A stretch of DNA of 64,000 nt from Chitinophagaceae bacterium (GTDB taxonomy: Bacteria > Bacteroidota > Bacteroidia > Chitinophagales > Chitinophagaceae): NCBI GenBank assembly GCA_947504605.1, contig CANNJE010000003.1, forward strand, positions 18,983 to 82,982, given 5' to 3'. Numbering within the stretch: position 1 is the first letter of the stretch; the number at the start of each line of letters is the position of its first letter. The notes under the pieces are model-generated. The model made no database searches and had not been told where the DNA came from. It saw nothing but the letters and a program-made list of their open reading frames with translations. This document shows, in pieces, positions 1 through 64,000 of this stretch. Position numbers and translations under genes: made by a program.

Positions 1-537
1 AACGGTGCTAATATTACTGATGGGTTGGATGGCTTGGCAACGGGTGTATGCGCTACCATAGGGATTTGTCTGGGCATATTTGCTTATGTAAGTGGCAATA
101 TCAAGTTTGCCGAATACCTTAATATTATGTATATCCCCAATCTTGGAGAGCTTAGCATTTTTATTGCTGCCTTTGTGGGGGCCTGTATTGGATTTTTATG
201 GTACAATTCTTATCCGGCGCAGGTTTTTATGGGAGATACAGGAAGCCTTGCACTTGGAGGTATAATTGCATCCCTGGCAATTATTGTTCGTAAAGAATTA
301 TTGATACCAATTTTTTGCCTGGTGTTTTTTGTAGAGTTGCTGAGTGTGATGATACAGGTAAGTTATTTTAAATATACCAAACGAAAATATGGAGAAGGGA
401 AGAGGGTTTTCTTAATGAGTCCTCTGCATCACCATTATCAAAAGTTGGGATATCATGAAAGTAAAATTGCAGTACGTTTCTGGATTATAACAATATTGTG
501 CGTTGCGATGGCTATTGTTACTTTAAAGTTACGTTGA
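1..537 (+). CDS. mraY: MraY, phospho-N-acetylmuramoyl-pentapeptide-transferase (5' end outside window)
   Basis: Integral membrane enzyme that transfers phospho-MurNAc-pentapeptide from UDP to undecaprenyl phosphate, forming lipid I. The reading frame is open from base 1 and begins with [13 protein letters not shown], the conserved MraY catalytic-loop motif, so only about the last 178 residues are present. The fragment shows several membrane helices, the [12 protein letters not shown] motif typical of this polyprenyl-phosphate transferase family, and [12 protein letters not shown] near the end, the His-rich loop characteristic of MraY. An internal ATG at 25 is not the true start. The next gene is murD after an unusually long 259-bp gap, in the usual Bacteroidota dcw order. 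Identification is firm; the N-terminal half cannot be assessed. Confidence 0.97.
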
Positions 538-540
538 CAA

Positions 541-595
541 ATGATTTTTGAAAAACCGCTAACTGTTTAAATCTGAACGTTAGTTTTTCAATCAT
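541..595 (+). repeat. Imperfect long inverted repeat downstream of mraY
   Basis: The arms ATGATT-ttt-GAAAAAC-cgc-TAAC and GTTAGTTTTTCAATCAT form a 17-bp stem with two 3-nt bulges on the 5' arm and a loop of about 15 nt. It starts 3 bases after the mraY stop. It is not followed by a T-tract, so it does not look like a standard intrinsic terminator. An mRNA 3'-end stabilising or processing hairpin within the dcw operon is possible (inference). Confidence 0.55.
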
Positions 596-639
596 CAAAA
601 GTCTTAATATCTGTGAAACCAAATTGGCCGATTAAATGC

Positions 640-748
640 CATACTGTTGAAGAGCCTTTTTTTAATTAAGCCACGGGAATAAATGTTGTCCTGTAATCTT
701 AATACTGTTGAAAAACCTTTTTATTTTAAAAGCACTAATGTATTAGTG
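640..748 (+). repeat. Direct repeat pair and 16-bp palindrome in the mraY-murD gap
   Basis: A segment around ATACTGTTGA-AGAGCCTTTTT (from 641) recurs about 61 bp later as ATACTGTTGA-AAAACCTTTTT (from 702), each followed by a T/A-rich run. After the second copy lies the palindrome CACTAAT-GT-ATTAGTG (733-748), about 50 bp before the murD start. No coding frame crosses the gap. A regulatory role for murD is possible but not shown. Confidence 0.5.
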
Positions 749-796
749 TTTGTAAAACGTACGATGTTGAAATCTATTGTGTAAAGTTTAAATAGA

Positions 797-2137
797 ATGA
801 AAAAAAGCATTGTTATACTTGGGGCAGCAGAAAGCGGAGTAGGTGCAGCCATTTTGGCAAAGCAAAAAGGTTATGATGTTTTTGTGAGTGATGGAGGAAA
901 AATTAACGATCACTTTAAGGAGGAAATGGTCTTATACAATATTGATTTTGAAGAAGGGAAACATACAGAAGAAAGGATTTTGAATTGTGATGAGGTAATG
1001 AAGAGTCCGGGGATTTCGGAAATGGTTGCGATTGTGAAAAAGATACGTGAAAAGAATATTCCGGTGATAAGCGAAATAGAGCTGGCGTATAGGTATAAAG
1101 CCAACAGCATTATCATAGCAGTTACCGGAAGTAATGGAAAAACTACCACAGCGTCGCTTATCTATCATATTTGCAGGCATGCAGAAAAAGATTGCGCATT
1201 GGTGGGAAATATTGGGATATCATTTGCAAAGCAGGTGGCATTGGATCCTAAAAAAATGTATGTAGCAGAGATTAGTTCTTTTCAGTTAGATGATATTAAA
1301 ACATTCAGGCCGGATGTGGCAGTATTGACAAACATAACAGAGGATCATTTGGATCGCTACGACTATAAAGTGGAAAATTATATTCATAGCAAATTCAGGA
1401 TTGCCGAGAACCAACTAGAGTCTGATGTATTTATTTATAACCTTGACGATCAAACAACAAAAAAATATATAAACAATTATTCTATAAAATCATTACTAGC
1501 CCCCATAACCATGAGTAAAGAACTACCACAAGGAGCCTATCTAGCAAATGCTAAAATGCACCTTAAATGGAAAAATGAAGAAATGCAGATGAGTATAGAT
1601 GACTTTACATTAAAAGGAAAACATAATCAGTACAACAGTATGGCTGCAAGTATGGCTGCAACAGCAGTGGATATAAGAAAGGAGAAAATTCGGGAAGCAC
1701 TACAAACTTTTGAGAGTCTCGAACACAGGATGGAGCCAGTAAGTGTTATTAAGGGAATCACATTTATTAATGACAGCAAAGCAACCAATGTAAACAGTAC
1801 CTGGTATGCATTGGAAAGCATGAACAATCCTGTAATTCTAATTCTGGGTGGCGTAGATAAAGGCAACGACTATAGTTTACTGAAAGAACTTGTACAAGAA
1901 AAAGTAAAAGCCATTGTCTGTATGGGAACAGATAATAGGAAGATTCATGAGGCTTTTGGTGATATCGTTTCACTGATTGTGAATACTGAAAATGCTGCAG
2001 ATGCTGTACAAGCTGCCTATCATTTTGGAAATAAAGGCGATGTGGTATTGTTAAGTCCTGCATGTGCAAGTTTTGATCTTTTTAAAAATTATGAAGACAG
2101 AGGAAACCAGTTTAAACAAGCTGTGAAGGATTTGTAG
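797..2137 (+). CDS. murD: MurD, UDP-N-acetylmuramoyl-L-alanine--D-glutamate ligase
   Basis: Cytoplasmic ATP-dependent Mur ligase that adds D-glutamate to UDP-MurNAc-L-Ala. The 446-residue length is normal for the family. An N-terminal Rossmann-like UDP-binding domain (IVILGAAESGVGAA) is followed by the ATP-binding P-loop GSNGKTTT at residues 111-118, the central-domain motif NITEDHLDRY, and the C-terminal ligase domain with FINDSKATN and LSPACASFDLFKNYEDRG, the latter strongly characteristic of MurD. It is separated from ftsW by only 10 bp and is presumably co-transcribed with it. The long repeat-bearing gap upstream could hold an internal promoter. No abnormal residues were noticed. Confidence 0.97.
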   Translation: MKKSIVILGAAESGVGAAILAKQKGYDVFVSDGGKINDHFKEEMVLYNIDFEEGKHTEERILNCDEVMKSPGISEMVAIVKKIREKNIPVISEIELAYRYKANSIIIAVTGSNGKTTTASLIYHICRHAEKDCALVGNIGISFAKQVALDPKKMYVAEISSFQLDDIKTFRPDVAVLTNITEDHLDRYDYKVENYIHSKFRIAENQLESDVFIYNLDDQTTKKYINNYSIKSLLAPITMSKELPQGAYLANAKMHLKWKNEEMQMSIDDFTLKGKHNQYNSMAASMAATAVDIRKEKIREALQTFESLEHRMEPVSVIKGITFINDSKATNVNSTWYALESMNNPVILILGGVDKGNDYSLLKELVQEKVKAIVCMGTDNRKIHEAFGDIVSLIVNTENAADAVQAAYHFGNKGDVVLLSPACASFDLFKNYEDRGNQFKQAVKDL

Positions 2138-2147
2138 AAAGGTTTTA

Positions 2148-3449
2148 ATGGCAGAATATAAAACGATATTAAATGAAATTTTTGGCACTTCACAAAATGA
2201 AGAGGCCGCAACGAATTCGCCCTTTGGTCGATTAGGGGGAGTGGATAGTTTTGTGCAAAAAACCAAAGGAGATCGGGTGATCTGGGCAATTGTTGTTTTA
2301 CTTACGCTTGCCAGTTTATTGCTCGTTTATAGCAGTACTGGTTCGCTGGCATATCGCATGAGTAAGAGCACGGAGAGTTATTTGTTTAAACAATTTGCAT
2401 TTATCATTCTCGGAATAATCGTAATATACTGGGCACACAGAATTAATTATACTATTTATTCGAAAGTAGCCAAAGTGTTGTTTATTATTTCAATACCATT
2501 ATTATTATACACGTTGTTTTTTGGAGTACAGTTAAATGCAGGAAGCCGGTGGATAAAACTACCGGTGATCAATATGACTTTTCAAACATCAGATCTTGCA
2601 AAATTGGCTTTGTTTATGTACATGAGCAGGCTGCTGAGTCGCAAGCAATTGGTAATTAAGGATTTTAAAAATGGGTTTTTACCAATCATTATTCCGGTAG
2701 CAATTATTTGTGTTCTTATAGCTCCAGCAAATTTATCTACGGCAATTTTAATTGGAGGCACCAGTATTTTACTCATGTTTATTGGAAGGGTGAGCACGAA
2801 ACATATTCTTGCAACGATAGGCATTGCTTTGATACCAGTTGTGTTTCTCTTAACCATTGCTGTAACTACTTATGATAAAGATGCTGGAGAAAGTAAAAAA
2901 TTACCTGCCATTTTATCTGCGGGGCGTATTCCAACATGGGTGAGCAGAATACAAACTTTTGTATACAGCAAAAAGGAAGATGACAATGAAAAATTGTACC
3001 AGATAAATCAGGCAAAAATTGCCATTGCAAACGGAGGTTGGATGGGTAGGGGACCTGGCAATAGTCAGGCACGGAATTTTTTACCACATAGTTATAGTGA
3101 TTTTATTTATGCTATTATTATCGAAGAGTATGGATTAGTAGGAGGGGCTGCGGTTATTTTTATTTACCTGCTTTTTTTGTTGAGATGTATACGCATTTAT
3201 CGAAAATGCCCATATGCATTTGGAGCATTTTTGGCACTTGCACTCAGTTTTATGTTGGTAATTCAGGCAATGGCAAATATGGCGGTAAATGTAAACCTGT
3301 TTCCAAATACAGGTGTAACACTTCCGCTGATTAGTATGGGAGGAAGCAGCTTTTTATTTACTTGTTTATCCATAGGAATCATTTTAAGTGTAGCAAGAAA
3401 CGTAGAACAACAAGAAGGCCAGGTGGCTGCAATAGCAGTTGAAAAATAA
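2148..3449 (+). CDS. ftsW: FtsW, lipid II-polymerising SEDS glycosyltransferase
   Basis: Polytopic SEDS-family membrane protein that polymerises septal peptidoglycan together with the class B PBP FtsI. The 433 residues begin with a hydrophilic cytoplasmic stretch of about 45 residues, then about ten membrane helices. The extracellular loop around residues 300-325 carries the family signature ending SDFIYAIIIEEYGLVGG. The C-terminal region reads NLFPNTGVTLPLISMGGSS, also diagnostic for SEDS proteins. Position between murD and murG makes FtsW much more likely than the paralogue RodA. The start ATG follows the murD stop by 10 bp. A later start would trim only the soluble N-terminus. Confidence 0.96.
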   Translation: MAEYKTILNEIFGTSQNEEAATNSPFGRLGGVDSFVQKTKGDRVIWAIVVLLTLASLLLVYSSTGSLAYRMSKSTESYLFKQFAFIILGIIVIYWAHRINYTIYSKVAKVLFIISIPLLLYTLFFGVQLNAGSRWIKLPVINMTFQTSDLAKLALFMYMSRLLSRKQLVIKDFKNGFLPIIIPVAIICVLIAPANLSTAILIGGTSILLMFIGRVSTKHILATIGIALIPVVFLLTIAVTTYDKDAGESKKLPAILSAGRIPTWVSRIQTFVYSKKEDDNEKLYQINQAKIAIANGGWMGRGPGNSQARNFLPHSYSDFIYAIIIEEYGLVGGAAVIFIYLLFLLRCIRIYRKCPYAFGAFLALALSFMLVIQAMANMAVNVNLFPNTGVTLPLISMGGSSFLFTCLSIGIILSVARNVEQQEGQVAAIAVEK

Positions 3450-3513
3450 ATTTTAGTGAGCCATATCACAATGTTCAACATTGATGTGTCACTCACTTTA
3501 ACACTAACAAAAC

Positions 3514-4665
3514 ATGAGCAGTGAAATAAACATAAAAGATTTTCAGGTTTCCGATTTGGGAACTGTAAATCGAATTGTCATTGCAGGAGGAGGAACAGGC
3601 GGTCATATTTTTCCAGCTATTGCAATAGCAAATGCAATAAAAAAAATAGCGCCTCAAACTCAAATACTTTTTGTAGGGGCATCTGGGAAAATGGAAATGG
3701 AAAAAGTGCCTCAGGCGGGATATGAAATTAAAGGAATTGATATCGCAGGTTTTAACAGAAGTTCTTTGATTAAAAATATTGGGCTGCCATTTAAGCTTGT
3801 TAAAAGTTTTTTTCAGGTAGCTGGAATTATTAAAAACTTTAAGCCAACAGCAGTGATTGGTGTGGGAGGTTATTCAAGCTTTCCTGTGTTGCGATATGCT
3901 CAAAGCAAAGGCATACCCACATTTATACATGAGAGTAATTCTTTTGCCGGAAAGAGTAATATCCTTTTGGGTAAAAAAGCTACCAGGGTATTCACCTCTG
4001 GGAATGGAATGGAAAAGTTCTTTTCTGCAAATAAGTTGACAGTTTCTGGTAACCCGGTAAGGCAAAGTATTGTAGCAAGCAAATTGTCAAAAGATGAAGC
4101 GTTGATTTTTTTTGGATTAAGCGCTGGCAAAAAAGTGGTTTTAAGTATTGGAGGAAGTTTGGGGGCAAAAAGTATTAATGAAGCCATTGATAAAGATTTT
4201 GATTTGTTTGGACAAAATAATTTGCAATTGATTTGGCAAACAGGAAAGCCTTACAAAGAAAAAGCGATAGGTCGGGCAGTTGGTAAGGACTATGTTTTTG
4301 TAAGTGATTTTATAACACAAATGGAATATGCATATGCTGCGGCAGATATAGTTATAAGCAGAAGTGGTGCAATGGCAATTGCAGAATTGTGCGTGGTAAA
4401 AAAGCCGGTTTTATTTGTTCCTTACCCTTTTGCAGCAGAAGATCATCAAACAGCAAATGCAAAAACTTTGGTAAATAAGCAGGCTGCAAAAATGATTTTG
4501 GATAATGAAGCGTTAGAAATGCTGGTTCCTTCTGTAATAGAACTTTCAAAGGATATTCTATTGCAGAACAGGTTGAAGGAAAATATAGCAAAGTTCGCAG
4601 TGACCGATGCTGACGTTAAAATTGCTGAAGAGATTTTGGAAATTTTAAGTAATAGTTCAAACTAA
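3514..4665 (+). CDS. murG: MurG, UDP-GlcNAc--lipid I GlcNAc transferase
   Basis: Peripheral membrane GT-B glycosyltransferase converting lipid I to lipid II on the inner face of the membrane. The glycine-rich loop GGGTGGH is at residues 25-31, preceded by a roughly 18-residue N-terminal extension relative to many MurG proteins. Further motifs are GVGGYSSFPV (GGY loop), HESNSFAGKSN, GGSLGAKSIN, and SRSGAMAIAELC with PYPFAAEDHQTANA in the UDP-sugar binding domain. The length of 383 is a little above the usual range because of the N-terminal extension. It lies 64 bp after ftsW and 30 bp before murC, consistent with a single operon. Confidence 0.97.
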   Translation: MSSEINIKDFQVSDLGTVNRIVIAGGGTGGHIFPAIAIANAIKKIAPQTQILFVGASGKMEMEKVPQAGYEIKGIDIAGFNRSSLIKNIGLPFKLVKSFFQVAGIIKNFKPTAVIGVGGYSSFPVLRYAQSKGIPTFIHESNSFAGKSNILLGKKATRVFTSGNGMEKFFSANKLTVSGNPVRQSIVASKLSKDEALIFFGLSAGKKVVLSIGGSLGAKSINEAIDKDFDLFGQNNLQLIWQTGKPYKEKAIGRAVGKDYVFVSDFITQMEYAYAAADIVISRSGAMAIAELCVVKKPVLFVPYPFAAEDHQTANAKTLVNKQAAKMILDNEALEMLVPSVIELSKDILLQNRLKENIAKFAVTDADVKIAEEILEILSNSSN

Positions 4666-4695
4666 ATAAAAAATAAAAGTATTGCAGTTAATTAA

Positions 4696-6102
4696 ATGAC
4701 AGCACTTAATAAAATACCATCAGCAGTAAATGATTCGGCTTCAGGGGAAAGTCTGGAGGGGTCAGTTTACTTTCTAGGAATTGGTGGTATTGGAATGAGT
4801 GCATTGGCAAGATATTTTAACAGTAAGGGTGTTAAAGTAAGCGGATATGATAAAACGGCTACAACCCTCACACGGCAATTAGAAAAAGAAGGAATGCAAA
4901 TACATTATGAAGATAATGTACAGCTCATTGACAAAGAGGCAAAAATTGTAGTGTATACGCCTGCTATTCCTGCATCTCATGCCGAACTAAATTATTACAG
5001 AGATAATCATTATAGTTTGCTAAAACGCAGTGATGTATTGGGGTTAGTTACCAAACGTAATTTTAATATTTGTGTAGCTGGAACTCATGGCAAAACAACC
5101 ACCAGTGCTATGGTTGCTCATATTTTAAGAGATAGTGGTTATGGTTGTAATGCTTTTTTAGGTGGAATTGCAAGTAATTATAACAGTAATTTTTGGGGTA
5201 GTGAGAAAAATGTATGTGTAGCAGAAGCTGATGAATATGACCGTAGCTTTTTAAAATTAACTCCGGATGTAGCAGTGATTACGTCTATGGATGCGGATCA
5301 CTTGGATATTTATGGCACAGAAGAAAATATGCAGGATGCATTTGTAGCATTTACAAAAAAGATTAAAGCAGGAGGATTGCTTATTAGCAAAAAAGGATTA
5401 ATAAGGGCTGGTGATTTTGTAGCGACGAATAAAATGACTTACGCAGCCAATGATACTGGAGCTGATATTTATGCAACACAAGTAACTATAAAAAACGGCA
5501 GTTATTTTTTTGATGTTGTTATAAGCGATAGGGTTATTAAGGATGTGGAATTGAACATGGGCGGTCAACATAATATTGAAAATGCGATTGCAGCCATTGC
5601 TGTTGCAGCATATCTTAATATTGATGAACTTAAAATTAAAAAAGCAGTAGCCTCATTCGCTGGAGTGAAAAGAAGATTTGAATATATCATCAAAAGTGAA
5701 GACGTGGTAATGATCGATGATTATGCACATCATCCCGAAGAATTGAGAGCATTGATTAATGGCGCAAAAGAATTGTTTCCGACAAAAAAATGTACAGTGG
5801 TATTTCAGCCACACCTGTTTAGTCGTACAAAAGATCTTGCAGATGGTTTTGCAGAAGTGCTAAGTCTTTCAGATGAAACTATTTTGTTGCCAATATACCC
5901 TGCCAGGGAATTGCCTGTGCCGGGTGTGAGTAGTCAATTGATTTTGGATAAAATGGCCGGTAGTCATAATTCAATAAAGGAAAAAGAAGTATTACTGGAA
6001 TGGGTAAAAGAAAATAAAGTGGAACTATTTATTACAAGTGGAGCAGGAGATATTGACACACTTGTAGAGCCAATAAAAAAAAGTATAAATAACAGAAAGT
6101 GA
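4696..6102 (+). CDS. murC: MurC, UDP-N-acetylmuramate--L-alanine ligase
   Basis: First Mur ligase, adding L-Ala to UDP-MurNAc in the cytoplasm. It has an N-terminal UDP-binding motif YFLGIGGIGMSALA after a leader of about 25 non-conserved residues, the ATP P-loop GTHGKTTT at residues 129-136, EADEYDRSFL and SMDADHLDIYG in the central domain, and DDYAHHPEEL plus FQPHLFSRTKDL in the C-terminal domain, all MurC hallmarks. At 468 residues it is normal in size. Its stop codon overlaps the GTG start of ftsQ by 4 bp, implying translational coupling. There is no adjacent murB or ddl, as is usual in this phylum's cluster. Confidence 0.97.
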   Translation: MTALNKIPSAVNDSASGESLEGSVYFLGIGGIGMSALARYFNSKGVKVSGYDKTATTLTRQLEKEGMQIHYEDNVQLIDKEAKIVVYTPAIPASHAELNYYRDNHYSLLKRSDVLGLVTKRNFNICVAGTHGKTTTSAMVAHILRDSGYGCNAFLGGIASNYNSNFWGSEKNVCVAEADEYDRSFLKLTPDVAVITSMDADHLDIYGTEENMQDAFVAFTKKIKAGGLLISKKGLIRAGDFVATNKMTYAANDTGADIYATQVTIKNGSYFFDVVISDRVIKDVELNMGGQHNIENAIAAIAVAAYLNIDELKIKKAVASFAGVKRRFEYIIKSEDVVMIDDYAHHPEELRALINGAKELFPTKKCTVVFQPHLFSRTKDLADGFAEVLSLSDETILLPIYPARELPVPGVSSQLILDKMAGSHNSIKEKEVLLEWVKENKVELFITSGAGDIDTLVEPIKKSINNRK

Positions 6103-7211
6103 ACAGGCCTAAATTAAGTATCAAAAAAATATTATTTACCATCCTGTGGTTATTCATAGGGGTGAGTGGTGTTGTGTTACTGGTAGCAGCTGTAAGGAGT
6201 AAGAATGAAAAAATCTGTAAAGGCATAGAAATAGAAATCAGTGGTGTTAGTAATAATTTTTTTATTGACAAGGCAGATGTACTCAGTATTGTTAAAAATT
6301 TTGCAGGCGGAATTCCTAAAGGGAAAACATTGAATGCATTTAATCTTGGTGCTATTGAAAGTAATCTTGAAAAAAATGTTTGGATAAAAAATGCAGAATT
6401 ATTCTTTGATAATAATGATTTGCTTAGAGTGTCAGTAGATGAACGGGAGCCAGTGGCAAGAATATTTTCAAAAAGTGGAGCAAGTTTTTATATAGACAGC
6501 AGTTTGATGGTTTTGCCACTTAGCGAAAAATTTTCTGCAAGGTTGCCGATGTTTACAGGATTTGAGCATAATCCAGGTTTTTTATCAAAGGCAGACACCG
6601 TTCTTTTGACAAGTGTGAAGGAACTGAGTTTAGCCCTGCAGGCGGATAGTTTTTTAATGGCTATGATCGACCAGGTAGACATTACTGCACAAAATAATTT
6701 TGAACTGATTCCTAAAATTGGAAATCAATTGATAGTTTTTGGAAATGCTGAAGATGTTTCTGAAAAATTAAATAAGCTGCGTTTGTTTTACAAATCTGTA
6801 ATTACAACTGCAGGCTGGAGCAAATACAGTGTAATTAACCTGCAATATAAAAACCAGATTGTTGCTAAAATTAAGGATGCCGCTGATAAGTCTTCTGATT
6901 CTCTGCGAGCTTTACAGATTATGCAGATTATTGCAGAAAGATCGGCAATGCAAGCTGCAGACTCTATGCAATTTTTTACACAGACTATAGAGCGGCCAAC
7001 AACAGATAGCACAATGATTCAGCAGTCTGTGCAAAGAGAAGATGAGCCGGAGCAAGCAACAGGAAATATAGAAATGCCTGCTGCAGCATCAACAAACCCC
7101 GGAAATAAAATTGTACAACCATTGAAGCAAGATTTTAAAAATACAGCAGCACCTAAAAAAATACCGGTAGTAAAGCCTCCTGTACAAAAGCCTAAGGCAG
7201 TGATGAATTAG
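6099..7211 (+). CDS. ftsQ: FtsQ/DivIB-family cell division protein
   Basis: Single-pass division protein with its bulk in the periplasm, part of the FtsQLB activator complex. The GTG start overlaps the murC stop in the sequence GTGA. There is one membrane helix at about residues 10-32 (ILFTILWLFIGVSGVVLLVA), then a POTRA-like region, then a beta domain containing VDEREPVARIF, the usual FtsQ motif. The last ~75 residues are low-complexity and rich in Gln, Pro and Lys, ending PVVKPPVQKPKAVMN. This tail is longer than in many FtsQ proteins. Sequence conservation of FtsQ is weak, so the call rests on topology plus position between murC and ftsA. Confidence 0.9.
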   Translation: MNRPKLSIKKILFTILWLFIGVSGVVLLVAAVRSKNEKICKGIEIEISGVSNNFFIDKADVLSIVKNFAGGIPKGKTLNAFNLGAIESNLEKNVWIKNAELFFDNNDLLRVSVDEREPVARIFSKSGASFYIDSSLMVLPLSEKFSARLPMFTGFEHNPGFLSKADTVLLTSVKELSLALQADSFLMAMIDQVDITAQNNFELIPKIGNQLIVFGNAEDVSEKLNKLRLFYKSVITTAGWSKYSVINLQYKNQIVAKIKDAADKSSDSLRALQIMQIIAERSAMQAADSMQFFTQTIERPTTDSTMIQQSVQREDEPEQATGNIEMPAAASTNPGNKIVQPLKQDFKNTAAPKKIPVVKPPVQKPKAVMN

Positions 7212-7360
7212 AGATTTTAGAAATGTTGCGGATGTAATTGAATGTTTAAAAATGAATTAGAAATGCTATTAAATGATGTTTAAAAGCAATGACCAGGAAA
7301 AATTAAAAAGACACAACACAAACAAACACATATAAACAAACAAACACTAAACTTACAACT
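7212..7360 (+). other. A/C-rich ftsA leader with short direct repeats
   Basis: This 149-bp gap has repeated TTAGAAATG and ATGTTTAAAA words in its first half. The second half is poor in G and T, with CAAACAAACAC repeated before the ftsA ATG. Unstructured A-rich leaders are a common substitute for a Shine-Dalgarno sequence in Bacteroidota (established). No promoter is evident. Confidence 0.4.
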
Positions 7361-8719
7361 ATGATTCAGGAACAACCCATTATTGTTGGATTAGATATCG
7401 GGACTACAAAAATAGCAGCGATTGCCGGTCGTAAAAATGAATTCGGCAAACTAGAAATACTCGGTTTTGGACGAGCTAATAGTAATGGAGTGCAGCATGG
7501 TATGGTGCTTAACATTGACCAAACTATCAAAGCAATTCAAACAGCTCTTGAAAACTGTTATGCTTCCAATCCTAATTTAGTCATCAACGAAGTATATGTT
7601 GGTATAGCAGGCCACCATATCAAAAGTCTCCAAACAAGAGGAGATATCGTTCGCCAAAATTTAGATGACGAAATTACACAGGTAGAAATAGACAGGTTGG
7701 TGGCAGATCAGTATCGTACATATATTCCAGCAGGAGATAAAATTATTGATGTTATTCCACAAGAGTTTACCGTAGATAATTTTCAAAATATACCAAACCC
7801 TATTGGTTACAGTGGCGTAAAAGTGGGAGCCAATTTTCATATTATTACAGGCGACAAGAATGCTATTCGTAACATTAATCGTAGTGTAGAAAAATCTGGA
7901 TTGGTTACAAAGGATCTGGTATTGCAACCACTGGCTTCCGCAGCAGCAGTGATGTGCGATCAGGATTTGGAAGCCGGAGTAGCTATAGTAGATATTGGTG
8001 GAGGAACTACTGACCTTGCTGTTTTTTATGAAGGCATTTTAAAACATACAGCGGTTATTCCTTTTGGTGGTGAAAATATTACCAATGATATTAAAACTGG
8101 TTTGGGTGTTTTGAAAACACAGGCTGAGCAAATGAAAATACAATTTGGAAGTGCATTGAGTGATGAGGCTAAAGCAAATGCTTTTATCACTATTCCAGGA
8201 TTGCGTGGTATGGCTCCAAAAGAAATTTCGGTTAAGAACCTGGCAAATATCATACAAGCACGTATGAGTGAGATTATGGATTTTGTAACCTATCATTTAA
8301 AACAGGTAGGATTGGATAACCGTATGCTCAATGGGGGTGTAATTCTTACAGGTGGCGGCTCTCAATTAAAACATCTGATCCAATTAACAGAATATGTTAC
8401 GGGATTAAATGCTAGAATTGGTTTCCCTAACGAACATCTAAGTGGTGGACATATAGACGAACTGGCTAAGCCAATGTACAGTACTTGTATTGGTTTGATT
8501 TTAAAAGGTTACAATGATTATGAGAACAAGAATAAACAAATGGCGCCCAATTTTACCAGAGTAGATCTTTCTAAACAGGCAGAGCAGCCAGTTGAAGAGG
8601 TTGAAATAGAGGAAGCAAACATTAAAATAAAGCCACGCAAAACATTACATGGTTTTATGGATAAATTTAAAACAAATCTGATTGAATTGTTTAAAGAAGA
8701 AGAAGATACAAAGTTTTAA
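7361..8719 (+). CDS. ftsA: FtsA, actin-like membrane tether of the Z-ring
   Basis: Actin-fold ATPase that binds the FtsZ C-terminal peptide and anchors the Z-ring to the membrane. The phosphate-1 motif is VGLDIGTTKIAAIAG near the N-terminus. A 1C-type subdomain region follows, then VAIVDIGGGTTDLAVF (phosphate-2), and ILTGGGSQLKHL (adenosine motif). The 452-residue length is typical. The C-terminus, about residues 425-452, contains a mixed basic/hydrophobic segment (LHGFMDKFKTNLIELFKEE) consistent with the amphipathic membrane-targeting helix. It precedes ftsZ by 138 bp. Confidence 0.97.
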   Translation: MIQEQPIIVGLDIGTTKIAAIAGRKNEFGKLEILGFGRANSNGVQHGMVLNIDQTIKAIQTALENCYASNPNLVINEVYVGIAGHHIKSLQTRGDIVRQNLDDEITQVEIDRLVADQYRTYIPAGDKIIDVIPQEFTVDNFQNIPNPIGYSGVKVGANFHIITGDKNAIRNINRSVEKSGLVTKDLVLQPLASAAAVMCDQDLEAGVAIVDIGGGTTDLAVFYEGILKHTAVIPFGGENITNDIKTGLGVLKTQAEQMKIQFGSALSDEAKANAFITIPGLRGMAPKEISVKNLANIIQARMSEIMDFVTYHLKQVGLDNRMLNGGVILTGGGSQLKHLIQLTEYVTGLNARIGFPNEHLSGGHIDELAKPMYSTCIGLILKGYNDYENKNKQMAPNFTRVDLSKQAEQPVEEVEIEEANIKIKPRKTLHGFMDKFKTNLIELFKEEEDTKF

Positions 8720-8857
8720 AAGAGCAAAGGAGAATGCGAAATAAAAGAATAGGGAGAACAATAGTAGTTAAATTGAATAAAGAGATGTTAGAACGACAAT
8801 CACATTAACAACAAGGAAAAAATAAATACAATACTTACTAACACAAAATATACAAAC

Positions 8858-10807
8858 ATGATTCATTTTGATTTGCCAAAGGACCAATCCTCCATCATCA
8901 AAGTTATAGGTGTGGGCGGCGGAGGAAGCAATGCAGTAAACCACATGTTTGCGCAAAATATAGAAGGCGTAAACTTTATAATATGCAATACAGATGCTCA
9001 GGCAATTGCACAGAGTCGGGTTCCCAATAAGATACAGTTGGGGCCACATCTTACCCAAGGTTTGGGTGCAGGCGCCAATCCTGTAATTGGAAGACAGGCA
9101 ACTGAAGAAAGTCTGGAAGAAATAAAACGTATCCTGGAAGTAAATACCAAAATGGCATTCATTACTGCTGGTATGGGTGGTGGAACGGGAACAGGTGGAG
9201 CTCCTATCCTTGCAAAAATTTGTAAAGACTTAGGGATACTTACTGTGGGTATTGTAACCACACCATTTGCATATGAAGGGAAAAAACGTATTGCACAGGC
9301 CGAAGAAGGTATCATGTTACTGAAAAGTCATGTAGATACATTGCTGGTGATTAGTAATGATAAACTTCGTCACCAGTTTGGTAATTTAAAAATGAAAGAA
9401 GCATTTGCAAAGGCAGATAATGTATTGGCTACAGCAGCAAAATGTATTACGGATGTAATCAACAGTACTGGCCAGATAAATGTCGATTTTGCGGATGTTT
9501 GTACTGTAATGAGTAATGGTGGAGTTGCGATTTTAGGTAGTGCATCTGCTGAAGGTGAAGAAAGGGCACAACATGCAATAGAAAATGCATTAAATTCTCC
9601 ATTGCTGAACGATAATGATATCCGTGGAGCAAAATGGATTCTAATCAATATCAATTCTGCAGAAGGTGAGCATGAGTTTACCATGGATGAAGTTGAAATT
9701 ATTCAGAATTATTTATTGAGTCAGGCAGGTGAGGATACTGATGTTATTTTAGGTTTGGGTTACGACAATACGTTGGGTAGTGAAATAAGTATCACACTTA
9801 TTGCAACAGGTTTTGAGCATAAGGATCCATTCCCTAAACAAAAAAATGACAGCATTCCAACTGATGCTAAATCAGAAAAGATAATGATGGAGCTTGAGAT
9901 GCCAAAGACTGCCCATGTTATTTCTCAGCAGCCAACATTGCAGTTTGACCTGATTGAAGATCAAATAAATGAAGTAAACAATAATATAAAAGCAGCAGTA
10001 GAAGAAGAAGAAGTTGTAATAGCAGAAGAAAGTATCATAGCAGATCCTTTAATGCCAGTGCTGAGCGAGCCGGCAATTATTGAAAATTTGGTAGAAGAAA
10101 TACTTAGTAAAAATACTGTGGAAAATTTGGATGAAGCTCCTGAATATTTTGAAATATCTTCGGCGTCAAGTAAAAGCCCAGTAATAGAGTTTGATCTTAC
10201 CGAAACAACAATCCCAATACCTCTTCAGAAACCTACCAGCAATTTAGAACAACCGGTTAACAGCCAAAATAATTCAAATAATAAAGACGCTAGCAATAAC
10301 GGAATGCCCCTTTCGTCGGGGGGATTCCTGGCAAAGCCAAAGCAGATTTACGCTGAAGCGAAGCCATTCATTCCTAAATCCAATCTAACCGAGGAACCAC
10401 TGCCTTTGCATAAACCGGTGCAGGAAGACGAACCTGTTATTGAAATGCAACTGGTAGTTAAAGATTCCAACAAAGCGGCGGAGGAAGAGCCAATTGTAAA
10501 ACAAACTCAGTCCATCATGATGTCGACTGTTGAGGAGCCTGCGATGCAGGACGAAACAGAAGAATTAAGGCGCCGGGCTACGGAACGAATTGCAAAACTG
10601 CGTAATTTGTCATTCAATATTAACGCAGCCGATCCTAACAATGAGTTTGAAACGGTGCCGGCTTACCTTCGCCGCAATATGGAAATGCACAACCAGATTG
10701 CAGATGTAGAAAGTTTTTACAGCAACTATACTGTAAAATCAGATGATAACAACCAAGCAGAAATTAGCACTATTAACAGCTTCTTAGACGGGAAAAAGCC
10801 CGATTAA
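8858..10807 (+). CDS. ftsZ: FtsZ, tubulin-like division GTPase with very long C-terminal linker
   Basis: Forms the Z-ring. The GTPase core occupies about the first 325 residues, with GVGGGGSNAVNHM, the tubulin signature GGGTGTG at 107-113, and NINSAEGEHEFTMDEV as part of the catalytic-side region. A long acidic linker, roughly residues 330-595, is rich in Glu, Pro, Ser and Asn and lacks obvious structure. The conserved C-terminal peptide for FtsA binding is TVPAYLRRN, ending at residue 607, and it is followed by a further 42 residues. At 649 residues it is much longer than E. coli FtsZ (383), which is common in Bacteroidota but at the high end. A strong terminator follows, so ftsZ closes the operon. 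Confidence 0.97.
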   Translation: MIHFDLPKDQSSIIKVIGVGGGGSNAVNHMFAQNIEGVNFIICNTDAQAIAQSRVPNKIQLGPHLTQGLGAGANPVIGRQATEESLEEIKRILEVNTKMAFITAGMGGGTGTGGAPILAKICKDLGILTVGIVTTPFAYEGKKRIAQAEEGIMLLKSHVDTLLVISNDKLRHQFGNLKMKEAFAKADNVLATAAKCITDVINSTGQINVDFADVCTVMSNGGVAILGSASAEGEERAQHAIENALNSPLLNDNDIRGAKWILININSAEGEHEFTMDEVEIIQNYLLSQAGEDTDVILGLGYDNTLGSEISITLIATGFEHKDPFPKQKNDSIPTDAKSEKIMMELEMPKTAHVISQQPTLQFDLIEDQINEVNNNIKAAVEEEEVVIAEESIIADPLMPVLSEPAIIENLVEEILSKNTVENLDEAPEYFEISSASSKSPVIEFDLTETTIPIPLQKPTSNLEQPVNSQNNSNNKDASNNGMPLSSGGFLAKPKQIYAEAKPFIPKSNLTEEPLPLHKPVQEDEPVIEMQLVVKDSNKAAEEEPIVKQTQSIMMSTVEEPAMQDETEELRRRATERIAKLRNLSFNINAADPNNEFETVPAYLRRNMEMHNQIADVESFYSNYTVKSDDNNQAEISTINSFLDGKKPD

Positions 10808-10868
10808 AATATTGGCATGCCAAACGGCAATGCTTCAAAGTTGTGTTTGTAATTACAGTTTGTTTGTG

Positions 10869-10892
10869 GCCCCTTTCTTAACAGAAAGGGGC
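10869..10892 (+). terminator. Intrinsic terminator after ftsZ
   Basis: Perfect 10-bp stem GCCCCTTTCT / AGAAAGGGGC with a TAAC tetraloop, followed by TTTGTGTT. It lies 61 bp after the ftsZ stop, between ftsZ and a convergent small gene, and marks the end of the dcw cluster. Confidence 0.85.
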
Positions 10893-10975
10893 TTTGTGTT
10901 AAAGTTGGCTAGGTAACTCTAACTAAAGAGGCATATATGATTGCCTTTTATTTTAACATCAGAATTTAATGATCC

Positions 10976-11224
10976 CTACTTACTATGCTTCCTGTTTGTA
11001 ACAATCCTGACTAATGCAATAATTACTAAAATAGAAATTGCTGCACCCGACATCCAAACCCATGTCTCCGAATACCAGATATTGTTTTGTTCATTGGTAT
11101 TTTCGGCTGTACTTGAAATAGGGGCGCTGCTGCTATCCTGCGCTATACTGATTAAGTTTATAAACAGCAACAGCAACAATATTGATAAATTTATTTTCCA
11201 TTCGGGGTTTAATAATTTTTTCAT
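10976..11224 (-). CDS. Small membrane protein with signal peptide, function unknown
   Basis: Not recognised. The 82-residue product has a cleavable-looking signal peptide (KKLLNPEWKINLSILLLLLF, then ISIAQ), a polar Ser/Glu/Asn-rich segment of about 25 residues, one membrane helix around residues 55-73 (WVWMSGAAISILVIIALVRI), and a short basic tail RIVTNRKHSK. This yields a single-pass protein with an outside N-terminus and a positively charged inside C-terminus. The competing plus-strand frame over the same bases is hydrophobic but lacks a sensible start and is rejected. It is convergent with ftsZ and divergent from the TauE/SafE gene, so it is a single-gene unit. Confidence 0.72.
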   Translation of the reverse strand: MKKLLNPEWKINLSILLLLLFINLISIAQDSSSAPISSTAENTNEQNNIWYSETWVWMSGAAISILVIIALVRIVTNRKHSK

Positions 11225-11347
11225 GGTGGGTGTTATTTTGATTTAAAATAATTTTAAAATCTTTCTGAGTAAAGCAATTCCTGCTAAAGAATTGATGGAT
11301 ACATTTAACTTTACACAAAACCTCTGTACGAAAGATAAAAAAATTAA

Positions 11348-12145
11348 ATGTACATCTTGACTATTTTTACAGATTATAGTGTTCTGGCCATTATTTCTTT
11401 AATTGTTTTATCCTTTGCCGCTGGATTTGTGGACTCTGTAATTGGTGGTGGTGGTTTAATTCAATTGCCAGCACTACTCATCAATTTTCCTAATTCACCC
11501 TTGCCGGTGCTGTTTGGCACAACAAAAATTGCTTCTTTGGCAGGAACCAGTATGGCAGCTTTCCAATATTCAAGAAGAATAAAATTTAATTATAAACTTT
11601 TGTTGGTTATTGGAGCCTGTGCAGGAGCAGCATCTTTTGCAGGGGCAAGAGTAGTGAGCCATATTAATGTAAATGCTTTAAAACCTGTTATCTTAATTAT
11701 TCTCATTTTAATAGCAGTCTATACATTTCTTAAAAAAGACCTTGGCTCTGTAAAAACAAAACATATTTCATTTCGACAACAGTTAATATGGGGCTCACTT
11801 ATGGGACTCGTAGTTGGCTTTTATGATGGTTTTTTCGGCCCAGGAACCGGTAGTTTTTTTGTATTAGGTTTTGTAATGCTTCTTGGTTTTGAATTTGTAG
11901 AAGCATCGGCTTATTCAAAAGTTATTAACTGTATGACCAATATTGCAGCTTTGGTTGTTTTTATCAGTCATGGAAAATACTTACTAGAACTAGCCATACT
12001 AATGGGGCTGTGCAATATTGCCGGAAACTTAATTGGTTCAAGGCTAGCGCTAAAAAAAGGTAACAGTTTTGTGAGGGTCTTTTTTCTAATCATTGTGATG
12101 CTTATGATTTTGAGGTATGCCTATGATATTTACGCCGGGCAATAA
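11348..12145 (+). CDS. TauE/SafE (DUF81) family membrane permease
   Basis: The 265-residue protein has about eight hydrophobic helices in two repeated halves. The signatures of the sulfite exporter TauE/SafE family are FAAGFVDSVIGGGGLIQLPAL in the first repeat (positions about 23-43) and GLVVGFYDGFFGPGTGSFF in the second. Characterised members export sulfite, sulfoacetate or related organic anions across the inner membrane; the substrate here cannot be told. No sulfur-metabolism genes are adjacent. It starts with ATG 123 bp from the divergent small membrane protein and appears monocistronic. Confidence 0.88.
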   Translation: MYILTIFTDYSVLAIISLIVLSFAAGFVDSVIGGGGLIQLPALLINFPNSPLPVLFGTTKIASLAGTSMAAFQYSRRIKFNYKLLLVIGACAGAASFAGARVVSHINVNALKPVILIILILIAVYTFLKKDLGSVKTKHISFRQQLIWGSLMGLVVGFYDGFFGPGTGSFFVLGFVMLLGFEFVEASAYSKVINCMTNIAALVVFISHGKYLLELAILMGLCNIAGNLIGSRLALKKGNSFVRVFFLIIVMLMILRYAYDIYAGQ

Positions 12146-12266
12146 TTGTAAATACTATATAAAGTTGTATGTATTAACAGTTAAACAATTTAGTGCCTTG
12201 CAGAATTTATGCTTTGCCATTAAACCTTATCTTTATTTAGAGGTCTGAAGCCAAAACCAACAATAC

Positions 12267-13460
12267 ATGCATAACAAATCAAAAGTTATAGTAGGGTTAC
12301 TTTTTTCGGTATTATTCTTTCAATATTGTTCTAAGAGCGATTCTGCAATTCAGCCTGTTAAACTGTATGCGGCTATAAAAGCGGCTTTCGGAACCAATAT
12401 CGATCCTGATAATTTGGCCAATTATAGCAACCAGAATATACCAACCTATATAACAAAAGATAATACCGGAACTAATATTATAACCAATAGTAAAGCCACA
12501 CTGGGCAGGGTACTTTTTTATGATAAAAATTTAAGCATCGACAATACAGTGGCCTGTGCTAGTTGTCATAAACAACAATTTGCATTTAGCGATACAGCAC
12601 TTGCTAGTAAAGGAGTTAGCGGAGGAATTACCGGCCGGCATTCAATGAGATTAATTAATGCAAGGTTTGCAGCAGAAACCAATTTTTTCTGGGATGAGAG
12701 AGTTGCTTCATTGGAAGAACAGACTACGAAACCCATTCAGGATCATGCCGAAATGGGATTTAGCGGCTTAAGTGGAAGGCCTAACCTTGAGTCACTAATT
12801 ACCAAGTTAAAAGCAATTGAGTACTATAAAGAATTATTTAAGTTTGTTTACGGCGATGTGAATATTACTGAAGCACGGATGCAGGAATGTATGGCTCAGT
12901 TTATCAGAAGTATTCAGTCTTTTGATGCTAAATATGATGCAGGTCGATTACTCGTAAACAACGATGGGCAAAATTTCCCCAATTTTACTGCACAGGAAAA
13001 TACCGGAAAAGATTTATTTCTTTCGCCTGCAGTTTTTGATGCTACCGGCAACAGGATTAGCGGAGGTTTAGGATGCGGCGCCTGTCATAAAGCACCCGAG
13101 TTTGACATTGATCCCAATACCCGAAATAATGGAATCATTGGTGTTTTAAATGGTACGGGAATCGATATCACTAACACCCGCTCTGCCAGTTTAAGAGACT
13201 TGGCCAATGCTAATGGTACTCCAAATTCGCCGATGATGCACACCGGAGCATTGGCAACTTTGCAAACAGTTATAGGACACTATGGCACTATTAATATTGC
13301 CCCAGGCAATACCAGACTAGATCCAAGATTAAGGCCAAATGGATTTGGGCAGCAATTACATTTAAACGCTACCGAAGTAAACGCTGTGATTGCTTTTTTG
13401 AAAACACTTACAGGCACTAATGTGTACTCAAATGTGAAATGGGGTAATCCGTTTTTATAA
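12267..13460 (+). CDS. Di-heme cytochrome c peroxidase / MauG-family lipoprotein
   Basis: Periplasmic or membrane-anchored c-type di-heme enzyme. There are two heme-binding motifs, CASCH at residues 97-101 and CGACH at 270-274, in the usual spacing of the CcpA/MauG superfamily. The N-terminal hydrophobic segment ends in a possible lipobox cysteine at position 21 (VLFFQYCSKSD). The motif QDHAEMGF and the SLRDLANANGTPNSPMMHTG region also match the family. Known members reduce H2O2 or oxidise protein or metal substrates; which applies here is not determinable. It is followed by a strong terminator and is probably monocistronic. Confidence 0.92.
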   Translation: MHNKSKVIVGLLFSVLFFQYCSKSDSAIQPVKLYAAIKAAFGTNIDPDNLANYSNQNIPTYITKDNTGTNIITNSKATLGRVLFYDKNLSIDNTVACASCHKQQFAFSDTALASKGVSGGITGRHSMRLINARFAAETNFFWDERVASLEEQTTKPIQDHAEMGFSGLSGRPNLESLITKLKAIEYYKELFKFVYGDVNITEARMQECMAQFIRSIQSFDAKYDAGRLLVNNDGQNFPNFTAQENTGKDLFLSPAVFDATGNRISGGLGCGACHKAPEFDIDPNTRNNGIIGVLNGTGIDITNTRSASLRDLANANGTPNSPMMHTGALATLQTVIGHYGTINIAPGNTRLDPRLRPNGFGQQLHLNATEVNAVIAFLKTLTGTNVYSNVKWGNPFL

Positions 13461-13537
13461 AAACAGAAATGTTTAATCATAAAATTAATTGTAACAATTC
13501 TTAGTTACAAAATTCAGATAATAATTACAAAATTTGG

Positions 13538-13575
13538 AGAGGTTAGATTTTACTAGCAGGTAATATCTAACCTCT
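13538..13575 (+). terminator. Intrinsic terminator after the di-heme peroxidase gene
   Basis: Perfect 11-bp stem AGAGGTTAGAT / ATCTAACCTCT with a 16-nt loop, followed by TTTGTTT. It lies 77 bp downstream of the stop codon. Confidence 0.75.
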
Positions 13576-13727
13576 TTTGTTTAATAGAATATTTTACTAA
13601 ATCCAATTAGGTTTCATAAAAGCAATGGGGTACCTTGGCAACGTGCAAACGAAAATATGTAGCAAAATTTGAAACAATTCATTAGCTTGATATGACTCAA
13701 TTCTATTGAATTTTGAATAATATAATT

Positions 13728-14285
13728 ATGACAACAAATATTTTTATTGATAGCTCCAAAAGAAAATTAAACAGTAAAGCGCTAAAATTTATATCAACTT
13801 TATTAAATACGGTAAATAGAAGCCTGTTTCTTTTTTTTATAATGAGTATGATGCTAATTTTTTCATCCTGTAAAACAACTCAACTTATGCCATCAACAAC
13901 TGTTCATGCATTTCGATTAAAACCTGGCCAGGATCTTAAACAGGAGATTCAAAAACTTGTAAATGAAAAACAGATTAAAGCAGGATGGATTAGTACGTGT
14001 GCAGGAAGCCTTACTGATTACAATATTCGTTTTGCCAACCAACCAGATAATAGCAGTGGGATTGGTCATTTTGAGATCGTAAGTTTAACAGGCACAGTTT
14101 CTATAAATGGGAGCCATATTCATATCAGCATTAGCGATAGTACAGGCAAAACCATTGGCGGACATTTATCAGAAGGAAATAAAATTTACACTACAGCCGA
14201 AATTGTAATACTTAGCAGCAACGACATTGAATTTAAAAGAGAAAAAGATGGAACCACTGCATGGGAAGAATTGCAGATCAGATGA
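13728..14285 (+). CDS. PCC-domain (DUF296) lipoprotein
   Basis: A single PCC (plants and prokaryotes conserved, DUF296) domain of about 120 residues preceded by an N-terminal hydrophobic stretch ending FSSCKTTQ, a plausible lipobox, so the domain would sit outside the cytoplasm. The family core is visible as IKAGWISTCAGSLTD and as GSHIHISISDSTGKTIGGHL, whose conserved His residues probably bind metal in PCC proteins. Most bacterial PCC proteins are small soluble trimers, so an exported version is unusual. A TTG codon at 13713 gives a frame 5 residues longer; the ATG at 13728 is preferred, and an internal Met just before SMMLIF would give a more normal lipoprotein signal. Start is uncertain. 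The esterase gene follows 39 bp later. Confidence 0.8.
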   Translation: MTTNIFIDSSKRKLNSKALKFISTLLNTVNRSLFLFFIMSMMLIFSSCKTTQLMPSTTVHAFRLKPGQDLKQEIQKLVNEKQIKAGWISTCAGSLTDYNIRFANQPDNSSGIGHFEIVSLTGTVSINGSHIHISISDSTGKTIGGHLSEGNKIYTTAEIVILSSNDIEFKREKDGTTAWEELQIR

Positions 14286-14324
14286 TTGGCGAAACATCTT
14301 TATTAGAAAAGTATAAAATTATTT

Positions 14325-15260
14325 ATGATGATAGGGTTAAAAAATATATTTCTGTTTTTTATATCTTGTTCGTTTACCATTCAGATGGAAGCACAAATTC
14401 CCAAAGTGTCGAATGGTAAGATTCAGCGATTCGAAAATTTTTCTTCTAAATATATAGTGCCCCGAAATATAGATGTGTGGTTACCTGAGGATTATTCTCC
14501 GTCAAAAAAATATGCTGTTCTTTATATGCACGATGGAGGGTCTTTGTATGACAGTACTATTATGTGGAACCGACAGGAGTGGGGTGTTGATGAAACAATG
14601 GGTAAACTGATATCTGAAAATAAGATAAGGGAATGTATAGTGGTGGGTATTTGGAATGCAGCTGCTCTTCGTCATTTGGAATATTTTCCACAAAGACCGT
14701 TTGAATCTTTAGCTACCGTACAACAGGATTCCATATTTAAAGCCAATAGAAAAAATGGCGAATCCATTTTTAAAACCGATACCCTAAAGTCTGACAATTA
14801 TCTAAAATTTCTGGTAAAAGAATTAAAGCCGTTTATAGATAGCAGTTTTTCAACTTTGAAAGATCAATCAAATACTTTTGTAGCAGGTTCCAGTATGGGA
14901 GGATTAATATCTTTATATGCCATTTGTGAGTATCCGGATGTTTTTGGCGGAGCCGCCTGTCTATCTACTCATTGGCCCGGAATTTTTACGGTAGAAAATA
15001 ATCCTATACCTGCTGCTTTTATGAATTACATCGGAAAGCACCTACCATCACCAAATACGCATCGTATTTATTTTGATTATGGTAGTGCTACATTAGATTC
15101 AATGTATAAGCCATTTCAGCAGATGGCAGATAGTATTTTGAAACAAAAAGGGTTTGGTCCCAAAAATTGGGTTACCAAAGAATTTCCTGGTGCAGACCAT
15201 TCAGAAAAAGCATGGAGCCGCCGATTTTATTTACCAGTTTTGTTTTTGTTGAGACATTAA
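14325..15260 (+). CDS. Secreted alpha/beta-hydrolase esterase (esterase D/Fes-like)
   Basis: The 311-residue protein has an N-terminal signal peptide (IFLFFISCSFTIQMEAQ) and a catalytic domain of the putative-esterase family that includes Fes, IroE and esterase D-type enzymes. Visible features are NIDVWLPEDYSPSKKY, LYMHDGG, the nucleophile elbow GSSMGG with its Ser, and a C-terminal GADHSEKAW containing the probable catalytic His. The protein would hydrolyse an ester or siderophore-like substrate in the periplasm; the substrate is unknown. It lies 39 bp downstream of the PCC lipoprotein and may share its transcript. A tail ending RRFYLPVLFLLRH is typical for this group. Confidence 0.85.
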   Translation: MMIGLKNIFLFFISCSFTIQMEAQIPKVSNGKIQRFENFSSKYIVPRNIDVWLPEDYSPSKKYAVLYMHDGGSLYDSTIMWNRQEWGVDETMGKLISENKIRECIVVGIWNAAALRHLEYFPQRPFESLATVQQDSIFKANRKNGESIFKTDTLKSDNYLKFLVKELKPFIDSSFSTLKDQSNTFVAGSSMGGLISLYAICEYPDVFGGAACLSTHWPGIFTVENNPIPAAFMNYIGKHLPSPNTHRIYFDYGSATLDSMYKPFQQMADSILKQKGFGPKNWVTKEFPGADHSEKAWSRRFYLPVLFLLRH

Positions 15261-15312
15261 TTTTCTTTTTTGGCGAGTAAAGATGGTTTTCTGCAATCTT
15301 ATGATTAAAACT

Positions 15313-15345
15313 TTTGTTTTTATATTAGATTTCAATCTACATTTG
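15313..15345 (+). promoter_or_regulatory. Bacteroidota-type promoter for kup
   Basis: TTTG at 15313-15316, a 21-nt spacer, then TACATTTG at 15338-15345 matches the -33/-7 consensus TTTG-N(19-21)-TAnnTTTG used by the primary sigma factor of this phylum. The predicted start of transcription lies about 40 nt before the GTG codon. Confidence 0.6.
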
Positions 15346-15390
15346 TGAGGCCTTTTTCAATTTTTAAGGCGTTACAGAAAACTCATCTTA

Positions 15391-17418
15391 GTGGCAAAAC
15401 ACATCAACAAAGTTTCGGCAGCAGGTTTATTGATCGCCCTCGGCATTATTTACGGAGACATAGGTACCTCACCGCTTTACGTTTTTAGCGCAATTATTAA
15501 CGGTAAACCCATTGAAGATTTATTAATTATTGGAGGGTTGTCTTGTATCATATGGACGCTAACCTTGCAAACAACACTGAAGTATGTAATTCTAACTCTT
15601 AAGGCAGACAACAAGGGAGAAGGTGGAATTTTTTCTCTTTATACTTTGGTTAGAAGACAAAAAAAATGGTTGGTAATCCCAGCAATGTTGGGGGGCGCAG
15701 CACTACTGGCAGATGGTATGATTACTCCACCAATCTCAATTACATCTGCTATTGAAGGGTTGCATAATATTCCTGTGTTTGCAGATATTACACAAAACAC
15801 TATTATTATTATTGTGTTATGCATATTGGCACTCTTGTTTTTTATGCAACAGTTTGGGACAAACTCTATTGGAAAAATGTTTGGACCTGTAATGTGTGTT
15901 TGGTTTGTAATGTTGGCCGTGTTAGGAATTACACATATGTCTGCAGATTGGAGTGTACTAAAAGCGTTTAATCCTTATTATGCTTTTAAGTTGCTTGCAT
16001 TCTATCCTGAAGGGTTCTGGATATTGGGAGCAGTATTTTTATGTACCACAGGAGCAGAAGCATTGTATAGTGATTTGGGGCACTGCGGGCGTGGAAATAT
16101 CAGAATATCATGGATTGCTGTAAAAAGTTGCCTAATTCTTAATTACCTAGGGCAGGGTGCCTATCTTTTAAATCATAAAGGTATTATTTATGCCAATGCT
16201 GATCTTTTAAAGAACACGACTTTTATGGCAAAGTTTCCTGGGGCAGTAGAAATGCAAAACCCTTTTTATGGTATTATGCCGCAATGGTTTTTAATGTCAG
16301 GAATTATCATCGCTACTGTCGCAGCTATTATTGCCAGTCAGGCATTAATTAGCGGTTCCTTCACTTTGATAAGTGAAGCTATTCGTTTGAATTTATGGCC
16401 AAAAATGAGGATTAAATTTCCAAGTGAGGCAAAAGGCCAAATTTTTATTCCAGGCATTAATTTTTTATTGTTTTTTGGATGCTGTGGTATTGTATTGTAT
16501 TTCCGTTCATCCGGTGCAATGGAAGCTGCATACGGGCTTGCGATTACACTTTGTATGTTGGCTACAACTATTTTGTTTTCCAATTATATGGTATCAAGGA
16601 GAATTAGGCCCGTGTTTATATGGCTCTTCCTTTTTGTATATATAGGCATTGAGATCAGTTTTTTATTAGCCAATCTTGATAAATTTCCTCACGGTGGTTT
16701 TGTTACCCTTGTTGTAGGGGGCGGTCTCTTCACAATAATGTATGTATGGTTTAGAGCAAGAAAAATTAAGAATCGTTATGTTGAATTTGTTCGCATTGAG
16801 GAGTATGTTCCCAAAATGGAAGAACTAAGTAATGATGCATCAGTACCTAAATATGCAACTCACTTGGTTTATCTAACAAGTGCAAATAATCACAAAGAGA
16901 TTGAGCATAAAATTATGTACAGCATACTTAGTGGTATGCCTAAACGTGCAGATATTTACTGGTTTGTTCACGTAGATACATTAGATGATCCTTATACCTG
17001 TGAATATACTGTTGAGCATATTATACCAAATGATATTATCAGGGTAGAATTCAGGCTTGGTTTCCGAATGCAACCAAGATTAAACATGATGTTCAAAAAA
17101 GTAGTGGAAGATCTTGTGGCTAACAGGGAAGTAAATATTATGAGTCGCTATGAAAGTCAGCAGCGGAATAATATGGTAGGTGATTTTAAATTTATTGTGA
17201 TGGAAAAATTCCTTAGTCAGGATAATGAGCTGCCTTTCTTCGAAGAAATAATTATGAAACTTTATTTCTTTGTTAAAGAAATGGGCGTAAGCGAAGAGCG
17301 GAGTTTTGGACTAGAGCAAAGTAATGTATCTGTAGAAAAATTCCCATTGGTTGTAGCCCCTGTAAGTACATTAAAACTCAACAGGATCTATGCTAATGAG
17401 GAGGAAGATCAGGAATAA
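15391..17418 (+). CDS. kup: Kup-family potassium uptake permease
   Basis: Inner-membrane K+ importer of the KUP/HAK/KT family, probably K+/H+ symport. The signature GIIYGDIGTSPLYVF is at about residues 18-32, followed by about twelve membrane helices and a C-terminal cytoplasmic domain from about residue 455 onward. Further family motifs are ADNKGEGGIFSLYTL and ALYSDLGHCGRGNI. At 675 residues it is slightly longer than E. coli Kup (622). The start is GTG with no strong ribosome-binding site, 45 bp after a good promoter match. The following rhodanese gene is 66 bp away. Confidence 0.96.
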   Translation: MAKHINKVSAAGLLIALGIIYGDIGTSPLYVFSAIINGKPIEDLLIIGGLSCIIWTLTLQTTLKYVILTLKADNKGEGGIFSLYTLVRRQKKWLVIPAMLGGAALLADGMITPPISITSAIEGLHNIPVFADITQNTIIIIVLCILALLFFMQQFGTNSIGKMFGPVMCVWFVMLAVLGITHMSADWSVLKAFNPYYAFKLLAFYPEGFWILGAVFLCTTGAEALYSDLGHCGRGNIRISWIAVKSCLILNYLGQGAYLLNHKGIIYANADLLKNTTFMAKFPGAVEMQNPFYGIMPQWFLMSGIIIATVAAIIASQALISGSFTLISEAIRLNLWPKMRIKFPSEAKGQIFIPGINFLLFFGCCGIVLYFRSSGAMEAAYGLAITLCMLATTILFSNYMVSRRIRPVFIWLFLFVYIGIEISFLLANLDKFPHGGFVTLVVGGGLFTIMYVWFRARKIKNRYVEFVRIEEYVPKMEELSNDASVPKYATHLVYLTSANNHKEIEHKIMYSILSGMPKRADIYWFVHVDTLDDPYTCEYTVEHIIPNDIIRVEFRLGFRMQPRLNMMFKKVVEDLVANREVNIMSRYESQQRNNMVGDFKFIVMEKFLSQDNELPFFEEIIMKLYFFVKEMGVSEERSFGLEQSNVSVEKFPLVVAPVSTLKLNRIYANEEEDQE

Positions 17419-17484
17419 GAAATAGATAGATTTTTAGTTTATAAATTTACTTTCTGTTATCATATTTTTTAAAGAATTGAATCA

Positions 17485-17784
17485 ATGGAGTCAATTGATG
17501 CGAAGGCGCTACATCAAAAAATTACGGACAAAGAAGATATTTTATTGATAGATGTAAGAGAGCCTTGGGAACATGAAAATTTTAATATCGGAGGATTGTT
17601 AATTCCGATGCCTAATATTTTTAAACAACTTGAAAAAATTCCCAAAAACAAACTAGTAATATTTTATTGCCAAAAGGGTATTCGTAGTGGTTTGGTTATT
17701 CAGCGGTTGGAACAAAAATTCCATTATCAAAATATTATGAACCTAAGTGGAGGTATGGATGAGTGGAAAAAAATAATTAAGTAA
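17485..17784 (+). CDS. Single-domain rhodanese-like sulfurtransferase
   Basis: This 99-residue protein is one rhodanese domain. It begins with IDVREPWEHENFNIGGLLIP, the first family motif, and has the active-site loop YCQKGIRSG with Cys62 as the probable persulfide carrier, followed by LSGGMDEWKK, the second family motif. It has no signal peptide, so it is cytoplasmic. The six-residue active-site loop (CQKGIRS) fits a sulfurtransferase rather than a Cdc25-type phosphatase. The physiological acceptor is unknown. It sits between kup and the hydrolase pair on the same strand. Confidence 0.9.
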   Translation: MESIDAKALHQKITDKEDILLIDVREPWEHENFNIGGLLIPMPNIFKQLEKIPKNKLVIFYCQKGIRSGLVIQRLEQKFHYQNIMNLSGGMDEWKKIIK

Positions 17785-17876
17785 GCTATTTTTTATATTA
17801 AGTATTCTTTTTTATTGGATACTGCTTTTCTGCGATTATTTTAAAATGTTTATCTTGAAAGAATATTTTAAAACGA

Positions 17877-18665
17877 TTGAATACTACACTACTTTATATT
17901 ATCATTGGTTATGCAGTTCTTATTGCAATTGTATACTTTGTTCAGGAGCGTTTTATTTTTAAGCCCGAAAAGTTAAACGCTAATTTTCAATACAAATACG
18001 ACGTTCCATTTAAAGAACTATTTTTTGATGTAGCACCAGGAGTAAGCATTAATGGGCTACATTTTACTGTGGATAAACCCCTTGGGTTAATCTTGTATTT
18101 TCATGGCAATAGCCGCAGTATAAAGGGATGGGCAAAATACGCAAAAGATTTTTTTAGGTATCAATATGATGTAGTACTGGTAGATTATAGAGGCTTTGGA
18201 AAAAGCACCGGTAAACGCAGCGAACATGAGATGCTCAATGACATGCAATTTGTGTATGATACCCTTGCCGTTCAATATACAGAGCATCACATAATTGTTT
18301 ATGGCAGAAGTCTTGGAAGCGGTTTTGCTGCAAAAATAGCCAGCGACAATAAACCAAGGTACCTTATTTTGGATGCGCCTTATTTTAGTTTTACAAAAGC
18401 CATCGAACGGTTTTTGCCAATCCTGCCAATCCGGTTTTTATTACGCTTTCACTTGCGAACTGACAAATGGATCAAACATGTAAATTGCCATACTTATATA
18501 CTTCATGGTACTAAAGACTGGCTCATACCTATTAGTAACAGTGAAAAATTACAGTCATTAAGTCCCAGAAAAATTACCCTGATAAGAATACATGGGGGCG
18601 GACATAATAACCTGCCTACTTTTAACGAGTATCATAATTTTATCAGGGATATTCTGCAGTATTAA
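17877..18665 (+). CDS. Membrane-anchored alpha/beta hydrolase (BEM46/ABHD13-like), copy 1
   Basis: One N-terminal membrane helix (about residues 4-22) precedes an alpha/beta hydrolase domain. The oxyanion region LYFHGNSRSI, the nucleophile motif GRSLG with Ser145, the acid Asp214 in HGTKDW, and His243 in GGGHNN form a complete Ser-Asp-His triad. The arrangement and the YFVQERFIFKPEKL motif after the helix resemble the BEM46/ABHD13/ABHD17 group of serine hydrolases. Substrate is unknown; lipids or acyl groups are plausible. The start is TTG, the first available in-frame start; a weak TAnnTTGA element precedes it by about 20 bp. The next gene is a paralogue in the same orientation. Confidence 0.86.
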   Translation: MNTTLLYIIIGYAVLIAIVYFVQERFIFKPEKLNANFQYKYDVPFKELFFDVAPGVSINGLHFTVDKPLGLILYFHGNSRSIKGWAKYAKDFFRYQYDVVLVDYRGFGKSTGKRSEHEMLNDMQFVYDTLAVQYTEHHIIVYGRSLGSGFAAKIASDNKPRYLILDAPYFSFTKAIERFLPILPIRFLLRFHLRTDKWIKHVNCHTYILHGTKDWLIPISNSEKLQSLSPRKITLIRIHGGGHNNLPTFNEYHNFIRDILQY

Positions 18666-18735
18666 TTTGTTCTGAATAAATCAAAACGAGCTTCTTAAAA
18701 AACTCATTTTATAAAAACTTACCTTGCGTTTTACT

Positions 18736-19545
18736 ATGAATAGAAAAAAAATATTTAATTGGATAAAATATTTTGTACTTGTTTACTGCAGTATTGGTAT
18801 TGCTTTGTATTATCTGCAGGAATATATTTTATTTCATCCGAAGAAATTAGAGCGCAATTATGTTTTTGATTTTAAACAACCTTTCGAAGAACTGAACATT
18901 CCCTTTAATAATACGGATACCCTAAACATGATCAAATTTTTTCCTGCAGATACGGTAAGAAAAGGAGTGGTACTGTATTTTCACGGGAATATGGAAAATG
19001 TAAAACATTATGCTCCATTTGTAACAACATTTACTAAGCATGGTTATGAAGTTTGGATGCCTGATTATCCCGGATTTGGGAAAAGTACAGGAGAAATAAC
19101 AGAAAAAAAATTATATAGTATTGCATTTGAATTGCAAAAAATGGCAAGCCAAAAATATGGCAATGATCGTTTAATTATCTACGGCAAATCACTGGGAACC
19201 GCAATTGCAACATATGCGGCATCCGCCAAAAATTGCGAAATGCTTATTTTAGAAACACCTTATTACAGTATTCCTTCTCTGTTTGGTACGTATGCTTTTA
19301 TGTATCCAGCCTCTGTAATGAGTAATTATAATTTACCAACGTATGAATTTTTACAGGAAGTAAAAGTGCCTGTAACAATTTTTCATGGTACGGGTGATTG
19401 GGTTGTGCCTTATCGTTCGGGAATAAGATTAAAAGCGTGTTTAAAACCTGCTGATGTATTTATAAAAATTCCAGAAGGCTCGCATAATAATCTCAGCGAA
19501 TCTGCTATTTATCAAAAATCGATGGATTCTTTATTGTCGTTCTAG
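18736..19545 (+). CDS. Membrane-anchored alpha/beta hydrolase (BEM46/ABHD13-like), copy 2
   Basis: Paralogue of the preceding gene with the same plan: one N-terminal membrane helix, then LYYLQEYILFHPKKLERNY, LYFHGNMENVKHY, nucleophile motif YGKSLGTAIA, acid in FHGTGDWVVP, and base in EGSHNNL. The triad is complete, so both copies should be active. The frame extends to a TTG at 18724 but the ATG at 18736 (MNRKKIFNW) gives a better N-terminus. The stop codon abuts the stop of the convergent LD-carboxypeptidase gene with no base between them. Tandem duplication with divergence suggests different substrates (inference). Confidence 0.86.
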   Translation: MNRKKIFNWIKYFVLVYCSIGIALYYLQEYILFHPKKLERNYVFDFKQPFEELNIPFNNTDTLNMIKFFPADTVRKGVVLYFHGNMENVKHYAPFVTTFTKHGYEVWMPDYPGFGKSTGEITEKKLYSIAFELQKMASQKYGNDRLIIYGKSLGTAIATYAASAKNCEMLILETPYYSIPSLFGTYAFMYPASVMSNYNLPTYEFLQEVKVPVTIFHGTGDWVVPYRSGIRLKACLKPADVFIKIPEGSHNNLSESAIYQKSMDSLLSF

Positions 19546-20454
19546 TTACAATTCTTTGAGGGTCACTTTTTTTGAACCCACAATCAGGTTATAAGTTACA
19601 CCCACTTTTAGGGCAACATTTTCTGTGTCGTGGCTAACGGGAAAATTAAAACAGACAGGAATGTCCAGATCAGCACTTATTTCTTGCAAAATTTCATCCA
19701 TCGTTTTCCCAAAAGGACGTTCGGTATCTTTCATTTCTGTAAAGCCGCCCAAAATTAGTCCGCTGATATCATCCAGCTTTCCACTTCTTTTAAGCTGATG
19801 CAGCATCCGATCTACACTGTATAAATATTCGCCGATATCCTCAATAAAAAGAATATTGTTTTTTGTACTAAAGTCGGAAGGGGTTCCTATTACGTTTGCC
19901 AATAATGCAAGATTGCCTCCTATTATTTTACCGGTAGCAGATCCCTGTTTATTATTTACATGTGGGCTACAAGAATAATTTCCTTTGTTACCTTTTAAAG
20001 CTTTGCGCAGCGATTCTACAAATTCATTTTCGGAACCGCCATCATTAAAAGCGGCGGCCATGGGCGCATGCAGCGAAGCAATTTTATAACGGCTGAATAA
20101 ATGAGTATGCATGACCGTTATATCACTAAAGCCAATCAGCCATTTTGGATGTTTTTTGAATTTTTTAAAGTTCAGTTGATCTATTATACGCCCCATGCCA
20201 TAACCACCCCGGCCAAACAAAATGGCATTGATAGAAGGATCATCCATCATAGCCTGTAATTCATCTGCTCTTTCTTCATCCGTACCACTAAAATAATTTT
20301 CTGAGTCACTACCTAGTGTCTTACCTACCATTACCTCATATCCCCATGACTGCAGGGTTTTTATACAAGTTTGTGCTTTTTCTGCTGCCATGTAACCCGC
20401 AGGGCAGGTAAGGCCAATAGTATCGCCTTTTTTGAGGTAAGAAGGAACAGTCAT
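19546..20454 (-). CDS. S66-family LD-carboxypeptidase, cytoplasmic form
   Basis: Serine peptidase of family S66 (LdcA-like), which removes the terminal D-Ala from muramoyl-tetrapeptide during peptidoglycan recycling. It shows GDTIGLTCPAGYM at the N-terminus, FGRGGYGMGRIID, the nucleophile in GFSDITVMH, the catalytic Glu in IEDIGEYLYSVDRM, and the catalytic His in FPVSHDTENVALKVG. All three catalytic positions are intact. There is no signal peptide, so it is a cytoplasmic recycling enzyme, unlike the paralogue at 23757-24773. Length 302 is standard. It is transcribed toward the hydrolase pair and diverges from the T9SS cargo gene. Confidence 0.93.
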   Translation of the reverse strand: MTVPSYLKKGDTIGLTCPAGYMAAEKAQTCIKTLQSWGYEVMVGKTLGSDSENYFSGTDEERADELQAMMDDPSINAILFGRGGYGMGRIIDQLNFKKFKKHPKWLIGFSDITVMHTHLFSRYKIASLHAPMAAAFNDGGSENEFVESLRKALKGNKGNYSCSPHVNNKQGSATGKIIGGNLALLANVIGTPSDFSTKNNILFIEDIGEYLYSVDRMLHQLKRSGKLDDISGLILGGFTEMKDTERPFGKTMDEILQEISADLDIPVCFNFPVSHDTENVALKVGVTYNLIVGSKKVTLKEL

Positions 20455-20592
20455 AATTTTCTTATATTTACTTTATATCTTGAATAAAGCTATTAAATCT
20501 TCCGCTCGTTTGAGCTTGCCCGATGTTTTATTTTAAAATTAACTGAACAGAGCCCTGGCGTTGTTCAGAAAACCATAATTAACGCCGAACGT

Positions 20593-23500
20593 ATGAGATT
20601 TTTTACATTTTTAGTATTGATTTTATTTTCATTCTTAACAGTAAATGCCCAAGTATGTTCTAATCCGGGTATGACACCGCAAACTGGTATTGCGGTATGT
20701 GGGGTACTCACGTTTCCACAAGCTAATGTCCCTTCCTGTTCGGGACCTGACCTGCCAGTGGGAGCTTGTGGTTCAGATCCTGTAACATCCAGCAATTCTA
20801 TGTGGTATAGGTTTCATTGTTATCAAACGGGCTCATTAGGATTTCTGATTTCTCCGGCATCAGGGTCTGATGATTATGACTGGCAATTGATGGATATTAC
20901 TGGCCATCAGCCCCAGGATGTACTCACAACCAATTTGGGAATATCGTTAAATTTAAGTGGGATTACTGGTGCTACGGGATGTACACCAACTGGGACATTA
21001 GATGTTCATTGCTCCGGGGGAGCTGCTGGTTCTCAGTTTAACCAAATGCCTACTATTGTTGCAGGCAAAGATTATTTATTAATGGTAACGAATTGGTCAA
21101 ATTCAGGATTAGGATATAATCTAATTTTTACAGGCGGAACCGCCATATTAACTAATAACCAGCCTCCGGCCATTACCAATGTTGCAATAGTGGGTTGTAA
21201 TACATCCCTTCTGAAAGTTACTTTTTCGGAAGATGTTTTATGCAGCAGTTTAACTTCAGCAGGCTCCGAATTTACCATAACCAATGGCACACATGTTATC
21301 ACAGGTGTTACTTCTGCATGCACCAATGGTAATAATGCTTTGAACCAATTGACGATTGCGTTACAAAGTCCTATTCCTCCAGGTAATTACCAACTCGTTG
21401 TCAATAATGGTACTGACTTAAATACTTTAATAGATGTATGTCAGGAAGCAATGCCTGCTGCAACATCGTTTCCGTTTACAGTTCCGGCTCTAAACCCATT
21501 GGCTATTAATAGTATTTCTTATTCAGGTTGTACCCCCACTATTTTAAAAGTAGCATTAAGCAATCCAGTCTTATGTAGCACCATTACCGGCACTGGTTCT
21601 GAATTTACTCTTGCCGGCAATATGATAACAAGTGTTATTTCAAACTGCACAACCGGAGCACTATATACGGATACGATTCAAGTGGTTTTACAAAATCCTT
21701 TAACTTTTGGCAATTATCAACTGATTGTTAATAATGGGTCAGATGGAAATACATTCACAGATACATGCGGAGCCTCATTGCTAACAGGATATAATTTCCC
21801 TTTTGTTATTAATCAAACAACTACAGCACCAGCCATTCAGTCTGTTGTTTTTGATGAATGCAAACCCTTTAAAATAGTTCTGAATTTTGATAAGTCAATT
21901 GCTTGTAATTCTTTAACTGCAAATGGATCTGAATTTTCAATAACGCCCGGAATACTTACTGTTACTGGAATTTCGAGTAGCTGTATCAGTAATGGGACTA
22001 CTAGCCAGATTATACTTACTCTTTCGGGAAACTTACCAGCCGGTAATTTTAATTTAAATATTAATAATGGTTCAGATGGTAATACGGTCAGCGATAGTTG
22101 CGCTGTTTTTGTTCCTGTAAACATTATTAAACCTTTTACTACAACTCAGGCGCCGACTCCTGTGTATGATTCTTTACAATACAATAAATGTAGCCCTTCT
22201 GTCATTAAAGTTTTTTATAGCAAACCCATCAATTGTAATAGTGTAAATGCAAATGGTTCTGAATTTTTAATCACAGGTCCCACTGCAGTAACAATTACAG
22301 CTGTTACAACAGATGTGACCTGCAGCAATGGATTTACCAATTGGGTACTGTTACAATTATCGCAGCCCATCAATGTTTTCGGAAATTATATTTTACATAA
22401 TGCAGCAGGAGCAGATGGGGATAGTGTTTCAGATACTTGCTTTGCATCACAAAATACATCAGAGACTATTTCATTTAATGTGTTGGGCAGTCCTTCTGCA
22501 ATATTTACAGATCAGGTAAAATTTGGTTGTGTGAAGGATACAATAGTGGTAACGCATCCAGGGGGAAACGGCATCAATTCATGGATATGGAATTTTAGTG
22601 ATGGTACTTCTGCTACGGGTCAAACTACATCACATACATTTCCTGTATCTACTGTTACAGCCACAATTCAATTGATTGTTTCTAATGGTTTGTGCAGCGA
22701 CACATTGTTAAGGTCATTCACACTGGACAATGCCTTTAATGCTGATTTTACACAGAGCGCTGATACAATCTGCAGGAATACAGCATTGAATTTTACTAAT
22801 AATTCTACTGGAAATAATTTGCAATTTCAGTGGCAGTTTGGAGACAATACGCAGTTTATAGGACAAACAGCTCCTGCACATTCCTACGCAGTGAGTAATT
22901 TATATACAGTTCATTTAATTGCAACCAATAATCATGGCTGTGTGGATACAGCTACAAAACAGGTATTTGTAACTCCTATTCCGGTGATTAGTTTTACCGG
23001 GCTAAATACTAAATATTGTACTGCAGAAACAGTTTTACTTACTGCACAACTTCAGGGTAATATCAGCAACTACACCTGGAATAATGGGAATGCAGTTACA
23101 GCTCAAAATCAGACAAATTTTAGTTTTAGTTATGCCAGTCAGGGCAGTTATAACATAAGCCTTGATGCGATGGATAAATTTTGTGGTACAATAACATCAA
23201 GCGCATCAACACAGGTATACAAAGTGCCTGTATTTAGTCTTGGCGAAGATCAGATATTTTGTCCGGGTATAACAGTTCCGTTAGGAGTACAATCAACAAG
23301 TGGTTATACCTACTTATGGAATACAGGTGCCGCCAGTGCTCAAATTATTTCAGGGCCAACTTCTTATACTTATCAACTTGCTATAAACAATAATGGTTGT
23401 TTGGGGCAGGATGAAGTATTTATAAAAGTGTTGGATAATTGTTTGATTAAAGTACCAGGAGCATTTACACCCAATGGGGATGGTGTAAATGATAAATTAA

Positions 23501-23718
23501 AAGCTATCAATGCTGAACTAGCAACCAATTTTTTATTAAGAGTTTACAATCGTTTTGGGCAATTAATTTTTTCAACCAGTAATCCTGTAATGGGTTGGGA
23601 TGGTACTTTTAAAGGAGTAGATTCTGCCTCTGGTACTTATGTGTGGCAACTCAGCTATGTTCATCCTGTAACTAAACTGCCGGTTTATGAAAAAGGGACA
23701 AGTATTTTAATAAGATAG
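20593..23718 (+). CDS. T9SS-exported repeat protein with gliding-motility type C-terminal domain
   Basis: A 1041-residue exported protein. It has a Sec signal peptide (residues 1-19, ending VNA), an N-terminal Cys-rich domain to about residue 185, four tandem domains of about 110 residues starting near 190, 300, 410 and 518, then PKD-like domains from about 630 (WNFSDGTS and WQFGDNTQ are PKD cores) and further Ig-like segments. The C-terminal ~85 residues form a type B T9SS sorting domain: PGAFTPNGDGVNDKLK, LRVYNRFGQLIF, WDGTFKG, GTYVWQLSY. It is expected to be exported across the outer membrane and to act at the cell surface or outside the cell, perhaps as an adhesin. No catalytic domain was recognised. 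It lies between two LD-carboxypeptidase genes. Confidence 0.9.
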   Translation: MRFFTFLVLILFSFLTVNAQVCSNPGMTPQTGIAVCGVLTFPQANVPSCSGPDLPVGACGSDPVTSSNSMWYRFHCYQTGSLGFLISPASGSDDYDWQLMDITGHQPQDVLTTNLGISLNLSGITGATGCTPTGTLDVHCSGGAAGSQFNQMPTIVAGKDYLLMVTNWSNSGLGYNLIFTGGTAILTNNQPPAITNVAIVGCNTSLLKVTFSEDVLCSSLTSAGSEFTITNGTHVITGVTSACTNGNNALNQLTIALQSPIPPGNYQLVVNNGTDLNTLIDVCQEAMPAATSFPFTVPALNPLAINSISYSGCTPTILKVALSNPVLCSTITGTGSEFTLAGNMITSVISNCTTGALYTDTIQVVLQNPLTFGNYQLIVNNGSDGNTFTDTCGASLLTGYNFPFVINQTTTAPAIQSVVFDECKPFKIVLNFDKSIACNSLTANGSEFSITPGILTVTGISSSCISNGTTSQIILTLSGNLPAGNFNLNINNGSDGNTVSDSCAVFVPVNIIKPFTTTQAPTPVYDSLQYNKCSPSVIKVFYSKPINCNSVNANGSEFLITGPTAVTITAVTTDVTCSNGFTNWVLLQLSQPINVFGNYILHNAAGADGDSVSDTCFASQNTSETISFNVLGSPSAIFTDQVKFGCVKDTIVVTHPGGNGINSWIWNFSDGTSATGQTTSHTFPVSTVTATIQLIVSNGLCSDTLLRSFTLDNAFNADFTQSADTICRNTALNFTNNSTGNNLQFQWQFGDNTQFIGQTAPAHSYAVSNLYTVHLIATNNHGCVDTATKQVFVTPIPVISFTGLNTKYCTAETVLLTAQLQGNISNYTWNNGNAVTAQNQTNFSFSYASQGSYNISLDAMDKFCGTITSSASTQVYKVPVFSLGEDQIFCPGITVPLGVQSTSGYTYLWNTGAASAQIISGPTSYTYQLAINNNGCLGQDEVFIKVLDNCLIKVPGAFTPNGDGVNDKLKAINAELATNFLLRVYNRFGQLIFSTSNPVMGWDGTFKGVDSASGTYVWQLSYVHPVTKLPVYEKGTSILIR
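21160..22486 (+). repeat. Four tandem ~110-residue domains with a fixed Cys pattern (in the T9SS cargo)
   Basis: Each unit has a GC or EC or KC near its start, a second Cys before NS/SS, the core GSEF, a third Cys in the middle, the phrase GNYQL or GNFNL followed by NNGSDGN, and a fourth Cys in DTC, DSC or DVC. The units are diverged at DNA level, so they are old duplications. The alternation suggests beta-sandwich domains with paired disulfides (inference). Confidence 0.8.
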
Positions 23719-23738
23719 AATTTAACAGCATATATTTT

Positions 23739-23787
23739 AAATGCAGTCAGCCTTGGTTAATTAATTTCCATTAAGCTGACTGCATTT
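23739..23787 (+). terminator. Terminator hairpin shared with the 3' coding end of the convergent gene
   Basis: Perfect 13-bp stem AAATGCAGTCAGC / GCTGACTGCATTT with a 23-nt loop. It ends in TTTTCTGTT on the plus strand. The 3' arm lies inside the last codons of the convergent LD-carboxypeptidase gene (it encodes NAVS), and the loop contains that gene's stop codon. Confidence 0.75.
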
Positions 23788-24773
23788 TCTGTTATTAGAA
23801 GCTGATGTTTTATACCACATTTAAGTGCATAATTATTTCTTTGGTGGCCTACAGGAAAATCAAAACATACTGGGTAATTAAATTCCTTTACTTTTTCTAA
23901 TACAATTTCTTCCAGCGTTTTTCCATATTCTTCGCCAGCATCATCTTTTTTAATTTTAAATCCTCCAATAATGAGCCCTTTCAATTCAGAAAGTTTGCCA
24001 CTTCTTTTTAAATTCCAAAACATACGATCGATGCTATAAAGGTATTCGCCCGTGTCTTCCACAAAAAGAATTTTGTTTTTTGTATTGATGTCGCTGCAAC
24101 TTCCTGCTAGACTTTCTAGTGTTTTTAAATTTCCTCCAACCAATTCTCCAGTTGTTTTACCTACCCTATTATTGGAATTTGGAATGGTTTGATATTGCAT
24201 TTTTTCTCCAACAAGGCATTGTCGGATACTTTCAATGGTTTCTCTTTGAATGGCTTCTGCAAGATTCCAGTCTGTTGGAAAACTGTTGCACATTTTAGAA
24301 TGAATCGTTGCAACATGGCTATTTCTGTTGATATGGCTATGCAACACCGTTATATCACTAAATCCTATGATCCATTTAGGATGTTTTTTAAAATAGGAGA
24401 AGTCTATTTTGTCTATTATTCTTACAGCGCCATATCCGCCACGAGCACAAAGGATTGCTTTAATATTTTTATCATCCAGCATTTGTTGTAGGTCTGTTAG
24501 CCTTTCTGCATCAGACCCCCCAAAACTAAAATCTCTTTTACCAATGGTATTACCTATAAGTACATTAAAACCCCATTCTTTGAGTTTGATAAGGGCTGGT
24601 TGAATTTCTTCCAGAGTTATGTATCCGGCAGGGCTTGTAATTCCAATGCTGTCGCCTGGTTTGAGGTAAGGTGGGATTCCGGTATTTCTTAATGTTTCCT
24701 CTAAATTAAGCGAAATAGCATTTATAGATACTGCGGCTGGTATGATAGATGATAAGAAATCTTTACGCTTCAT
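23757..24773 (-). CDS. S66-family LD-carboxypeptidase, probably exported form
   Basis: Paralogue of the gene at 19546-20454, with the same catalytic features: GDSIGITSPAGYI, CARGGYGAVRIID, nucleophile in GFSDITVLH, Glu in VEDTGEYLYSIDRM, His in FPVGHQRNNYALKCG. It carries an additional N-terminal segment of about 30 residues starting MKRKDFLSSIIPAAVSI. This resembles a twin-arginine signal (R-R-x-F-L) in which the second Arg is Lys, followed by a short hydrophobic stretch. A periplasmic location is therefore likely but not certain. Length 338. A likely role is trimming of peptidoglycan peptides outside the cytoplasm. It diverges from metG. Confidence 0.9.
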   Translation of the reverse strand: MKRKDFLSSIIPAAVSINAISLNLEETLRNTGIPPYLKPGDSIGITSPAGYITLEEIQPALIKLKEWGFNVLIGNTIGKRDFSFGGSDAERLTDLQQMLDDKNIKAILCARGGYGAVRIIDKIDFSYFKKHPKWIIGFSDITVLHSHINRNSHVATIHSKMCNSFPTDWNLAEAIQRETIESIRQCLVGEKMQYQTIPNSNNRVGKTTGELVGGNLKTLESLAGSCSDINTKNKILFVEDTGEYLYSIDRMFWNLKRSGKLSELKGLIIGGFKIKKDDAGEEYGKTLEEIVLEKVKEFNYPVCFDFPVGHQRNNYALKCGIKHQLLITENAVSLMEIN

Positions 24774-24884
24774 GGTATGAATTTACTCAAATTTCGGTAT
24801 TGACGATTCATTTGATATTTTTGCAGGGTTTCACGCAAAGCAGCAAAGAATTGCAAAACAAGCATTCTATGTAATATATGTATT

Positions 24885-24892
24885 TACCTTTG
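24885..24892 (+). promoter_or_regulatory. Probable -7 element of the metG promoter
   Basis: TACCTTTG matches TAnnTTTG and lies 56 bp before the preferred metG ATG. No TTTG at the right distance upstream was seen. A second TATTTTTG match lies about 60 bp further upstream, so there may be two start sites. Confidence 0.45.
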
Positions 24893-24947
24893 CACTTTTA
24901 CATGGAAAATACTTTAGAATGAAATTAAAGTGGCAACAAAAATAGAC

Positions 24948-27095
24948 ATGACAAACGAACCAAAAAGATACCTTATCACATCGGCCCTGCCTTATGCGAA
25001 TGGGCCTAAACATATCGGACACCTTGCTGGAGCATATCTGCCTGCGGATGTATATGTACGTTACCTGCGTGCACAAAAAAGGGATGTAGTTTATGTGTGT
25101 GGCAGCGATGAACATGGCGCAGCTATTACCATTCAGGCCATGAAAGAAAATACAACTCCCAGGGCTATCGTAGATAAATACCATGCAATGCTGAAAAGCA
25201 ATATGGCCGATCTGGGTATTTCTTTTGATATATACCATCGTACATCTGAGCCAATTCATCATGAAACAGCACAGGAGTTTTTTACTGCACTCAATAATAA
25301 CGGCGATCTGGAACAAAAAGAAACGGAGCAGTATTATGATGAGGAAGCAAAAACATTTCTGGCGGATCGATATATCATTGGTACTTGCCCGGTTTGCAGT
25401 AATGACAGTGCTTACGGCGATCAGTGCGAAAAATGCGGTACATCATTAAGTCCGGAACAACTAATCAATCCAAGAAGTACCTTAAGTGGAAATGCTCCTG
25501 TAAAAAGAGCAACCACTCATTGGTATCTTCCATTAAACAAACATGAGGACTTCTTACGTAAATGGATACTCGAAGATCATAAAGAAGACTGGAAGGCCAA
25601 TGTGGTTGGACAGTGCAAGGGGTGGATTGAAGGAGGTTTACTACCAAGAGCCGTAACAAGAGATTTGGAATGGGGTGTTAAAGTGCCTGCTCCCGGCGGA
25701 GAAGGTAAAGTACTTTATGTATGGTTTGATGCTCCAATAGGGTATATAAGTGCAACGAAACAATGGGCATTGGATAATGACAAAGACTGGAAACCTTATT
25801 GGCAGGATAAAGACACCAAACTCGTTCATTTTATCGGCAAGGATAATATTGTTTTCCATTGTATCATATTTCCGGTAATGCTTAAACTACATGGTAATAT
25901 TTTGCCGGAAAATGTGCCCAGTAATGAGTTTATGAATCTGGAAGGTGACAAGATGAGTACCAGCCGTGGGTGGAGTATTGAAATGGACGACTATATCAAC
26001 GATTTTGTAAAAAAAGAAAATGGTGGCGATCAGATGGTGGATGCACTGCGTTATTACCTCACCAATATTGCCCCAGAAACAAAGGACAGTGAATTTACCT
26101 GGAAGGGTTTTCAGGAAGCTGTGAACAGCGATATTGTAGGCAAGTTTGGCAATTTTGTGAATCGCACATTTGTACTAATGCATAAACTTTGCAATGGTAA
26201 AGTGCCGCCCTTTCATACAGATATCATTGATGATATAGACAGTGAAATGCTGGACGCTATTGTAAAAACAAAACCTGTTGTTGAAAATTTAATTGAGGGC
26301 TACAAATTTAGAGATGCATTATTTGAAGTAATCATGCTCTCAGATGCTGCCAATAAATATATGCAGAAAAAAGAGCCATGGATAGTGGCCAAGCAAGTTG
26401 GTGAAGATGGAAAACCTACTGCTGAAGCACAAAAAATTATTGACAATTGTCTGCATATTTGTTTACAGACAACTGCTAATCTTGCTATTTTAATCAATCC
26501 CTTCCTTCCTTTTGCAGCAAAAAAATTATGCAATTTGATGAAGGTGGTAGATAAAATGCTGGATTGGGAAAATGCAGGGAAAACAAAACTGTTGAGCGTT
26601 GGTTATTCTTTAAGACCACCAGAGTTGTTATTCAGAAAAATTGATGATACCGAAGTAGCCGAGCAGGTAGAAAAATTAAAGATTAAAAGCGAAAGATTAA
26701 AAATGGAAAACAGCAACGCAAAAGAAAATGAAAAGCAGGCCGCAGAAAATGTTGAAATAGCAGTAAAGCCGGAAATCCAATTTGATGATTTTGCAAAAAT
26801 CGATTTAAAAGTAGGCACCATACTCTCTGCCGAAAAAGTAGAAAAGGCAGACAAGTTGTTGAAGTTGGAAATAGATCTTGGTTTTGAAAAAAGGACTATT
26901 GTAAGTGGTATTGCATTGCATTTTGATCCAGTTACGATTATAGGTAAACAGGTAACCGTGGTTACAAACCTTGCTCCAAGAAAAATGAGAGGAATAGAAA
27001 GCAACGGAATGATATTAATGGCTGAAGATGCCAATGGTAAATTAAGATTTGTAAATCCTGATGAAGCCGTTGCAAACGGGAGTGGGGTTAGTTGA
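24948..27095 (+). CDS. metG: Methionyl-tRNA synthetase with C-terminal tRNA-binding domain
   Basis: Class I aminoacyl-tRNA synthetase charging tRNA-Met. The HIGH motif is in PKHIGHLAGAYLPAD. The zinc-binding knuckles are CPVC and CEKCG. The KMSKS loop is present as GDKMSTSRGW. After the anticodon-binding helical domain comes a charged linker (about residues 585-615) and a C-terminal OB-fold (DFAKIDLKVGTI, MRGIESNGMILMAEDA) of the EMAP-II/Trbp111 type, which promotes dimerisation and tRNA binding. The frame extends to GTG at 24930; the ATG at 24948 (MTNEPKRYLITSALPYANGP) matches the usual family start. It is monocistronic and ends in a bidirectional terminator. Confidence 0.97.
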   Translation: MTNEPKRYLITSALPYANGPKHIGHLAGAYLPADVYVRYLRAQKRDVVYVCGSDEHGAAITIQAMKENTTPRAIVDKYHAMLKSNMADLGISFDIYHRTSEPIHHETAQEFFTALNNNGDLEQKETEQYYDEEAKTFLADRYIIGTCPVCSNDSAYGDQCEKCGTSLSPEQLINPRSTLSGNAPVKRATTHWYLPLNKHEDFLRKWILEDHKEDWKANVVGQCKGWIEGGLLPRAVTRDLEWGVKVPAPGGEGKVLYVWFDAPIGYISATKQWALDNDKDWKPYWQDKDTKLVHFIGKDNIVFHCIIFPVMLKLHGNILPENVPSNEFMNLEGDKMSTSRGWSIEMDDYINDFVKKENGGDQMVDALRYYLTNIAPETKDSEFTWKGFQEAVNSDIVGKFGNFVNRTFVLMHKLCNGKVPPFHTDIIDDIDSEMLDAIVKTKPVVENLIEGYKFRDALFEVIMLSDAANKYMQKKEPWIVAKQVGEDGKPTAEAQKIIDNCLHICLQTTANLAILINPFLPFAAKKLCNLMKVVDKMLDWENAGKTKLLSVGYSLRPPELLFRKIDDTEVAEQVEKLKIKSERLKMENSNAKENEKQAAENVEIAVKPEIQFDDFAKIDLKVGTILSAEKVEKADKLLKLEIDLGFEKRTIVSGIALHFDPVTIIGKQVTVVTNLAPRKMRGIESNGMILMAEDANGKLRFVNPDEAVANGSGVS

Positions 27096-27123
27096 GTCAA
27101 TTTCAATTTAAAATAACAATAAA

Positions 27124-27162
27124 CAAAAAAGTCATTTCGAAAATACTGAAATGACTTTTTTG
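27124..27162 (+). terminator. Bidirectional intrinsic terminator between metG and the sulfatase-fold gene
   Basis: Perfect 15-bp inverted repeat CAAAAAAGTCATTTC / GAAATGACTTTTTTG with a 9-nt loop. It has T-tracts on both strands and serves the convergent genes on either side. Confidence 0.85.
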
Positions 27163-27173
27163 TTTATAAAATA

Positions 27174-29087
27174 TCAAAGATTACGTTTCATTTTGTAATG
27201 ATTGGTTGCTGTCTGTAAAAAGGCTTTAGTTTCTAAAATGATACTGTCTATTGCAGGAGAGAAATGTTGCAAGAGCAGATTGTTTTTTCTAGGGATATCT
27301 TTTTTATATTCATAACAGTAAATTGCTTTCCCCTCAATTGCATTAAATCCCAAAACATAATCATTATTAATCGCCTGATAAACGGCATTGTTTATTTTGG
27401 TAAATACTGTTCGGTTTTTATGAAGGTTCGAGTCCTGCAGGTTTTCTCCATAACTTATAATTGTATCATTAATATTTCCATAGTGTAGCACGGTGTTTAG
27501 AATGTCTAGTTGGCTCACTCTTTCAGAAATAATTTTACCCTTTTTTATAGATGGGTCATAAATAAATAATGGGATTCTGAAACTTTCCACTTCATCTATT
27601 TTGATATTTTCATAATTAGGTTGAGCCCAATGGTCAGAGCAAAAAATGAAAACAGTGTTCTTGTACCAAGGTTTTGTTGCAGCGTCCGTAAAGAAATTTT
27701 CAAGGCAATCATTGTAGTATTGCATCGTTTTCATTGGGGCTGATATGTTTGTAGTAGGATATTTTTCTTTGAATGTTTTAGGGATATCATTTGGATAATG
27801 AGTAGAAATATTATACTGTACAGCGAAAAATGGCTCTGTTGTTTCACCCAGTTTGTTTTGCATAAAATTTAATACATATTCATCATGCAACCCCATGCTG
27901 TGTTTTTCCATATCACGGTTGTTAGGAATATCTTTCATGCAATAATATTGTTGAATGCCCAGCCATTTGCAGCATTTAGCAAATCCAAAATCATCATAAT
28001 TGTCTCCAATAAAAAATGCAGAACTATAGTTGTTTTTTGCCAAAGCCTTGCCAATGGAAGTTCTGTTGATAGAAGTGAAATTAGAATGGTACAAGGGAAT
28101 ATCTGTAATAGTAGGGATTCCGGCAAGTATTGCAGTAATACCCTTATTTGAGTTGTAAGAATAGCTAAAAGCATTTCTGAAGAAAGTACTTTTGGTTACA
28201 AGGTTATCCAGAAAAGGCATTTTTACTTTATAAGAGCTGCTACTATCAAAAAAATCTAATGGTACACTTTCCATAATAAACAGTACTACATTTTTTGGGG
28301 AATCAATAGCATTGTTTTTTTTGTGAAGAGAAAATAATGATTCCTTTAAATCAGGAGCTAAATAGTTGTTGTCAGGAATGGCGGTTTCATTTCTTCGATA
28401 AAGTGAATAGATAAAGCTGTGAAAAGAGTTTTGTACAAGGGGTAGTTGTACAGCATCCAATTGTGTTAGCGGGTATGAGGGTAATTGTTTTTTATTGCCT
28501 GTTAAAAAAAATAGGATTAAAAAAAGAATAAGTATACTATTGGTCAGTTTGAAAGAGTTGCCTGTTGAAGCTGTTTTTAAAATAGCTGCAATGCTTTTGC
28601 TGGTAAGCCAAAATATAACTATCCCAAATAGTATAATTGTCAGTATGATCAGATAAACAGTGATTGTTCCATTTTCAAAAGGGTTTCGCAAAACATAGAG
28701 TATATCGGCATCAGCCCTTTGCCGGTGAAAACGGAAATAAAAAATGTCAATAGAATTAAGTAAAATTGCCGTACTGTTGAGGATTGCAAAAAATAAGCAA
28801 AGTGTATTGCTGATTATTTTTTTATGCAGGTATTTTCCTGTAATAAAAACAAAAAACAGCAGCGGTGCATTTATAAGAGAGATACTAAAAAAGTCATATA
28901 ATAGTGACCATTTTAGTATTGGCCAAATATCGGTTGGTTTATGAATAGACCAGCCATTGGAAATATTGTAGTTATAAAAAAAGAAGATACATTTTAAAAC
29001 GCATCCTAAAATGAGTAGCTTTAATAAAAATAGCAGCGCAGGCTTTTCTTTCGCAGCAATTATTCTTAGTGATAATAAAAAGTTCAT
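27174..29087 (-). CDS. LTA-synthase-like membrane sulfatase-fold transferase
   Basis: The protein has five or so N-terminal membrane helices (about residues 15-210) followed by an extracytoplasmic alkaline-phosphatase/sulfatase-fold domain, the architecture of LtaS, OpgB (MdoB) and phosphoethanolamine transferases. Metal-binding landmarks are LFIMESVPLDFF (Glu), NISTHYPND (His) and FCSDHWAQ (Asp-His). The nucleophile is probably Ser in YNSNKGITAILAG near residue 310, the position of the catalytic Ser/Thr in relatives. It would transfer a phospho-head group from a phospholipid to a glycan or lipid; the substrate is unknown. The frame runs upstream to 29183, but the ATG at 29087 (MNFLLSLRIIAAKEKP) avoids overlap with the divergent gene and starts just before the first helix. 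Confidence 0.85.
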   Translation of the reverse strand: MNFLLSLRIIAAKEKPALLFLLKLLILGCVLKCIFFFYNYNISNGWSIHKPTDIWPILKWSLLYDFFSISLINAPLLFFVFITGKYLHKKIISNTLCLFFAILNSTAILLNSIDIFYFRFHRQRADADILYVLRNPFENGTITVYLIILTIILFGIVIFWLTSKSIAAILKTASTGNSFKLTNSILILFLILFFLTGNKKQLPSYPLTQLDAVQLPLVQNSFHSFIYSLYRRNETAIPDNNYLAPDLKESLFSLHKKNNAIDSPKNVVLFIMESVPLDFFDSSSSYKVKMPFLDNLVTKSTFFRNAFSYSYNSNKGITAILAGIPTITDIPLYHSNFTSINRTSIGKALAKNNYSSAFFIGDNYDDFGFAKCCKWLGIQQYYCMKDIPNNRDMEKHSMGLHDEYVLNFMQNKLGETTEPFFAVQYNISTHYPNDIPKTFKEKYPTTNISAPMKTMQYYNDCLENFFTDAATKPWYKNTVFIFCSDHWAQPNYENIKIDEVESFRIPLFIYDPSIKKGKIISERVSQLDILNTVLHYGNINDTIISYGENLQDSNLHKNRTVFTKINNAVYQAINNDYVLGFNAIEGKAIYCYEYKKDIPRKNNLLLQHFSPAIDSIILETKAFLQTATNHYKMKRNL

Positions 29088-29094
29088 CTTATAA

Positions 29095-29895
29095 ATGAAG
29101 AAAAATAAATTTCTTTTAAACAAATATACGCTGTCGGCGATCATTCTGCTACTATGCCTGGCTTTGGATATTTTTTTGCACAAGGGAATTACCAGAGTTT
29201 TGCTACCCGATTCTTTTACAAATAAACGTATCCCTCAAAATTATTTGCCCTGCGATCGGCCATTGAAGGTTAATAGTAAAGAATGGATAAAAGCGGTGAA
29301 TACGCTTTCCAGGATAGAAAAAATACCTTCAGAGACAGCCGGCATTGAGATGGATGTATATTTTGATACAATTAAAAATACCTTTCAGGTTTATCATGAC
29401 TCTGCCTTTAAAACAGAACTGGATATAAATTCTCTAATGGAAGTTTATAAAAACAGAAATTTAAAAGCTTCCATTTGGTTAGACTTTAAGAATTTGTCGG
29501 CAAGCAATGAAGGGCAATCATTACAATATTTATCTACATTAAGTAAACAATATAATCTGCAGAATAAATTGATTATAGAATCCAGTTCCCCTCAATACCT
29601 TCAATCTTTTTGTGATAGTGGTTTTTTTACCAGTTATTATATTCGTTTTTTTAATCCTTACAGGATAGACGAAAAGGAATTAATTATACAATTGGATACG
29701 ATAAGTGGCGTACTAAAAAAATACAAGGTTTCAGCTTTATCGGGTTACTATTTTCAATATCCCGTATTGAAGAAATACTTCCCCCATTACCCTATTCTTA
29801 CCTGGACAGATAATAGTACCATCAGTCTGGTATCAAACTCCTTCAATAAAATTCTAATGAGTGACGACCATGTAAAAGTGGTGCTACATCCCTGA
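29095..29895 (+). CDS. Membrane-anchored GDPD/menorin-like phosphodiesterase-fold protein
   Basis: The 266-residue protein has an N-terminal anchor (LSAIILLLCLALDIFLH) and a soluble domain. The segment GIEMDVYFDTIKNTFQVYHD reads like the ExD...HD signature of the glycerophosphodiester phosphodiesterase and related PLC-like TIM-barrel families. A later strand ASIWLDFKNL also fits. However, the classic upstream HRG catalytic motif is missing (the region reads KAVNTLSRIEK), so it could be a menorin/FAM151-like relative or an inactive homologue. It is divergent from the LTA-synthase-like gene with just 7 bp between starts, which suggests a joint role in lipid-derived phosphoglycerol metabolism (inference). 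Confidence 0.6.
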   Translation: MKKNKFLLNKYTLSAIILLLCLALDIFLHKGITRVLLPDSFTNKRIPQNYLPCDRPLKVNSKEWIKAVNTLSRIEKIPSETAGIEMDVYFDTIKNTFQVYHDSAFKTELDINSLMEVYKNRNLKASIWLDFKNLSASNEGQSLQYLSTLSKQYNLQNKLIIESSSPQYLQSFCDSGFFTSYYIRFFNPYRIDEKELIIQLDTISGVLKKYKVSALSGYYFQYPVLKKYFPHYPILTWTDNSTISLVSNSFNKILMSDDHVKVVLHP

Positions 29896-29982
29896 TTTTA
29901 TTCTGATTCATAATATGATTTTTTGAAATGATAATTTGGAGAAGGCTTTGCCTGTTTAAATAGTATATCAAACAGTACTTAA

Positions 29983-30352
29983 ATGAATACAAAATTTTAT
30001 TAATCGCAGTTATAATAGGATTTGCAATGCAATCCTGTTCTCAACGGATATACATACCCCGGCGGAGATAACTTATTATTCTAACAAAAGAGGGTAAGAC
30101 CTTTATAAAAGATTCAGAAAACAATTACTTATTACCAATAGGCTATTCGGATATTGTTTATGACGGCAAAAATGAATTTTTCCTTACGAAAAAAATAATT
30201 TTCGTGGTTATTATTATACCGACCGCAGATTGATGGCGCCAAAATACACTGATATAAAAGTGGTGCCCGGATCAGGCTATTTAATAGTTAAAACATTTGG
30301 CGGTAAGCTTTGATATATCACTTCAAATGGTAAAGAATATTTTGTAGAGTAA
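29983..30352 (+). pseudogene. Decayed WG-repeat lipoprotein gene
   Basis: Beginning at ATG 29983, restoring one A in the A-run at 29991-29994 gives a textbook lipoprotein signal, MNTKILLIAVIIGFAMQSCSQ-like, with lipobox cysteine. Downstream, TKEGKTFIKDSENNYLLPIG, then after a shift in the A7 run at 30189-30195, RRLMAPKYTDIKVVPGSG and GKL-stop-YITSNGKEYFVE can be read, the last resembling a WG repeat (G+WGYI-NGKE) with TGA at 30311-30313 where Gly (GGA) is expected. A TAA at 30069-30071 is another lesion. With at least two frameshifts and two stops the gene is dead. The hairpin at 30374-30407 looks like its own surviving terminator. No open frame of useful length remains. Confidence 0.75.
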
Positions 30353-30373
30353 AATTTAGAAAGCACTAAAACT

Positions 30374-30407
30374 GCCAGTTTGAAAACAAATTTTGTTTTA
30401 AACCGGC
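30374..30407 (+). terminator. Terminator downstream of the WG-repeat pseudogene
   Basis: The arms GCCAGTTTGAAAACAAA and TTTTGTTTTAAACCGGC pair with one G-T position and one bulge, followed by TTTTGTTTTT. It lies 22 bp after the pseudogene's final stop and before the beta-oxidation gene. Confidence 0.65.
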
Positions 30408-30482
30408 TTTTGTTTTTCCGATAACAATATTATACTAACTTCGGTTTTTAAAAATAGTTGTTTAACTAACTAATTTTTTGCC

Positions 30483-32864
30483 ATGTCAAAGAGAACTATA
30501 AAAAAAGTTGCCGTTTTAGGTAGTGGAGTAATGGGTAGTCGCATCGCCTGTCATTTTGCAGGAATAGGATTACAAGTATTATTACTTGATATAGCGCCCA
30601 AAGATCTTGCGGCAGATGCAAAGCCTGCAGAAAAAAATAAAATCGTAAATGATGCTTTAGCTGCAGCAATAAAATCCAATCCCTCACCGGTTTATCATAA
30701 AGAGGTTATTAAGAAAATTACCACCGGCAACTTTACAGATAATATGAAGGATATTGCCAACGCAGACTGGATCATTGAAGTGGTGGTAGAAAGACTGGAT
30801 ATCAAACAATCTGTTTTTACAGAAGTGGAAAAATTTCGTAAGCCCGGAACCTTAATCACATCAAATACTTCGGGTATTCCCATTCATATGATGGCAGAAG
30901 GAAGAACGGAGGATTTTAAAAAACACTTTTGCGGCACTCACTTCTTTAATCCACCAAGGTATTTGCGCTTGCTGGAAATTATACCAACGCCCCATACCGA
31001 TCCAGAAGTAATAGATTTTTTAATGAACTATGGCGATTTGTATTTAGGGAAAACTACTGTATTGGCAAAAGATACACCTGCATTTATAGCCAACCGTATT
31101 GGCGTATTTGGTATGATGGCCATTATGAATACCATGGAAAAACTTCAGTTAAGCATAGATGAAATTGATGCTTTAACAGGCCCGGTTATAGGCCGGCCAA
31201 AATCTGCAACCTTCAGAACTGCGGATGTGGTAGGGATAGATACCCTAGTAAAAGTGGCAAAGGGTGTTTATGAAAATTGTCCAAATGATGAAGCCAAAGC
31301 ACTGTTTAATATTCCAGCTTGGTTAAATAAAATAATTGAAAACAACTGGCTGGGTGATAAGACCAGCCAGGGATTTTTTAAAAAAGTTAAAGGAGCAGAT
31401 GGTGCTAAAGATATACAGGTGCTCAACCTGCAAACAATGGAATATGAGCCTCGTAAAAAACCAAAATTTGCAACATTAGAAACAGCAAAACCCATAGAAG
31501 ATCTTCATTCAAGATTAAAGGTATTGGTGGCTGGTACAGATAAAGCAGGTGAATTTTACCGCCAGTTTCATTATGCCTTATTCTCTTATATCTCTCACCG
31601 TATTCCCGAAATTAGTGATGAAGTATACAGAGTTGATGATGCAATGATGGCTGGTTTTGGATGGGAAATCGGCGCATTTGAAAGTTGGGATACCATTGGT
31701 GTGGCTAAAACAGCAGAAGCAATGAAAGCTGCCGGATATACGGTTGCCGGATGGGTAGACGAAATGATAGCATCGGGTGTTAAATCTTTTTATAAAGTAG
31801 AAAATGGCAAACGTTTATACTATGACGTTGTTAGTAAGACCTATAAAGCAATGCCTGGAGGGGAAGCTTTCATAGTAATGAAAAATTTTGCCAATGAAAC
31901 CGTTTGGAAAAACAGCGCCTGCAGAACCTATCATTTAGGGGAGGATGTGTTGGGATTGGAATGGTATACAAAAATGGGGAGCATTGGAGGTGAAGTGCTG
32001 GAAGGAATACAAAAATCAATTTCACTTGCAGAGGATAAATACAAAGGGTTGGTTATTGCTAATGAGGGAACCAATTTTAGTGCGGGGGCCAATGTGGGGA
32101 TGATTTTTATGCTCGCCATTGAGCAGGATTATGATGAGATTGATATGGCAATCAGAATGTTTCAGAATACAATGATGCGGGTTCGTTATTCTTCTATACC
32201 TGTTGTGTTGGCGCCTCATGGCCTAGCATTGGGCGGAGGTTGTGAAATATGTTTGCATGCCGATAAGGTAGTGGCTTCTGCAGAAACATATACCGGACTT
32301 GTAGAAGTGGGCATTGGTGTTATACCCGGAGGTGGTGGTACCAAAGAATTTGTATTGCGGGCATCGGATGAATTGCATAACGGAGAACCGGAAACGATTA
32401 CGTTGCAAAACCGGTTCTTAACCATTGCTACAGCTAAAGTAGCCACTTCTGCACACGAGGCGTTTGAACTGGGAATCTACCGCAAAGGAATAGATGCTAT
32501 CTGTTTAAATCCGGGTCGTAGGATTGCAGAAGCTAAACAGGCAGTAATCAATATGTATGAAGATGGTTATGTAATGCCTGTACAACGGAATGATATTAAA
32601 GTATTGGGCCGTTCGGCATTAGGTGCCATGCATGCAGGTATTAACGGAATGTGGCGTGGTAATTATGCAACAGATCATGATGTAACTGTGGCAAAAAAAT
32701 TGGCTTATGTTATGTGCGGCGGTGATTTAAGTGAGCAAACCCTCGTAAGTGAGCAATACTTGCTCGACCTTGAAAGAGATGCATTTTTGAGTCTTACGGC
32801 AGAGAAGAAAACGCTGGAAAGAATTCAGAGTATTTTAAAATCAGGGAAACCATTGAGAAATTAA
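30483..32864 (+). CDS. Fused 3-hydroxyacyl-CoA dehydrogenase / enoyl-CoA hydratase
   Basis: Bifunctional fatty-acid beta-oxidation enzyme. The dehydrogenase half comes first: NAD-binding VAVLGSGVMGSRIACHFAG at the N-terminus, the catalytic His in GTHFFNPPRYLRLLEII, and the C-terminal 3HCDH domains to about residue 440. The enoyl-CoA hydratase half follows from about residue 470, with GTNFSAGANVGMIF for the oxyanion hole, GGGCEICLHAD with the first catalytic Glu, and VEVGIGVIPGGGGTKEF with the second. This order is the reverse of E. coli FadB. No thiolase, acyl-CoA dehydrogenase or regulator is adjacent, so partners are encoded elsewhere. The length of 793 is normal for the type. Confidence 0.93.
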   Translation: MSKRTIKKVAVLGSGVMGSRIACHFAGIGLQVLLLDIAPKDLAADAKPAEKNKIVNDALAAAIKSNPSPVYHKEVIKKITTGNFTDNMKDIANADWIIEVVVERLDIKQSVFTEVEKFRKPGTLITSNTSGIPIHMMAEGRTEDFKKHFCGTHFFNPPRYLRLLEIIPTPHTDPEVIDFLMNYGDLYLGKTTVLAKDTPAFIANRIGVFGMMAIMNTMEKLQLSIDEIDALTGPVIGRPKSATFRTADVVGIDTLVKVAKGVYENCPNDEAKALFNIPAWLNKIIENNWLGDKTSQGFFKKVKGADGAKDIQVLNLQTMEYEPRKKPKFATLETAKPIEDLHSRLKVLVAGTDKAGEFYRQFHYALFSYISHRIPEISDEVYRVDDAMMAGFGWEIGAFESWDTIGVAKTAEAMKAAGYTVAGWVDEMIASGVKSFYKVENGKRLYYDVVSKTYKAMPGGEAFIVMKNFANETVWKNSACRTYHLGEDVLGLEWYTKMGSIGGEVLEGIQKSISLAEDKYKGLVIANEGTNFSAGANVGMIFMLAIEQDYDEIDMAIRMFQNTMMRVRYSSIPVVLAPHGLALGGGCEICLHADKVVASAETYTGLVEVGIGVIPGGGGTKEFVLRASDELHNGEPETITLQNRFLTIATAKVATSAHEAFELGIYRKGIDAICLNPGRRIAEAKQAVINMYEDGYVMPVQRNDIKVLGRSALGAMHAGINGMWRGNYATDHDVTVAKKLAYVMCGGDLSEQTLVSEQYLLDLERDAFLSLTAEKKTLERIQSILKSGKPLRN

Positions 32865-32883
32865 TTACAACCCATTTGCTGAT

Positions 32884-32924
32884 ATAATAAAAATGCTGTT
32901 TTTTAAAAACAGCATTTTTATTAT
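32884..32924 (+). terminator. Bidirectional terminator between the beta-oxidation gene and the LURP-one-like gene
   Basis: The inverted repeat AATAAAAATGCTG-TTTTT / AAAAA-CAGCATTTTTATT spans the whole stretch and gives T-tracts on both strands. The genes on either side are convergent. Confidence 0.75.
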
Positions 32925-32940
32925 ATATAATTTGAAAAAA

Positions 32941-33555
32941 TTATCCTCTTCTTCTTTCCAATAGAGCCATCATCATTAATCCCAACTGTATGCGTTGTTC
33001 TTCTCCTGCTTCAAAAGCAGCATCCTGCGTTAATTTAAATTTACGCCCAAAAAAAGAAGGTTGTTTAGTAAAAGTGGCTACTAATGTGCCATCAGGTCTT
33101 TTTACAGTATAACTTGGGTTGAAAAGATAACCGGTAAAAATTCCGAGAACAGGAATTTCGCTTAATACAGCATCCATCACTTTTACCCAAGCATTTTTTT
33201 CATTTATTACAAGATCCTGTTGGTCCCTTTCGTCATACAATTCATAAGAAGCTTTCCATATAGAACGCCAGCCTTTTCGTGCAAGTCTGCCTACGTTCTC
33301 GCCTGATGCATTGGTAAAAGAATAAGTAGTATTAAAGTCTAGCCACTTGTTAGCCCTGATATCAAATAGTATTTCGGAACGGGTTTCATCAGAAAAAACT
33401 TCTACGTGCTCTTTAAATTTAAAAAGTTTTTGTTTAACAAAAGCCTTGGTAATACCAGTTGCATCTTTGGCAATAAAATCATTGTGAATGGTGCCAATTT
33501 TAAAACTGAAATCGTACGGATAAAAGACATTGTCCAGATAATTGCTGTTTTGCAT
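32941..33555 (-). CDS. LURP-one/scramblase-like (Tubby-fold) protein
   Basis: A 204-residue soluble protein without signal peptide. The pattern of short beta strands (FSFKIGTIHNDFIAKDATG, FVKQKLFKFKEHVEVF, ILFDIRANKWLDFNTTYSF, GENVGRLARKGWRSIWKASYELYDE) resembles the LURP-one-related/phospholipid-scramblase Tubby-like beta-barrel family, and a hydrophobic segment near residues 130-145 (VLGIFTGYLF) would be the barrel's central helix or a membrane contact. Function in bacteria is unknown. It ends in a Met/Leu-rich helix and Arg-Arg-Arg-Gly. The family assignment is moderate and rests on pattern alone; it could be a novel Bacteroidota family. Confidence 0.6.
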   Translation of the reverse strand: MQNSNYLDNVFYPYDFSFKIGTIHNDFIAKDATGITKAFVKQKLFKFKEHVEVFSDETRSEILFDIRANKWLDFNTTYSFTNASGENVGRLARKGWRSIWKASYELYDERDQQDLVINEKNAWVKVMDAVLSEIPVLGIFTGYLFNPSYTVKRPDGTLVATFTKQPSFFGRKFKLTQDAAFEAGEEQRIQLGLMMMALLERRRG

Positions 33556-33786
33556 GGATTATTGGTTTTAGTTGAAAATATATTTGGGGCAAATAAACAA
33601 ATAAGTTGCTAATGAATCACACTTGGGATAAAATAAATTTCCTTTTAACATAAAAATAATGCGGGCCGCTATTGTATGAGTCTGAATTACATAATAAACC
33701 GCAATCATTCTGATACCATTTATAATTTATTTTTTTTCAAGCAGCATAATTTCTGCTACCTTGAAGCATTATTATAATATGAAACA

Positions 33787-34674
33787 ATGGCTATACTAAG
33801 CGTAGAAAATCTTTCAAAAAATTACGGAGCTATAAAGGCCCTAAAGGGAATTAGTTTTTCCGTACCTGCAGGCAGTGTTTTTGGTATTTTAGGCCCCAAT
33901 GGAAGTGGTAAAACTACTTTGCTGGGTATTGTGATGAGCGTACTAAAAGCCTCTGGTGGCGGGTATAAACTTTTTGATGAAGAACCCAATGATGCTCACC
34001 GCAAAAAAATTGGCACTTTGCTTGAGACGCCTAATTTTTATCATTATCTGAGTGCTGTGCAAAATTTAAATATTACTGCGGCCATCAAAGGAAGGGGCGA
34101 GGATGATATAGACCGTGTGCTGGAAGTGGTAAATCTTACACAAAGAAAAAACTCTCCTTTTAGTTCTTATTCACTAGGTATGAAGCAGCGCCTTGCTATA
34201 GGAGCCGCGTTGCTGGGAAATCCGGATGTACTTGTTTTTGATGAGCCTACTAATGGATTAGATCCGGTTGGTATTGCAGAAATTCGTTCGCTGATTAAAA
34301 AATTATCACAACAGGGTAAGACTATCATAATGGCCAGTCACCTGTTGGACGAGGTAGAGAAAGTTTGTACGCATGTGGCCATTCTAAAACAGGGGGATCT
34401 CAAAGCTTCCGGAAATGTAAACGAAATATTTGTACATGAAGACATTGTTGAACTGGCAGCAGAAAATATAGATCAACTGGATACTGTTTTAAATGAGATG
34501 CAAGGGTATACTAAAAAGACAAAAGATGATGGAACCATTCAGCTATATTATCCTCAGGGGCAGGTGAAACTGGATGCTATTAATTCTTTTTGTTTTAACA
34601 AAGGCCTTACTTTAAATCATCTTCATATGAAAAAGAAAAGTCTGGAAAGTAAATTTTTCGAACTTACCAACTAA
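33787..34674 (+). CDS. ABC transporter ATP-binding protein
   Basis: A 295-residue ATPase subunit of an ABC-2 type exporter. Walker A is GPNGSGKTT, the ABC signature is YSLGMKQRL, Walker B is VLVFDEPTNGLDP, and the switch His is in IIMASHLLDEVE. The roughly 85 residues after the ATPase core form a small C-terminal domain typical of NatA/CcmA/bacitracin-type exporters. The permease gene follows 29 bp later and forms the cognate unit. The substrate is unknown; drug, bacteriocin or lipid export are all possible. A TACCTTGA -7-like element lies about 30 bp upstream. Confidence 0.92.
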   Translation: MAILSVENLSKNYGAIKALKGISFSVPAGSVFGILGPNGSGKTTLLGIVMSVLKASGGGYKLFDEEPNDAHRKKIGTLLETPNFYHYLSAVQNLNITAAIKGRGEDDIDRVLEVVNLTQRKNSPFSSYSLGMKQRLAIGAALLGNPDVLVFDEPTNGLDPVGIAEIRSLIKKLSQQGKTIIMASHLLDEVEKVCTHVAILKQGDLKASGNVNEIFVHEDIVELAAENIDQLDTVLNEMQGYTKKTKDDGTIQLYYPQGQVKLDAINSFCFNKGLTLNHLHMKKKSLESKFFELTN

Positions 34675-34703
34675 ACATTACCACCATCCCGAAAATATTA
34701 AAT

Positions 34704-35528
34704 ATGCGATCTTTATTAAAAATAGAATGGCTTAAAATAAAACACTACGGTGCATTTAAAATACTTAGTATATTTTTTATTGTGGGCGTAGTGCTCACCA
34801 ACTATATTGTTTTTAGTGTAAACAAAAATATAATTGGCAACATCAATACAGCCGGATTAGTATCATCATTTAATCCTTACAGTTTCAGCAATACATGGCA
34901 AACGACCAGTTATGCTACGGGATTTTTATTGATTCTACCGGCATTGCTGATTATCATTTTAATAACCAATGAATTTAGTTTTAGAACAAGCAGGCAAAAT
35001 ATTATTGATGGCTGGAGCAGGCAGGAATTTATAGAAGTGAAAATGGCAATGGCTTTAATTATTTCTGTATTGTGCACTTTGCTTGTGTTAATCACAGCTT
35101 CGGTTTTTGCGTTGTTTTCTGGAACAGATTTCTCTCTCAATGGATTTGATCATGTGGGATATTTTTTCCTGAAATCTTTTTCTTACAATATGGTTGCTGT
35201 ATTGGTTTCTGTTCTTATTAGACGCACCGGATTTGCTATTGGCCTTTATTTTATTTATTTGGGTGCAGAGAATATTATCTCTCAATTACTGGATGTATGG
35301 AGTATGAAATTAAGGTCCGATCATGGTATTGACCTTGGAAGCATGGGCGATTATCTTCCTATGAATGCTTCTGATGGGCTACTTACATTTCCGGATAATC
35401 CATTAAAGTCTATGGCTAAGTCTGCTTTACCTACCGATTACTATTGGGTGGTAATAGGATTTGTTATCATCTATCTGTTCTTTTTTATCTGGTTTAGCAG
35501 AAGAAGATTTATGAAGTCGGATTTGTAA
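34704..35528 (+). CDS. ABC-2 type transporter permease
   Basis: A 274-residue membrane protein with six predicted helices in the ABC-2 pattern: a first helix after a short cytoplasmic start (AFKILSIFFIVGVVLTNYIV), the long loop, then five more ending in VVIGFVIIYLFFFIWFSRRRF with a positive-inside tail. Sequence NEFSFRTSRQNIIDGWSRQEF resembles the conserved cytoplasmic loop of bacitracin-type permeases. It is the partner of the ATPase immediately upstream. Its last 20 bp overlap the 3' end of the convergent epimerase gene. Confidence 0.85.
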   Translation: MRSLLKIEWLKIKHYGAFKILSIFFIVGVVLTNYIVFSVNKNIIGNINTAGLVSSFNPYSFSNTWQTTSYATGFLLILPALLIIILITNEFSFRTSRQNIIDGWSRQEFIEVKMAMALIISVLCTLLVLITASVFALFSGTDFSLNGFDHVGYFFLKSFSYNMVAVLVSVLIRRTGFAIGLYFIYLGAENIISQLLDVWSMKLRSDHGIDLGSMGDYLPMNASDGLLTFPDNPLKSMAKSALPTDYYWVVIGFVIIYLFFFIWFSRRRFMKSDL

Positions 35529-36459
35529 CAGGAAGTTGTTTTTCACAAAGCTCATTTAAAGCAGCATCAATGCTGGGATATAAATAGGTAAATCCTTCTT
35601 GTTTTATTTTAGAACAACTTACTGTAGTGCTTTTTAACACTTCAATACTTCTGGTTCCCATCATCATTTTTAATATAAAAACCGGAACATGTATGGGAAT
35701 ATAAAAAGCACTTCTCATTTTTCTAGCCAGCTTTAGTGTAAGTTCTTTATTCGTTACTGGCGATGGTGCCACAGCATTATAGCTGCCTTGCAAAGCCTGG
35801 TTTTCTATTGCGTATAAAAACATTCTGCACAGGTCTTCTATATGTATCCAGCTAACGATTTGTTTTCCGTTTCCTAAAATGCCGGCTACACCCATCTGTA
35901 TTGGTTTTTTAAATTCTGCCAGTGCACCGCCATCATTACTTAATACAATACCGGTTCTTAATTTACAAACCCTGATGCCTAATGCAGCAGCAGGATCAAT
36001 ACTATCTTCCCATAATTGGCAGGTGCGCCCAAGGAAACTGTCATCGGCAGGATCCTGTTCGGTAAATGCAAATCCTTCCTGGTTGTCTGCACCATACCAT
36101 CCAATGGCCGAAGAACTCACAATGGCTTTTACTGTATGAGGATTTTCCTTTAGGCTATTCACTATTAATTTACTGCTCTGCGTTCTGCTTTCTTCAATTT
36201 CTTTTTTATAGGCTTCTGTCCATTTTTTATCAACAACGCCTGCTCCTGCCAGGTGAATGATGTAATCGGCAGCTTTTAAAGCAGCCAGATCCATCGTTTG
36301 TTTTTTTACATCCCATAAAGCGTATTGTAAAGCAGGATTACAATTAGAGATAGGAATAGCTCTTGTAAGTACAATTACTTTATATCCTTTTGATAATAAA
36401 TATTTGCTCAAAGCTTTTCCAACAAGGCCGGTTCCGCCAGTAATTAAAATGGTTTGCAT
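35509..36459 (-). CDS. TIGR01777 family NAD(P)-dependent epimerase-like protein
   Basis: SDR-family protein of the TIGR01777 group (YfcH-like). The N-terminal NAD(P) motif is ILITGGTGLVGKALSKYL. Family landmarks are ADYIIHLAGAGVVDKKW, SSSAIGWYG with the catalytic Ser/Tyr region, LRTGIVLSNDGGALAEF, and a C-terminal DUF1731-like region (MMGTRSIEVLKSTTVSC). The frame extends to 36501, but the ATG at 36459 starts directly at MQTILITGGTG and is preferred. Physiological substrate is unknown. Its 3' end overlaps the convergent ABC permease by 20 bp. Confidence 0.87.
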   Translation of the reverse strand: MQTILITGGTGLVGKALSKYLLSKGYKVIVLTRAIPISNCNPALQYALWDVKKQTMDLAALKAADYIIHLAGAGVVDKKWTEAYKKEIEESRTQSSKLIVNSLKENPHTVKAIVSSSAIGWYGADNQEGFAFTEQDPADDSFLGRTCQLWEDSIDPAAALGIRVCKLRTGIVLSNDGGALAEFKKPIQMGVAGILGNGKQIVSWIHIEDLCRMFLYAIENQALQGSYNAVAPSPVTNKELTLKLARKMRSAFYIPIHVPVFILKMMMGTRSIEVLKSTTVSCSKIKQEGFTYLYPSIDAALNELCEKQLPVTNPTS

Positions 36460-36571
36460 GATATAAATGTATCTATAATGATGGATTGCTAAATGAAACA
36501 ACCCTTTTTTAACTAATTAATACTAATGTGCAACTAAATTTCTACGTAAATTTATCCAAATGTATTAGCGC

Positions 36572-38095
36572 ATGAAACGTTTTAGCAAGGTACTTTGTTC
36601 AGTTGTATTAATGATAGCAACAAATATTGCCACAGCACAAAATATTACCTATTCCGTAGTGCACAATGAAAGTGCCAGTGAAGCTAATTTTGAAATTCTG
36701 GGGAAAGTAGGGGCTAATTTTCTTGTTTTTAAAAATATAAGCTGGAAAAGTATCCTACAGGTTTTTGATAAAGACATGAAAGAATTGAGAAATGAGCGTA
36801 TAAAATTTTTGCCCGAAAAAGTATTGAATGTAGACTTTATAACCTATCCCGGATATTTTGTAATGGTATACCAGTACAAAAAAAATACAGTTGTTTATTG
36901 CGATGCAGTAAAGATGGATGCCAACGGGCAGCAGCTGGGAAATATTATCAATATCGATACAACAAGGGTGGGTATGATATCGGGTGCAGATATTTACAGT
37001 ACCATTTACAGCGAGGATAAAAAGAATATTCTTATTTATAAAATGCATGAGAAAAATGAAAAACTGCATGTGGTAACCAAATTGTATAATCCTGAGTTGC
37101 AATTACAGGATAGCACCCGTTCTGTTATACCTTTTAACGAAAGGAGGGAGTTGTACAGCCCATTTCAAATAGCCAACGATGGTACAATTTTTTTTACGAA
37201 GGAAACCAAACCCAATTCAAGAGAAAATATCAGTGAGCTCGAAGTAATTACCAATAAGGCAAAATCAAATTTGTTTAGGTCTACAGCCATTAACCTGGAG
37301 AAAAAATTTATAGATGGGGTACAAATAAAAATTGATAACCGCAATAACAATTATATCATCAATTCCTTTTATTACCAGGAAAAAAGGACAGAAAGTATTG
37401 AAGGTATTTTTTCGGCACTAATGAGCAAACAAACCGATTCAGTTAAAACCAGGTTCAACCGTTTTGATGATTCTTTAAGGGTTAAATTTACCAGTACGGG
37501 ACAATACCGTTTTGCATTTGATAATTTATTTTTAAAAAATACTTTTGTAAAAAGAGATGGAGGGTATGTTTTAGTAGCAGAAGATTATTCAACCCAAACA
37601 ATGGGTAATAACAATAGCTGGAACCGATGGGATTATCTATATGGCAATCCTTATTCCGTTACCAACGATTATTATTATTGGAATAACCCGTATTACAGGT
37701 ACAATCGGTTTAACACATACAATAATACAAGGAGTACCAGGTATTATTATGACAATATCCTGATCCTTAGTATAGACAGTACATTAAAACCCAGTTGGAG
37801 CAATGTGATATTAAAAAGCCAGACAGATGATGATAACGATGGTTTTTTATCTTATGGTATTTTAAATGCCGGAGCAGAAATTAATTTTCTCTACATAGAA
37901 AAGGAAAGGAATTCCCAGATCATCAGCAACCAAAGTATATCTACCTACGGTAAGCTATATCGTTATCCTACTTTAAAAAGCAGAGAATCGGGTTACCAGT
38001 TTATGCCAAGGCTGGCCAAACAGGTGGGCGCAAAACAAATGATTGTGCCTTGTGTTTATAGAGGAAATATCTGTTTCGCAAGAGTTGATTTTTGA
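36572..38095 (+). CDS. Secreted protein of unknown function with Tyr/Asn-rich segment
   Basis: Not recognised beyond a general Bacteroidota pattern. A signal peptide (residues 1-22, ending ATAQ) precedes about 485 residues that are mostly beta-strand-like with repeated blades of the form DxxxxFLVFKNISW, YFVMVYQYKKNTV, NILIYKMHEKN, which may be a propeller. Around residues 348-392 lies a segment very rich in Tyr, Asn and Arg (NPYSVTNDYYYWNNPYYRYN and onward). No catalytic motif is evident and only a single Cys occurs in the last 15 residues. It is likely periplasmic or outer-membrane associated. The following gene is on the same strand, 97 bp downstream. Confidence 0.75.
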   Translation: MKRFSKVLCSVVLMIATNIATAQNITYSVVHNESASEANFEILGKVGANFLVFKNISWKSILQVFDKDMKELRNERIKFLPEKVLNVDFITYPGYFVMVYQYKKNTVVYCDAVKMDANGQQLGNIINIDTTRVGMISGADIYSTIYSEDKKNILIYKMHEKNEKLHVVTKLYNPELQLQDSTRSVIPFNERRELYSPFQIANDGTIFFTKETKPNSRENISELEVITNKAKSNLFRSTAINLEKKFIDGVQIKIDNRNNNYIINSFYYQEKRTESIEGIFSALMSKQTDSVKTRFNRFDDSLRVKFTSTGQYRFAFDNLFLKNTFVKRDGGYVLVAEDYSTQTMGNNNSWNRWDYLYGNPYSVTNDYYYWNNPYYRYNRFNTYNNTRSTRYYYDNILILSIDSTLKPSWSNVILKSQTDDDNDGFLSYGILNAGAEINFLYIEKERNSQIISNQSISTYGKLYRYPTLKSRESGYQFMPRLAKQVGAKQMIVPCVYRGNICFARVDF

Positions 38096-38192
38096 GAATA
38101 AAGATTGGAAGTTCTTAAATTTCTTACATTCTGTTTATTTGCTCATTTTTGCAAAGTCTATTAAATATTATTTTACTTAATACAAATCAATA

Positions 38193-39173
38193 GTGACAGG
38201 CATTTTTAAATCAAATAGCCCTTCTAATAATTTTTTCCTGTTGCTATATGGCATCGTTATAAAATTTTTCCTATTCCTGCATCCGGTATTGCCAAAGCTG
38301 CAAAGCTCAGACGGGCCATTGTATAGTTCATTTATTTTATGGATGAAGGGAACATTCTCGGGGTTTCCAATCATATTTTCCATCATTAGTTTTTTATTGA
38401 TATTTATTCAGGCCATCATTTTTAATAAAACGGTTAATGACCAGCGGATGCTGCAAAAGCCCAATTATTTGACGGGTATGGCTTACCTGCTCATCACAAC
38501 CTTGTTTGGCGAATGGTTTGCTTTATCGGCCGCTTTAATAGTAAATACGATAATCGTTTGGGTTTGGGCAAGGCTTTGTACGTTGCACAATAATAATTCC
38601 GCAAAAACTACTATTTATAACCTTGGGCTTGCTATTGGCATAAGTTGTTTTATATACTATCCGGCTATTCTATTTACTTTATTATTTATTGTAGGGATTG
38701 GGATAACACGTCCGTTTAAATTAAATGAATGGTTGATTGGTTTGCTGGGCATTACAACCCCCTTTTATTTTTTTGCTGCATGGTTGTTTCTTTCTAATCA
38801 GTGGAATAGCTTTCATTATCCGGGAGCTTTAATATCTACGCCCATTTTTGTAAACTTCCAATGGGCAATGGCTGCCATCATATTGGTTTCTTTAGCTATA
38901 CTTTTTGGAGTATATTTTATTCAGTTTAATATACGCCGGCAAATAGTTCAAACCCGCAAAAGCTGGCAGTTGCTCTATTTATACCTGCTGGTAGCTGCTT
39001 TTATTCCATTTGTAAATGCTGGCCACAGCTTTAGCAGTTGGATTTTAATGGCGGTACCTGTTTCGCTTATTACTGGCAGTGCGCTCTTTTATCCGGATAG
39101 AAAGTGGTTTCCTACCATAATACATTGGGGAATGGTGGCTCTTATCATTGGGTTATCTTATTTCATAAAATAA
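38193..39173 (+). CDS. Polytopic membrane protein, DUF6427-like
   Basis: A 326-residue integral membrane protein with about nine or ten helices. Its N-terminus, MTGIFKSNSPSNNFFLLLYG, resembles the DUF6427 family of Bacteroidota, often placed next to purine or uracil salvage genes; here the neighbour is purQ. The start is GTG. A Trp/Phe-rich aromatic profile and a central ITRPFKLNEWLIGLLGITTP loop are family-like. Function is unknown; relatives have been misnamed as carotene oxygenases. It is 49 bp upstream of purQ's start but purQ has its own promoter element. Confidence 0.72.
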   Translation: MTGIFKSNSPSNNFFLLLYGIVIKFFLFLHPVLPKLQSSDGPLYSSFILWMKGTFSGFPIIFSIISFLLIFIQAIIFNKTVNDQRMLQKPNYLTGMAYLLITTLFGEWFALSAALIVNTIIVWVWARLCTLHNNNSAKTTIYNLGLAIGISCFIYYPAILFTLLFIVGIGITRPFKLNEWLIGLLGITTPFYFFAAWLFLSNQWNSFHYPGALISTPIFVNFQWAMAAIILVSLAILFGVYFIQFNIRRQIVQTRKSWQLLYLYLLVAAFIPFVNAGHSFSSWILMAVPVSLITGSALFYPDRKWFPTIIHWGMVALIIGLSYFIK

Positions 39174-39189
39174 ATTCGGCTTGTAGTTG

Positions 39190-39197
39190 TACTTTTG
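39190..39197 (+). promoter_or_regulatory. Probable -7 element of the purQ promoter
   Basis: TACTTTTG matches TAnnTTTG. It lies 25 bp before the purQ ATG. A TTTC at about 39161 is a weak partner for the -33 position. Confidence 0.45.
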
Positions 39198-39222
39198 CCG
39201 TTCTATACTAAAACAGATTCAT

Positions 39223-39885
39223 ATGAAATTTGGTGTTGTTGTTTTTCCGGGTTCTAATTGCGACAGGGATATGATAGATGCCTTGCAAAATGATTTGAAA
39301 CAGGAAGTGATTCCTTTGTGGCATAAGGATAAGGACATTAGCATGTTTACTACAGACGACTGTATTGTATTGCCGGGTGGTTTTAGTTATGGTGATTACC
39401 TGCGTTGCGGGGCCATAGCACGCTTTAGTCCAATGATGCAAAGTGTGATAGAATTTGCCAATAGGGGCGGCAAGGTATTGGGTGTATGTAATGGATTCCA
39501 AATTTTATGCGAAAGTGGCCTTTTGCCAGGTGTTTTGCTTCGCAATGCCAATCAAAAATTTATTTGCAAAAATGTATTTATAAAAAATGGGGATGATGGA
39601 GCTTTAAAAATACCCATTGCTCATGGCGAAGGAAGGTATTATGCCAGCGATGAAGTGTTGCAACAGTTAGAAGCTAATAACCAGGTAATTTACCGTTATT
39701 GCTCAGAGGGTGGAGACATAAATGAAGAAAGTAATCCTAATGGTACTGTTTTAAATATTGCAGGAATTTGTAACGAAGGGAAAAATGTTTTTGGAATGAT
39801 GCCTCATCCGGAAAGAGCCTGTAGCGAAAGTTTGCACAATATTGATGGTAAAATAGTGTTTAAGACACTGTTTGGCCTTTCTTAA
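39223..39885 (+). CDS. purQ: PurQ, glutamine amidotransferase subunit of FGAM synthase
   Basis: Glutaminase subunit of the PurLQS phosphoribosylformylglycinamidine synthase in de novo purine synthesis. It starts MKFGVVVFPGSNCDRD, shows the oxyanion region LPGGFSYGDYLR, the nucleophile Cys in GVCNGFQIL, and the His/Glu pair in HPERA. The product is 220 residues, the normal size. The open frame extends upstream to 39187, but those 12 residues are not family-like and lie partly upstream of the promoter element. purL and purS are not in the window. A TAGATTTG promoter element for the next gene lies just downstream. Confidence 0.95.
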   Translation: MKFGVVVFPGSNCDRDMIDALQNDLKQEVIPLWHKDKDISMFTTDDCIVLPGGFSYGDYLRCGAIARFSPMMQSVIEFANRGGKVLGVCNGFQILCESGLLPGVLLRNANQKFICKNVFIKNGDDGALKIPIAHGEGRYYASDEVLQQLEANNQVIYRYCSEGGDINEESNPNGTVLNIAGICNEGKNVFGMMPHPERACSESLHNIDGKIVFKTLFGLS

Positions 39886-39930
39886 TAATTTTATTAACAT
39901 CTATTAACAGACAATACTGTGCAAGTGATT

Positions 39931-39938
39931 TAGATTTG
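39931..39938 (+). promoter_or_regulatory. Probable -7 element before the DsbD-alpha-like gene
   Basis: TAGATTTG matches TAnnTTTG, 18 bp before the ATG at 39957. No good TTTG is seen at -33. Confidence 0.4.
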
Positions 39939-39956
39939 CATTAAACAAATACAAAA

Positions 39957-40412
39957 ATGAAAAAAATATACCTCGCCATCCTGTCTTTTTTTATTGTTGC
40001 TGCAGTGTCTGCACAAATTGAGAATCCGGTAAAATGGTCTTACACTGCCAAAAAGGTATCTGATAAAGTGTATGACATTTATGTAACAGCTACATTAGAC
40101 CCACACTGGCATATATATGCGCAGGAGGCTGGAGATGGTCCTGAACCAACATCGTTAACTTTTGGTAAAAACCCTTTGGTAAGTTTTGAAGGGAAAACAA
40201 AGGAAGAAGGAAAATTGGAAAAGCAGTATGATGAAAATTTTAAATCGGTACTTAAGTTTTACAGCAGTAAAGTAAGTTTTGTACAAAGGATAAAATTAAA
40301 ATCTGCGGTTACTACTGTGGTAAAAGGAAGTGTAAATTTTATGGTATGTAATGACCATAAATGCCTTCCTCCAAAAGAGGTTCCTTTTACAGTTAAAATA
40401 GGTGGAAAATAA
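39957..40412 (+). CDS. Stand-alone DsbD alpha-domain protein with CX4C pair
   Basis: A signal peptide (residues 1-18, ending AVSA) precedes one DsbD N-terminal (alpha)-like immunoglobulin-fold domain of about 130 residues (DPHWHIYAQEAGDGPEPTSL). The motif VCNDHKCLPPKE places Cys131 and Cys136 where the redox-active pair of DsbD-alpha sits (E. coli CX5C). The protein is expected to shuttle electrons in the periplasm from the DsbD membrane core to oxidised client proteins. The neighbouring full-length DsbD has Ala and Phe at these positions, so this protein may supply its missing function (inference). A terminator separates the two genes. Confidence 0.85.
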   Translation: MKKIYLAILSFFIVAAVSAQIENPVKWSYTAKKVSDKVYDIYVTATLDPHWHIYAQEAGDGPEPTSLTFGKNPLVSFEGKTKEEGKLEKQYDENFKSVLKFYSSKVSFVQRIKLKSAVTTVVKGSVNFMVCNDHKCLPPKEVPFTVKIGGK

Positions 40413-40430
40413 ATTTTCAAATATTCTTTT

Positions 40431-40457
40431 AATCCCGATTGAATCGGGATTTTTTTA
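40431..40457 (+). terminator. Intrinsic terminator between the two DsbD genes
   Basis: The stem AATCCCGAT / ATCGGGATT with a TGA loop is followed by TTTTTT. It ends 17 bp before the ATG of full-length DsbD and would limit read-through from the small gene. Confidence 0.85.
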
Positions 40458-40473
40458 TAAAACCAATTTTTCG

Positions 40474-42438
40474 ATGCATTTACATTTTTCAATTATCAGG
40501 ACACTTGTTTTATCCTTTTTTTTCTTTTCGGCCTCAGCGCAGGATAGCAGTAATATTAGCTGGACAAGCAGTATTACTAAAATTGCAGATAGCAATTATG
40601 AGATTCTTTTAAAGGGTCAGATTAAAAAAGGCTTTCATATTTATGCAAAAGATGAAGCAGATGGGTTAAGTGGTTTAACCATCAATATTAAAGATGAGGC
40701 AGTAAAGCAGGGTACTTTACAAATTCTTTCAACGCTAAAAGATTATGCAGATCCCATCTTTACAAATTCAAAAAAAATTATTTCAGATAATATAGAAGTA
40801 AAATTGCCGGTTACAATTTCTGGAGCAGCACCTGCGGCTGTGAAATTGCATCTTACTTATGAAGTTGCCGACACAGAAAATTTTATTCCGGAAGAACAAA
40901 ATATTTCTTTACCAGTAGAAGCCGGAGCTGTCGCTAAAGTGAATAGCAGGATATTAATTTCAACCATTAATCTTGAAAAGCCATTATCAGATTGTAAAGT
41001 GGCTTCTTCTTCTGCAGCATCAAGCGATACAAAATCAAAAGGACTGATTACCCTGTTTGCCTTGGGTTTTTTGGGTGGGCTGGTAGCACTACTAACTCCT
41101 TGTGTATTTCCAATGATTCCATTAACGGTATCTTTTTTTACCAAGAAAGCAACCAATAGAAAGGCTGGTATTCGCAACGCTTTTCTCTATGGCTTTTTTA
41201 TCTTCTTTATTTATGTTTTACTCAGTTTGCCTTTTCATTTTCTGGATAGTTTAAATCCGGAAATATTAAATAATATTTCTACCAATGTTTACCTGAATAT
41301 TTTCTTTTTTGTAATCTTTATTGTATTTGCATTATCCTTTTTTGGATTTTATGAGATTACATTACCTGGCAGCATGAGCAGTGGTGCCGATAGCAAAGCG
41401 GGAGCCGGTAACATTATTGGTATCTTTTTTATGGCATTAACACTTGCACTGGTTTCCTTTTCATGTACTGGTCCAATCCTTGGGTCCTTGCTGGCAGGCT
41501 CTTTATCTGCCGACGGAGGAGCTATGCAGCTAACTTCTGGTATGGCAGGATTTGGCCTTGCCTTGGCTTTACCTTTTGCGTTGTTTGCGTTGTTTCCAAA
41601 CCTGCTGAGTTCGTTGCCAAAATCGGGAGGATGGTTAAATACCGTTAAAGTGGTTTTAGGATTTATAGAACTGGCTTTGGCTTTTAAATTTCTTTCAAAT
41701 GCCGATTTGGTGATGCATTGGGGTTTATTGAAAAGGGAGATTTTTATTGGAATCTGGGTATTGGTATTTGCGTGCTTAACTTTATACCTGTTGGGAGTGA
41801 TCAGTTTTAAGCATGATTCTCCTATGAAAAAACTTCCCCGTTTAAGATTGTTATTGGGAATTGTTACCGGTTTATTTACCCTTTACCTGGTGCCGGGTGT
41901 AACCAATACAAAATGGGCAAATCTTTCTTTGATCAGTGGGTTTCCGCCACCATTATATTACAGTATTTATCATAAAAATTCGGATTGTATCCTTTCATTA
42001 AACTGTACGAAAGATTATGAACAGGGATTAAAAATGGCAAAAGAACAGAATAAGCCAATCCTGCTGGATTTTACGGGATACGCCTGTGTAAATTGCCGTC
42101 GTATGGAGGAGAATGTATGGACCGATCCTGCGGTCTATAATTTATTATTAGAAAAATACATTATTGTTTCGTTGTATGTGGATGATAAAAAAGAATTACC
42201 TGTTGCAGACCAATTTACTTATACTACAAAAGACGGCTTGCAAAAAGAAATTATAACGGTGGGGGATAAGTGGGCAACTTTTGAAACGGAGAATTTTAAA
42301 AATAATGCTCAGCCATGGTATGCCCTTATTAATACAAATGAGGAATTGTTGACTCATCCTGCGGGTTATGTACCCGATGAAAAGGAATACTTAGAATGGC
42401 TTAAATGTGGAGCAGAAACTTTCTACAATAAAAAGTAG
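40474..42438 (+). CDS. dsbD: DsbD-family protein-disulfide reductase lacking alpha-domain cysteines
   Basis: Three-part electron conduit. A signal peptide (ending FFFFSASAQ) and an alpha-like domain to about residue 150 are followed by eight membrane helices and a C-terminal thioredoxin domain. The membrane core keeps both redox cysteines: Cys210 in LLTPCVFPMIPL and Cys331 in SFSCTGPILGS. The thioredoxin motif is CVNC (Cys538, Cys541). In the alpha domain the position aligned to the CX4C of its small neighbour reads VADTENFIPEEQ, so both cysteines are gone (Ala132, Phe137). The frame extends upstream to 40402 but that crosses the terminator; ATG 40474 is the sensible start. Confidence 0.93.
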   Translation: MHLHFSIIRTLVLSFFFFSASAQDSSNISWTSSITKIADSNYEILLKGQIKKGFHIYAKDEADGLSGLTINIKDEAVKQGTLQILSTLKDYADPIFTNSKKIISDNIEVKLPVTISGAAPAAVKLHLTYEVADTENFIPEEQNISLPVEAGAVAKVNSRILISTINLEKPLSDCKVASSSAASSDTKSKGLITLFALGFLGGLVALLTPCVFPMIPLTVSFFTKKATNRKAGIRNAFLYGFFIFFIYVLLSLPFHFLDSLNPEILNNISTNVYLNIFFFVIFIVFALSFFGFYEITLPGSMSSGADSKAGAGNIIGIFFMALTLALVSFSCTGPILGSLLAGSLSADGGAMQLTSGMAGFGLALALPFALFALFPNLLSSLPKSGGWLNTVKVVLGFIELALAFKFLSNADLVMHWGLLKREIFIGIWVLVFACLTLYLLGVISFKHDSPMKKLPRLRLLLGIVTGLFTLYLVPGVTNTKWANLSLISGFPPPLYYSIYHKNSDCILSLNCTKDYEQGLKMAKEQNKPILLDFTGYACVNCRRMEENVWTDPAVYNLLLEKYIIVSLYVDDKKELPVADQFTYTTKDGLQKEIITVGDKWATFETENFKNNAQPWYALINTNEELLTHPAGYVPDEKEYLEWLKCGAETFYNKK

Positions 42439-42444
42439 CATATA

Positions 42445-42475
42445 AAAAAGCCTCGTCTTTAAGATGAGGCTTTTT
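42445..42475 (+). terminator. Bidirectional terminator between dsbD and the ECF sigma gene
   Basis: The inverted repeat AAAAAGCCTCGTCTT / AAGATGAGGCTTTTT has one G-T pair and T-tracts on both strands, between convergent genes. Confidence 0.85.
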
Positions 42476-42502
42476 CTTTGGGGGTTAAAGAACAATTTAA
42501 TA

Positions 42503-43084
42503 TTATAATGCAATTTGTTTTTCAGTCATCATTTTGCGCAGGTTAATTAAACCATAACGCATTCTTCCCAATGCAGTATTGATGCTGCAGTTAGTAAGTG
42601 CAGAAATTTCTTTGAAACTTAAATCAGCGAAGTGGCGCATGATTATTACTTCTCTTTGATCTTCTGGTAATAGATCTACCATTTTTCTAATTTTATCATG
42701 ACTTTGTTCAGCCATCATTTTTTGATCAGCACCTGGTTCAAAGAAGTTTAGGACTTCAAAAATATCACGGTCATCACTTGTTTTGATAGAAGGACTGCGT
42801 TTAACTTTTCTAAAATGATCTACACAAAGATTGTGAGCGATACGCATAGCCCATGGTAAGAATTTTCCTTCATCAGAATAACGTCCACCTCTTAAAGTGT
42901 CGATGATGCGGATAAAAACATCCTGGAAAATATCTTCGGCTAGGTATTTGTCTTTTACCAATAAATAGATAGAGGTAAAAATTTTGTCTTTGTAGCGTAC
43001 TACTAAAGTTGAAAGGGCATCAGCGTCGCCATTCATGTAAAGATGTACCAGCTGTTGATCGGTAAGGTTGATTAGGCATTTCAT
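42503..43084 (-). CDS. ECF-type RNA polymerase sigma factor
   Basis: A 193-residue extracytoplasmic-function sigma factor. Region 2 includes LSTLVVRYKDKIFTSIYLLV, EDIFQDVFIRII and LPWAMRIAHNLCVDHFRK. Region 4 contains LPEDQREVIIMRHFADLSF and ISALTNCSINTALGRMRYG, the helix-turn-helix for -35 recognition. No anti-sigma gene lies next to it; the neighbours are convergent dsbD and divergent uvrA. This resembles the stand-alone ECF factors of Bacteroidota controlled by abundance rather than by a membrane anti-sigma (inference). Its 5' leader contains nested inverted repeats at 43086-43159. Confidence 0.93.
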   Translation of the reverse strand: MKCLINLTDQQLVHLYMNGDADALSTLVVRYKDKIFTSIYLLVKDKYLAEDIFQDVFIRIIDTLRGGRYSDEGKFLPWAMRIAHNLCVDHFRKVKRSPSIKTSDDRDIFEVLNFFEPGADQKMMAEQSHDKIRKMVDLLPEDQREVIIMRHFADLSFKEISALTNCSINTALGRMRYGLINLRKMMTEKQIAL

Positions 43085-43085
43085 A

Positions 43086-43159
43086 ACTTCTACAGTTTTG
43101 ATGGTTTAGGACTTAATTTTTGTTAAGTAACCAATAAGAGGAAAATAGATCGTAGAAGT
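43086..43159 (-). promoter_or_regulatory. Nested inverted repeats in the ECF sigma 5' leader
   Basis: Outer arms ACTTCTAC (43086-43093) and GTAGAAGT (43152-43159) enclose a near-concentric inner hairpin GGTT-tagg-ACTTAA-tttttg-TTAAGT-a-ACC at about 43104-43132. The outer proximal arm begins 1 bp upstream of the sigma ATG, so the structure would enclose the ribosome-binding region in the mRNA. Confidence 0.5.
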
Positions 43160-43271
43160 CTTTAGGTAGGCATTCAACGGCTGTTCACTTTATTGGATAT
43201 TGGACCATAAAAGTAGGAGCAAATTTTATATCAACCAATACTTTTTTAATCTTTTTTCAAAAATTGAGTAT

Positions 43272-43312
43272 AAGTACTAAGTGCTAGTAATACTACGTAC
43301 GTAGGAGTACTT
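43272..43312. promoter_or_regulatory. Palindrome cluster upstream of uvrA
   Basis: The perfect 12-bp palindrome CTACGTACGTAG (43293-43304) lies between AAGTACT (43272-43278) and AGTACTT (43306-43312). This operator-like cluster is about 55-95 bp before the uvrA -7 element, in the gap shared with the divergent sigma gene. Confidence 0.5.
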
Positions 43313-43366
43313 AGCTCTATTTTTAATATTTTTCTCACATATAAATCTTAACTCGCTCGCTTACAG

Positions 43367-43374
43367 TAATTTTG
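43367..43374 (+). promoter_or_regulatory. Probable -7 element of the uvrA promoter
   Basis: TAATTTTG matches TAnnTTTG and ends 5 bp before the uvrA ATG, implying a leaderless or near-leaderless mRNA. No clear -33 TTTG was seen. Confidence 0.45.
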
Positions 43375-43379
43375 TAGAA

Positions 43380-46205
43380 ATGAGTAAACTTATTACTACA
43401 AAAAAAGTAAAGGAAAAGCCAGCAGCCTCTTTTTCCGGCAATCAGATTCTTATCAAGGGTGCAAGGGTACATAATCTTAAAAATGTTACGGTAACGATTC
43501 CTAGAAATAAATTAGTAGTCGTTACTGGTGTTTCCGGTTCAGGAAAATCTTCATTAACGATCGATACTTTATTTGCAGAAGGACAACGTCGGTATGCAGA
43601 AAGTTTGAGTGCTTATGCAAGGCAGTTTATGCAGCGTATGAACAAACCTGATGTGGATTATATCAAAGGCCTTTGTCCTGCAATTGCAATAGAACAAAAA
43701 GTAATTACCCGCACACCCCGTAGCACTGTTGGTAGTATGACGGAGATATATGATTATCTGCGTTTGTTATTTGCGAGAGCTGGCAAAACTATTTCGCCTG
43801 TAAGTGGCAGAATAGTTAAGAAGGATGATGTGCCAGATGTTATTAAAGCAATACAGGAATGTAAGGAAGGAGACAGGATATTAATTTTGGCTGTCTTTAA
43901 AAGTCATGCCAACAGAGATTTAAAAGAAGAGTTGAATATATTATTACAAAAAGGATTCTCTAGATTATATGAAGAAGGAGAAATAATAAGGATTGAGGAT
44001 TTGTTGGAAAATTCGCGATCCGATAATAAGAAGCGGGATACATTTATACTCATTGATCGGCTCGTAAAAAAAGATTTTGATGAAGATGATTTGCATCGGA
44101 TTGCAGATTCGGTGGGGTTGGCATTTTATGAAGGGGAAGGTGTTATGCATATTGAGATTAACAATAAAAAGAAATTATACTTCAGTAATAAATTTGAATT
44201 GGATGGAATGAGTTTTGAAGAACCTGTTCCCAATTTATTTTCTTTTAATAACCCTTTTGGCGCATGTCCGGTATGCGAAGGGTTTTCTCAAATTCTAGGA
44301 CTTGATCCTGATCTCATTATTCCCGATAAAAGATTAAGCCTGTATGAAGGTGCTGTTGCACCATGGAAGGGCGAAAAGATGGGAGAATGGAAAGAAGCAT
44401 TTATTCGTGCGGCAAAGAAATTTGACTTCCCTGTACATAAACCCATCATGGATCTCACGGGGAAACAACTCAATGATCTTTGGCAAGGAAATAGTCATGT
44501 GAATGGAATCAATGATTTTTTTAAAGAAGTAGAACAGAATTTATATAAAGTACAATACAGGGTAATGCTAAGCAGGTATCGTGGTAGAACCCTTTGCACA
44601 GATTGTCATGGATACCGTTTGAGAAAGGAAGCATTGTATGTAAAAGTTGGAGAAAGGCATATTGGTGAATTGTGTCAAATGCCTGTAAAAGATTTGCAGG
44701 ATTGGTTTGATAATCTTAAGCTTAGCAAATATGACGAGCAGGTGGCCAAAAGAATTCTTCTGGAAATTCATCATCGTTTAAAAACTTTGATTGATGTGGG
44801 CTTGGGGTACCTTACTTTAAGCCGATTGGCCAACTCATTGAGCGGCGGCGAAAGCCAGCGTATTCAACTCACAAGAAGTCTTGGAAGTAATCTTACCAAC
44901 TCCCTCTATATTTTAGATGAGCCTTCCATTGGTCTGCATAGCAGAGATACCGAAAAATTGATAGTAGTATTAAAAGAACTAAGGGATTTGGGTAACACGG
45001 TAGTTGTGGTAGAACATGATGAGATGATGATGCGAGAAGCAGATCATATTATTGATATGGGGCCGCTGGCAAGCCATTTGGGAGGTGAAGTAGTAGCAGC
45101 CGGAAATTACGCTGAGATTATTGCAGACAAAGACAGCCTTACGGGTAAATACCTTTCCGGTAAATTAACCATCGATCCTCCCAAGACTTTGCGTAAATGG
45201 ATCCGATCTGTAACAATTGAGGGTGCCAGACAAAATAATTTAAAGGATATAACCGTTCAGTTTCCTTTAAATGTATTGTGTGCTGTAAGCGGTGTAAGTG
45301 GCAGTGGTAAAACAACATTGGTAAAACAAATACTTTATCCTGCCCTGCAAAAAATAAAAGGTGAGGGCGTTGATAAACCCGGATTGTTCAGAACATTAAA
45401 AGGGGATATAGATTATATTAGTCAGATAGAACTTGTAGACCAAAATCCTATTGGCAAGTCGAGCAGGAGTAATCCTGTTACCTATATTAAGGCCTATGAT
45501 GAAATAAGAGACTTGTATGCAAAACAACCATTGAGTAAAATGAGAGGGTTTATGCCAAAGCATTTTTCTTTTAACGTTGATGGAGGAAGATGTGATGCCT
45601 GCAAAGGAGAAGGGGAACAGCTTGTGGAAATGCAGTTTTTAGCGGATGTACATTTGGTATGTGATGTATGTGCAGGTAAAAGATTTAAAGAAGAAGTATT
45701 GGATGTGCAATACAGGAATAAAAATATTTTTGATGTGCTTGAGATGAGTGTAGATGAGGCGATAGATTTTTTTAATGAGGACGAAAAGGACAAAGATGGA
45801 AAAGATGTTGCAAAAAAAATTCAACCATTAAGTGATGTGGGACTAGGGTATGTAAAATTGGGTCAGTCTTCTAATACATTAAGTGGAGGAGAAGCACAAA
45901 GGGTTAAGCTTGCTTCATTTCTTGGAAAAGGTAAAGCACAAGGGCATATTCTTTTTATTTTTGATGAACCTACAACGGGCCTTCATTTTCATGATATAAA
46001 AAAATTACTGGCATCTTTTAATGCGTTGGTAGAACAGGGGCATTCTATTCTGGTGATAGAACATAATACCGATGTTTTGAAAAGTGCCGACTGGATCATT
46101 GATCTAGGTCCTGAAGCTGGCGATGAAGGTGGCAATCTTGTTTTTGAAGGGAAACCTGCAGATCTAAAAAAATGTAAAGAAAGTTATACAGGAAAATTTT
46201 TGTAG
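43380..46205 (+). CDS. uvrA: UvrA, excinuclease ABC subunit A
   Basis: Damage-recognition ATPase of nucleotide excision repair, working as a dimer with UvrB. It has two ABC-type ATPase modules. Walker A motifs are GVSGSGKSS (near the N-terminus) and GVSGSGKTT (about residue 640). Signature motifs are [13 protein letters not shown] and [13 protein letters not shown], with Walker B regions [12 protein letters not shown] and [12 protein letters not shown]. Zinc-binding cysteines are CPVC and CTDC in the first module and CDAC plus CDVC in the second. At 941 residues the protein is of the usual size. It is preceded by a palindrome cluster and a near-leaderless promoter. Confidence 0.97.
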
Positions 46206-46247
46206 CAATTTTTACATAATAATATAGTCATTGGTAATTTTTTCTTT

Positions 46248-46279
46248 AATTGCTCCTCAGCATCAACTGAAGAGCAATT
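46248..46279. repeat. Hairpin between convergent uvrA and thrC
   Basis: The arms AATTGCTCCTCAG / CTGAAGAGCAATT pair with one mismatch and a 6-nt loop. There is no T-tract on either strand's 3' side, so it may slow or stabilise rather than terminate transcripts. It lies 26 bp downstream of the thrC stop (minus strand). Confidence 0.55.
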
Positions 46280-46305
46280 GAAATTGCCTGAAGCCTTTGT
46301 ATGGG

Positions 46306-47604
46306 TTAAATTTTCAATAAAAAAGATCTAAGCGCTTCTGTATTATTTTCTATTAACAATGCCTTTTTATCCAGCTTTAATTGATCTTGTATCGTTTCAG
46401 GGATTTTTACAGCTTCACCAATGATGGGTTCTACTACATCAAAAAACTTCACGGGGTGAGCCGTTTCTATTACTATTCCTTTTTGTGATGGATGTTCTTG
46501 TAAATAATTTTCAAGCGCATGGTATCCTACTGCACCATGCGGATCTAGTAAGTACCCAAATTGATCATACACTTTTTTTAAAGTAATTTTTGTTTCCTCA
46601 TCATTGATACTGCAGGCCGTTAACTGTTTTTTCAGATCATTTATTTTCAGATCAAATATTTGCAATATCCTAACAAAATTGCTTGGGTTACCTACATCCA
46701 TTGCATTTGAAATAGTGGCAACCGCTTTCTTAGGCTGATATATATTTGTTTCAAAAAAATGTGGTACCGTATCGTTGGCATTACAGGCAGCTATAAAATG
46801 ATGAATGGGCAAGCCGGATGCTTTTGCTAAAATTCCTGCACAGATATTGCCAAAATTTCCACTAGGTACTGCAACAACTGGTGGATTATTTTTATCAGCC
46901 CACTGTTTATAGGCAAAGAAATAGTAGAACTGTTGTGGCAGCCAACGGGCTACATTAATAGAATTAGCTGATGTTAGGAAAAGGTTTTCAAAACTGTCGG
47001 CATCTGCAAAAATATCTTTTACCATTTGCTGGCAATCATCAAAACTTCCTTTTACTTCCAGCGCATGAATATTTTTACCCAACGTTGTTAATTGTTTTTC
47101 CTGAACGGTACTCACTTTTCCGGATGGGTATAAAATGATGACTTCTACATTGGGCACATCGTAAAAGCCATTGGCCACCGCTCCTCCCGTGTCGCCGGAT
47201 GTAGCAACCAGTACTGTAACTTTTTTAGGCTGGTCTTTTACAAAATAACCCAAACACCGGCTCATGAATCTTGCTCCTATATCCTTAAAGGCCAAAGTGG
47301 GTCCATGAAAAAGTTCTAACGAATAAATTGAATTATTTATCGATACAAGTGGTATGGGAAAGTTAACAGTTTCTTCCACAATATCTTTTAAAACAGCCGC
47401 AGGGATAGTGTCTCCTACATAAGGGCTGATTACCTCAAAAGCAATTGCTTCATCGGAGAAACTATTTATATCATTTATAAGAGTTTCCTGAAGCAGCGGT
47501 ATTCTTTCAGGGAAATAGAGTCCTTTATCCGGCGCCTGACCTTTGATGGTAGCTTCTTTAAAATTTACGAAGGGTGAATTATTATTGGTGCTAAAATAGT
47601 TCAT
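46306..47604 (-). CDS. thrC: Threonine synthase
   Basis: PLP enzyme converting O-phospho-L-homoserine to L-threonine, the last step of the pathway. The N-terminus shows MNYFSTNNNSPFVNFKEA, typical for ThrC. The PLP-lysine motif is LFHGPTLAFKDIGARFM, with the phosphate cup in VATSGDTGGAVANGF. The PLP-binding region near VPSGNFGNICAG is also present. Length 432 is typical. It is the third gene of the minus-strand operon after thrA and thrB, with a 76-bp gap from thrB. Confidence 0.96.
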   Translation of the reverse strand: MNYFSTNNNSPFVNFKEATIKGQAPDKGLYFPERIPLLQETLINDINSFSDEAIAFEVISPYVGDTIPAAVLKDIVEETVNFPIPLVSINNSIYSLELFHGPTLAFKDIGARFMSRCLGYFVKDQPKKVTVLVATSGDTGGAVANGFYDVPNVEVIILYPSGKVSTVQEKQLTTLGKNIHALEVKGSFDDCQQMVKDIFADADSFENLFLTSANSINVARWLPQQFYYFFAYKQWADKNNPPVVAVPSGNFGNICAGILAKASGLPIHHFIAACNANDTVPHFFETNIYQPKKAVATISNAMDVGNPSNFVRILQIFDLKINDLKKQLTACSINDEETKITLKKVYDQFGYLLDPHGAVGYHALENYLQEHPSQKGIVIETAHPVKFFDVVEPIIGEAVKIPETIQDQLKLDKKALLIENNTEALRSFLLKI

Positions 47605-47680
47605 GATATTGTTTAAAAATTGTAGGCGTTTTCAAAATTGTCAAATACCAGCAACTGTATTTGAACGCTTCGGTTATTTC

Positions 47681-48634
47681 TTAAATGTCCTTTAAAACTT
47701 TTACTCCCTGCTGATTAATGGTGGTTACATAAACATGATGCTCCAGACCAATTTTGTTAAATACTGTATGCATTTCCTTCTTTACAGCTTCTGCAGTTTG
47801 TTCATTTGTGCTGAGCATAAAAATTGAAGGGCCTGAACCGGAGATGCCCCCTCCCAATGCACCCGCAGCCTTGCTTTGTTTTTTCACATCATCAAAGCCT
47901 GGTATCAAAATACTTCTAACTGGTTCTATGATTACATCTTCCAAGCTACGGCCAATAAGGTCATAATCATTTTTCATGAAGCCTGCTACGAGTCCGGCAA
48001 TATTACCCCATTGTTTTATAGCATCTTTAAGCAGCACCTGTTTTTTTAAAATTTGCCGTGCATCGGAGGTTCGTACTTCAATTTGTGGATGCACAACTGT
48101 AACCCATAATTCAGGTGCGGGAATGGGGACAATATCCAGCGGAAAAATACTTCTAATTAAAGTAATACCTCCATAAATGCAGGGTGCAACATTATCTGCA
48201 TGTTTAACTCCAGAAGCAACTTTTTCTCCACTCATGGCAAAACGTACCAATTGTTCCTGGCTAAAAAAATTATTCAGTAAATGATTGGCAGCCACAACTG
48301 CGCCAGCAGCACTGGCAGCACTTGAGCCAATGCCACTACCAGGTTTTATGTTTTTTTTGATAAGAACATCAAATCCAAAATCTGCATTTAATTCCTGAAG
48401 TATTTCTACTAAAGGCGCACCTGCTGTATTTTGCATAGGGTCTGTGGGAAGATTGTAGCCATCCGCACTTTTTAAACGTACTTCTTTTTCTGAAATAATC
48501 GTAACCGTCATTTCATCAGCGGGAGCATCAAGGCAAAGGCCTAGTACATCAAAACCGCATACGAGGTTGGCAACTGTTCCCGGAGAAGCAACTTTTACAG
48601 TTTGGTTAATAACAGGATTTATTTGCTGCTTCAT
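47681..48634 (-). CDS. thrB: Homoserine kinase
   Basis: GHMP-superfamily kinase that phosphorylates homoserine. The N-terminal motif is VKVASPGTVANLVCGFDVLG. The ATP-binding glycine-rich loop is PGSGIGSSAASAAGAV. The C-terminal GHMP motif is GALGGGISGSGPSIFML. Length 317 is typical. The gene begins 2 bp after the thrA stop, so the two are translationally close. Neighbour thrC completes the threonine branch of the aspartate pathway. Confidence 0.96.
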   Translation of the reverse strand: MKQQINPVINQTVKVASPGTVANLVCGFDVLGLCLDAPADEMTVTIISEKEVRLKSADGYNLPTDPMQNTAGAPLVEILQELNADFGFDVLIKKNIKPGSGIGSSAASAAGAVVAANHLLNNFFSQEQLVRFAMSGEKVASGVKHADNVAPCIYGGITLIRSIFPLDIVPIPAPELWVTVVHPQIEVRTSDARQILKKQVLLKDAIKQWGNIAGLVAGFMKNDYDLIGRSLEDVIIEPVRSILIPGFDDVKKQSKAAGALGGGISGSGPSIFMLSTNEQTAEAVKKEMHTVFNKIGLEHHVYVTTINQQGVKVLKDI

Positions 48635-48636
48635 TT

Positions 48637-51081
48637 TTATGCTTTTGATGTTCTGATAATATCTGCAAATACGCCCGATGCTGTAACTGCAGCACCTGCT
48701 CCTGCACCTTTTATTACCAGAGGCTGCTGTGTATAACGATCGGTATAAAATAATACAATATTGTCCTTGCCGTAAAGATGATAGAAATCGTGTGGCGGTG
48801 GAATATGCAGTAAACCAACATTGGCTTTTCCTTCTTTAAAACTTGCTACAAATTTCAATTTACAACCTGCGCCTGCTGCATCATCATAAATCTTTTTAAA
48901 GTGGGCTTCATGCGCTTCCATTGATTCGTAAAAATCTGTCACAGATCCCTGCATACAGGCTTCAGGCATAAAAGAGTTATTGCCGATATCTTCCATTTCA
49001 ATTACATGGCCGGCTTCTCTTGCCAATATCATAATCTTACGCATCACATCTTTTCCGCTAAGATCAAGCCTTGGATCAGGTTCTGTATAACCTTCTTCCT
49101 GCGCCTGTTTTACAATAGAAGCAAAAGAGCTACTGCCATCATAATTATTGAAGACAAAATTTAAAGTGCCGCTAAGAACAGCTTCCATACTATGTATATT
49201 ATCTCCACTACGCAATAGGTCGTTTAATGTACCAATAATAGGTAAACTTGCACCTACATTTGTTTCGAACAAAAATTTTGTATTGTATTCAGTAGAAAGT
49301 TCTTTTAGTTTTTTATAATAAGGATAGGGAGAAGAGCAGGCAACTTTATTGCAGGCTACCACTGCAATACTTTTTTGCAGAAGTTTATCATAAACTGAAG
49401 CAACATCGTCATTGGCTGTAACATCTGCAAAAACAGTATTTCTTAAATTTTTTTCACGAATGGTTTTAATATATTCCTGAATGCCGGCGGTTTTGCCTGA
49501 AATTAATAATTCTTTCCAGGAGGAAAGATCTATACCATTTTCGTCTACCCAGAATTTTTTGCTATTGGCAATACCCACCACATTTACTTTCAAACGCATA
49601 TTGTGCAACAGGTACTCCTGCTGTTGAAGTATCTGGTCAAGTAATTTGGCACCAACATTTCCAACGCCTGCAATAAACAGATTTACTTCCCTTATTTCTT
49701 TTTCAAAAAATACTTCATGAATAGTATTGGTAGATTTATTTACATCTGCATTGCTGATAACGGCAGTAATATTTCTTTCGGATGAACCCTGTGCAATAGC
49801 TCTTATATTAACACCGTTTCTTCCCAATGCGCTAAAGAATTTTCCGCTGATGCCGGTGTGGTTTTTCATGCGGTCTCCAACGAGTGCGATTATCGAAAGA
49901 TTTTTTTCTACGATTAGTGGCTCTACTTTTTTTATCTCTATTTCATAAGCAAAAATTTCATCTATTATTTGTTTTGCTGCTGCTGCATTTTTTTCATCTA
50001 TGCCCACACAAATAGAATGTTCCGAAGAACTTTGGGTGATGAGGATTACATTTATTTTTTTTGAAGCAAGTGCTTCAAATAATCTCTTGGAGAATCCAGG
50101 AATTCCAACCATCCCACTTCCTTCCAAACTTAATAATGCAATGCTGCTGATACTTGAAATGCCAGTAATACTGCTGCTGCTTTCAGTTACTTTTTGCTGT
50201 ATAATTGTCCCATCATCTTCTGGTGCAAATGTATTTTTTATCCAAACAGGAATACCTTGACTCATTACAGGTTGAATAGTGGGCGGGTAAATAACTTTAG
50301 CACCAAAATGAGAAAGTTCCATTGCTTCCTGATAGGAAATCTGAGGGATGATTCTTGCATTGGGAACCAATCTTGGATCTGCTGTCATCATGCCAGAAAC
50401 ATCGGTCCATATTTCAAGTACAGTTGCATTTGCAGCAGCAGCAAAAATAGCAGCTGTATAATCGGATCCACCCCTGCCAAGCGTAGTGTGTACCCCTTCT
50501 TCATTGGAAGCAATAAAACCTGGGACAATGTATATTTTGCTATCGTTTCCTTTCAGGTATTTTGCAATATTATGGTTGGTTTGGGAAAAGTTTACAAGGG
50601 CGTTGCCAAAGTCTGAATTAGTTACAATCAATGCTCTTGAGTCGGTCCAAAGGGTTTGTATATTTTCTGACTGCAAGGCCGCCGCAATAATTTTGGATGA
50701 AAGCAATTCGCCATAACTTACAATACGATCTTTGGTTCGGGATGATAATTCTTTAAGAAGAAAAATGCCGTTACAGATATCTTCTATTTCGTTGCACTGT
50801 GTTTTAACAAAACTCAATAAACTGCTTTGATTATTAATAGGGATCAGGTCTCTTACTGTTTGCAAATGCCTTTGTTCAATCTCAATTAAAAAAGATTGAT
50901 AATTTTCCTGTCCTTCTGATGCTACCTGACTACACTGCAATAGCAAGTCTGTAATGCCACCCAATGCAGAAACAACTACAATCGTTTTATTGTCTTCAGT
51001 TTTATTTTTAAGAACTGCAATTACTTTTTTTATATTTTCTGCATTTTTAACAGAACTGCCTCCGAATTTTAAAACCTGCAT
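48637..51081 (-). CDS. thrA: Bifunctional aspartokinase / homoserine dehydrogenase
   Basis: The 814-residue protein catalyses the first and third steps of the aspartate-to-threonine pathway. The aspartokinase domain begins QVLKFGGSSVKNAENI and includes TLGRGGSDYTAAIFA. Two ACT-type regulatory segments follow (ISSIALLSLEGSGMVGIPG and LSIIALVGDRMKNHTGISG), consistent with feedback by threonine. The homoserine dehydrogenase half starts near residue 465 with VNLFIAGVGNVGAKLL. It also contains GASLPIIGTLNDLLRSGD and LDLSGKDVMRKIMILARE. A leader peptide gene with a Thr/Ile run lies 85 bp upstream, suggesting attenuation control. Confidence 0.96.
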   Translation of the reverse strand: MQVLKFGGSSVKNAENIKKVIAVLKNKTEDNKTIVVVSALGGITDLLLQCSQVASEGQENYQSFLIEIEQRHLQTVRDLIPINNQSSLLSFVKTQCNEIEDICNGIFLLKELSSRTKDRIVSYGELLSSKIIAAALQSENIQTLWTDSRALIVTNSDFGNALVNFSQTNHNIAKYLKGNDSKIYIVPGFIASNEEGVHTTLGRGGSDYTAAIFAAAANATVLEIWTDVSGMMTADPRLVPNARIIPQISYQEAMELSHFGAKVIYPPTIQPVMSQGIPVWIKNTFAPEDDGTIIQQKVTESSSSITGISSISSIALLSLEGSGMVGIPGFSKRLFEALASKKINVILITQSSSEHSICVGIDEKNAAAAKQIIDEIFAYEIEIKKVEPLIVEKNLSIIALVGDRMKNHTGISGKFFSALGRNGVNIRAIAQGSSERNITAVISNADVNKSTNTIHEVFFEKEIREVNLFIAGVGNVGAKLLDQILQQQEYLLHNMRLKVNVVGIANSKKFWVDENGIDLSSWKELLISGKTAGIQEYIKTIREKNLRNTVFADVTANDDVASVYDKLLQKSIAVVACNKVACSSPYPYYKKLKELSTEYNTKFLFETNVGASLPIIGTLNDLLRSGDNIHSMEAVLSGTLNFVFNNYDGSSSFASIVKQAQEEGYTEPDPRLDLSGKDVMRKIMILAREAGHVIEMEDIGNNSFMPEACMQGSVTDFYESMEAHEAHFKKIYDDAAGAGCKLKFVASFKEGKANVGLLHIPPPHDFYHLYGKDNIVLFYTDRYTQQPLVIKGAGAGAAVTASGVFADIIRTSKA

Positions 51082-51313
51082 GCTTTATTTTATTAAGATG
51101 TATAAATGAAACTCCTGATGGATGAAATAGCCGTAGCCCGATGGATAATATGAGAATTTGCAACCCTTAGCGGGTTGTAATAGTAATAATCGTAGTATTT
51201 GAGAATACTGCCGAAATGAATTGACTGTTATGTTTGTTTTGATTAAACATTTGCACGAATGTATAGAAATATTTGTGCAAACCATCATTTATTTTAAATA
51301 ATAATCAAAAATA
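51082..51313 (-). promoter_or_regulatory. Threonine attenuator-like leader of the thr operon
   Basis: Read on the minus strand, a -7 element TATTTTTG (51313 down to 51306) is followed by a leader peptide gene (51250-51167) and two hairpins, AGTATT-ctca-AATACT (51209-51194) within the leader codons and CAACCC-gctaa-GGGTTG (51177-51161) enclosing the leader stop codon. The CCCG of the second hairpin can instead pair with CGGG at about 51140. A further inverted repeat TTTGCAC/GTGCAAA (51281-51275 and 51256-51250) covers the leader start. There is no T-tract before thrA, so whether control is by termination or by translation is open. Confidence 0.65.
51167..51250 (-). CDS. Thr operon leader peptide (27 residues, run TTIITITT)
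   Basis: A short frame, ATG to TAA, read on the minus strand 85 bp before thrA. Its product is MFNQNKHNSQ followed by FISAVFSNTTIITITTR. Residues 19-26 contain five Thr and three Ile in eight codons. This matches the logic and the look of the enterobacterial thr leader, in which starvation for charged tRNA-Thr or tRNA-Ile stalls the ribosome and alters downstream RNA folding. The stop codon lies in the loop of a CAACCC/GGGTTG hairpin. No strong Shine-Dalgarno precedes it, as is usual in the phylum. The chance of such a run directly before a thr operon is very small, so a regulatory role is likely, though unproven here. Confidence 0.72.
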   Translation of the reverse strand: MFNQNKHNSQFISAVFSNTTIITITTR

Positions 51314-51327
51314 TCATTATTTATTTA

Positions 51328-51345
51328 GTTTGTTATCTAACAAAC
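51328..51345. promoter_or_regulatory. 18-bp palindrome upstream of the thr promoter
   Basis: GTTTGTTA-TC-TAACAAAC is a perfect 8+8 inverted repeat with a 2-bp centre. It lies 14 bp upstream of the thr -7 element and covers the place where a -33 element would be, as expected for a repressor operator. Confidence 0.55.
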
Positions 51346-51382
51346 ATTCATTTTTTGTTTCTATTATTTAGTTATTAAAAAA

Positions 51383-51413
51383 AATGGCTGTTCGGGTTTA
51401 CCCGACAGCCATT
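51383..51413 (-). terminator. Intrinsic terminator after the glyA-DUF4293 unit
   Basis: On the minus strand, AATGGCTGTCGGG-TAAA-CCCGaACAGCCATT is followed by a run of eight T. It lies 22 bp past the DUF4293 stop and isolates the thr operon promoter from upstream transcription. Confidence 0.85.
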
Positions 51414-51434
51414 GTATAAATAATTTTAGTTTTA

Positions 51435-51854
51435 TTATCTCAATCTGTTACTTTCCTTTATAATTTTTTCATCATTGCTGATTCCTTTTGCGGCCAATAT
51501 GAAAAATAATACAACACAACCCTGCAGTAGTGCAGTTAGGGAATAGGTGCCCGCTGTGAATGTTTTTAACTCGGCATAATAAAGGAATAGGAGTAATGCT
51601 TCCAATAAAATACCGGCAATAATTAGCCTTAATTGTAATGTACGGTTGTTGTAAAGAAAAATCGTAATTAACGCTAATACTGCAATAGCAGTTGTTACAA
51701 TAATCAAAGGAATGCTTGTTGTGGCGTTTATTTTCTTAAAAGTATTGAGTGTTTCATTTTCAGTGACTGTTCCGCTGTAAAATGAAAGTTTAAAACCTAA
51801 GAAAGCACATACAGATGCAAGAAGCAGCCATATCGTTTGTATTCTTTGTAGCAT
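51435..51854 (-). CDS. DUF4293 family membrane protein
   Basis: A 139-residue protein with four membrane helices and the family start MLQRIQTIWLLLASVCAFL, characteristic of the Bacteroidota-specific DUF4293. Helices follow at about residues 46-66, 74-92 and 104-120, then a charged tail. Its function is not known. The gene starts 12 bp after the glyA stop, and is probably co-transcribed with it; a strong terminator follows. Confidence 0.85.
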   Translation of the reverse strand: MLQRIQTIWLLLASVCAFLGFKLSFYSGTVTENETLNTFKKINATTSIPLIIVTTAIAVLALITIFLYNNRTLQLRLIIAGILLEALLLFLYYAELKTFTAGTYSLTALLQGCVVLFFILAAKGISNDEKIIKESNRLR

Positions 51855-51866
51855 GATCTTTCAATT

Positions 51867-53147
51867 TTAGTTTAATTCCGGGTAAAGAGGGAACTGTTTC
51901 ATAAAAGTTTTTACTTCATCTTTAACAGATGCAATGGTTTGTTCATTATCTATATTCATCAATACATTATCGATCATGTCTACAACCATTTGCATATGTG
52001 CTTCATTCATACCACGGGTAGTAATGGCTGCAACACCAACCCTGATTCCACTTGTAACAAATGGGCTCTTATCGTCGTAAGGTACTGTGTTTTTATTCAG
52101 CGTGATATGCGCTCTGTCAAGTGTTTCCTGTGCTTTTTTTCCTGTAATATTTTTATTCCGAAGATCTATCAGCATTAAATGGTTATCGGTTCCGCCACTA
52201 ATAATATCATATCCTTTGGCAGTAAAAGCTTTTGCCATTGCCTGAGCATTACTTTGAACCTGTTTGATGTAAGTTGTATATTCTTCTGTCAGTAATTCTC
52301 CAAAAGCAATAGCTTTGGCTGCAATTACATGTTCCAGCGGACCGCCCTGTGTGCCTGGGAACACAGCCATATCCAGTAGATTACTCATCATGCGGAGATT
52401 GCCCTTAAGATCTTTTAATCCAAAAGGATTTTCAAAATCTTTTTTCATAAGAATAATACCACCTCTTGGTCCACGCAATGTTTTATGAGTTGTACTAGTA
52501 ACAAAATGACAATGATCAAATGGTGAACTCAATAAGCCCTTGGCAATAAATCCTGCAGGGTGTGCCATATCGCACCATACAAATGCATTGATTTCATCTG
52601 CCACTTTTCTTATTCTTGCATAATCAATATCACGGCTGTAAGCAGAAGCGCCACAGATGATCAGTTTTGGCTTTTCGGTGCGTGCTTTTTCTTCCAGCAT
52701 TTCATAATCAATTAGTCCTGTATCTTTTTTAACTGTATAAAAGAATGGTTGGTATAATTTACCAGAAAAATTTACCGGAGAACCATGGGTTAAATGTCCG
52801 CCCATACTAAGGTCTAATCCTAGTATTTTATCGCCCGGCTGAAGGATTGCAAGCATTAATGCCGCATTTGCCTGAGCACCACTGTGAGGCTGCACATTAG
52901 CATATTCGCAGCTAAAGACTTCTTTAATTCTGTCTATGGCAAGTTGTTCTATTTGATCTACCACCTCACATCCGCCATAATAACGTCTTCCAGGATATCC
53001 TTCTGCATATTTATTGGTAAGAGAGGTTCCCATTGCTTCCATAACTTGCAAACTGGTAAAATTTTCGCTTGCAATTAGTTCAATACCTTCCCTTTGTCTT
53101 TGAAGTTCTTTGTCTATTAGGTCAAAAATTAATGTATCTCTTTGCAT
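51867..53147 (-). CDS. glyA: Serine hydroxymethyltransferase
   Basis: PLP enzyme that converts serine and tetrahydrofolate to glycine and 5,10-methylene-THF. Family motifs include [10 protein letters not shown] at the N-terminus, [28 protein letters not shown], and the PLP-lysine motif [15 protein letters not shown]. The 426-residue size is standard. A good TATATTTG -7 element is found about 18 bp upstream of the start, so the mRNA leader is very short. It forms a unit with the DUF4293 gene. Confidence 0.97.
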
Positions 53148-53164
53148 TTTTATGATTTATGCCG

Positions 53165-53172
53165 CAAATATA
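53165..53172 (-). promoter_or_regulatory. Probable -7 element of the glyA promoter
   Basis: On the minus strand TATATTTG matches TAnnTTTG. It lies 17 bp before the glyA ATG. No clear -33 TTTG was found at the right spacing. Confidence 0.5.
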
Positions 53173-53188
53173 AGCAGCAAGGCTTAGA

Positions 53189-53229
53189 TTAGTAGAATAT
53201 GCATAAGGGATTTGTTATGGTTCTACTAA
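53189..53229. repeat. Interrupted inverted repeat in the glyA upstream region
   Basis: TTAGTAGAA (53189-53197) pairs with TTCTACTAA (53221-53229), and inside it CATAA pairs with TTATG. It lies 17-57 bp upstream of the glyA -7 element and could be an operator or a DNA hairpin. Confidence 0.5.
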
Positions 53230-53330
53230 AATTCAATTTCCAATAAATTCATTACTTTCACTTTCCTTTTAGCATGAAGGGATTAATAATGTGAACGAAA
53301 TATACCGATAGTAGCGGATTAAGTTTATCA

Positions 53331-54335
53331 ATGAAGGCCATTATACCAGTAGCAGGCGCAGGCACAAAGCTTCGTCCACACACATACACACAGCCAAAGG
53401 CATTGATTCCTCTGGCAGGGAAAACCATTCTCAGTATCATCATAGATCAGTTGAAGGAAGCAGGGATAAAAGATTTTATATTTATCATTGGGTATCTGGG
53501 AGAAAAGATTCAGGATTATGTGACGGATAAATATCCTGAACTCAATTGTAGTTTTATCACACAAAATGAAAGGTTCGGAACTGGCCATGCGATTGACCTT
53601 ACTAGAGAAATTGTAGGCGACGAAGAGTTATTGATTGTATTAGGCGATACTATTGCAGAATATGATTTGAAAATAGTGATGGATTCGCCCTACTCAATGC
53701 TTGGTGTAAAAAAGGTGGATGATCCACGTAATTTTGGCGTAGCAGAAATAGACGAGGACAATTTCATCAGCAGGGTAGTCGAAAAACCATCTATACCTAA
53801 AAGTAATTTGGCACTTGTGGGTATTTACAGAATTAAAGAAACTGTCCAGCTATTTGATTGCCTTAAAAAAGTTAATGATAATAATATCCGTAGTTACAAC
53901 GAATTCAGTCTTACAGATGCATTGGAGTGTATGATTCAGCAGGGGGCAAAATTCAAGTTTTTTAAAGTTTCTAACTGGTTTGATTGCGGCAAAAAAGAAA
54001 CCTTGCTCGAATCCAATGCCATACTATTAAAGAAATTTGGAGGCAATATTCCGGAAAATAATAATTTTCAAAACACGATAATTATCCAGCCGGTTAGTAT
54101 TGGCGAGGGATGTGTAATAAATAATTCAGTTATAGGCCCTAATGTTGCCATTGGCGAACACTCTATTATTAATCATTCAATTTTGAAAGATTCTATTATT
54201 GGAGCATATTCAAACATCAATGAAATTGTATTGAATAATTCTCTTATTGGTAGCGATGCAGAAGTAAAAGGGGTAAGTCGTAACCTGAATATTGGTGATA
54301 ATACAGCAATTGATTTAGGTGGGGGCACCAAATAG
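53331..54335 (+). CDS. Sugar-1-phosphate nucleotidyltransferase
   Basis: A 334-residue NDP-sugar pyrophosphorylase of the RfbA/GlmU/mannose-1-phosphate guanylyltransferase superfamily. The nucleotide-binding signature is AGAGTKLRPHTYTQPKALIP, a variant of GxGxRLxPxTxxxPK with Lys in place of the first Arg. Further motifs are VLGDTIAEYD and FGVAEIDEDNFISRVVEKP. The C-terminal ~80 residues form a left-handed beta-helix of hexapeptide repeats (INNSVIGPNVAIGEHSIIN). The activated sugar cannot be told from sequence; dTDP-glucose or similar is likely. It may supply the polysaccharide handled by the export genes 1-4 kb downstream (inference). Confidence 0.88.
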   Translation: MKAIIPVAGAGTKLRPHTYTQPKALIPLAGKTILSIIIDQLKEAGIKDFIFIIGYLGEKIQDYVTDKYPELNCSFITQNERFGTGHAIDLTREIVGDEELLIVLGDTIAEYDLKIVMDSPYSMLGVKKVDDPRNFGVAEIDEDNFISRVVEKPSIPKSNLALVGIYRIKETVQLFDCLKKVNDNNIRSYNEFSLTDALECMIQQGAKFKFFKVSNWFDCGKKETLLESNAILLKKFGGNIPENNNFQNTIIIQPVSIGEGCVINNSVIGPNVAIGEHSIINHSILKDSIIGAYSNINEIVLNNSLIGSDAEVKGVSRNLNIGDNTAIDLGGGTK

Positions 54336-54399
54336 TAGGTAATTTGTAAATAAATTCAGCCATTAAAATCTCTAATTAATGTAATTTATTTTAGGCAAT

Positions 54400-55347
54400 A
54401 TGCATTCATCTACCCATAAAATCACTCAATTATTTAAGATAGAAAAACCTATCATCCAGGCAGGAATGATATGGGCTAGTGGTTGGCAATTGGCTAGTGC
54501 TGTTAGTAATGCAGGAGGATTGGGCCTTATAGGTAGCGGCAGCATGTATCCAGATGTATTAAAAGAACAGATTAAAAAATGTAAAATCGCCACGGATAAA
54601 CCATTTGGTGTAAATGTACCCTTATTGTATCCTGATATTGATAAGCATATACAAACCATTATAGAAGAAAAAGTTCCCATAGTATTTACAAGTGCGGGAA
54701 ATCCTAAAACTTATACTTCTATGCTAAAAGCGCATGGAATTACCGTTGTACACGTGGTTAGCAGTAGTAAATTTGCTATAAAGGCACAGGATGCAGGCTG
54801 CGATGCTATAGTAGCAGAGGGGTTCGAGGCTGGAGGCCATAATGGAAGGGAGGAAACCACCAGTTTTGTATTAATACCTGCAGTCTGTGAAAAAGTACAG
54901 ATTCCTGTCATTGCAGCTGGTGGAATTGCAACTGGAAGGCAGATGCTTGCAGCAATAATTCTGGGTGCTAATGGAGTGCAGATAGGCAGTAGGTTTATTG
55001 CCAGTAATGAAGCTTCTTGTCATATAAATTTTAAAAATGCTGTAATAAAAAGCCAGGAAGGAGATACGGTATTGTCTTTAAAAAAACTGACTCCTGTTAG
55101 ATTATTAAAAAATGAATTTTACGATCAACTTCAATTAGCTGAGACCAATGGTGCTGCCAAAGAGGAATTGGAGCAATTATTAGGAAGGGGCAGGGCTAAA
55201 AAAGGAATGTTTGAGGGTGATTTAAAGGAAGGTGAACTGGAAATTGGGCAGGTAAGTGCCTTATTAGACAAGATTCAACCTGCAAATGAGATTGTAGAAG
55301 AGATTTGGCAGGAGTATAACGAGTTACTTGACCGATGCTGCAAATAA
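54400..55347 (+). CDS. NAD(P)H-dependent flavin oxidoreductase (nitronate monooxygenase/FabK-like)
   Basis: A 315-residue FMN-dependent TIM-barrel enzyme of the nitronate monooxygenase/YrpB/FabK family. Motifs are KPIIQAGMIWASGWQLASAV with SNAGGLGLIG at the N-terminus, the conserved His region AEGFEAGGHNGRE, and phosphate binding AAGGIATGRQMLAAI plus GANGVQIGSRF. Known family roles include nitronate detoxification and enoyl-ACP reduction. Which applies here cannot be decided. It lies between the nucleotidyltransferase and the polysaccharide export genes; a promoter for the next gene overlaps its stop codon region. Confidence 0.87.
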   Translation: MHSSTHKITQLFKIEKPIIQAGMIWASGWQLASAVSNAGGLGLIGSGSMYPDVLKEQIKKCKIATDKPFGVNVPLLYPDIDKHIQTIIEEKVPIVFTSAGNPKTYTSMLKAHGITVVHVVSSSKFAIKAQDAGCDAIVAEGFEAGGHNGREETTSFVLIPAVCEKVQIPVIAAGGIATGRQMLAAIILGANGVQIGSRFIASNEASCHINFKNAVIKSQEGDTVLSLKKLTPVRLLKNEFYDQLQLAETNGAAKEELEQLLGRGRAKKGMFEGDLKEGELEIGQVSALLDKIQPANEIVEEIWQEYNELLDRCCK

Positions 55348-55360
55348 AAATTTATATTTG
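55328..55360 (+). promoter_or_regulatory. Promoter of the SLBB/polysaccharide export gene
   Basis: CTTG (TTG at 55328-55330), 22-nt spacer, then TATATTTG at 55353-55360. The -33 part lies inside the preceding gene. The element lies 38 bp upstream of the ATG at 55398 and rules out the upstream frame start at 55335. Confidence 0.55.
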
Positions 55361-55397
55361 CCCCGATTCAAATAATTATAAATCAATCCCCATAAAA

Positions 55398-57773
55398 ATG
55401 CAAAGTGCAAAGAGGCGTTTTCAGATAAAAATGCTGTTTTTTATTGTCTTTAATTTTATTTCTTTAATGGCATTCTGTCAGCCTCCCTTAGAGGTGCAGA
55501 TTCCAACAGAAATATCATCAGGTCAGATAGATCCTAAAAATTTGTCTCAGCCCCAACTTAGAGCATTGCTTGAAGATCAAAATAAGGAGACAGGGGTTGA
55601 TAAAAATGCTGATTTTTATAAGAATAATGCAATTGAAAAAGACAGCGTTGTAGCTGACGATGTTCGCAGAAGTGTTTATAGCCCTAAAAAGACTTTTGGT
55701 GCAGATGTATTTGCGTTTGCTGCAGGCACTTCCCTTACCGAATTATCAACTCCTCCGCTGGATTATCCAATCGGAGTAGGTGACCATATCATTGTTTCTT
55801 TGTGGGGAGCTGCGGAATTTCAGGAAGATTACGTAGTTGCAAGAGATGGTGCAATTTTTCCTAATAGTTTGGGTAAAATAAGTGTACAAGGACTCACTTT
55901 TGAAAATATGAGGGCAATTGTTTACTCAAGGTTTAAAAGTGTTGTACCCGCAGCCACTAATATTTCCGTTTCATTGGGACAGCCAAGGTCTATCAATGTA
56001 AATGTTGTAGGAGAAGTAAACAGGGCAGGTATTCAAACAGTATCTGCATTCAGCAATGCTTTTCAGGTAATCGGCAAAGCAGGTGGTGTTACCCAGTTTG
56101 GTAATCTTAGAAGTATTCAGATAAAAAGAAATGGCAAAATAATCGACGATTTGGATGTTTATAAATATCTCACCACCGGCGATTTCGGGAAACATATTTA
56201 CCTACAAAACAATGATTTTGTAATTGTAGGGTTTATGGAGAAAAAGGTAATGGCAACAGGGCAGTTTAAACGCCCAATGTTTTATCAATTAAAAAAAGAG
56301 GAAGGAGTAAAAGCGTTAATAAAATATGCTGGAGGCCTTAATTCAGAGGCATTGGCTTCTGCATTAAAAGTTTTACGTACAGAAAACGAAAAGCAAATAC
56401 AAAGAGATGTAAATGCCAATGCGATATTGTTGATAGAAGGAGAAGATTTTGATTTGTTAGACGGAGATATTGTAAAGGTTGATTTGGTCAAACCGGGCAT
56501 TAGCAATAAAGTTGAAATTCGGGGAGAAATCACCTATCCAGATGTTTTTGAACTTCGTGATGGCGACCGGTTATTTGATCTTATTAACCGTGCAGGTGGT
56601 GTTACCCGAAATACATATTTACCCAGGGCATACATTTTCAGGGGGGCGGGCGATTCAACCAATCTTCGTTCAGACAGGCTTGAAGTAAATCTTACAGGAG
56701 TAAATAACAATGAACTTAACAGTATTAGTAATGTAAAACTGGAAGCAAATGATATTGTACAATTGTTTTCAAAAAATGAATTTGCAGAATCTCAATATGT
56801 AGAAATTTATGGAGAAGTTAGAAAAGAAGGGAAGGTAAATAGGTATGGAGGTATGACACTGGAGGATTTGTTGTATTTGTCTGGAGGAATTAAGCAAACT
56901 GCTGAATTTGGCAGATTAGAGATTTCGAGTATTGTAGATATTGATTCGGCAAAACAGGGCCTTAAGCCTACCAGAACGGTAGTTAGAGCCTTTTCAATTT
57001 TACCTAATCTTTCGTTGGATTCGGCAGCGTCAAAAATTTATTTAAAACCTTATGACCAGATTTTTGTAAGGCGCAATCCTACTTTTGAATTGCAGCAGAA
57101 TATTGAGTTAAAGGGATTGATAAAATATCCTGGGTTATATCCAAGGCTAACTAAGTTTGATCGTTTATCTTCTTATATGGATCGTGCGGGTGGCTACACT
57201 GATAATGCAAATGTTTCAGGAGCGTTGTTGATTAGAAAGAAAACAGAAAGTCTTAGAGAAAAAGTTACTTTAAAACCCAAGTTAGATTCATTGGGAAGAC
57301 CAATTATAGATAGTGCTTTTTTGTCATTAAAAAATATAGATGCTCCTATCAGTATTGATTTATACAGGGCATTAAAATATCGCAACAGTAAACATGATAT
57401 TGTTTTGCAAGAAGGCGATGTTATTTTTATACCCGAAATAAATCCATTCGTAACAGTACAAGGTAGTGTGCAGTCTCCTTTAAAAATTGCATATGACAAA
57501 GACCATTCTAAACTTATGTATTACGTAGATAGGGCGGGAGGTTTTGGAGTGAAGCCATGGCGCAAAAGGGTTTTTGTTACTTATGCTAATGGTAAAAGCA
57601 GAAGGACAAAATCATTTCTATTCTTCAAATTCTACCCCAAAGTTGAAGAGGGTGCTACAGTTTCGGTTCCTTTAAAACCACAGGGACAGGATATAGGAGA
57701 TACTGTAAAATCTGTGATGGTGGCTTCAATACCTGTAATACTTACGGCTATTATTTTTAAATACATAAACTAA
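55398..57773 (+). CDS. Polysaccharide export protein with SLBB repeats (Wza-like)
   Basis: A 791-residue export protein. After a signal peptide (LFFIVFNFISLMAFC) comes a polysaccharide-export (Poly_export) domain near residues 105-200 (LDYPIGVGDHIIVSLWGAAE, then VAGDGA-like VARDGAIFPNSLGKI), and then several SLBB domains marked by VNVVGEVNRAGIQTV, VEIRGEITYPDVFELRDGD, VEIYGEVRKEGKVNRYGGM, IELKGLIKYPGLYPRL, and VTVQGSVQSPLKIAYDKD. A short C-terminal membrane helix is present (VMVASIPVILTAIIFKYIN). It would form the outer-membrane conduit for exopolysaccharide. It is much longer than E. coli Wza because of extra SLBB units, as in other Bacteroidota. Wzz-like gene follows after 13 bp. Confidence 0.92.
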   Translation: MQSAKRRFQIKMLFFIVFNFISLMAFCQPPLEVQIPTEISSGQIDPKNLSQPQLRALLEDQNKETGVDKNADFYKNNAIEKDSVVADDVRRSVYSPKKTFGADVFAFAAGTSLTELSTPPLDYPIGVGDHIIVSLWGAAEFQEDYVVARDGAIFPNSLGKISVQGLTFENMRAIVYSRFKSVVPAATNISVSLGQPRSINVNVVGEVNRAGIQTVSAFSNAFQVIGKAGGVTQFGNLRSIQIKRNGKIIDDLDVYKYLTTGDFGKHIYLQNNDFVIVGFMEKKVMATGQFKRPMFYQLKKEEGVKALIKYAGGLNSEALASALKVLRTENEKQIQRDVNANAILLIEGEDFDLLDGDIVKVDLVKPGISNKVEIRGEITYPDVFELRDGDRLFDLINRAGGVTRNTYLPRAYIFRGAGDSTNLRSDRLEVNLTGVNNNELNSISNVKLEANDIVQLFSKNEFAESQYVEIYGEVRKEGKVNRYGGMTLEDLLYLSGGIKQTAEFGRLEISSIVDIDSAKQGLKPTRTVVRAFSILPNLSLDSAASKIYLKPYDQIFVRRNPTFELQQNIELKGLIKYPGLYPRLTKFDRLSSYMDRAGGYTDNANVSGALLIRKKTESLREKVTLKPKLDSLGRPIIDSAFLSLKNIDAPISIDLYRALKYRNSKHDIVLQEGDVIFIPEINPFVTVQGSVQSPLKIAYDKDHSKLMYYVDRAGGFGVKPWRKRVFVTYANGKSRRTKSFLFFKFYPKVEEGATVSVPLKPQGQDIGDTVKSVMVASIPVILTAIIFKYIN

Positions 57774-57786
57774 ATCCAAACTAATA

Positions 57787-58830
57787 GTGAACACAAACGA
57801 TTTTATACGTAAAATATTTTTAAGGCTGGCTAAGTTTAAGTGGCTTATTTTTCTAGGAAGTGTATTGTTCGGTGCTTTAATGTTTTTTTATGCTAAATCA
57901 ATACCGCCAGTATATATTGCTAAATCAACAGTTTTTCCATTAACAGCATCCAACGAAAATCCTACAACTAGTGCTATCAGTACTTTATTAGGTGGTACCG
58001 ATGCTCCAAAAAGTTTTAGTCAGGATGCCTCAATTAATATTGTAGAATTGGCTTTGAGTAGAAATACCATGGAGTCTGTTGTTTTGAAAAGGTTACCACA
58101 ATTTGAAAATAAAAGAATTGCAGAATTACTGATTGAAGGATATAATAAATCAAAAAAAATTTATCAGCCATCTATTAAAGTGCCAAATGATACATTGATG
58201 CTAAAATCGGTGGGGAGTTCCATATTAAAACCGAATTATACAGCCAAAGTATTGAAGAGTGGTATTTTTGAAGTGACTTTCAGTAATTCCAATCAGGCGT
58301 TACTTTCTCCAGTAAGTTATGAATTGATTGATAAGATTTCGCAGTTTTATATCGATATGAAAATTAAAAAGGCAAAAAGAGATTATGATTTTACTATCAA
58401 AAAAATCGATTCTCTTCAGATTGTATTAGATGGATTTGACCAAGAAGCCATCAAAATGAATAATACAACTTTGTTTGTTCCTAATTCAAGAATGGAATAC
58501 AGTATACCAAAAGAGAATTTGGTAAATTCTAAAGAAAGAGTAATACGCCAAAGAGATGCAGCTGCCAATAACAGGGAAGAGGCTCTGTGGAGATTACAGA
58601 AAGCTACCCCTATCATTGCTACCCTTGATAAACCAGAAGCACCTTATGACAAGCAAGTTGCTTCAGCTTTTTTATATGCTTTTATAGGATTGTTTTTTGG
58701 AGCCTTTATTACTATTGGTATATTGGTTGCACCTTTTATTTCAGATTACGTAAAATTTGAGGCCAATAAAGCCATCTTTGGAGAAGAAAATCCAGGGGAT
58801 GAAAAGCCTAGTACAGCAGCTGTTATTTAA
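57787..58830 (+). CDS. Chain-length determinant (Wzz/PCP) family protein
   Basis: A 347-residue polysaccharide co-polymerase. It has an N-terminal helix (KWLIFLGSVLFGALMFFYA, about residues 18-36) and a C-terminal helix near 290-315 (FLYAFIGLFFGAFITIGIL), flanking a large periplasmic, partly coiled region. The start is GTG, 13 bp after the SLBB gene, so the pair is an operon. No Wzc-type kinase domain is fused. The role is to set glycan chain length together with the export protein. A near-perfect terminator follows. Confidence 0.87.
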   Translation: MNTNDFIRKIFLRLAKFKWLIFLGSVLFGALMFFYAKSIPPVYIAKSTVFPLTASNENPTTSAISTLLGGTDAPKSFSQDASINIVELALSRNTMESVVLKRLPQFENKRIAELLIEGYNKSKKIYQPSIKVPNDTLMLKSVGSSILKPNYTAKVLKSGIFEVTFSNSNQALLSPVSYELIDKISQFYIDMKIKKAKRDYDFTIKKIDSLQIVLDGFDQEAIKMNNTTLFVPNSRMEYSIPKENLVNSKERVIRQRDAAANNREEALWRLQKATPIIATLDKPEAPYDKQVASAFLYAFIGLFFGAFITIGILVAPFISDYVKFEANKAIFGEENPGDEKPSTAAVI

Positions 58831-58845
58831 AGAATTAAATATTAT

Positions 58846-58886
58846 AAAAGATAAGGGGTTTCAATTTTTGAAACCCCTTATCTTTT
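58846..58886 (+). terminator. Long bidirectional terminator after the Wzz-like gene
   Basis: The 19-bp perfect stem AAAAGATAAGGGGTTTCAA / TTGAAACCCCTTATCTTTT with a TTT loop serves the convergent ABC permease gene too. This is the longest perfect hairpin of the window. Confidence 0.9.
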
Positions 58887-58902
58887 ATGTTGTATTTTAG
58901 AT

Positions 58903-60195
58903 TTATCCCTTTTTAAAACCCCATTTAAGCATCTCTTTCCAGCTTGGCTTTTTTCCATACATCAATATCCCTGTTCGGTAAATTTTGCCGGTAACCCATG
59001 TAAAAAATAAGAAAGTTCCAATAAGTAATAACATAGATACGGCTATTTGCCAGAAAGGAATATCATATGTGATTCGGCCCATCATAACTATAGGAGAAGT
59101 GAGTGGAAATAAACTTCCAAAAACCGCCATTGTACTATTCGGATTATTGATAGAATTGGTCATAATTACAAACCCAAGAATGATCGGCATCAGAATAGGG
59201 AAAACCAGTTGTTGTGCTTCCTGCTGATCTTCGCTAACTACACTCCCAACTGCCGCAAACAACGAAGCATAGGTTAGATAGCCTGCAAGGAAATAAAATA
59301 AAAATAAAAATAAGATCTTGGCTAATGGCAAGGCAGACATACCCTGTGTAAATGTTGCTATCATATTAATGTCTTCATCAGACGCTGTACCACTCGAAAT
59401 TTGTTGCATAATATCAGGAAATATTAAAGGAATGGCCGACTGAAGTACAATCATAATGACGATCCAGATAGCAAATTGTGTAAGGCCAACAGCCCCAATG
59501 CCAATAATTTTGCCCAGCATTAGTTGAAAAGGTTTTACTGAGCTAATAATTACTTCTGCAATACGATTTGTTTTTTCTTCCATAACACCCCTCATTACCT
59601 GTGTGCCATAAATAATCATCATCATATAGATCAGGATGCCACATGCAAATGATACCAGATAAGCAATACCTGCACTTCCTTTTTTGCTTCCTTCTTTACT
59701 GTCAATGGTATTTTCTACCTGCACATCCGCTGTGATGCTTTTAAATACAGCGGGATCTATTCCTTTTGCCAGCAGCCTTTTATTTTCGATGGCCTTATTA
59801 ATAAGTTTTTCAATGGCAATACTATTGGTAAGACTCAAAGAAGACTGACTGTGTACAAAAAATTTATGCGGCTTTGAAATATCAAAATCCGGCACATTTA
59901 AAAAAGCCTGAAATCCCTGATCCTTGTATTTGTTAATGAAGCTCTGCTCTGTTTCATTTTTGATAAAAGAAAGTTTCAGGTTTGTATTTTGACTAGACAA
60001 ACTATCGCTAAAAAGTTCTGCATTATCTATAATAGCAATTTTCGTTTCATCAGTAGTGCCTTTAATTGAAATGGCAATGATAACTGCATAAAATGCAACA
60101 ATGACTAGTGGAACTAAAATGGTTGTAAGTAAAAAAGATTTCTTTTTTACCCTGGTAAAATATTCTCTGCTTATGATTAATAATGTTTTATTCAT
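58903..60195 (-). CDS. ABC-2 type permease (NatB-like)
   Basis: A 430-residue membrane component. It has one N-terminal helix (about residues 20-45), a large extracytoplasmic domain of about 130 residues, then five C-terminal helices ending in MLLLIGTFLFFTWVTG. The pattern IIIGTQVMRGVMEEKTNRIAEVIISSVKP (read across about residues 195-222) is characteristic of the NatB/ABC-2 family. It is transcribed with the ATPase gene 18 bp upstream. NatAB-type systems export Na+ or drugs; the substrate here is unknown. Confidence 0.88.
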   Translation of the reverse strand: MNKTLLIISREYFTRVKKKSFLLTTILVPLVIVAFYAVIIAISIKGTTDETKIAIIDNAELFSDSLSSQNTNLKLSFIKNETEQSFINKYKDQGFQAFLNVPDFDISKPHKFFVHSQSSLSLTNSIAIEKLINKAIENKRLLAKGIDPAVFKSITADVQVENTIDSKEGSKKGSAGIAYLVSFACGILIYMMMIIYGTQVMRGVMEEKTNRIAEVIISSVKPFQLMLGKIIGIGAVGLTQFAIWIVIMIVLQSAIPLIFPDIMQQISSGTASDEDINMIATFTQGMSALPLAKILFLFLFYFLAGYLTYASLFAAVGSVVSEDQQEAQQLVFPILMPIILGFVIMTNSINNPNSTMAVFGSLFPLTSPIVMMGRITYDIPFWQIAVSMLLLIGTFLFFTWVTGKIYRTGILMYGKKPSWKEMLKWGFKKG

Positions 60196-60213
60196 GTTTA
60201 TTAAAATATAAGA

Positions 60214-61143
60214 TTATTGAATGTTTTGAAATTGCCTTGCTTTTGTGGTGTCTTCAACCAGTTTAATAAAAATGTCATTGAGAGAAGGCAATACTTCATT
60301 AAATGACTGGATCTCCACACCTTGGCTTAAAAAATGTTTTAGAACATCATTTGGGGTAGCATCGTTTTGAAGTCTTAGTAAAACCTGGTGATTGTCATGT
60401 TTTACCACTTCAAAAATATAGTTTATCAGGTTTTCCGGTAAAGTCTTTGCACCCAGTTGGTAAATATTTTCTTTAAACTCCTGTTTAATATTATTCACCG
60501 ATCCATCCAGTATTTTTTTACCCTTATTGATTAAAACAATATGGTCACATATTTCTTCTACCTGCTCCATACGATGTGTGCTAAAAATGATTGTACTTCC
60601 ATTTTTTGCGAGATGAAATATTTCATCTTTTATTAAATTGGCATTTACCGGATCTAGGCCACTAAAGGGTTCGTCCAGAATAATGAGTTTGGGTTCATGT
60701 AAAACGGTGGTTACAAATTGCAGCTTTTGGCTCATCCCCTTGCTCAGATCCTCCACTTTTTTATTCCACCAGCTCTGCATTTCAAATTTAATAAACCATT
60801 CTTTTACTTTTTGGGTTGCTTCAGCATGACTTAATCCTTTTAGTCTTGCTAGGTAAACAGCCTGCTCACCTATCTTCATCTTTTTATACAAGCCTCTTTC
60901 CTCGGGCATATAACCTATATTTCTAAAATCGCTTTGTGGATCGAATTTTTTACCGTTAAACATGACTTCGCCACTATCAGGATAAAAGATGCCAGTGATC
61001 ATTCTTAGCAAAGTAGTTTTTCCGGCACCATTTGGACCAAGCATTCCAAAAATACTGCCCTCGTTGATGGAGAAACTGATATCATCCACTGCTTTTTGAG
61101 TGGCAAAATATTTTTTAAGATTTTGTAGTTCCAGTAATTGCAT
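60214..61143 (-). CDS. ABC transporter ATP-binding protein (NatA-like)
   Basis: A 309-residue ATPase with Walker A GPNGAGKTT, signature DLSKGMSQKLQF, Walker B LIILDEPFSGLDP and switch His in IIFSTHRMEQVE. The Q-loop and gap YMPEERGLYKKM are typical of the NatA/antibiotic-export branch. A C-terminal extension of about 80 residues follows. The permease gene lies 18 bp downstream and completes the transporter. The signature has Lys in place of the second Gly (SKGM), which also occurs in this branch. Confidence 0.92.
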   Translation of the reverse strand: MQLLELQNLKKYFATQKAVDDISFSINEGSIFGMLGPNGAGKTTLLRMITGIFYPDSGEVMFNGKKFDPQSDFRNIGYMPEERGLYKKMKIGEQAVYLARLKGLSHAEATQKVKEWFIKFEMQSWWNKKVEDLSKGMSQKLQFVTTVLHEPKLIILDEPFSGLDPVNANLIKDEIFHLAKNGSTIIFSTHRMEQVEEICDHIVLINKGKKILDGSVNNIKQEFKENIYQLGAKTLPENLINYIFEVVKHDNHQVLLRLQNDATPNDVLKHFLSQGVEIQSFNEVLPSLNDIFIKLVEDTTKARQFQNIQ

Positions 61144-61225
61144 AGCTGAATAAATTTGAATAATTAAAAGTAGGCATGATTTTACAACCGGCTACAATTA
61201 TTAGGATAAACGGATAAAAAGTTCT

Positions 61226-62839
61226 TTAGAGAGAAAATAATTTTTTTTCGATGATGGAAGCAATCCTTTCCCCATCCATTGCTGCGCTGACTATACCCCC
61301 AGCATAACCTGCGCCTTCGGCACAAGGGTAGAGATTTTTTATCTGAGGATGGGATAGGGTTTCACTATCTCTGGGTATTCGAACCGGACTTGAAGTGCGG
61401 CTTTCTGTTGCTACAACAATCGCCTCGTTTGTAAAATAGCCATTACCGTAAGCTCCCGAATTCATTTTTCTGCCAAATGCTTTGAAGCCTCCGGCTAAGG
61501 CACTGTAAATAAAAGAAGGTAAAACATTGTTAAGTTCTGCCGATTTTAAGCCCGGGAGGTATGAGTTTTCTGGCAGGCTTGTGGATAATCTTTTTGAAAC
61601 AAAATCCTGCATTCGTTGAGCAGGGGCTACAAATTTCCCTCCGCCTGCATGGTAGGCTTCCTGCTCTACCATTTGCTGAAAGTGCATAAAGAGCAACGGG
61701 TCATCGTCGTTGATATAGTTAAATTGGCTAGAATTTTTTAAACATTGAATGGCATCTTTTTTTTCTACCTGCACTACCATGCCACTGTTTGCAAAAGGGT
61801 TATCTCTTTTTGAAGGGCTCCAGCCATTTACTACGAGTTCTTCGGGGTTTGTACTTGCTGGAGCAATAATGCCTCCAGGGCACATGCAAAAAGAAAAAAC
61901 GCCTTTCTCTTCAACTTGTTGTACCAGACTGTATGATGCCGGGGGTAAAAAAGACCCTCTAGTTTGGCAATGGTATTGTGCACTGTCAATTAATGCTTGA
62001 GGATGTTCTACTCTTACACCTAATGCAAATGGTTTGGCTTCTATTAAAATATTTTTGCTGTGCAAAAGGGTAAAAATATCTCTGGCCGAGTGTCCAGTAG
62101 CCAGAATATAGGCATCTGCCGTTATTTTTTCACCATCCCCTGTTTGTATAAATGCGATTTCAGTTTCTTGTATGGTGAAATCGGTTAGTTTTTTTTCAAA
62201 AAACACCTGTCCGCCACAACCTATGATCATTTCTCTCATAGCTGTAATGATTTGCGGGAGCTTATTGGTGCCTATATGAGGGTGGGCGTCGTAGAGGATG
62301 TTTTCAGGGGCACCAAATTGTACAAATAGCTGTAATATCCTATTGATATCACCTCGTTTATTGCTGCGGGTATATAGTTTGCCATCGCTATATGTGCCGG
62401 CACCGCCTTCTCCAAAGCAATAATTACTTTCGGGGTTTATAACGCCTTCTTTGTTTAGTTGTGCAAGATCTCTTCGGCGCGCCCTTACATCTTTACCTCT
62501 TTCTATAATAATGGGCTTAATGCCCGCCTCTATAAGCTTGAGGGCGGCAAATAACCCAGCCGGTCCTGCACCCACAATCAGTACTTTTTTGTCTGCATGG
62601 GTTACATCTTTAAAATGGAAGGTTAAGCCCGGCCGTTCTATAAATGGCTCATCTATAAATGCATTTAGTGTGAGATTAAAAAAAACTGTTTTGCCTCTTG
62701 CATCTATTGATTTTTTGAGAATATAAAAGCCGCTAATACTTGAGAGTTTTTTACCTGTAGTAGAAGATATATATTTCCTTATGCTCTCGTCACTGGCGGC
62801 TTCTGAGGGTAAAAGTTTAAATGATATGATCTGCTGCAT
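61226..62839 (-). CDS. FAD-dependent oxidoreductase (COG2509 type)
   Basis: A 537-residue flavoprotein. An N-terminal domain of about 90 residues (resembling a ferredoxin-like part found in this group) leads into the FAD dinucleotide-binding motif VLIVGAGPAGLFAALKL, then RGKDVRARRRDLAQL, the loop NYCFGEGGAGTYSDGKL, ILATGHSARDIF, and a C-terminal FAD contact GAGYAGGIVSAAMDG. This matches uncharacterised FAD-dependent dehydrogenases of COG2509. The function is unknown. A VCMCPGG-like segment (FSFCMCPGGII) carries two cysteines that could be redox-active (inference). Confidence 0.87.
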   Translation of the reverse strand: MQQIISFKLLPSEAASDESIRKYISSTTGKKLSSISGFYILKKSIDARGKTVFFNLTLNAFIDEPFIERPGLTFHFKDVTHADKKVLIVGAGPAGLFAALKLIEAGIKPIIIERGKDVRARRRDLAQLNKEGVINPESNYCFGEGGAGTYSDGKLYTRSNKRGDINRILQLFVQFGAPENILYDAHPHIGTNKLPQIITAMREMIIGCGGQVFFEKKLTDFTIQETEIAFIQTGDGEKITADAYILATGHSARDIFTLLHSKNILIEAKPFALGVRVEHPQALIDSAQYHCQTRGSFLPPASYSLVQQVEEKGVFSFCMCPGGIIAPASTNPEELVVNGWSPSKRDNPFANSGMVVQVEKKDAIQCLKNSSQFNYINDDDPLLFMHFQQMVEQEAYHAGGGKFVAPAQRMQDFVSKRLSTSLPENSYLPGLKSAELNNVLPSFIYSALAGGFKAFGRKMNSGAYGNGYFTNEAIVVATESRTSSPVRIPRDSETLSHPQIKNLYPCAEGAGYAGGIVSAAMDGERIASIIEKKLFSL

Positions 62840-62952
62840 ACGCTGGTTAATTTAATCTAAGAACAGTGGTCGCATTTAATATTTGGATAGCTGAAAGTAA
62901 AACTAAGCGACTCGATGATGTTATTTATTCTAAGGCATGTTGCCCATAAAAA

Positions 62953-62979
62953 CTTACATCCCTTTTAAAGGGATGTAAG
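62953..62979 (-). terminator. Intrinsic terminator after the DUF3127 gene
   Basis: The minus strand reads CTTACATCCCTTT-A-AAAGGGATGTAAG (inner pairs open to make the loop) followed by TTTTT. It lies 39 bp past the stop of the DUF3127 gene. Confidence 0.75.
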
Positions 62980-63017
62980 GAGGGAAATTATTAAGCTAAT
63001 AAAATGTTCATTATTGA

Positions 63018-63410
63018 TTAAAATGGCAGATCATCTACTGCATCTGGTGCTGTTGATGAAAATGTATCAAGCGGTTCCATGTATTCACTGTCAATTGGGC
63101 CTGTTTTAGCATTGGGTTGCAGAATTTGTTCAATGCGCCATGCATCCAAGTTGGTTATATAATTGGTTGCGCCATTCTTTTCCCATTTTACTCCTTTAAT
63201 ATTGAAGTACACTTTTATCTCATCTCCAATATTAACCCTGTCTATTATGGTGGTTTTGTCCTGTACGCACTGAAATTTTACATAGTTCAAAATGGTTTTC
63301 CCATTAATGTCATCAGATTTTTCTACAGCAAATTCTCTTGTTTTAAAGTTCTCGGTACGCTGTACCACATCAAATTTTGCAATTAGTTTACCTGTTAATT
63401 CATAACTCAT
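63018..63410 (-). CDS. DUF3127 family protein with SSB-like acidic tail
   Basis: A 130-residue OB-fold-like protein of the Bacteroidota family DUF3127: it starts MSYELTGKLIAKFDVVQRTENFKTREF (family strand pattern) and continues GKTILNYVKFQCVQDKTTII with DEIKVYFNIKGVKWEKNG. The domain ends near residue 95, followed by a short flexible linker and the C-terminal peptide DAVDDLPF, nearly the same as the DDDIPF tip by which SSB recruits repair and replication proteins. The family is thought to bind single-stranded DNA or RNA (inference from fold). It diverges from dnaA across the putative origin. Confidence 0.85.
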   Translation of the reverse strand: MSYELTGKLIAKFDVVQRTENFKTREFAVEKSDDINGKTILNYVKFQCVQDKTTIIDRVNIGDEIKVYFNIKGVKWEKNGATNYITNLDAWRIEQILQPNAKTGPIDSEYMEPLDTFSSTAPDAVDDLPF

Positions 63411-63884
63411 ACAATACTGTTTTAATTGATTGCCAAGGTAATTGTATTTTCCTGATTTTACCTATCCTTTCGCATTCTAAATTTTTCGTCCCCAAACATA
63501 TTTTTTAGGGGGATACTTAATAAAAGTGCCAGTTGTTTATATGGTAAAAGGAGTATATGAAAGACATGATTATTATCATATGGGGTATGCTTAAAAATAT
63601 TATGTGTATAATTATTTTTAATTTAAATTGAAATGTTGAAAAAACAGGGCTTTCCCTTAAATTAAGCTTAAGCCTTACACCCTTTGATTTACAGGGCAAA
63701 AACACTTGGGGTAGAATAATCACTACAATGGGTACAATGGGGAAAAAACAAATGAATAAAAAATTTTTTTTTCAACAAATTATTTTTGATATTCGCTGTC
63801 CGCTAAAAAAATCGAAAAATTTTCAAAGTGGGCAACCCCTTAGAAAATAATTTCACTCAATATATAAACTGCTTAAGGAAGAAA
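63411..63884. other. AT-rich gene-free region before dnaA, possible oriC
   Basis: A 474-bp gap without a credible gene. It contains one canonical DnaA box, TTATACACA on the minus strand (63603-63611), the palindrome TTAAGCTTAA (63662-63671), a tandem TACAATGGG repeat (63724-63741), and an A/T-rich stretch with A6 and T9 at about 63757-63790 that could serve as unwinding element. A single DnaA box is weak evidence for a full origin; it may instead autoregulate dnaA. Confidence 0.45.
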
Positions 63885-64000
63885 ATGGATAAAACTTTTG
63901 AAAAAGTTTGGGCTAACTGTTTAGAAATTATTAAGGACATTGTAGAATGGCAGCATTTCAAAACATGGTTTGAGCCAATTAGGCCTGTAGGGTTAAAAGA
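63885..64000 (+). CDS. dnaA: DnaA, chromosomal replication initiator (3' end outside window)
   Basis: Only the first 38 codons are present. The sequence KVWANCLEIIKDIVEWQHFK followed by TWFEPIRPVGLK is the DnaA N-terminal domain I, which binds DnaB helicase and other partners. The ATG at 63885 is preceded by AAGGAAG seven bases upstream, one of the few Shine-Dalgarno-like sequences in the window. The gene-free region upstream carries a DnaA box, as expected for autoregulation. The rest of the protein with its AAA+ and DNA-binding domains lies beyond the right edge. Confidence 0.95.
   Translation, partial: MDKTFEKVWANCLEIIKDIVEWQHFKTWFEPIRPVGLK

Follow-up and report, generated by a model that had tools for sequence, protein, structure and literature searches.

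Leader-peptide attenuation is usually explained by the competition between a terminator and an antiterminator. The locus studied here, part of a window of 64,000 nucleotides from a Chitinophagaceae bacterium, carries a threonine-rich leader upstream of thrABC that has neither. In the same family the leaders of his and ilv do possess terminators, as do those of thr in sister families. This natural contrast makes a question testable: what reads out a stalled ribosome when there are no competing hairpins?

A threonine-rich leader precedes thrABC

On the minus strand, an ORF of 27 codons (51167–51250) runs from an ATG at 51250–51248 to a TAA stop at 51169–51167. It encodes the peptide MFNQNKHNSQFISAVFSNTTIITITTR, whose C-terminal end reads NTTIITITTR. 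Within the run ACT ACG ATT ATT ACT ATT ACA ACC (51196–51173, minus strand), five of the eight codons specify Thr and three Ile, and the thrA ATG (51081) lies 85 bp beyond the leader stop. The length, the codon run and the 85-bp distance agree with what had been noted from the sequence alone. Three minus-strand genes follow 3′ of the leader in the order thrA-thrB-thrC, and all three scored over the cut-off of their NCBIfam models. These are thrA, the bifunctional aspartate kinase/homoserine dehydrogenase I (48637–51081; NF006959, 1029 bits, cut-off 726), thrB, homoserine kinase (47681–48634; NF002288, 398 bits; TIGR00191, 231 bits), and thrC, threonine synthase (46306–47604; TIGR00260, 288 bits).

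We then compared the upstream regions of thrA among relatives. The first set comprised 90 thrA loci from the same family, of which 89 were scored for a Thr-run ORF in the 300 nt before thrA, with dinucleotide shuffles and the opposite strand as controls. An ORF with at least four Thr in nine codons was present in 81 of the 89 loci compared to 4.3% of shuffles, and at least five Thr in nine codons were found in 70 of the 89 loci compared to none of the shuffles. The opposite strand upstream of thrA in the same loci yielded no Thr-run ORF. When only the upstream region of the window was shuffled by dinucleotides, five Thr in nine codons arose in 0 of 1000 shuffles. The second set, which shares some genomes with the first, consisted of 80 loci including Ferruginibacter, Segetibacter, Niastella, Sediminibacterium and other Chitinophagaceae, with a best identity of about 74%; here the Thr-run ORF was detected in 70 of 79 loci. 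Orthologous leaders thus retain the Thr/Ile run, while the distance between leader and thrA ranges from about 60 to 240 nt among the family loci. Judging from this comparison, the element is almost certainly a regulatory threonine leader.

Conserved hairpins frame the Thr/Ile run

The leader of the window as a whole folds better than its shuffles (z = -2.3), and the folding agrees with the earlier proposal of one hairpin within the leader codons and another around the leader stop. The first, P0 (AGTATT CTCA AATACT; 51209–51194, minus strand), has a 3′ arm that overlaps the first Thr codon. In the second, P1 (CAACCC GCTAA GGGTTG; 51177–51161, minus strand), the last two Thr codons form the 5′ arm and the stop codon lies in the loop. 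The stop codon is located within the P1 loop in most loci and beyond P1 in some.

Both hairpins were scored across 67 loci. The mean folding z was -3.71 for P1 and -1.71 for the P0 region, with 76% of the loci below -1 for the latter. In a coupling test, in which the arms of each locus were compared with arms taken from other loci, the P1 arms served as the positive control and were strongly coupled (z = -10.9); the P0 arms were coupled as well (z -4 to -6). Since RNAalifold returned no structure on the MAFFT alignment A1, it was replaced by counting compensatory changes on the named P1 structure. In the first set we counted 22 double-change cells against 6.4 in shuffles, and in the second set 30 against 5.7, the latter on a model-fitted alignment that leans towards structure. 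None of 500 shuffles was as high in either set.

A third, small hairpin, P2 (GGC TACG GCT; 51138–51129, minus strand), lies within a conserved GGGC...GCTG block. In the second set 89.6% of its cells were paired and three pairs carried double changes (alignment A2); P2 is thermodynamically weak across the 67 loci. At the same position, loci of family f24 possess other complementary stems (GGCA/TGCC, TTGGCA/TGCCAA, TAGGA/TCCTA). In family f5 the position is occupied by a U-rich/A-rich hairpin, e.g. GTCTTTTTTAAAAAAGAC (L100, L101, L103, L106, L114), and a T found 24–25 nt after CATAT is invariant in seven loci.

A nucleotide motif follows P1 at a fixed distance

Between P1 and P2 lies the motif CATATTATC (51152–51144, minus strand), which we call motif B. 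Its consensus CATATYAYC is kept in families f1, f5 and f24. It begins 5–11 nt after P1 in 128 of 133 scored loci, with a mode of 8, which is also the distance in the window, where P2 follows.

Many loci have a second CATATYAYC, copy A, near the leader start and before P0, mostly 77–105 nt upstream of motif B. In 41 of 67 loci, copy A agrees with the consensus at 8 or all 9 positions (copy A is seen, for example, in L027, L069, L083 and L114), and it is found in family f5 too. Its enrichment over shuffles is modest (7.7 compared to 6.7 of 9), and it is poor or absent in about a third of the loci; in the window it is unconvincing, with a best match of 6 of 9. A conserved peptide (HIIS) at copy A was ruled out, as the reading frame changes from locus to locus, and copy A is therefore a nucleotide signal. 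A promoter function of motif B was likewise rejected: its sequence is unlike TAnnTTTG, and in the spacer TAnnTTnG occurs at about a fifth of its density upstream of the leader.

No terminator or switch pairing was found in the leader

The sequence-only reading had found no obvious T-tract before thrA and suspected a different mechanism on that ground. We scanned for a hairpin with a T-rich tail from the motif to thrA in 84 family loci. The mean z was 0.04, with no terminator signal above shuffles, so that the missing T-tract holds for the window as well as family-wide; the scan reaches 75 nt, and longer distances or long loops are less well covered. An earlier count of 18 of 84 had begun 12 nt before the stop and could include P1, whereas the later count begins after the motif. 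The same scan gave z values of 5–7 in positive controls, namely most f3 thr leaders, f46 and one f4 genome (L138). Thr/Ile leaders with classical terminators before thrA occur in other Bacteroidota families (L133, L134, L136, L137, L138 and L139), and these T-tract leaders represent a second, conventional type of thr attenuator.

Could a classical terminator and antiterminator have been missed by the scans? The f9 leader L097 appears by eye to have a downstream terminator, CCCGGGCTTTTT, which the scan missed; P1 resembles the 1:2 hairpin of this leader, and terminators beyond 75 nt or with long loops were less well covered. Against this stand the mean z of 0.04 in the family loci compared to 5–7 in f3, f46 and L138, as well as the outcome for alternative pairings. 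The CCCG/CGGG pairing proposed earlier is present in letters, but its coupling was z = +0.4 across 67 loci. Inspection of f5 by eye had suggested a pairing between motif B and the P1 3′ arm, which was also rejected (z +3.2). Besides P0 and P1, only the P1 3′ arm with its adjoining linker passed the coupling test (z = -3.8); this value stems from neighbouring sequence and does not point to an alternative hairpin that could be used. Thus, none of the mutually exclusive antiterminator pairings tested was coupled. A classical attenuator is largely refuted, and we regard it as highly improbable. With the defining terminator/antiterminator pair absent, the variant is new.

Other leaders served as controls for the organisms themselves. 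In 24 of 25 hisG loci of the window's family the leader has a run of His codons, and in most of these a T-tract terminator is evident after it. The his leader of the same genome (L164, contig 68; MKKFTTIHHHHTLPQGKLC, then AAAAGGCTTACAGAAATGTAAGCCTTTTTC) is among those with a terminator. About eight ilvD loci in the family have an ILV leader, mostly with a T-tract terminator; the remaining genomes sampled, the window's own included, showed no such leader before ilvD. Because his and ilv leaders have terminators, the lack of one belongs to the thr leader of these families and not to the organisms. CATATNAYC was absent from the his and ilv leaders checked.

Classical histidine attenuators (HHHH leaders with T-tract terminators) stand before hisG throughout the family (L160–L184), and Ile/Val leaders (IIVVVVII..GGG) with terminators of the CCCGCCTCC..GGCGGGTTTT type precede ilvD in L187, L188, L191, L192, L195, L197, L202 and L204.

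Translational attenuation, which had also been suggested earlier, would let the leader govern ribosome access to the thrA start region. It is in line with the lack of a terminator in the family loci and has a precedent in E. coli topAI, where a uORF acts on the downstream start region (PMC12121999). Yet the predicted accessibility of the thrA start region in 75 loci was the same without a ribosome (0.574), with a ribosome on the Thr run (0.575) and with a ribosome at the stop (0.576), and the leader-to-thrA distance varies over the range given above. We consider this reading very unlikely.

A model for the readout of ribosome position

From the sequence comparisons, it is well supported that the thrABC leader is an attenuator that senses threonine (and isoleucine) through the ribosome and belongs to a type lacking an intrinsic terminator. 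The comparisons also support translation of the short leader and a placement of its Thr/Ile run exactly between P0 and P1; where the ribosome stands would thus decide which hairpin is open and report the supply of threonyl-tRNA. With ample threonine, the ribosome would finish and depart, exposing the C-rich, G-poor stretch of Thr codons and a largely unstructured spacer. Rho could then load on these and halt RNA polymerase ahead of thrA. Under threonine shortage, the ribosome would stall on the Thr codons, hide the loading site and open P0, and the polymerase would read through. P1 and the CATATYAYC that follows 5–11 nt later probably hold the polymerase there, so that the ribosome catches up.

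With neither a terminator nor an antiterminator found, and with the start region predicted to be unaffected, shielding by the ribosome against Rho-dependent termination is the simplest readout. None of our results contradicts it, and we give it somewhat less than an even chance. The genome encodes rho (TIGR00767, 638 bits, over the cut-off), and Rho of B. thetaiotaomicron is described in PMC13269538 as an active, essential terminator. The C/G ratio is 2.55 in the Thr run, which is partly trivial for Thr codons, and 1.45 in the spacer, a modest excess, compared to 0.82 in thrA coding DNA. No excess structure was detected after P1 in 67 loci. Pure Rho shielding needs neither a P1 so conserved nor a CATATYAYC at a fixed distance, and a pause or a binding factor would explain them.

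One such explanation makes P1 itself the off switch: it would stall or release the polymerase without a classical U-tract, aided by CATATYAYC at the active site. With a ribosome halted on the last Thr codons, i.e. on the P1 5′ arm, P1 could not fold and transcription would pass. The spacing of 5–11 nt (mode 8) between P1 and CATAT fits, as hairpins act on the polymerase from this distance, and the Thr run abuts the P1 5′ arm in the loci inspected. However, the T fraction is only 0.39 in the 9 nt after P1 (the tail in the window is CAAATTCTC), other leaders and the upstream gene of the same genome use T-tracts, and a stall at the first Thr codons leaves P1 free to fold, which gives the wrong sign. 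Such a switch appears unlikely to us.

Alternatively, a trans-acting protein or small RNA might bind a module of CATATYAYC plus hairpin (copy A with P0, copy B, i.e. motif B, with P2) and terminate or stabilise the transcript, with leader translation controlling access. The strong conservation of copy B speaks for it, as does the occurrence of copy A in 41 of 67 loci, in varied frames and also in f5. On the other side are the poor or absent copy A in the window and about a third of the loci, with its modest enrichment, and the lack of an identified candidate factor. We judge this reading quite unlikely. More broadly, it is possible, if somewhat doubtful, that a dedicated signal, CATATYAYC beside a hairpin and present twice in many loci, reads leader translation with no competing hairpins involved. 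The reader could be RNA polymerase, Rho/NusG or another RNA-binding factor.

The element occurs once per genome, nearly always directly upstream of thrA

To follow the element beyond the loci above, we turned to genome-wide searches. A strict pattern, CATATYAYCN{2,6}GGGCN{3,9}GCYG, found no match in the window's own genome because the window has GCTA, and a covariance model was used in its place. The model (R1) scored 74 bits at the window and gave no other convincing match in the same genome. Across 396 Bacteroidota genomes, 45 had a match, one per genome, in families f1, f4, f5 and f24. Comparison of coordinates placed 44 of the 45 sites directly upstream of thrA, and the remaining one (E = 0.004) lies 668 nt upstream of thrA on the same strand. 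In the second set the element was detected upstream of thrA in 74 of 80 loci.

No Rfam family, Thr_leader RF00506 included, matched the leader strand up to E = 10, and ten loci, the his leader of the same genome among them, gave no match at gathering thresholds. A search for T-boxes in 50000–52500 was also negative up to E = 10. We found no paper on Bacteroidota thr leaders in the literature searched. The conserved CATATYAYC offers a concrete handle, and a new RNA family for Bacteroidota annotation is possible.

Comparison with known leaders

Like E. coli thrL (Rfam RF00506), the leader is short, rich in Thr/Ile codons and located directly before thrABC, with the position of the ribosome as the proposed sensor. 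Unlike thrL, it has no intrinsic terminator, antiterminator pairing or Rfam match, and its regulatory codons form part of a hairpin arm, with the stop codon in the same hairpin. With the thr leaders of other Bacteroidota families and the His/ILV leaders of its own family it shares a leader rich in the cognate amino acid before the operon; the thr leaders of f3, f46, f4 (L138) and, judged by eye, f9 and the His/ILV leaders have a G+C-rich hairpin and a T-tract, whereas P1 and CATATYAYC are found here instead.

In E. coli tnaC, a ribosome stalled on a short leader shields a Rho loading site. The principle proposed here is the same, with a putative dependence on Rho; tnaC senses free tryptophan via the nascent peptide, while uncharged tRNA at Thr codons would stall the ribosome in our case. 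tnaC is also named as a precedent in PMC1262725, where Rho-dependent termination was proposed for terminator-less mycobacterial Cys leaders (see also PMC4633059). These share with the thr leader a run of regulatory codons near the leader stop and the absence of a terminator, but differ in amino acid and phylum. Within the same phylum, strong clues point to probable leader-peptide attenuation ahead of amino-acid operons in F. psychrophilum (PMC9723704); a thr leader, a missing terminator and the CATATYAYC motif are not described in the main text of that paper.

Promoter and upstream signals

TAnnTTnG clusters 100–120 nt before the leader stop in f1, f5 and f24 loci, and its density upstream of the leader is about five times that in the spacer. 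In the window, the likely -7 element is TACATTCG (51263–51256, minus strand), of the TAnnTTTG type, at -94 from the leader stop and 5 nt before the ATG. The -7 match placed about 55 nt upstream of the leader by the sequence-only reading is probably TATTTTTG (51313–51306, minus strand). This perfect TAnnTTTG is indeed present, but at -144 from the leader stop it is off the family cluster. As TACATTCG is nearer to the conserved position, it is more likely the promoter than TATTTTTG. We infer that the transcript starts at or just before the leader ATG, so that the leader mRNA would be nearly leaderless. Across the family the conserved promoter signal sits ahead of the leader, which speaks against a transcript start downstream of 51250. 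Together with the Thr/Ile run and the covariation of P1, this signal bears out the core of the sequence-only reading, a threonine attenuator leader before thrABC.

Further upstream, 24 of 84 family loci carry a TAACN4GTTA palindrome (often ACTAACGNTTGTTAT), compared to an average of 3.7 loci for three control palindromes. Its position is tight, mostly 128–138 nt before the leader stop and across the expected -33 region (e.g. L019, L021, L031 and L052), and it probably serves as the operator of a protein that regulates the thr promoter. The window carries a near-perfect palindrome, GTTTGTTAGATAACAAAC, at 51328–51345 upstream of the leader, with a half-site order unlike the TAACN4GTTA of the relatives. 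Beyond it, a strong T-tract terminator (ATGGCTGT..ACAGCCAT and then T8; 51377–51412) follows a 139-aa ORF (51854–51435), which suggests that thrABC forms a unit of its own and that classical terminators are in use in this genome.
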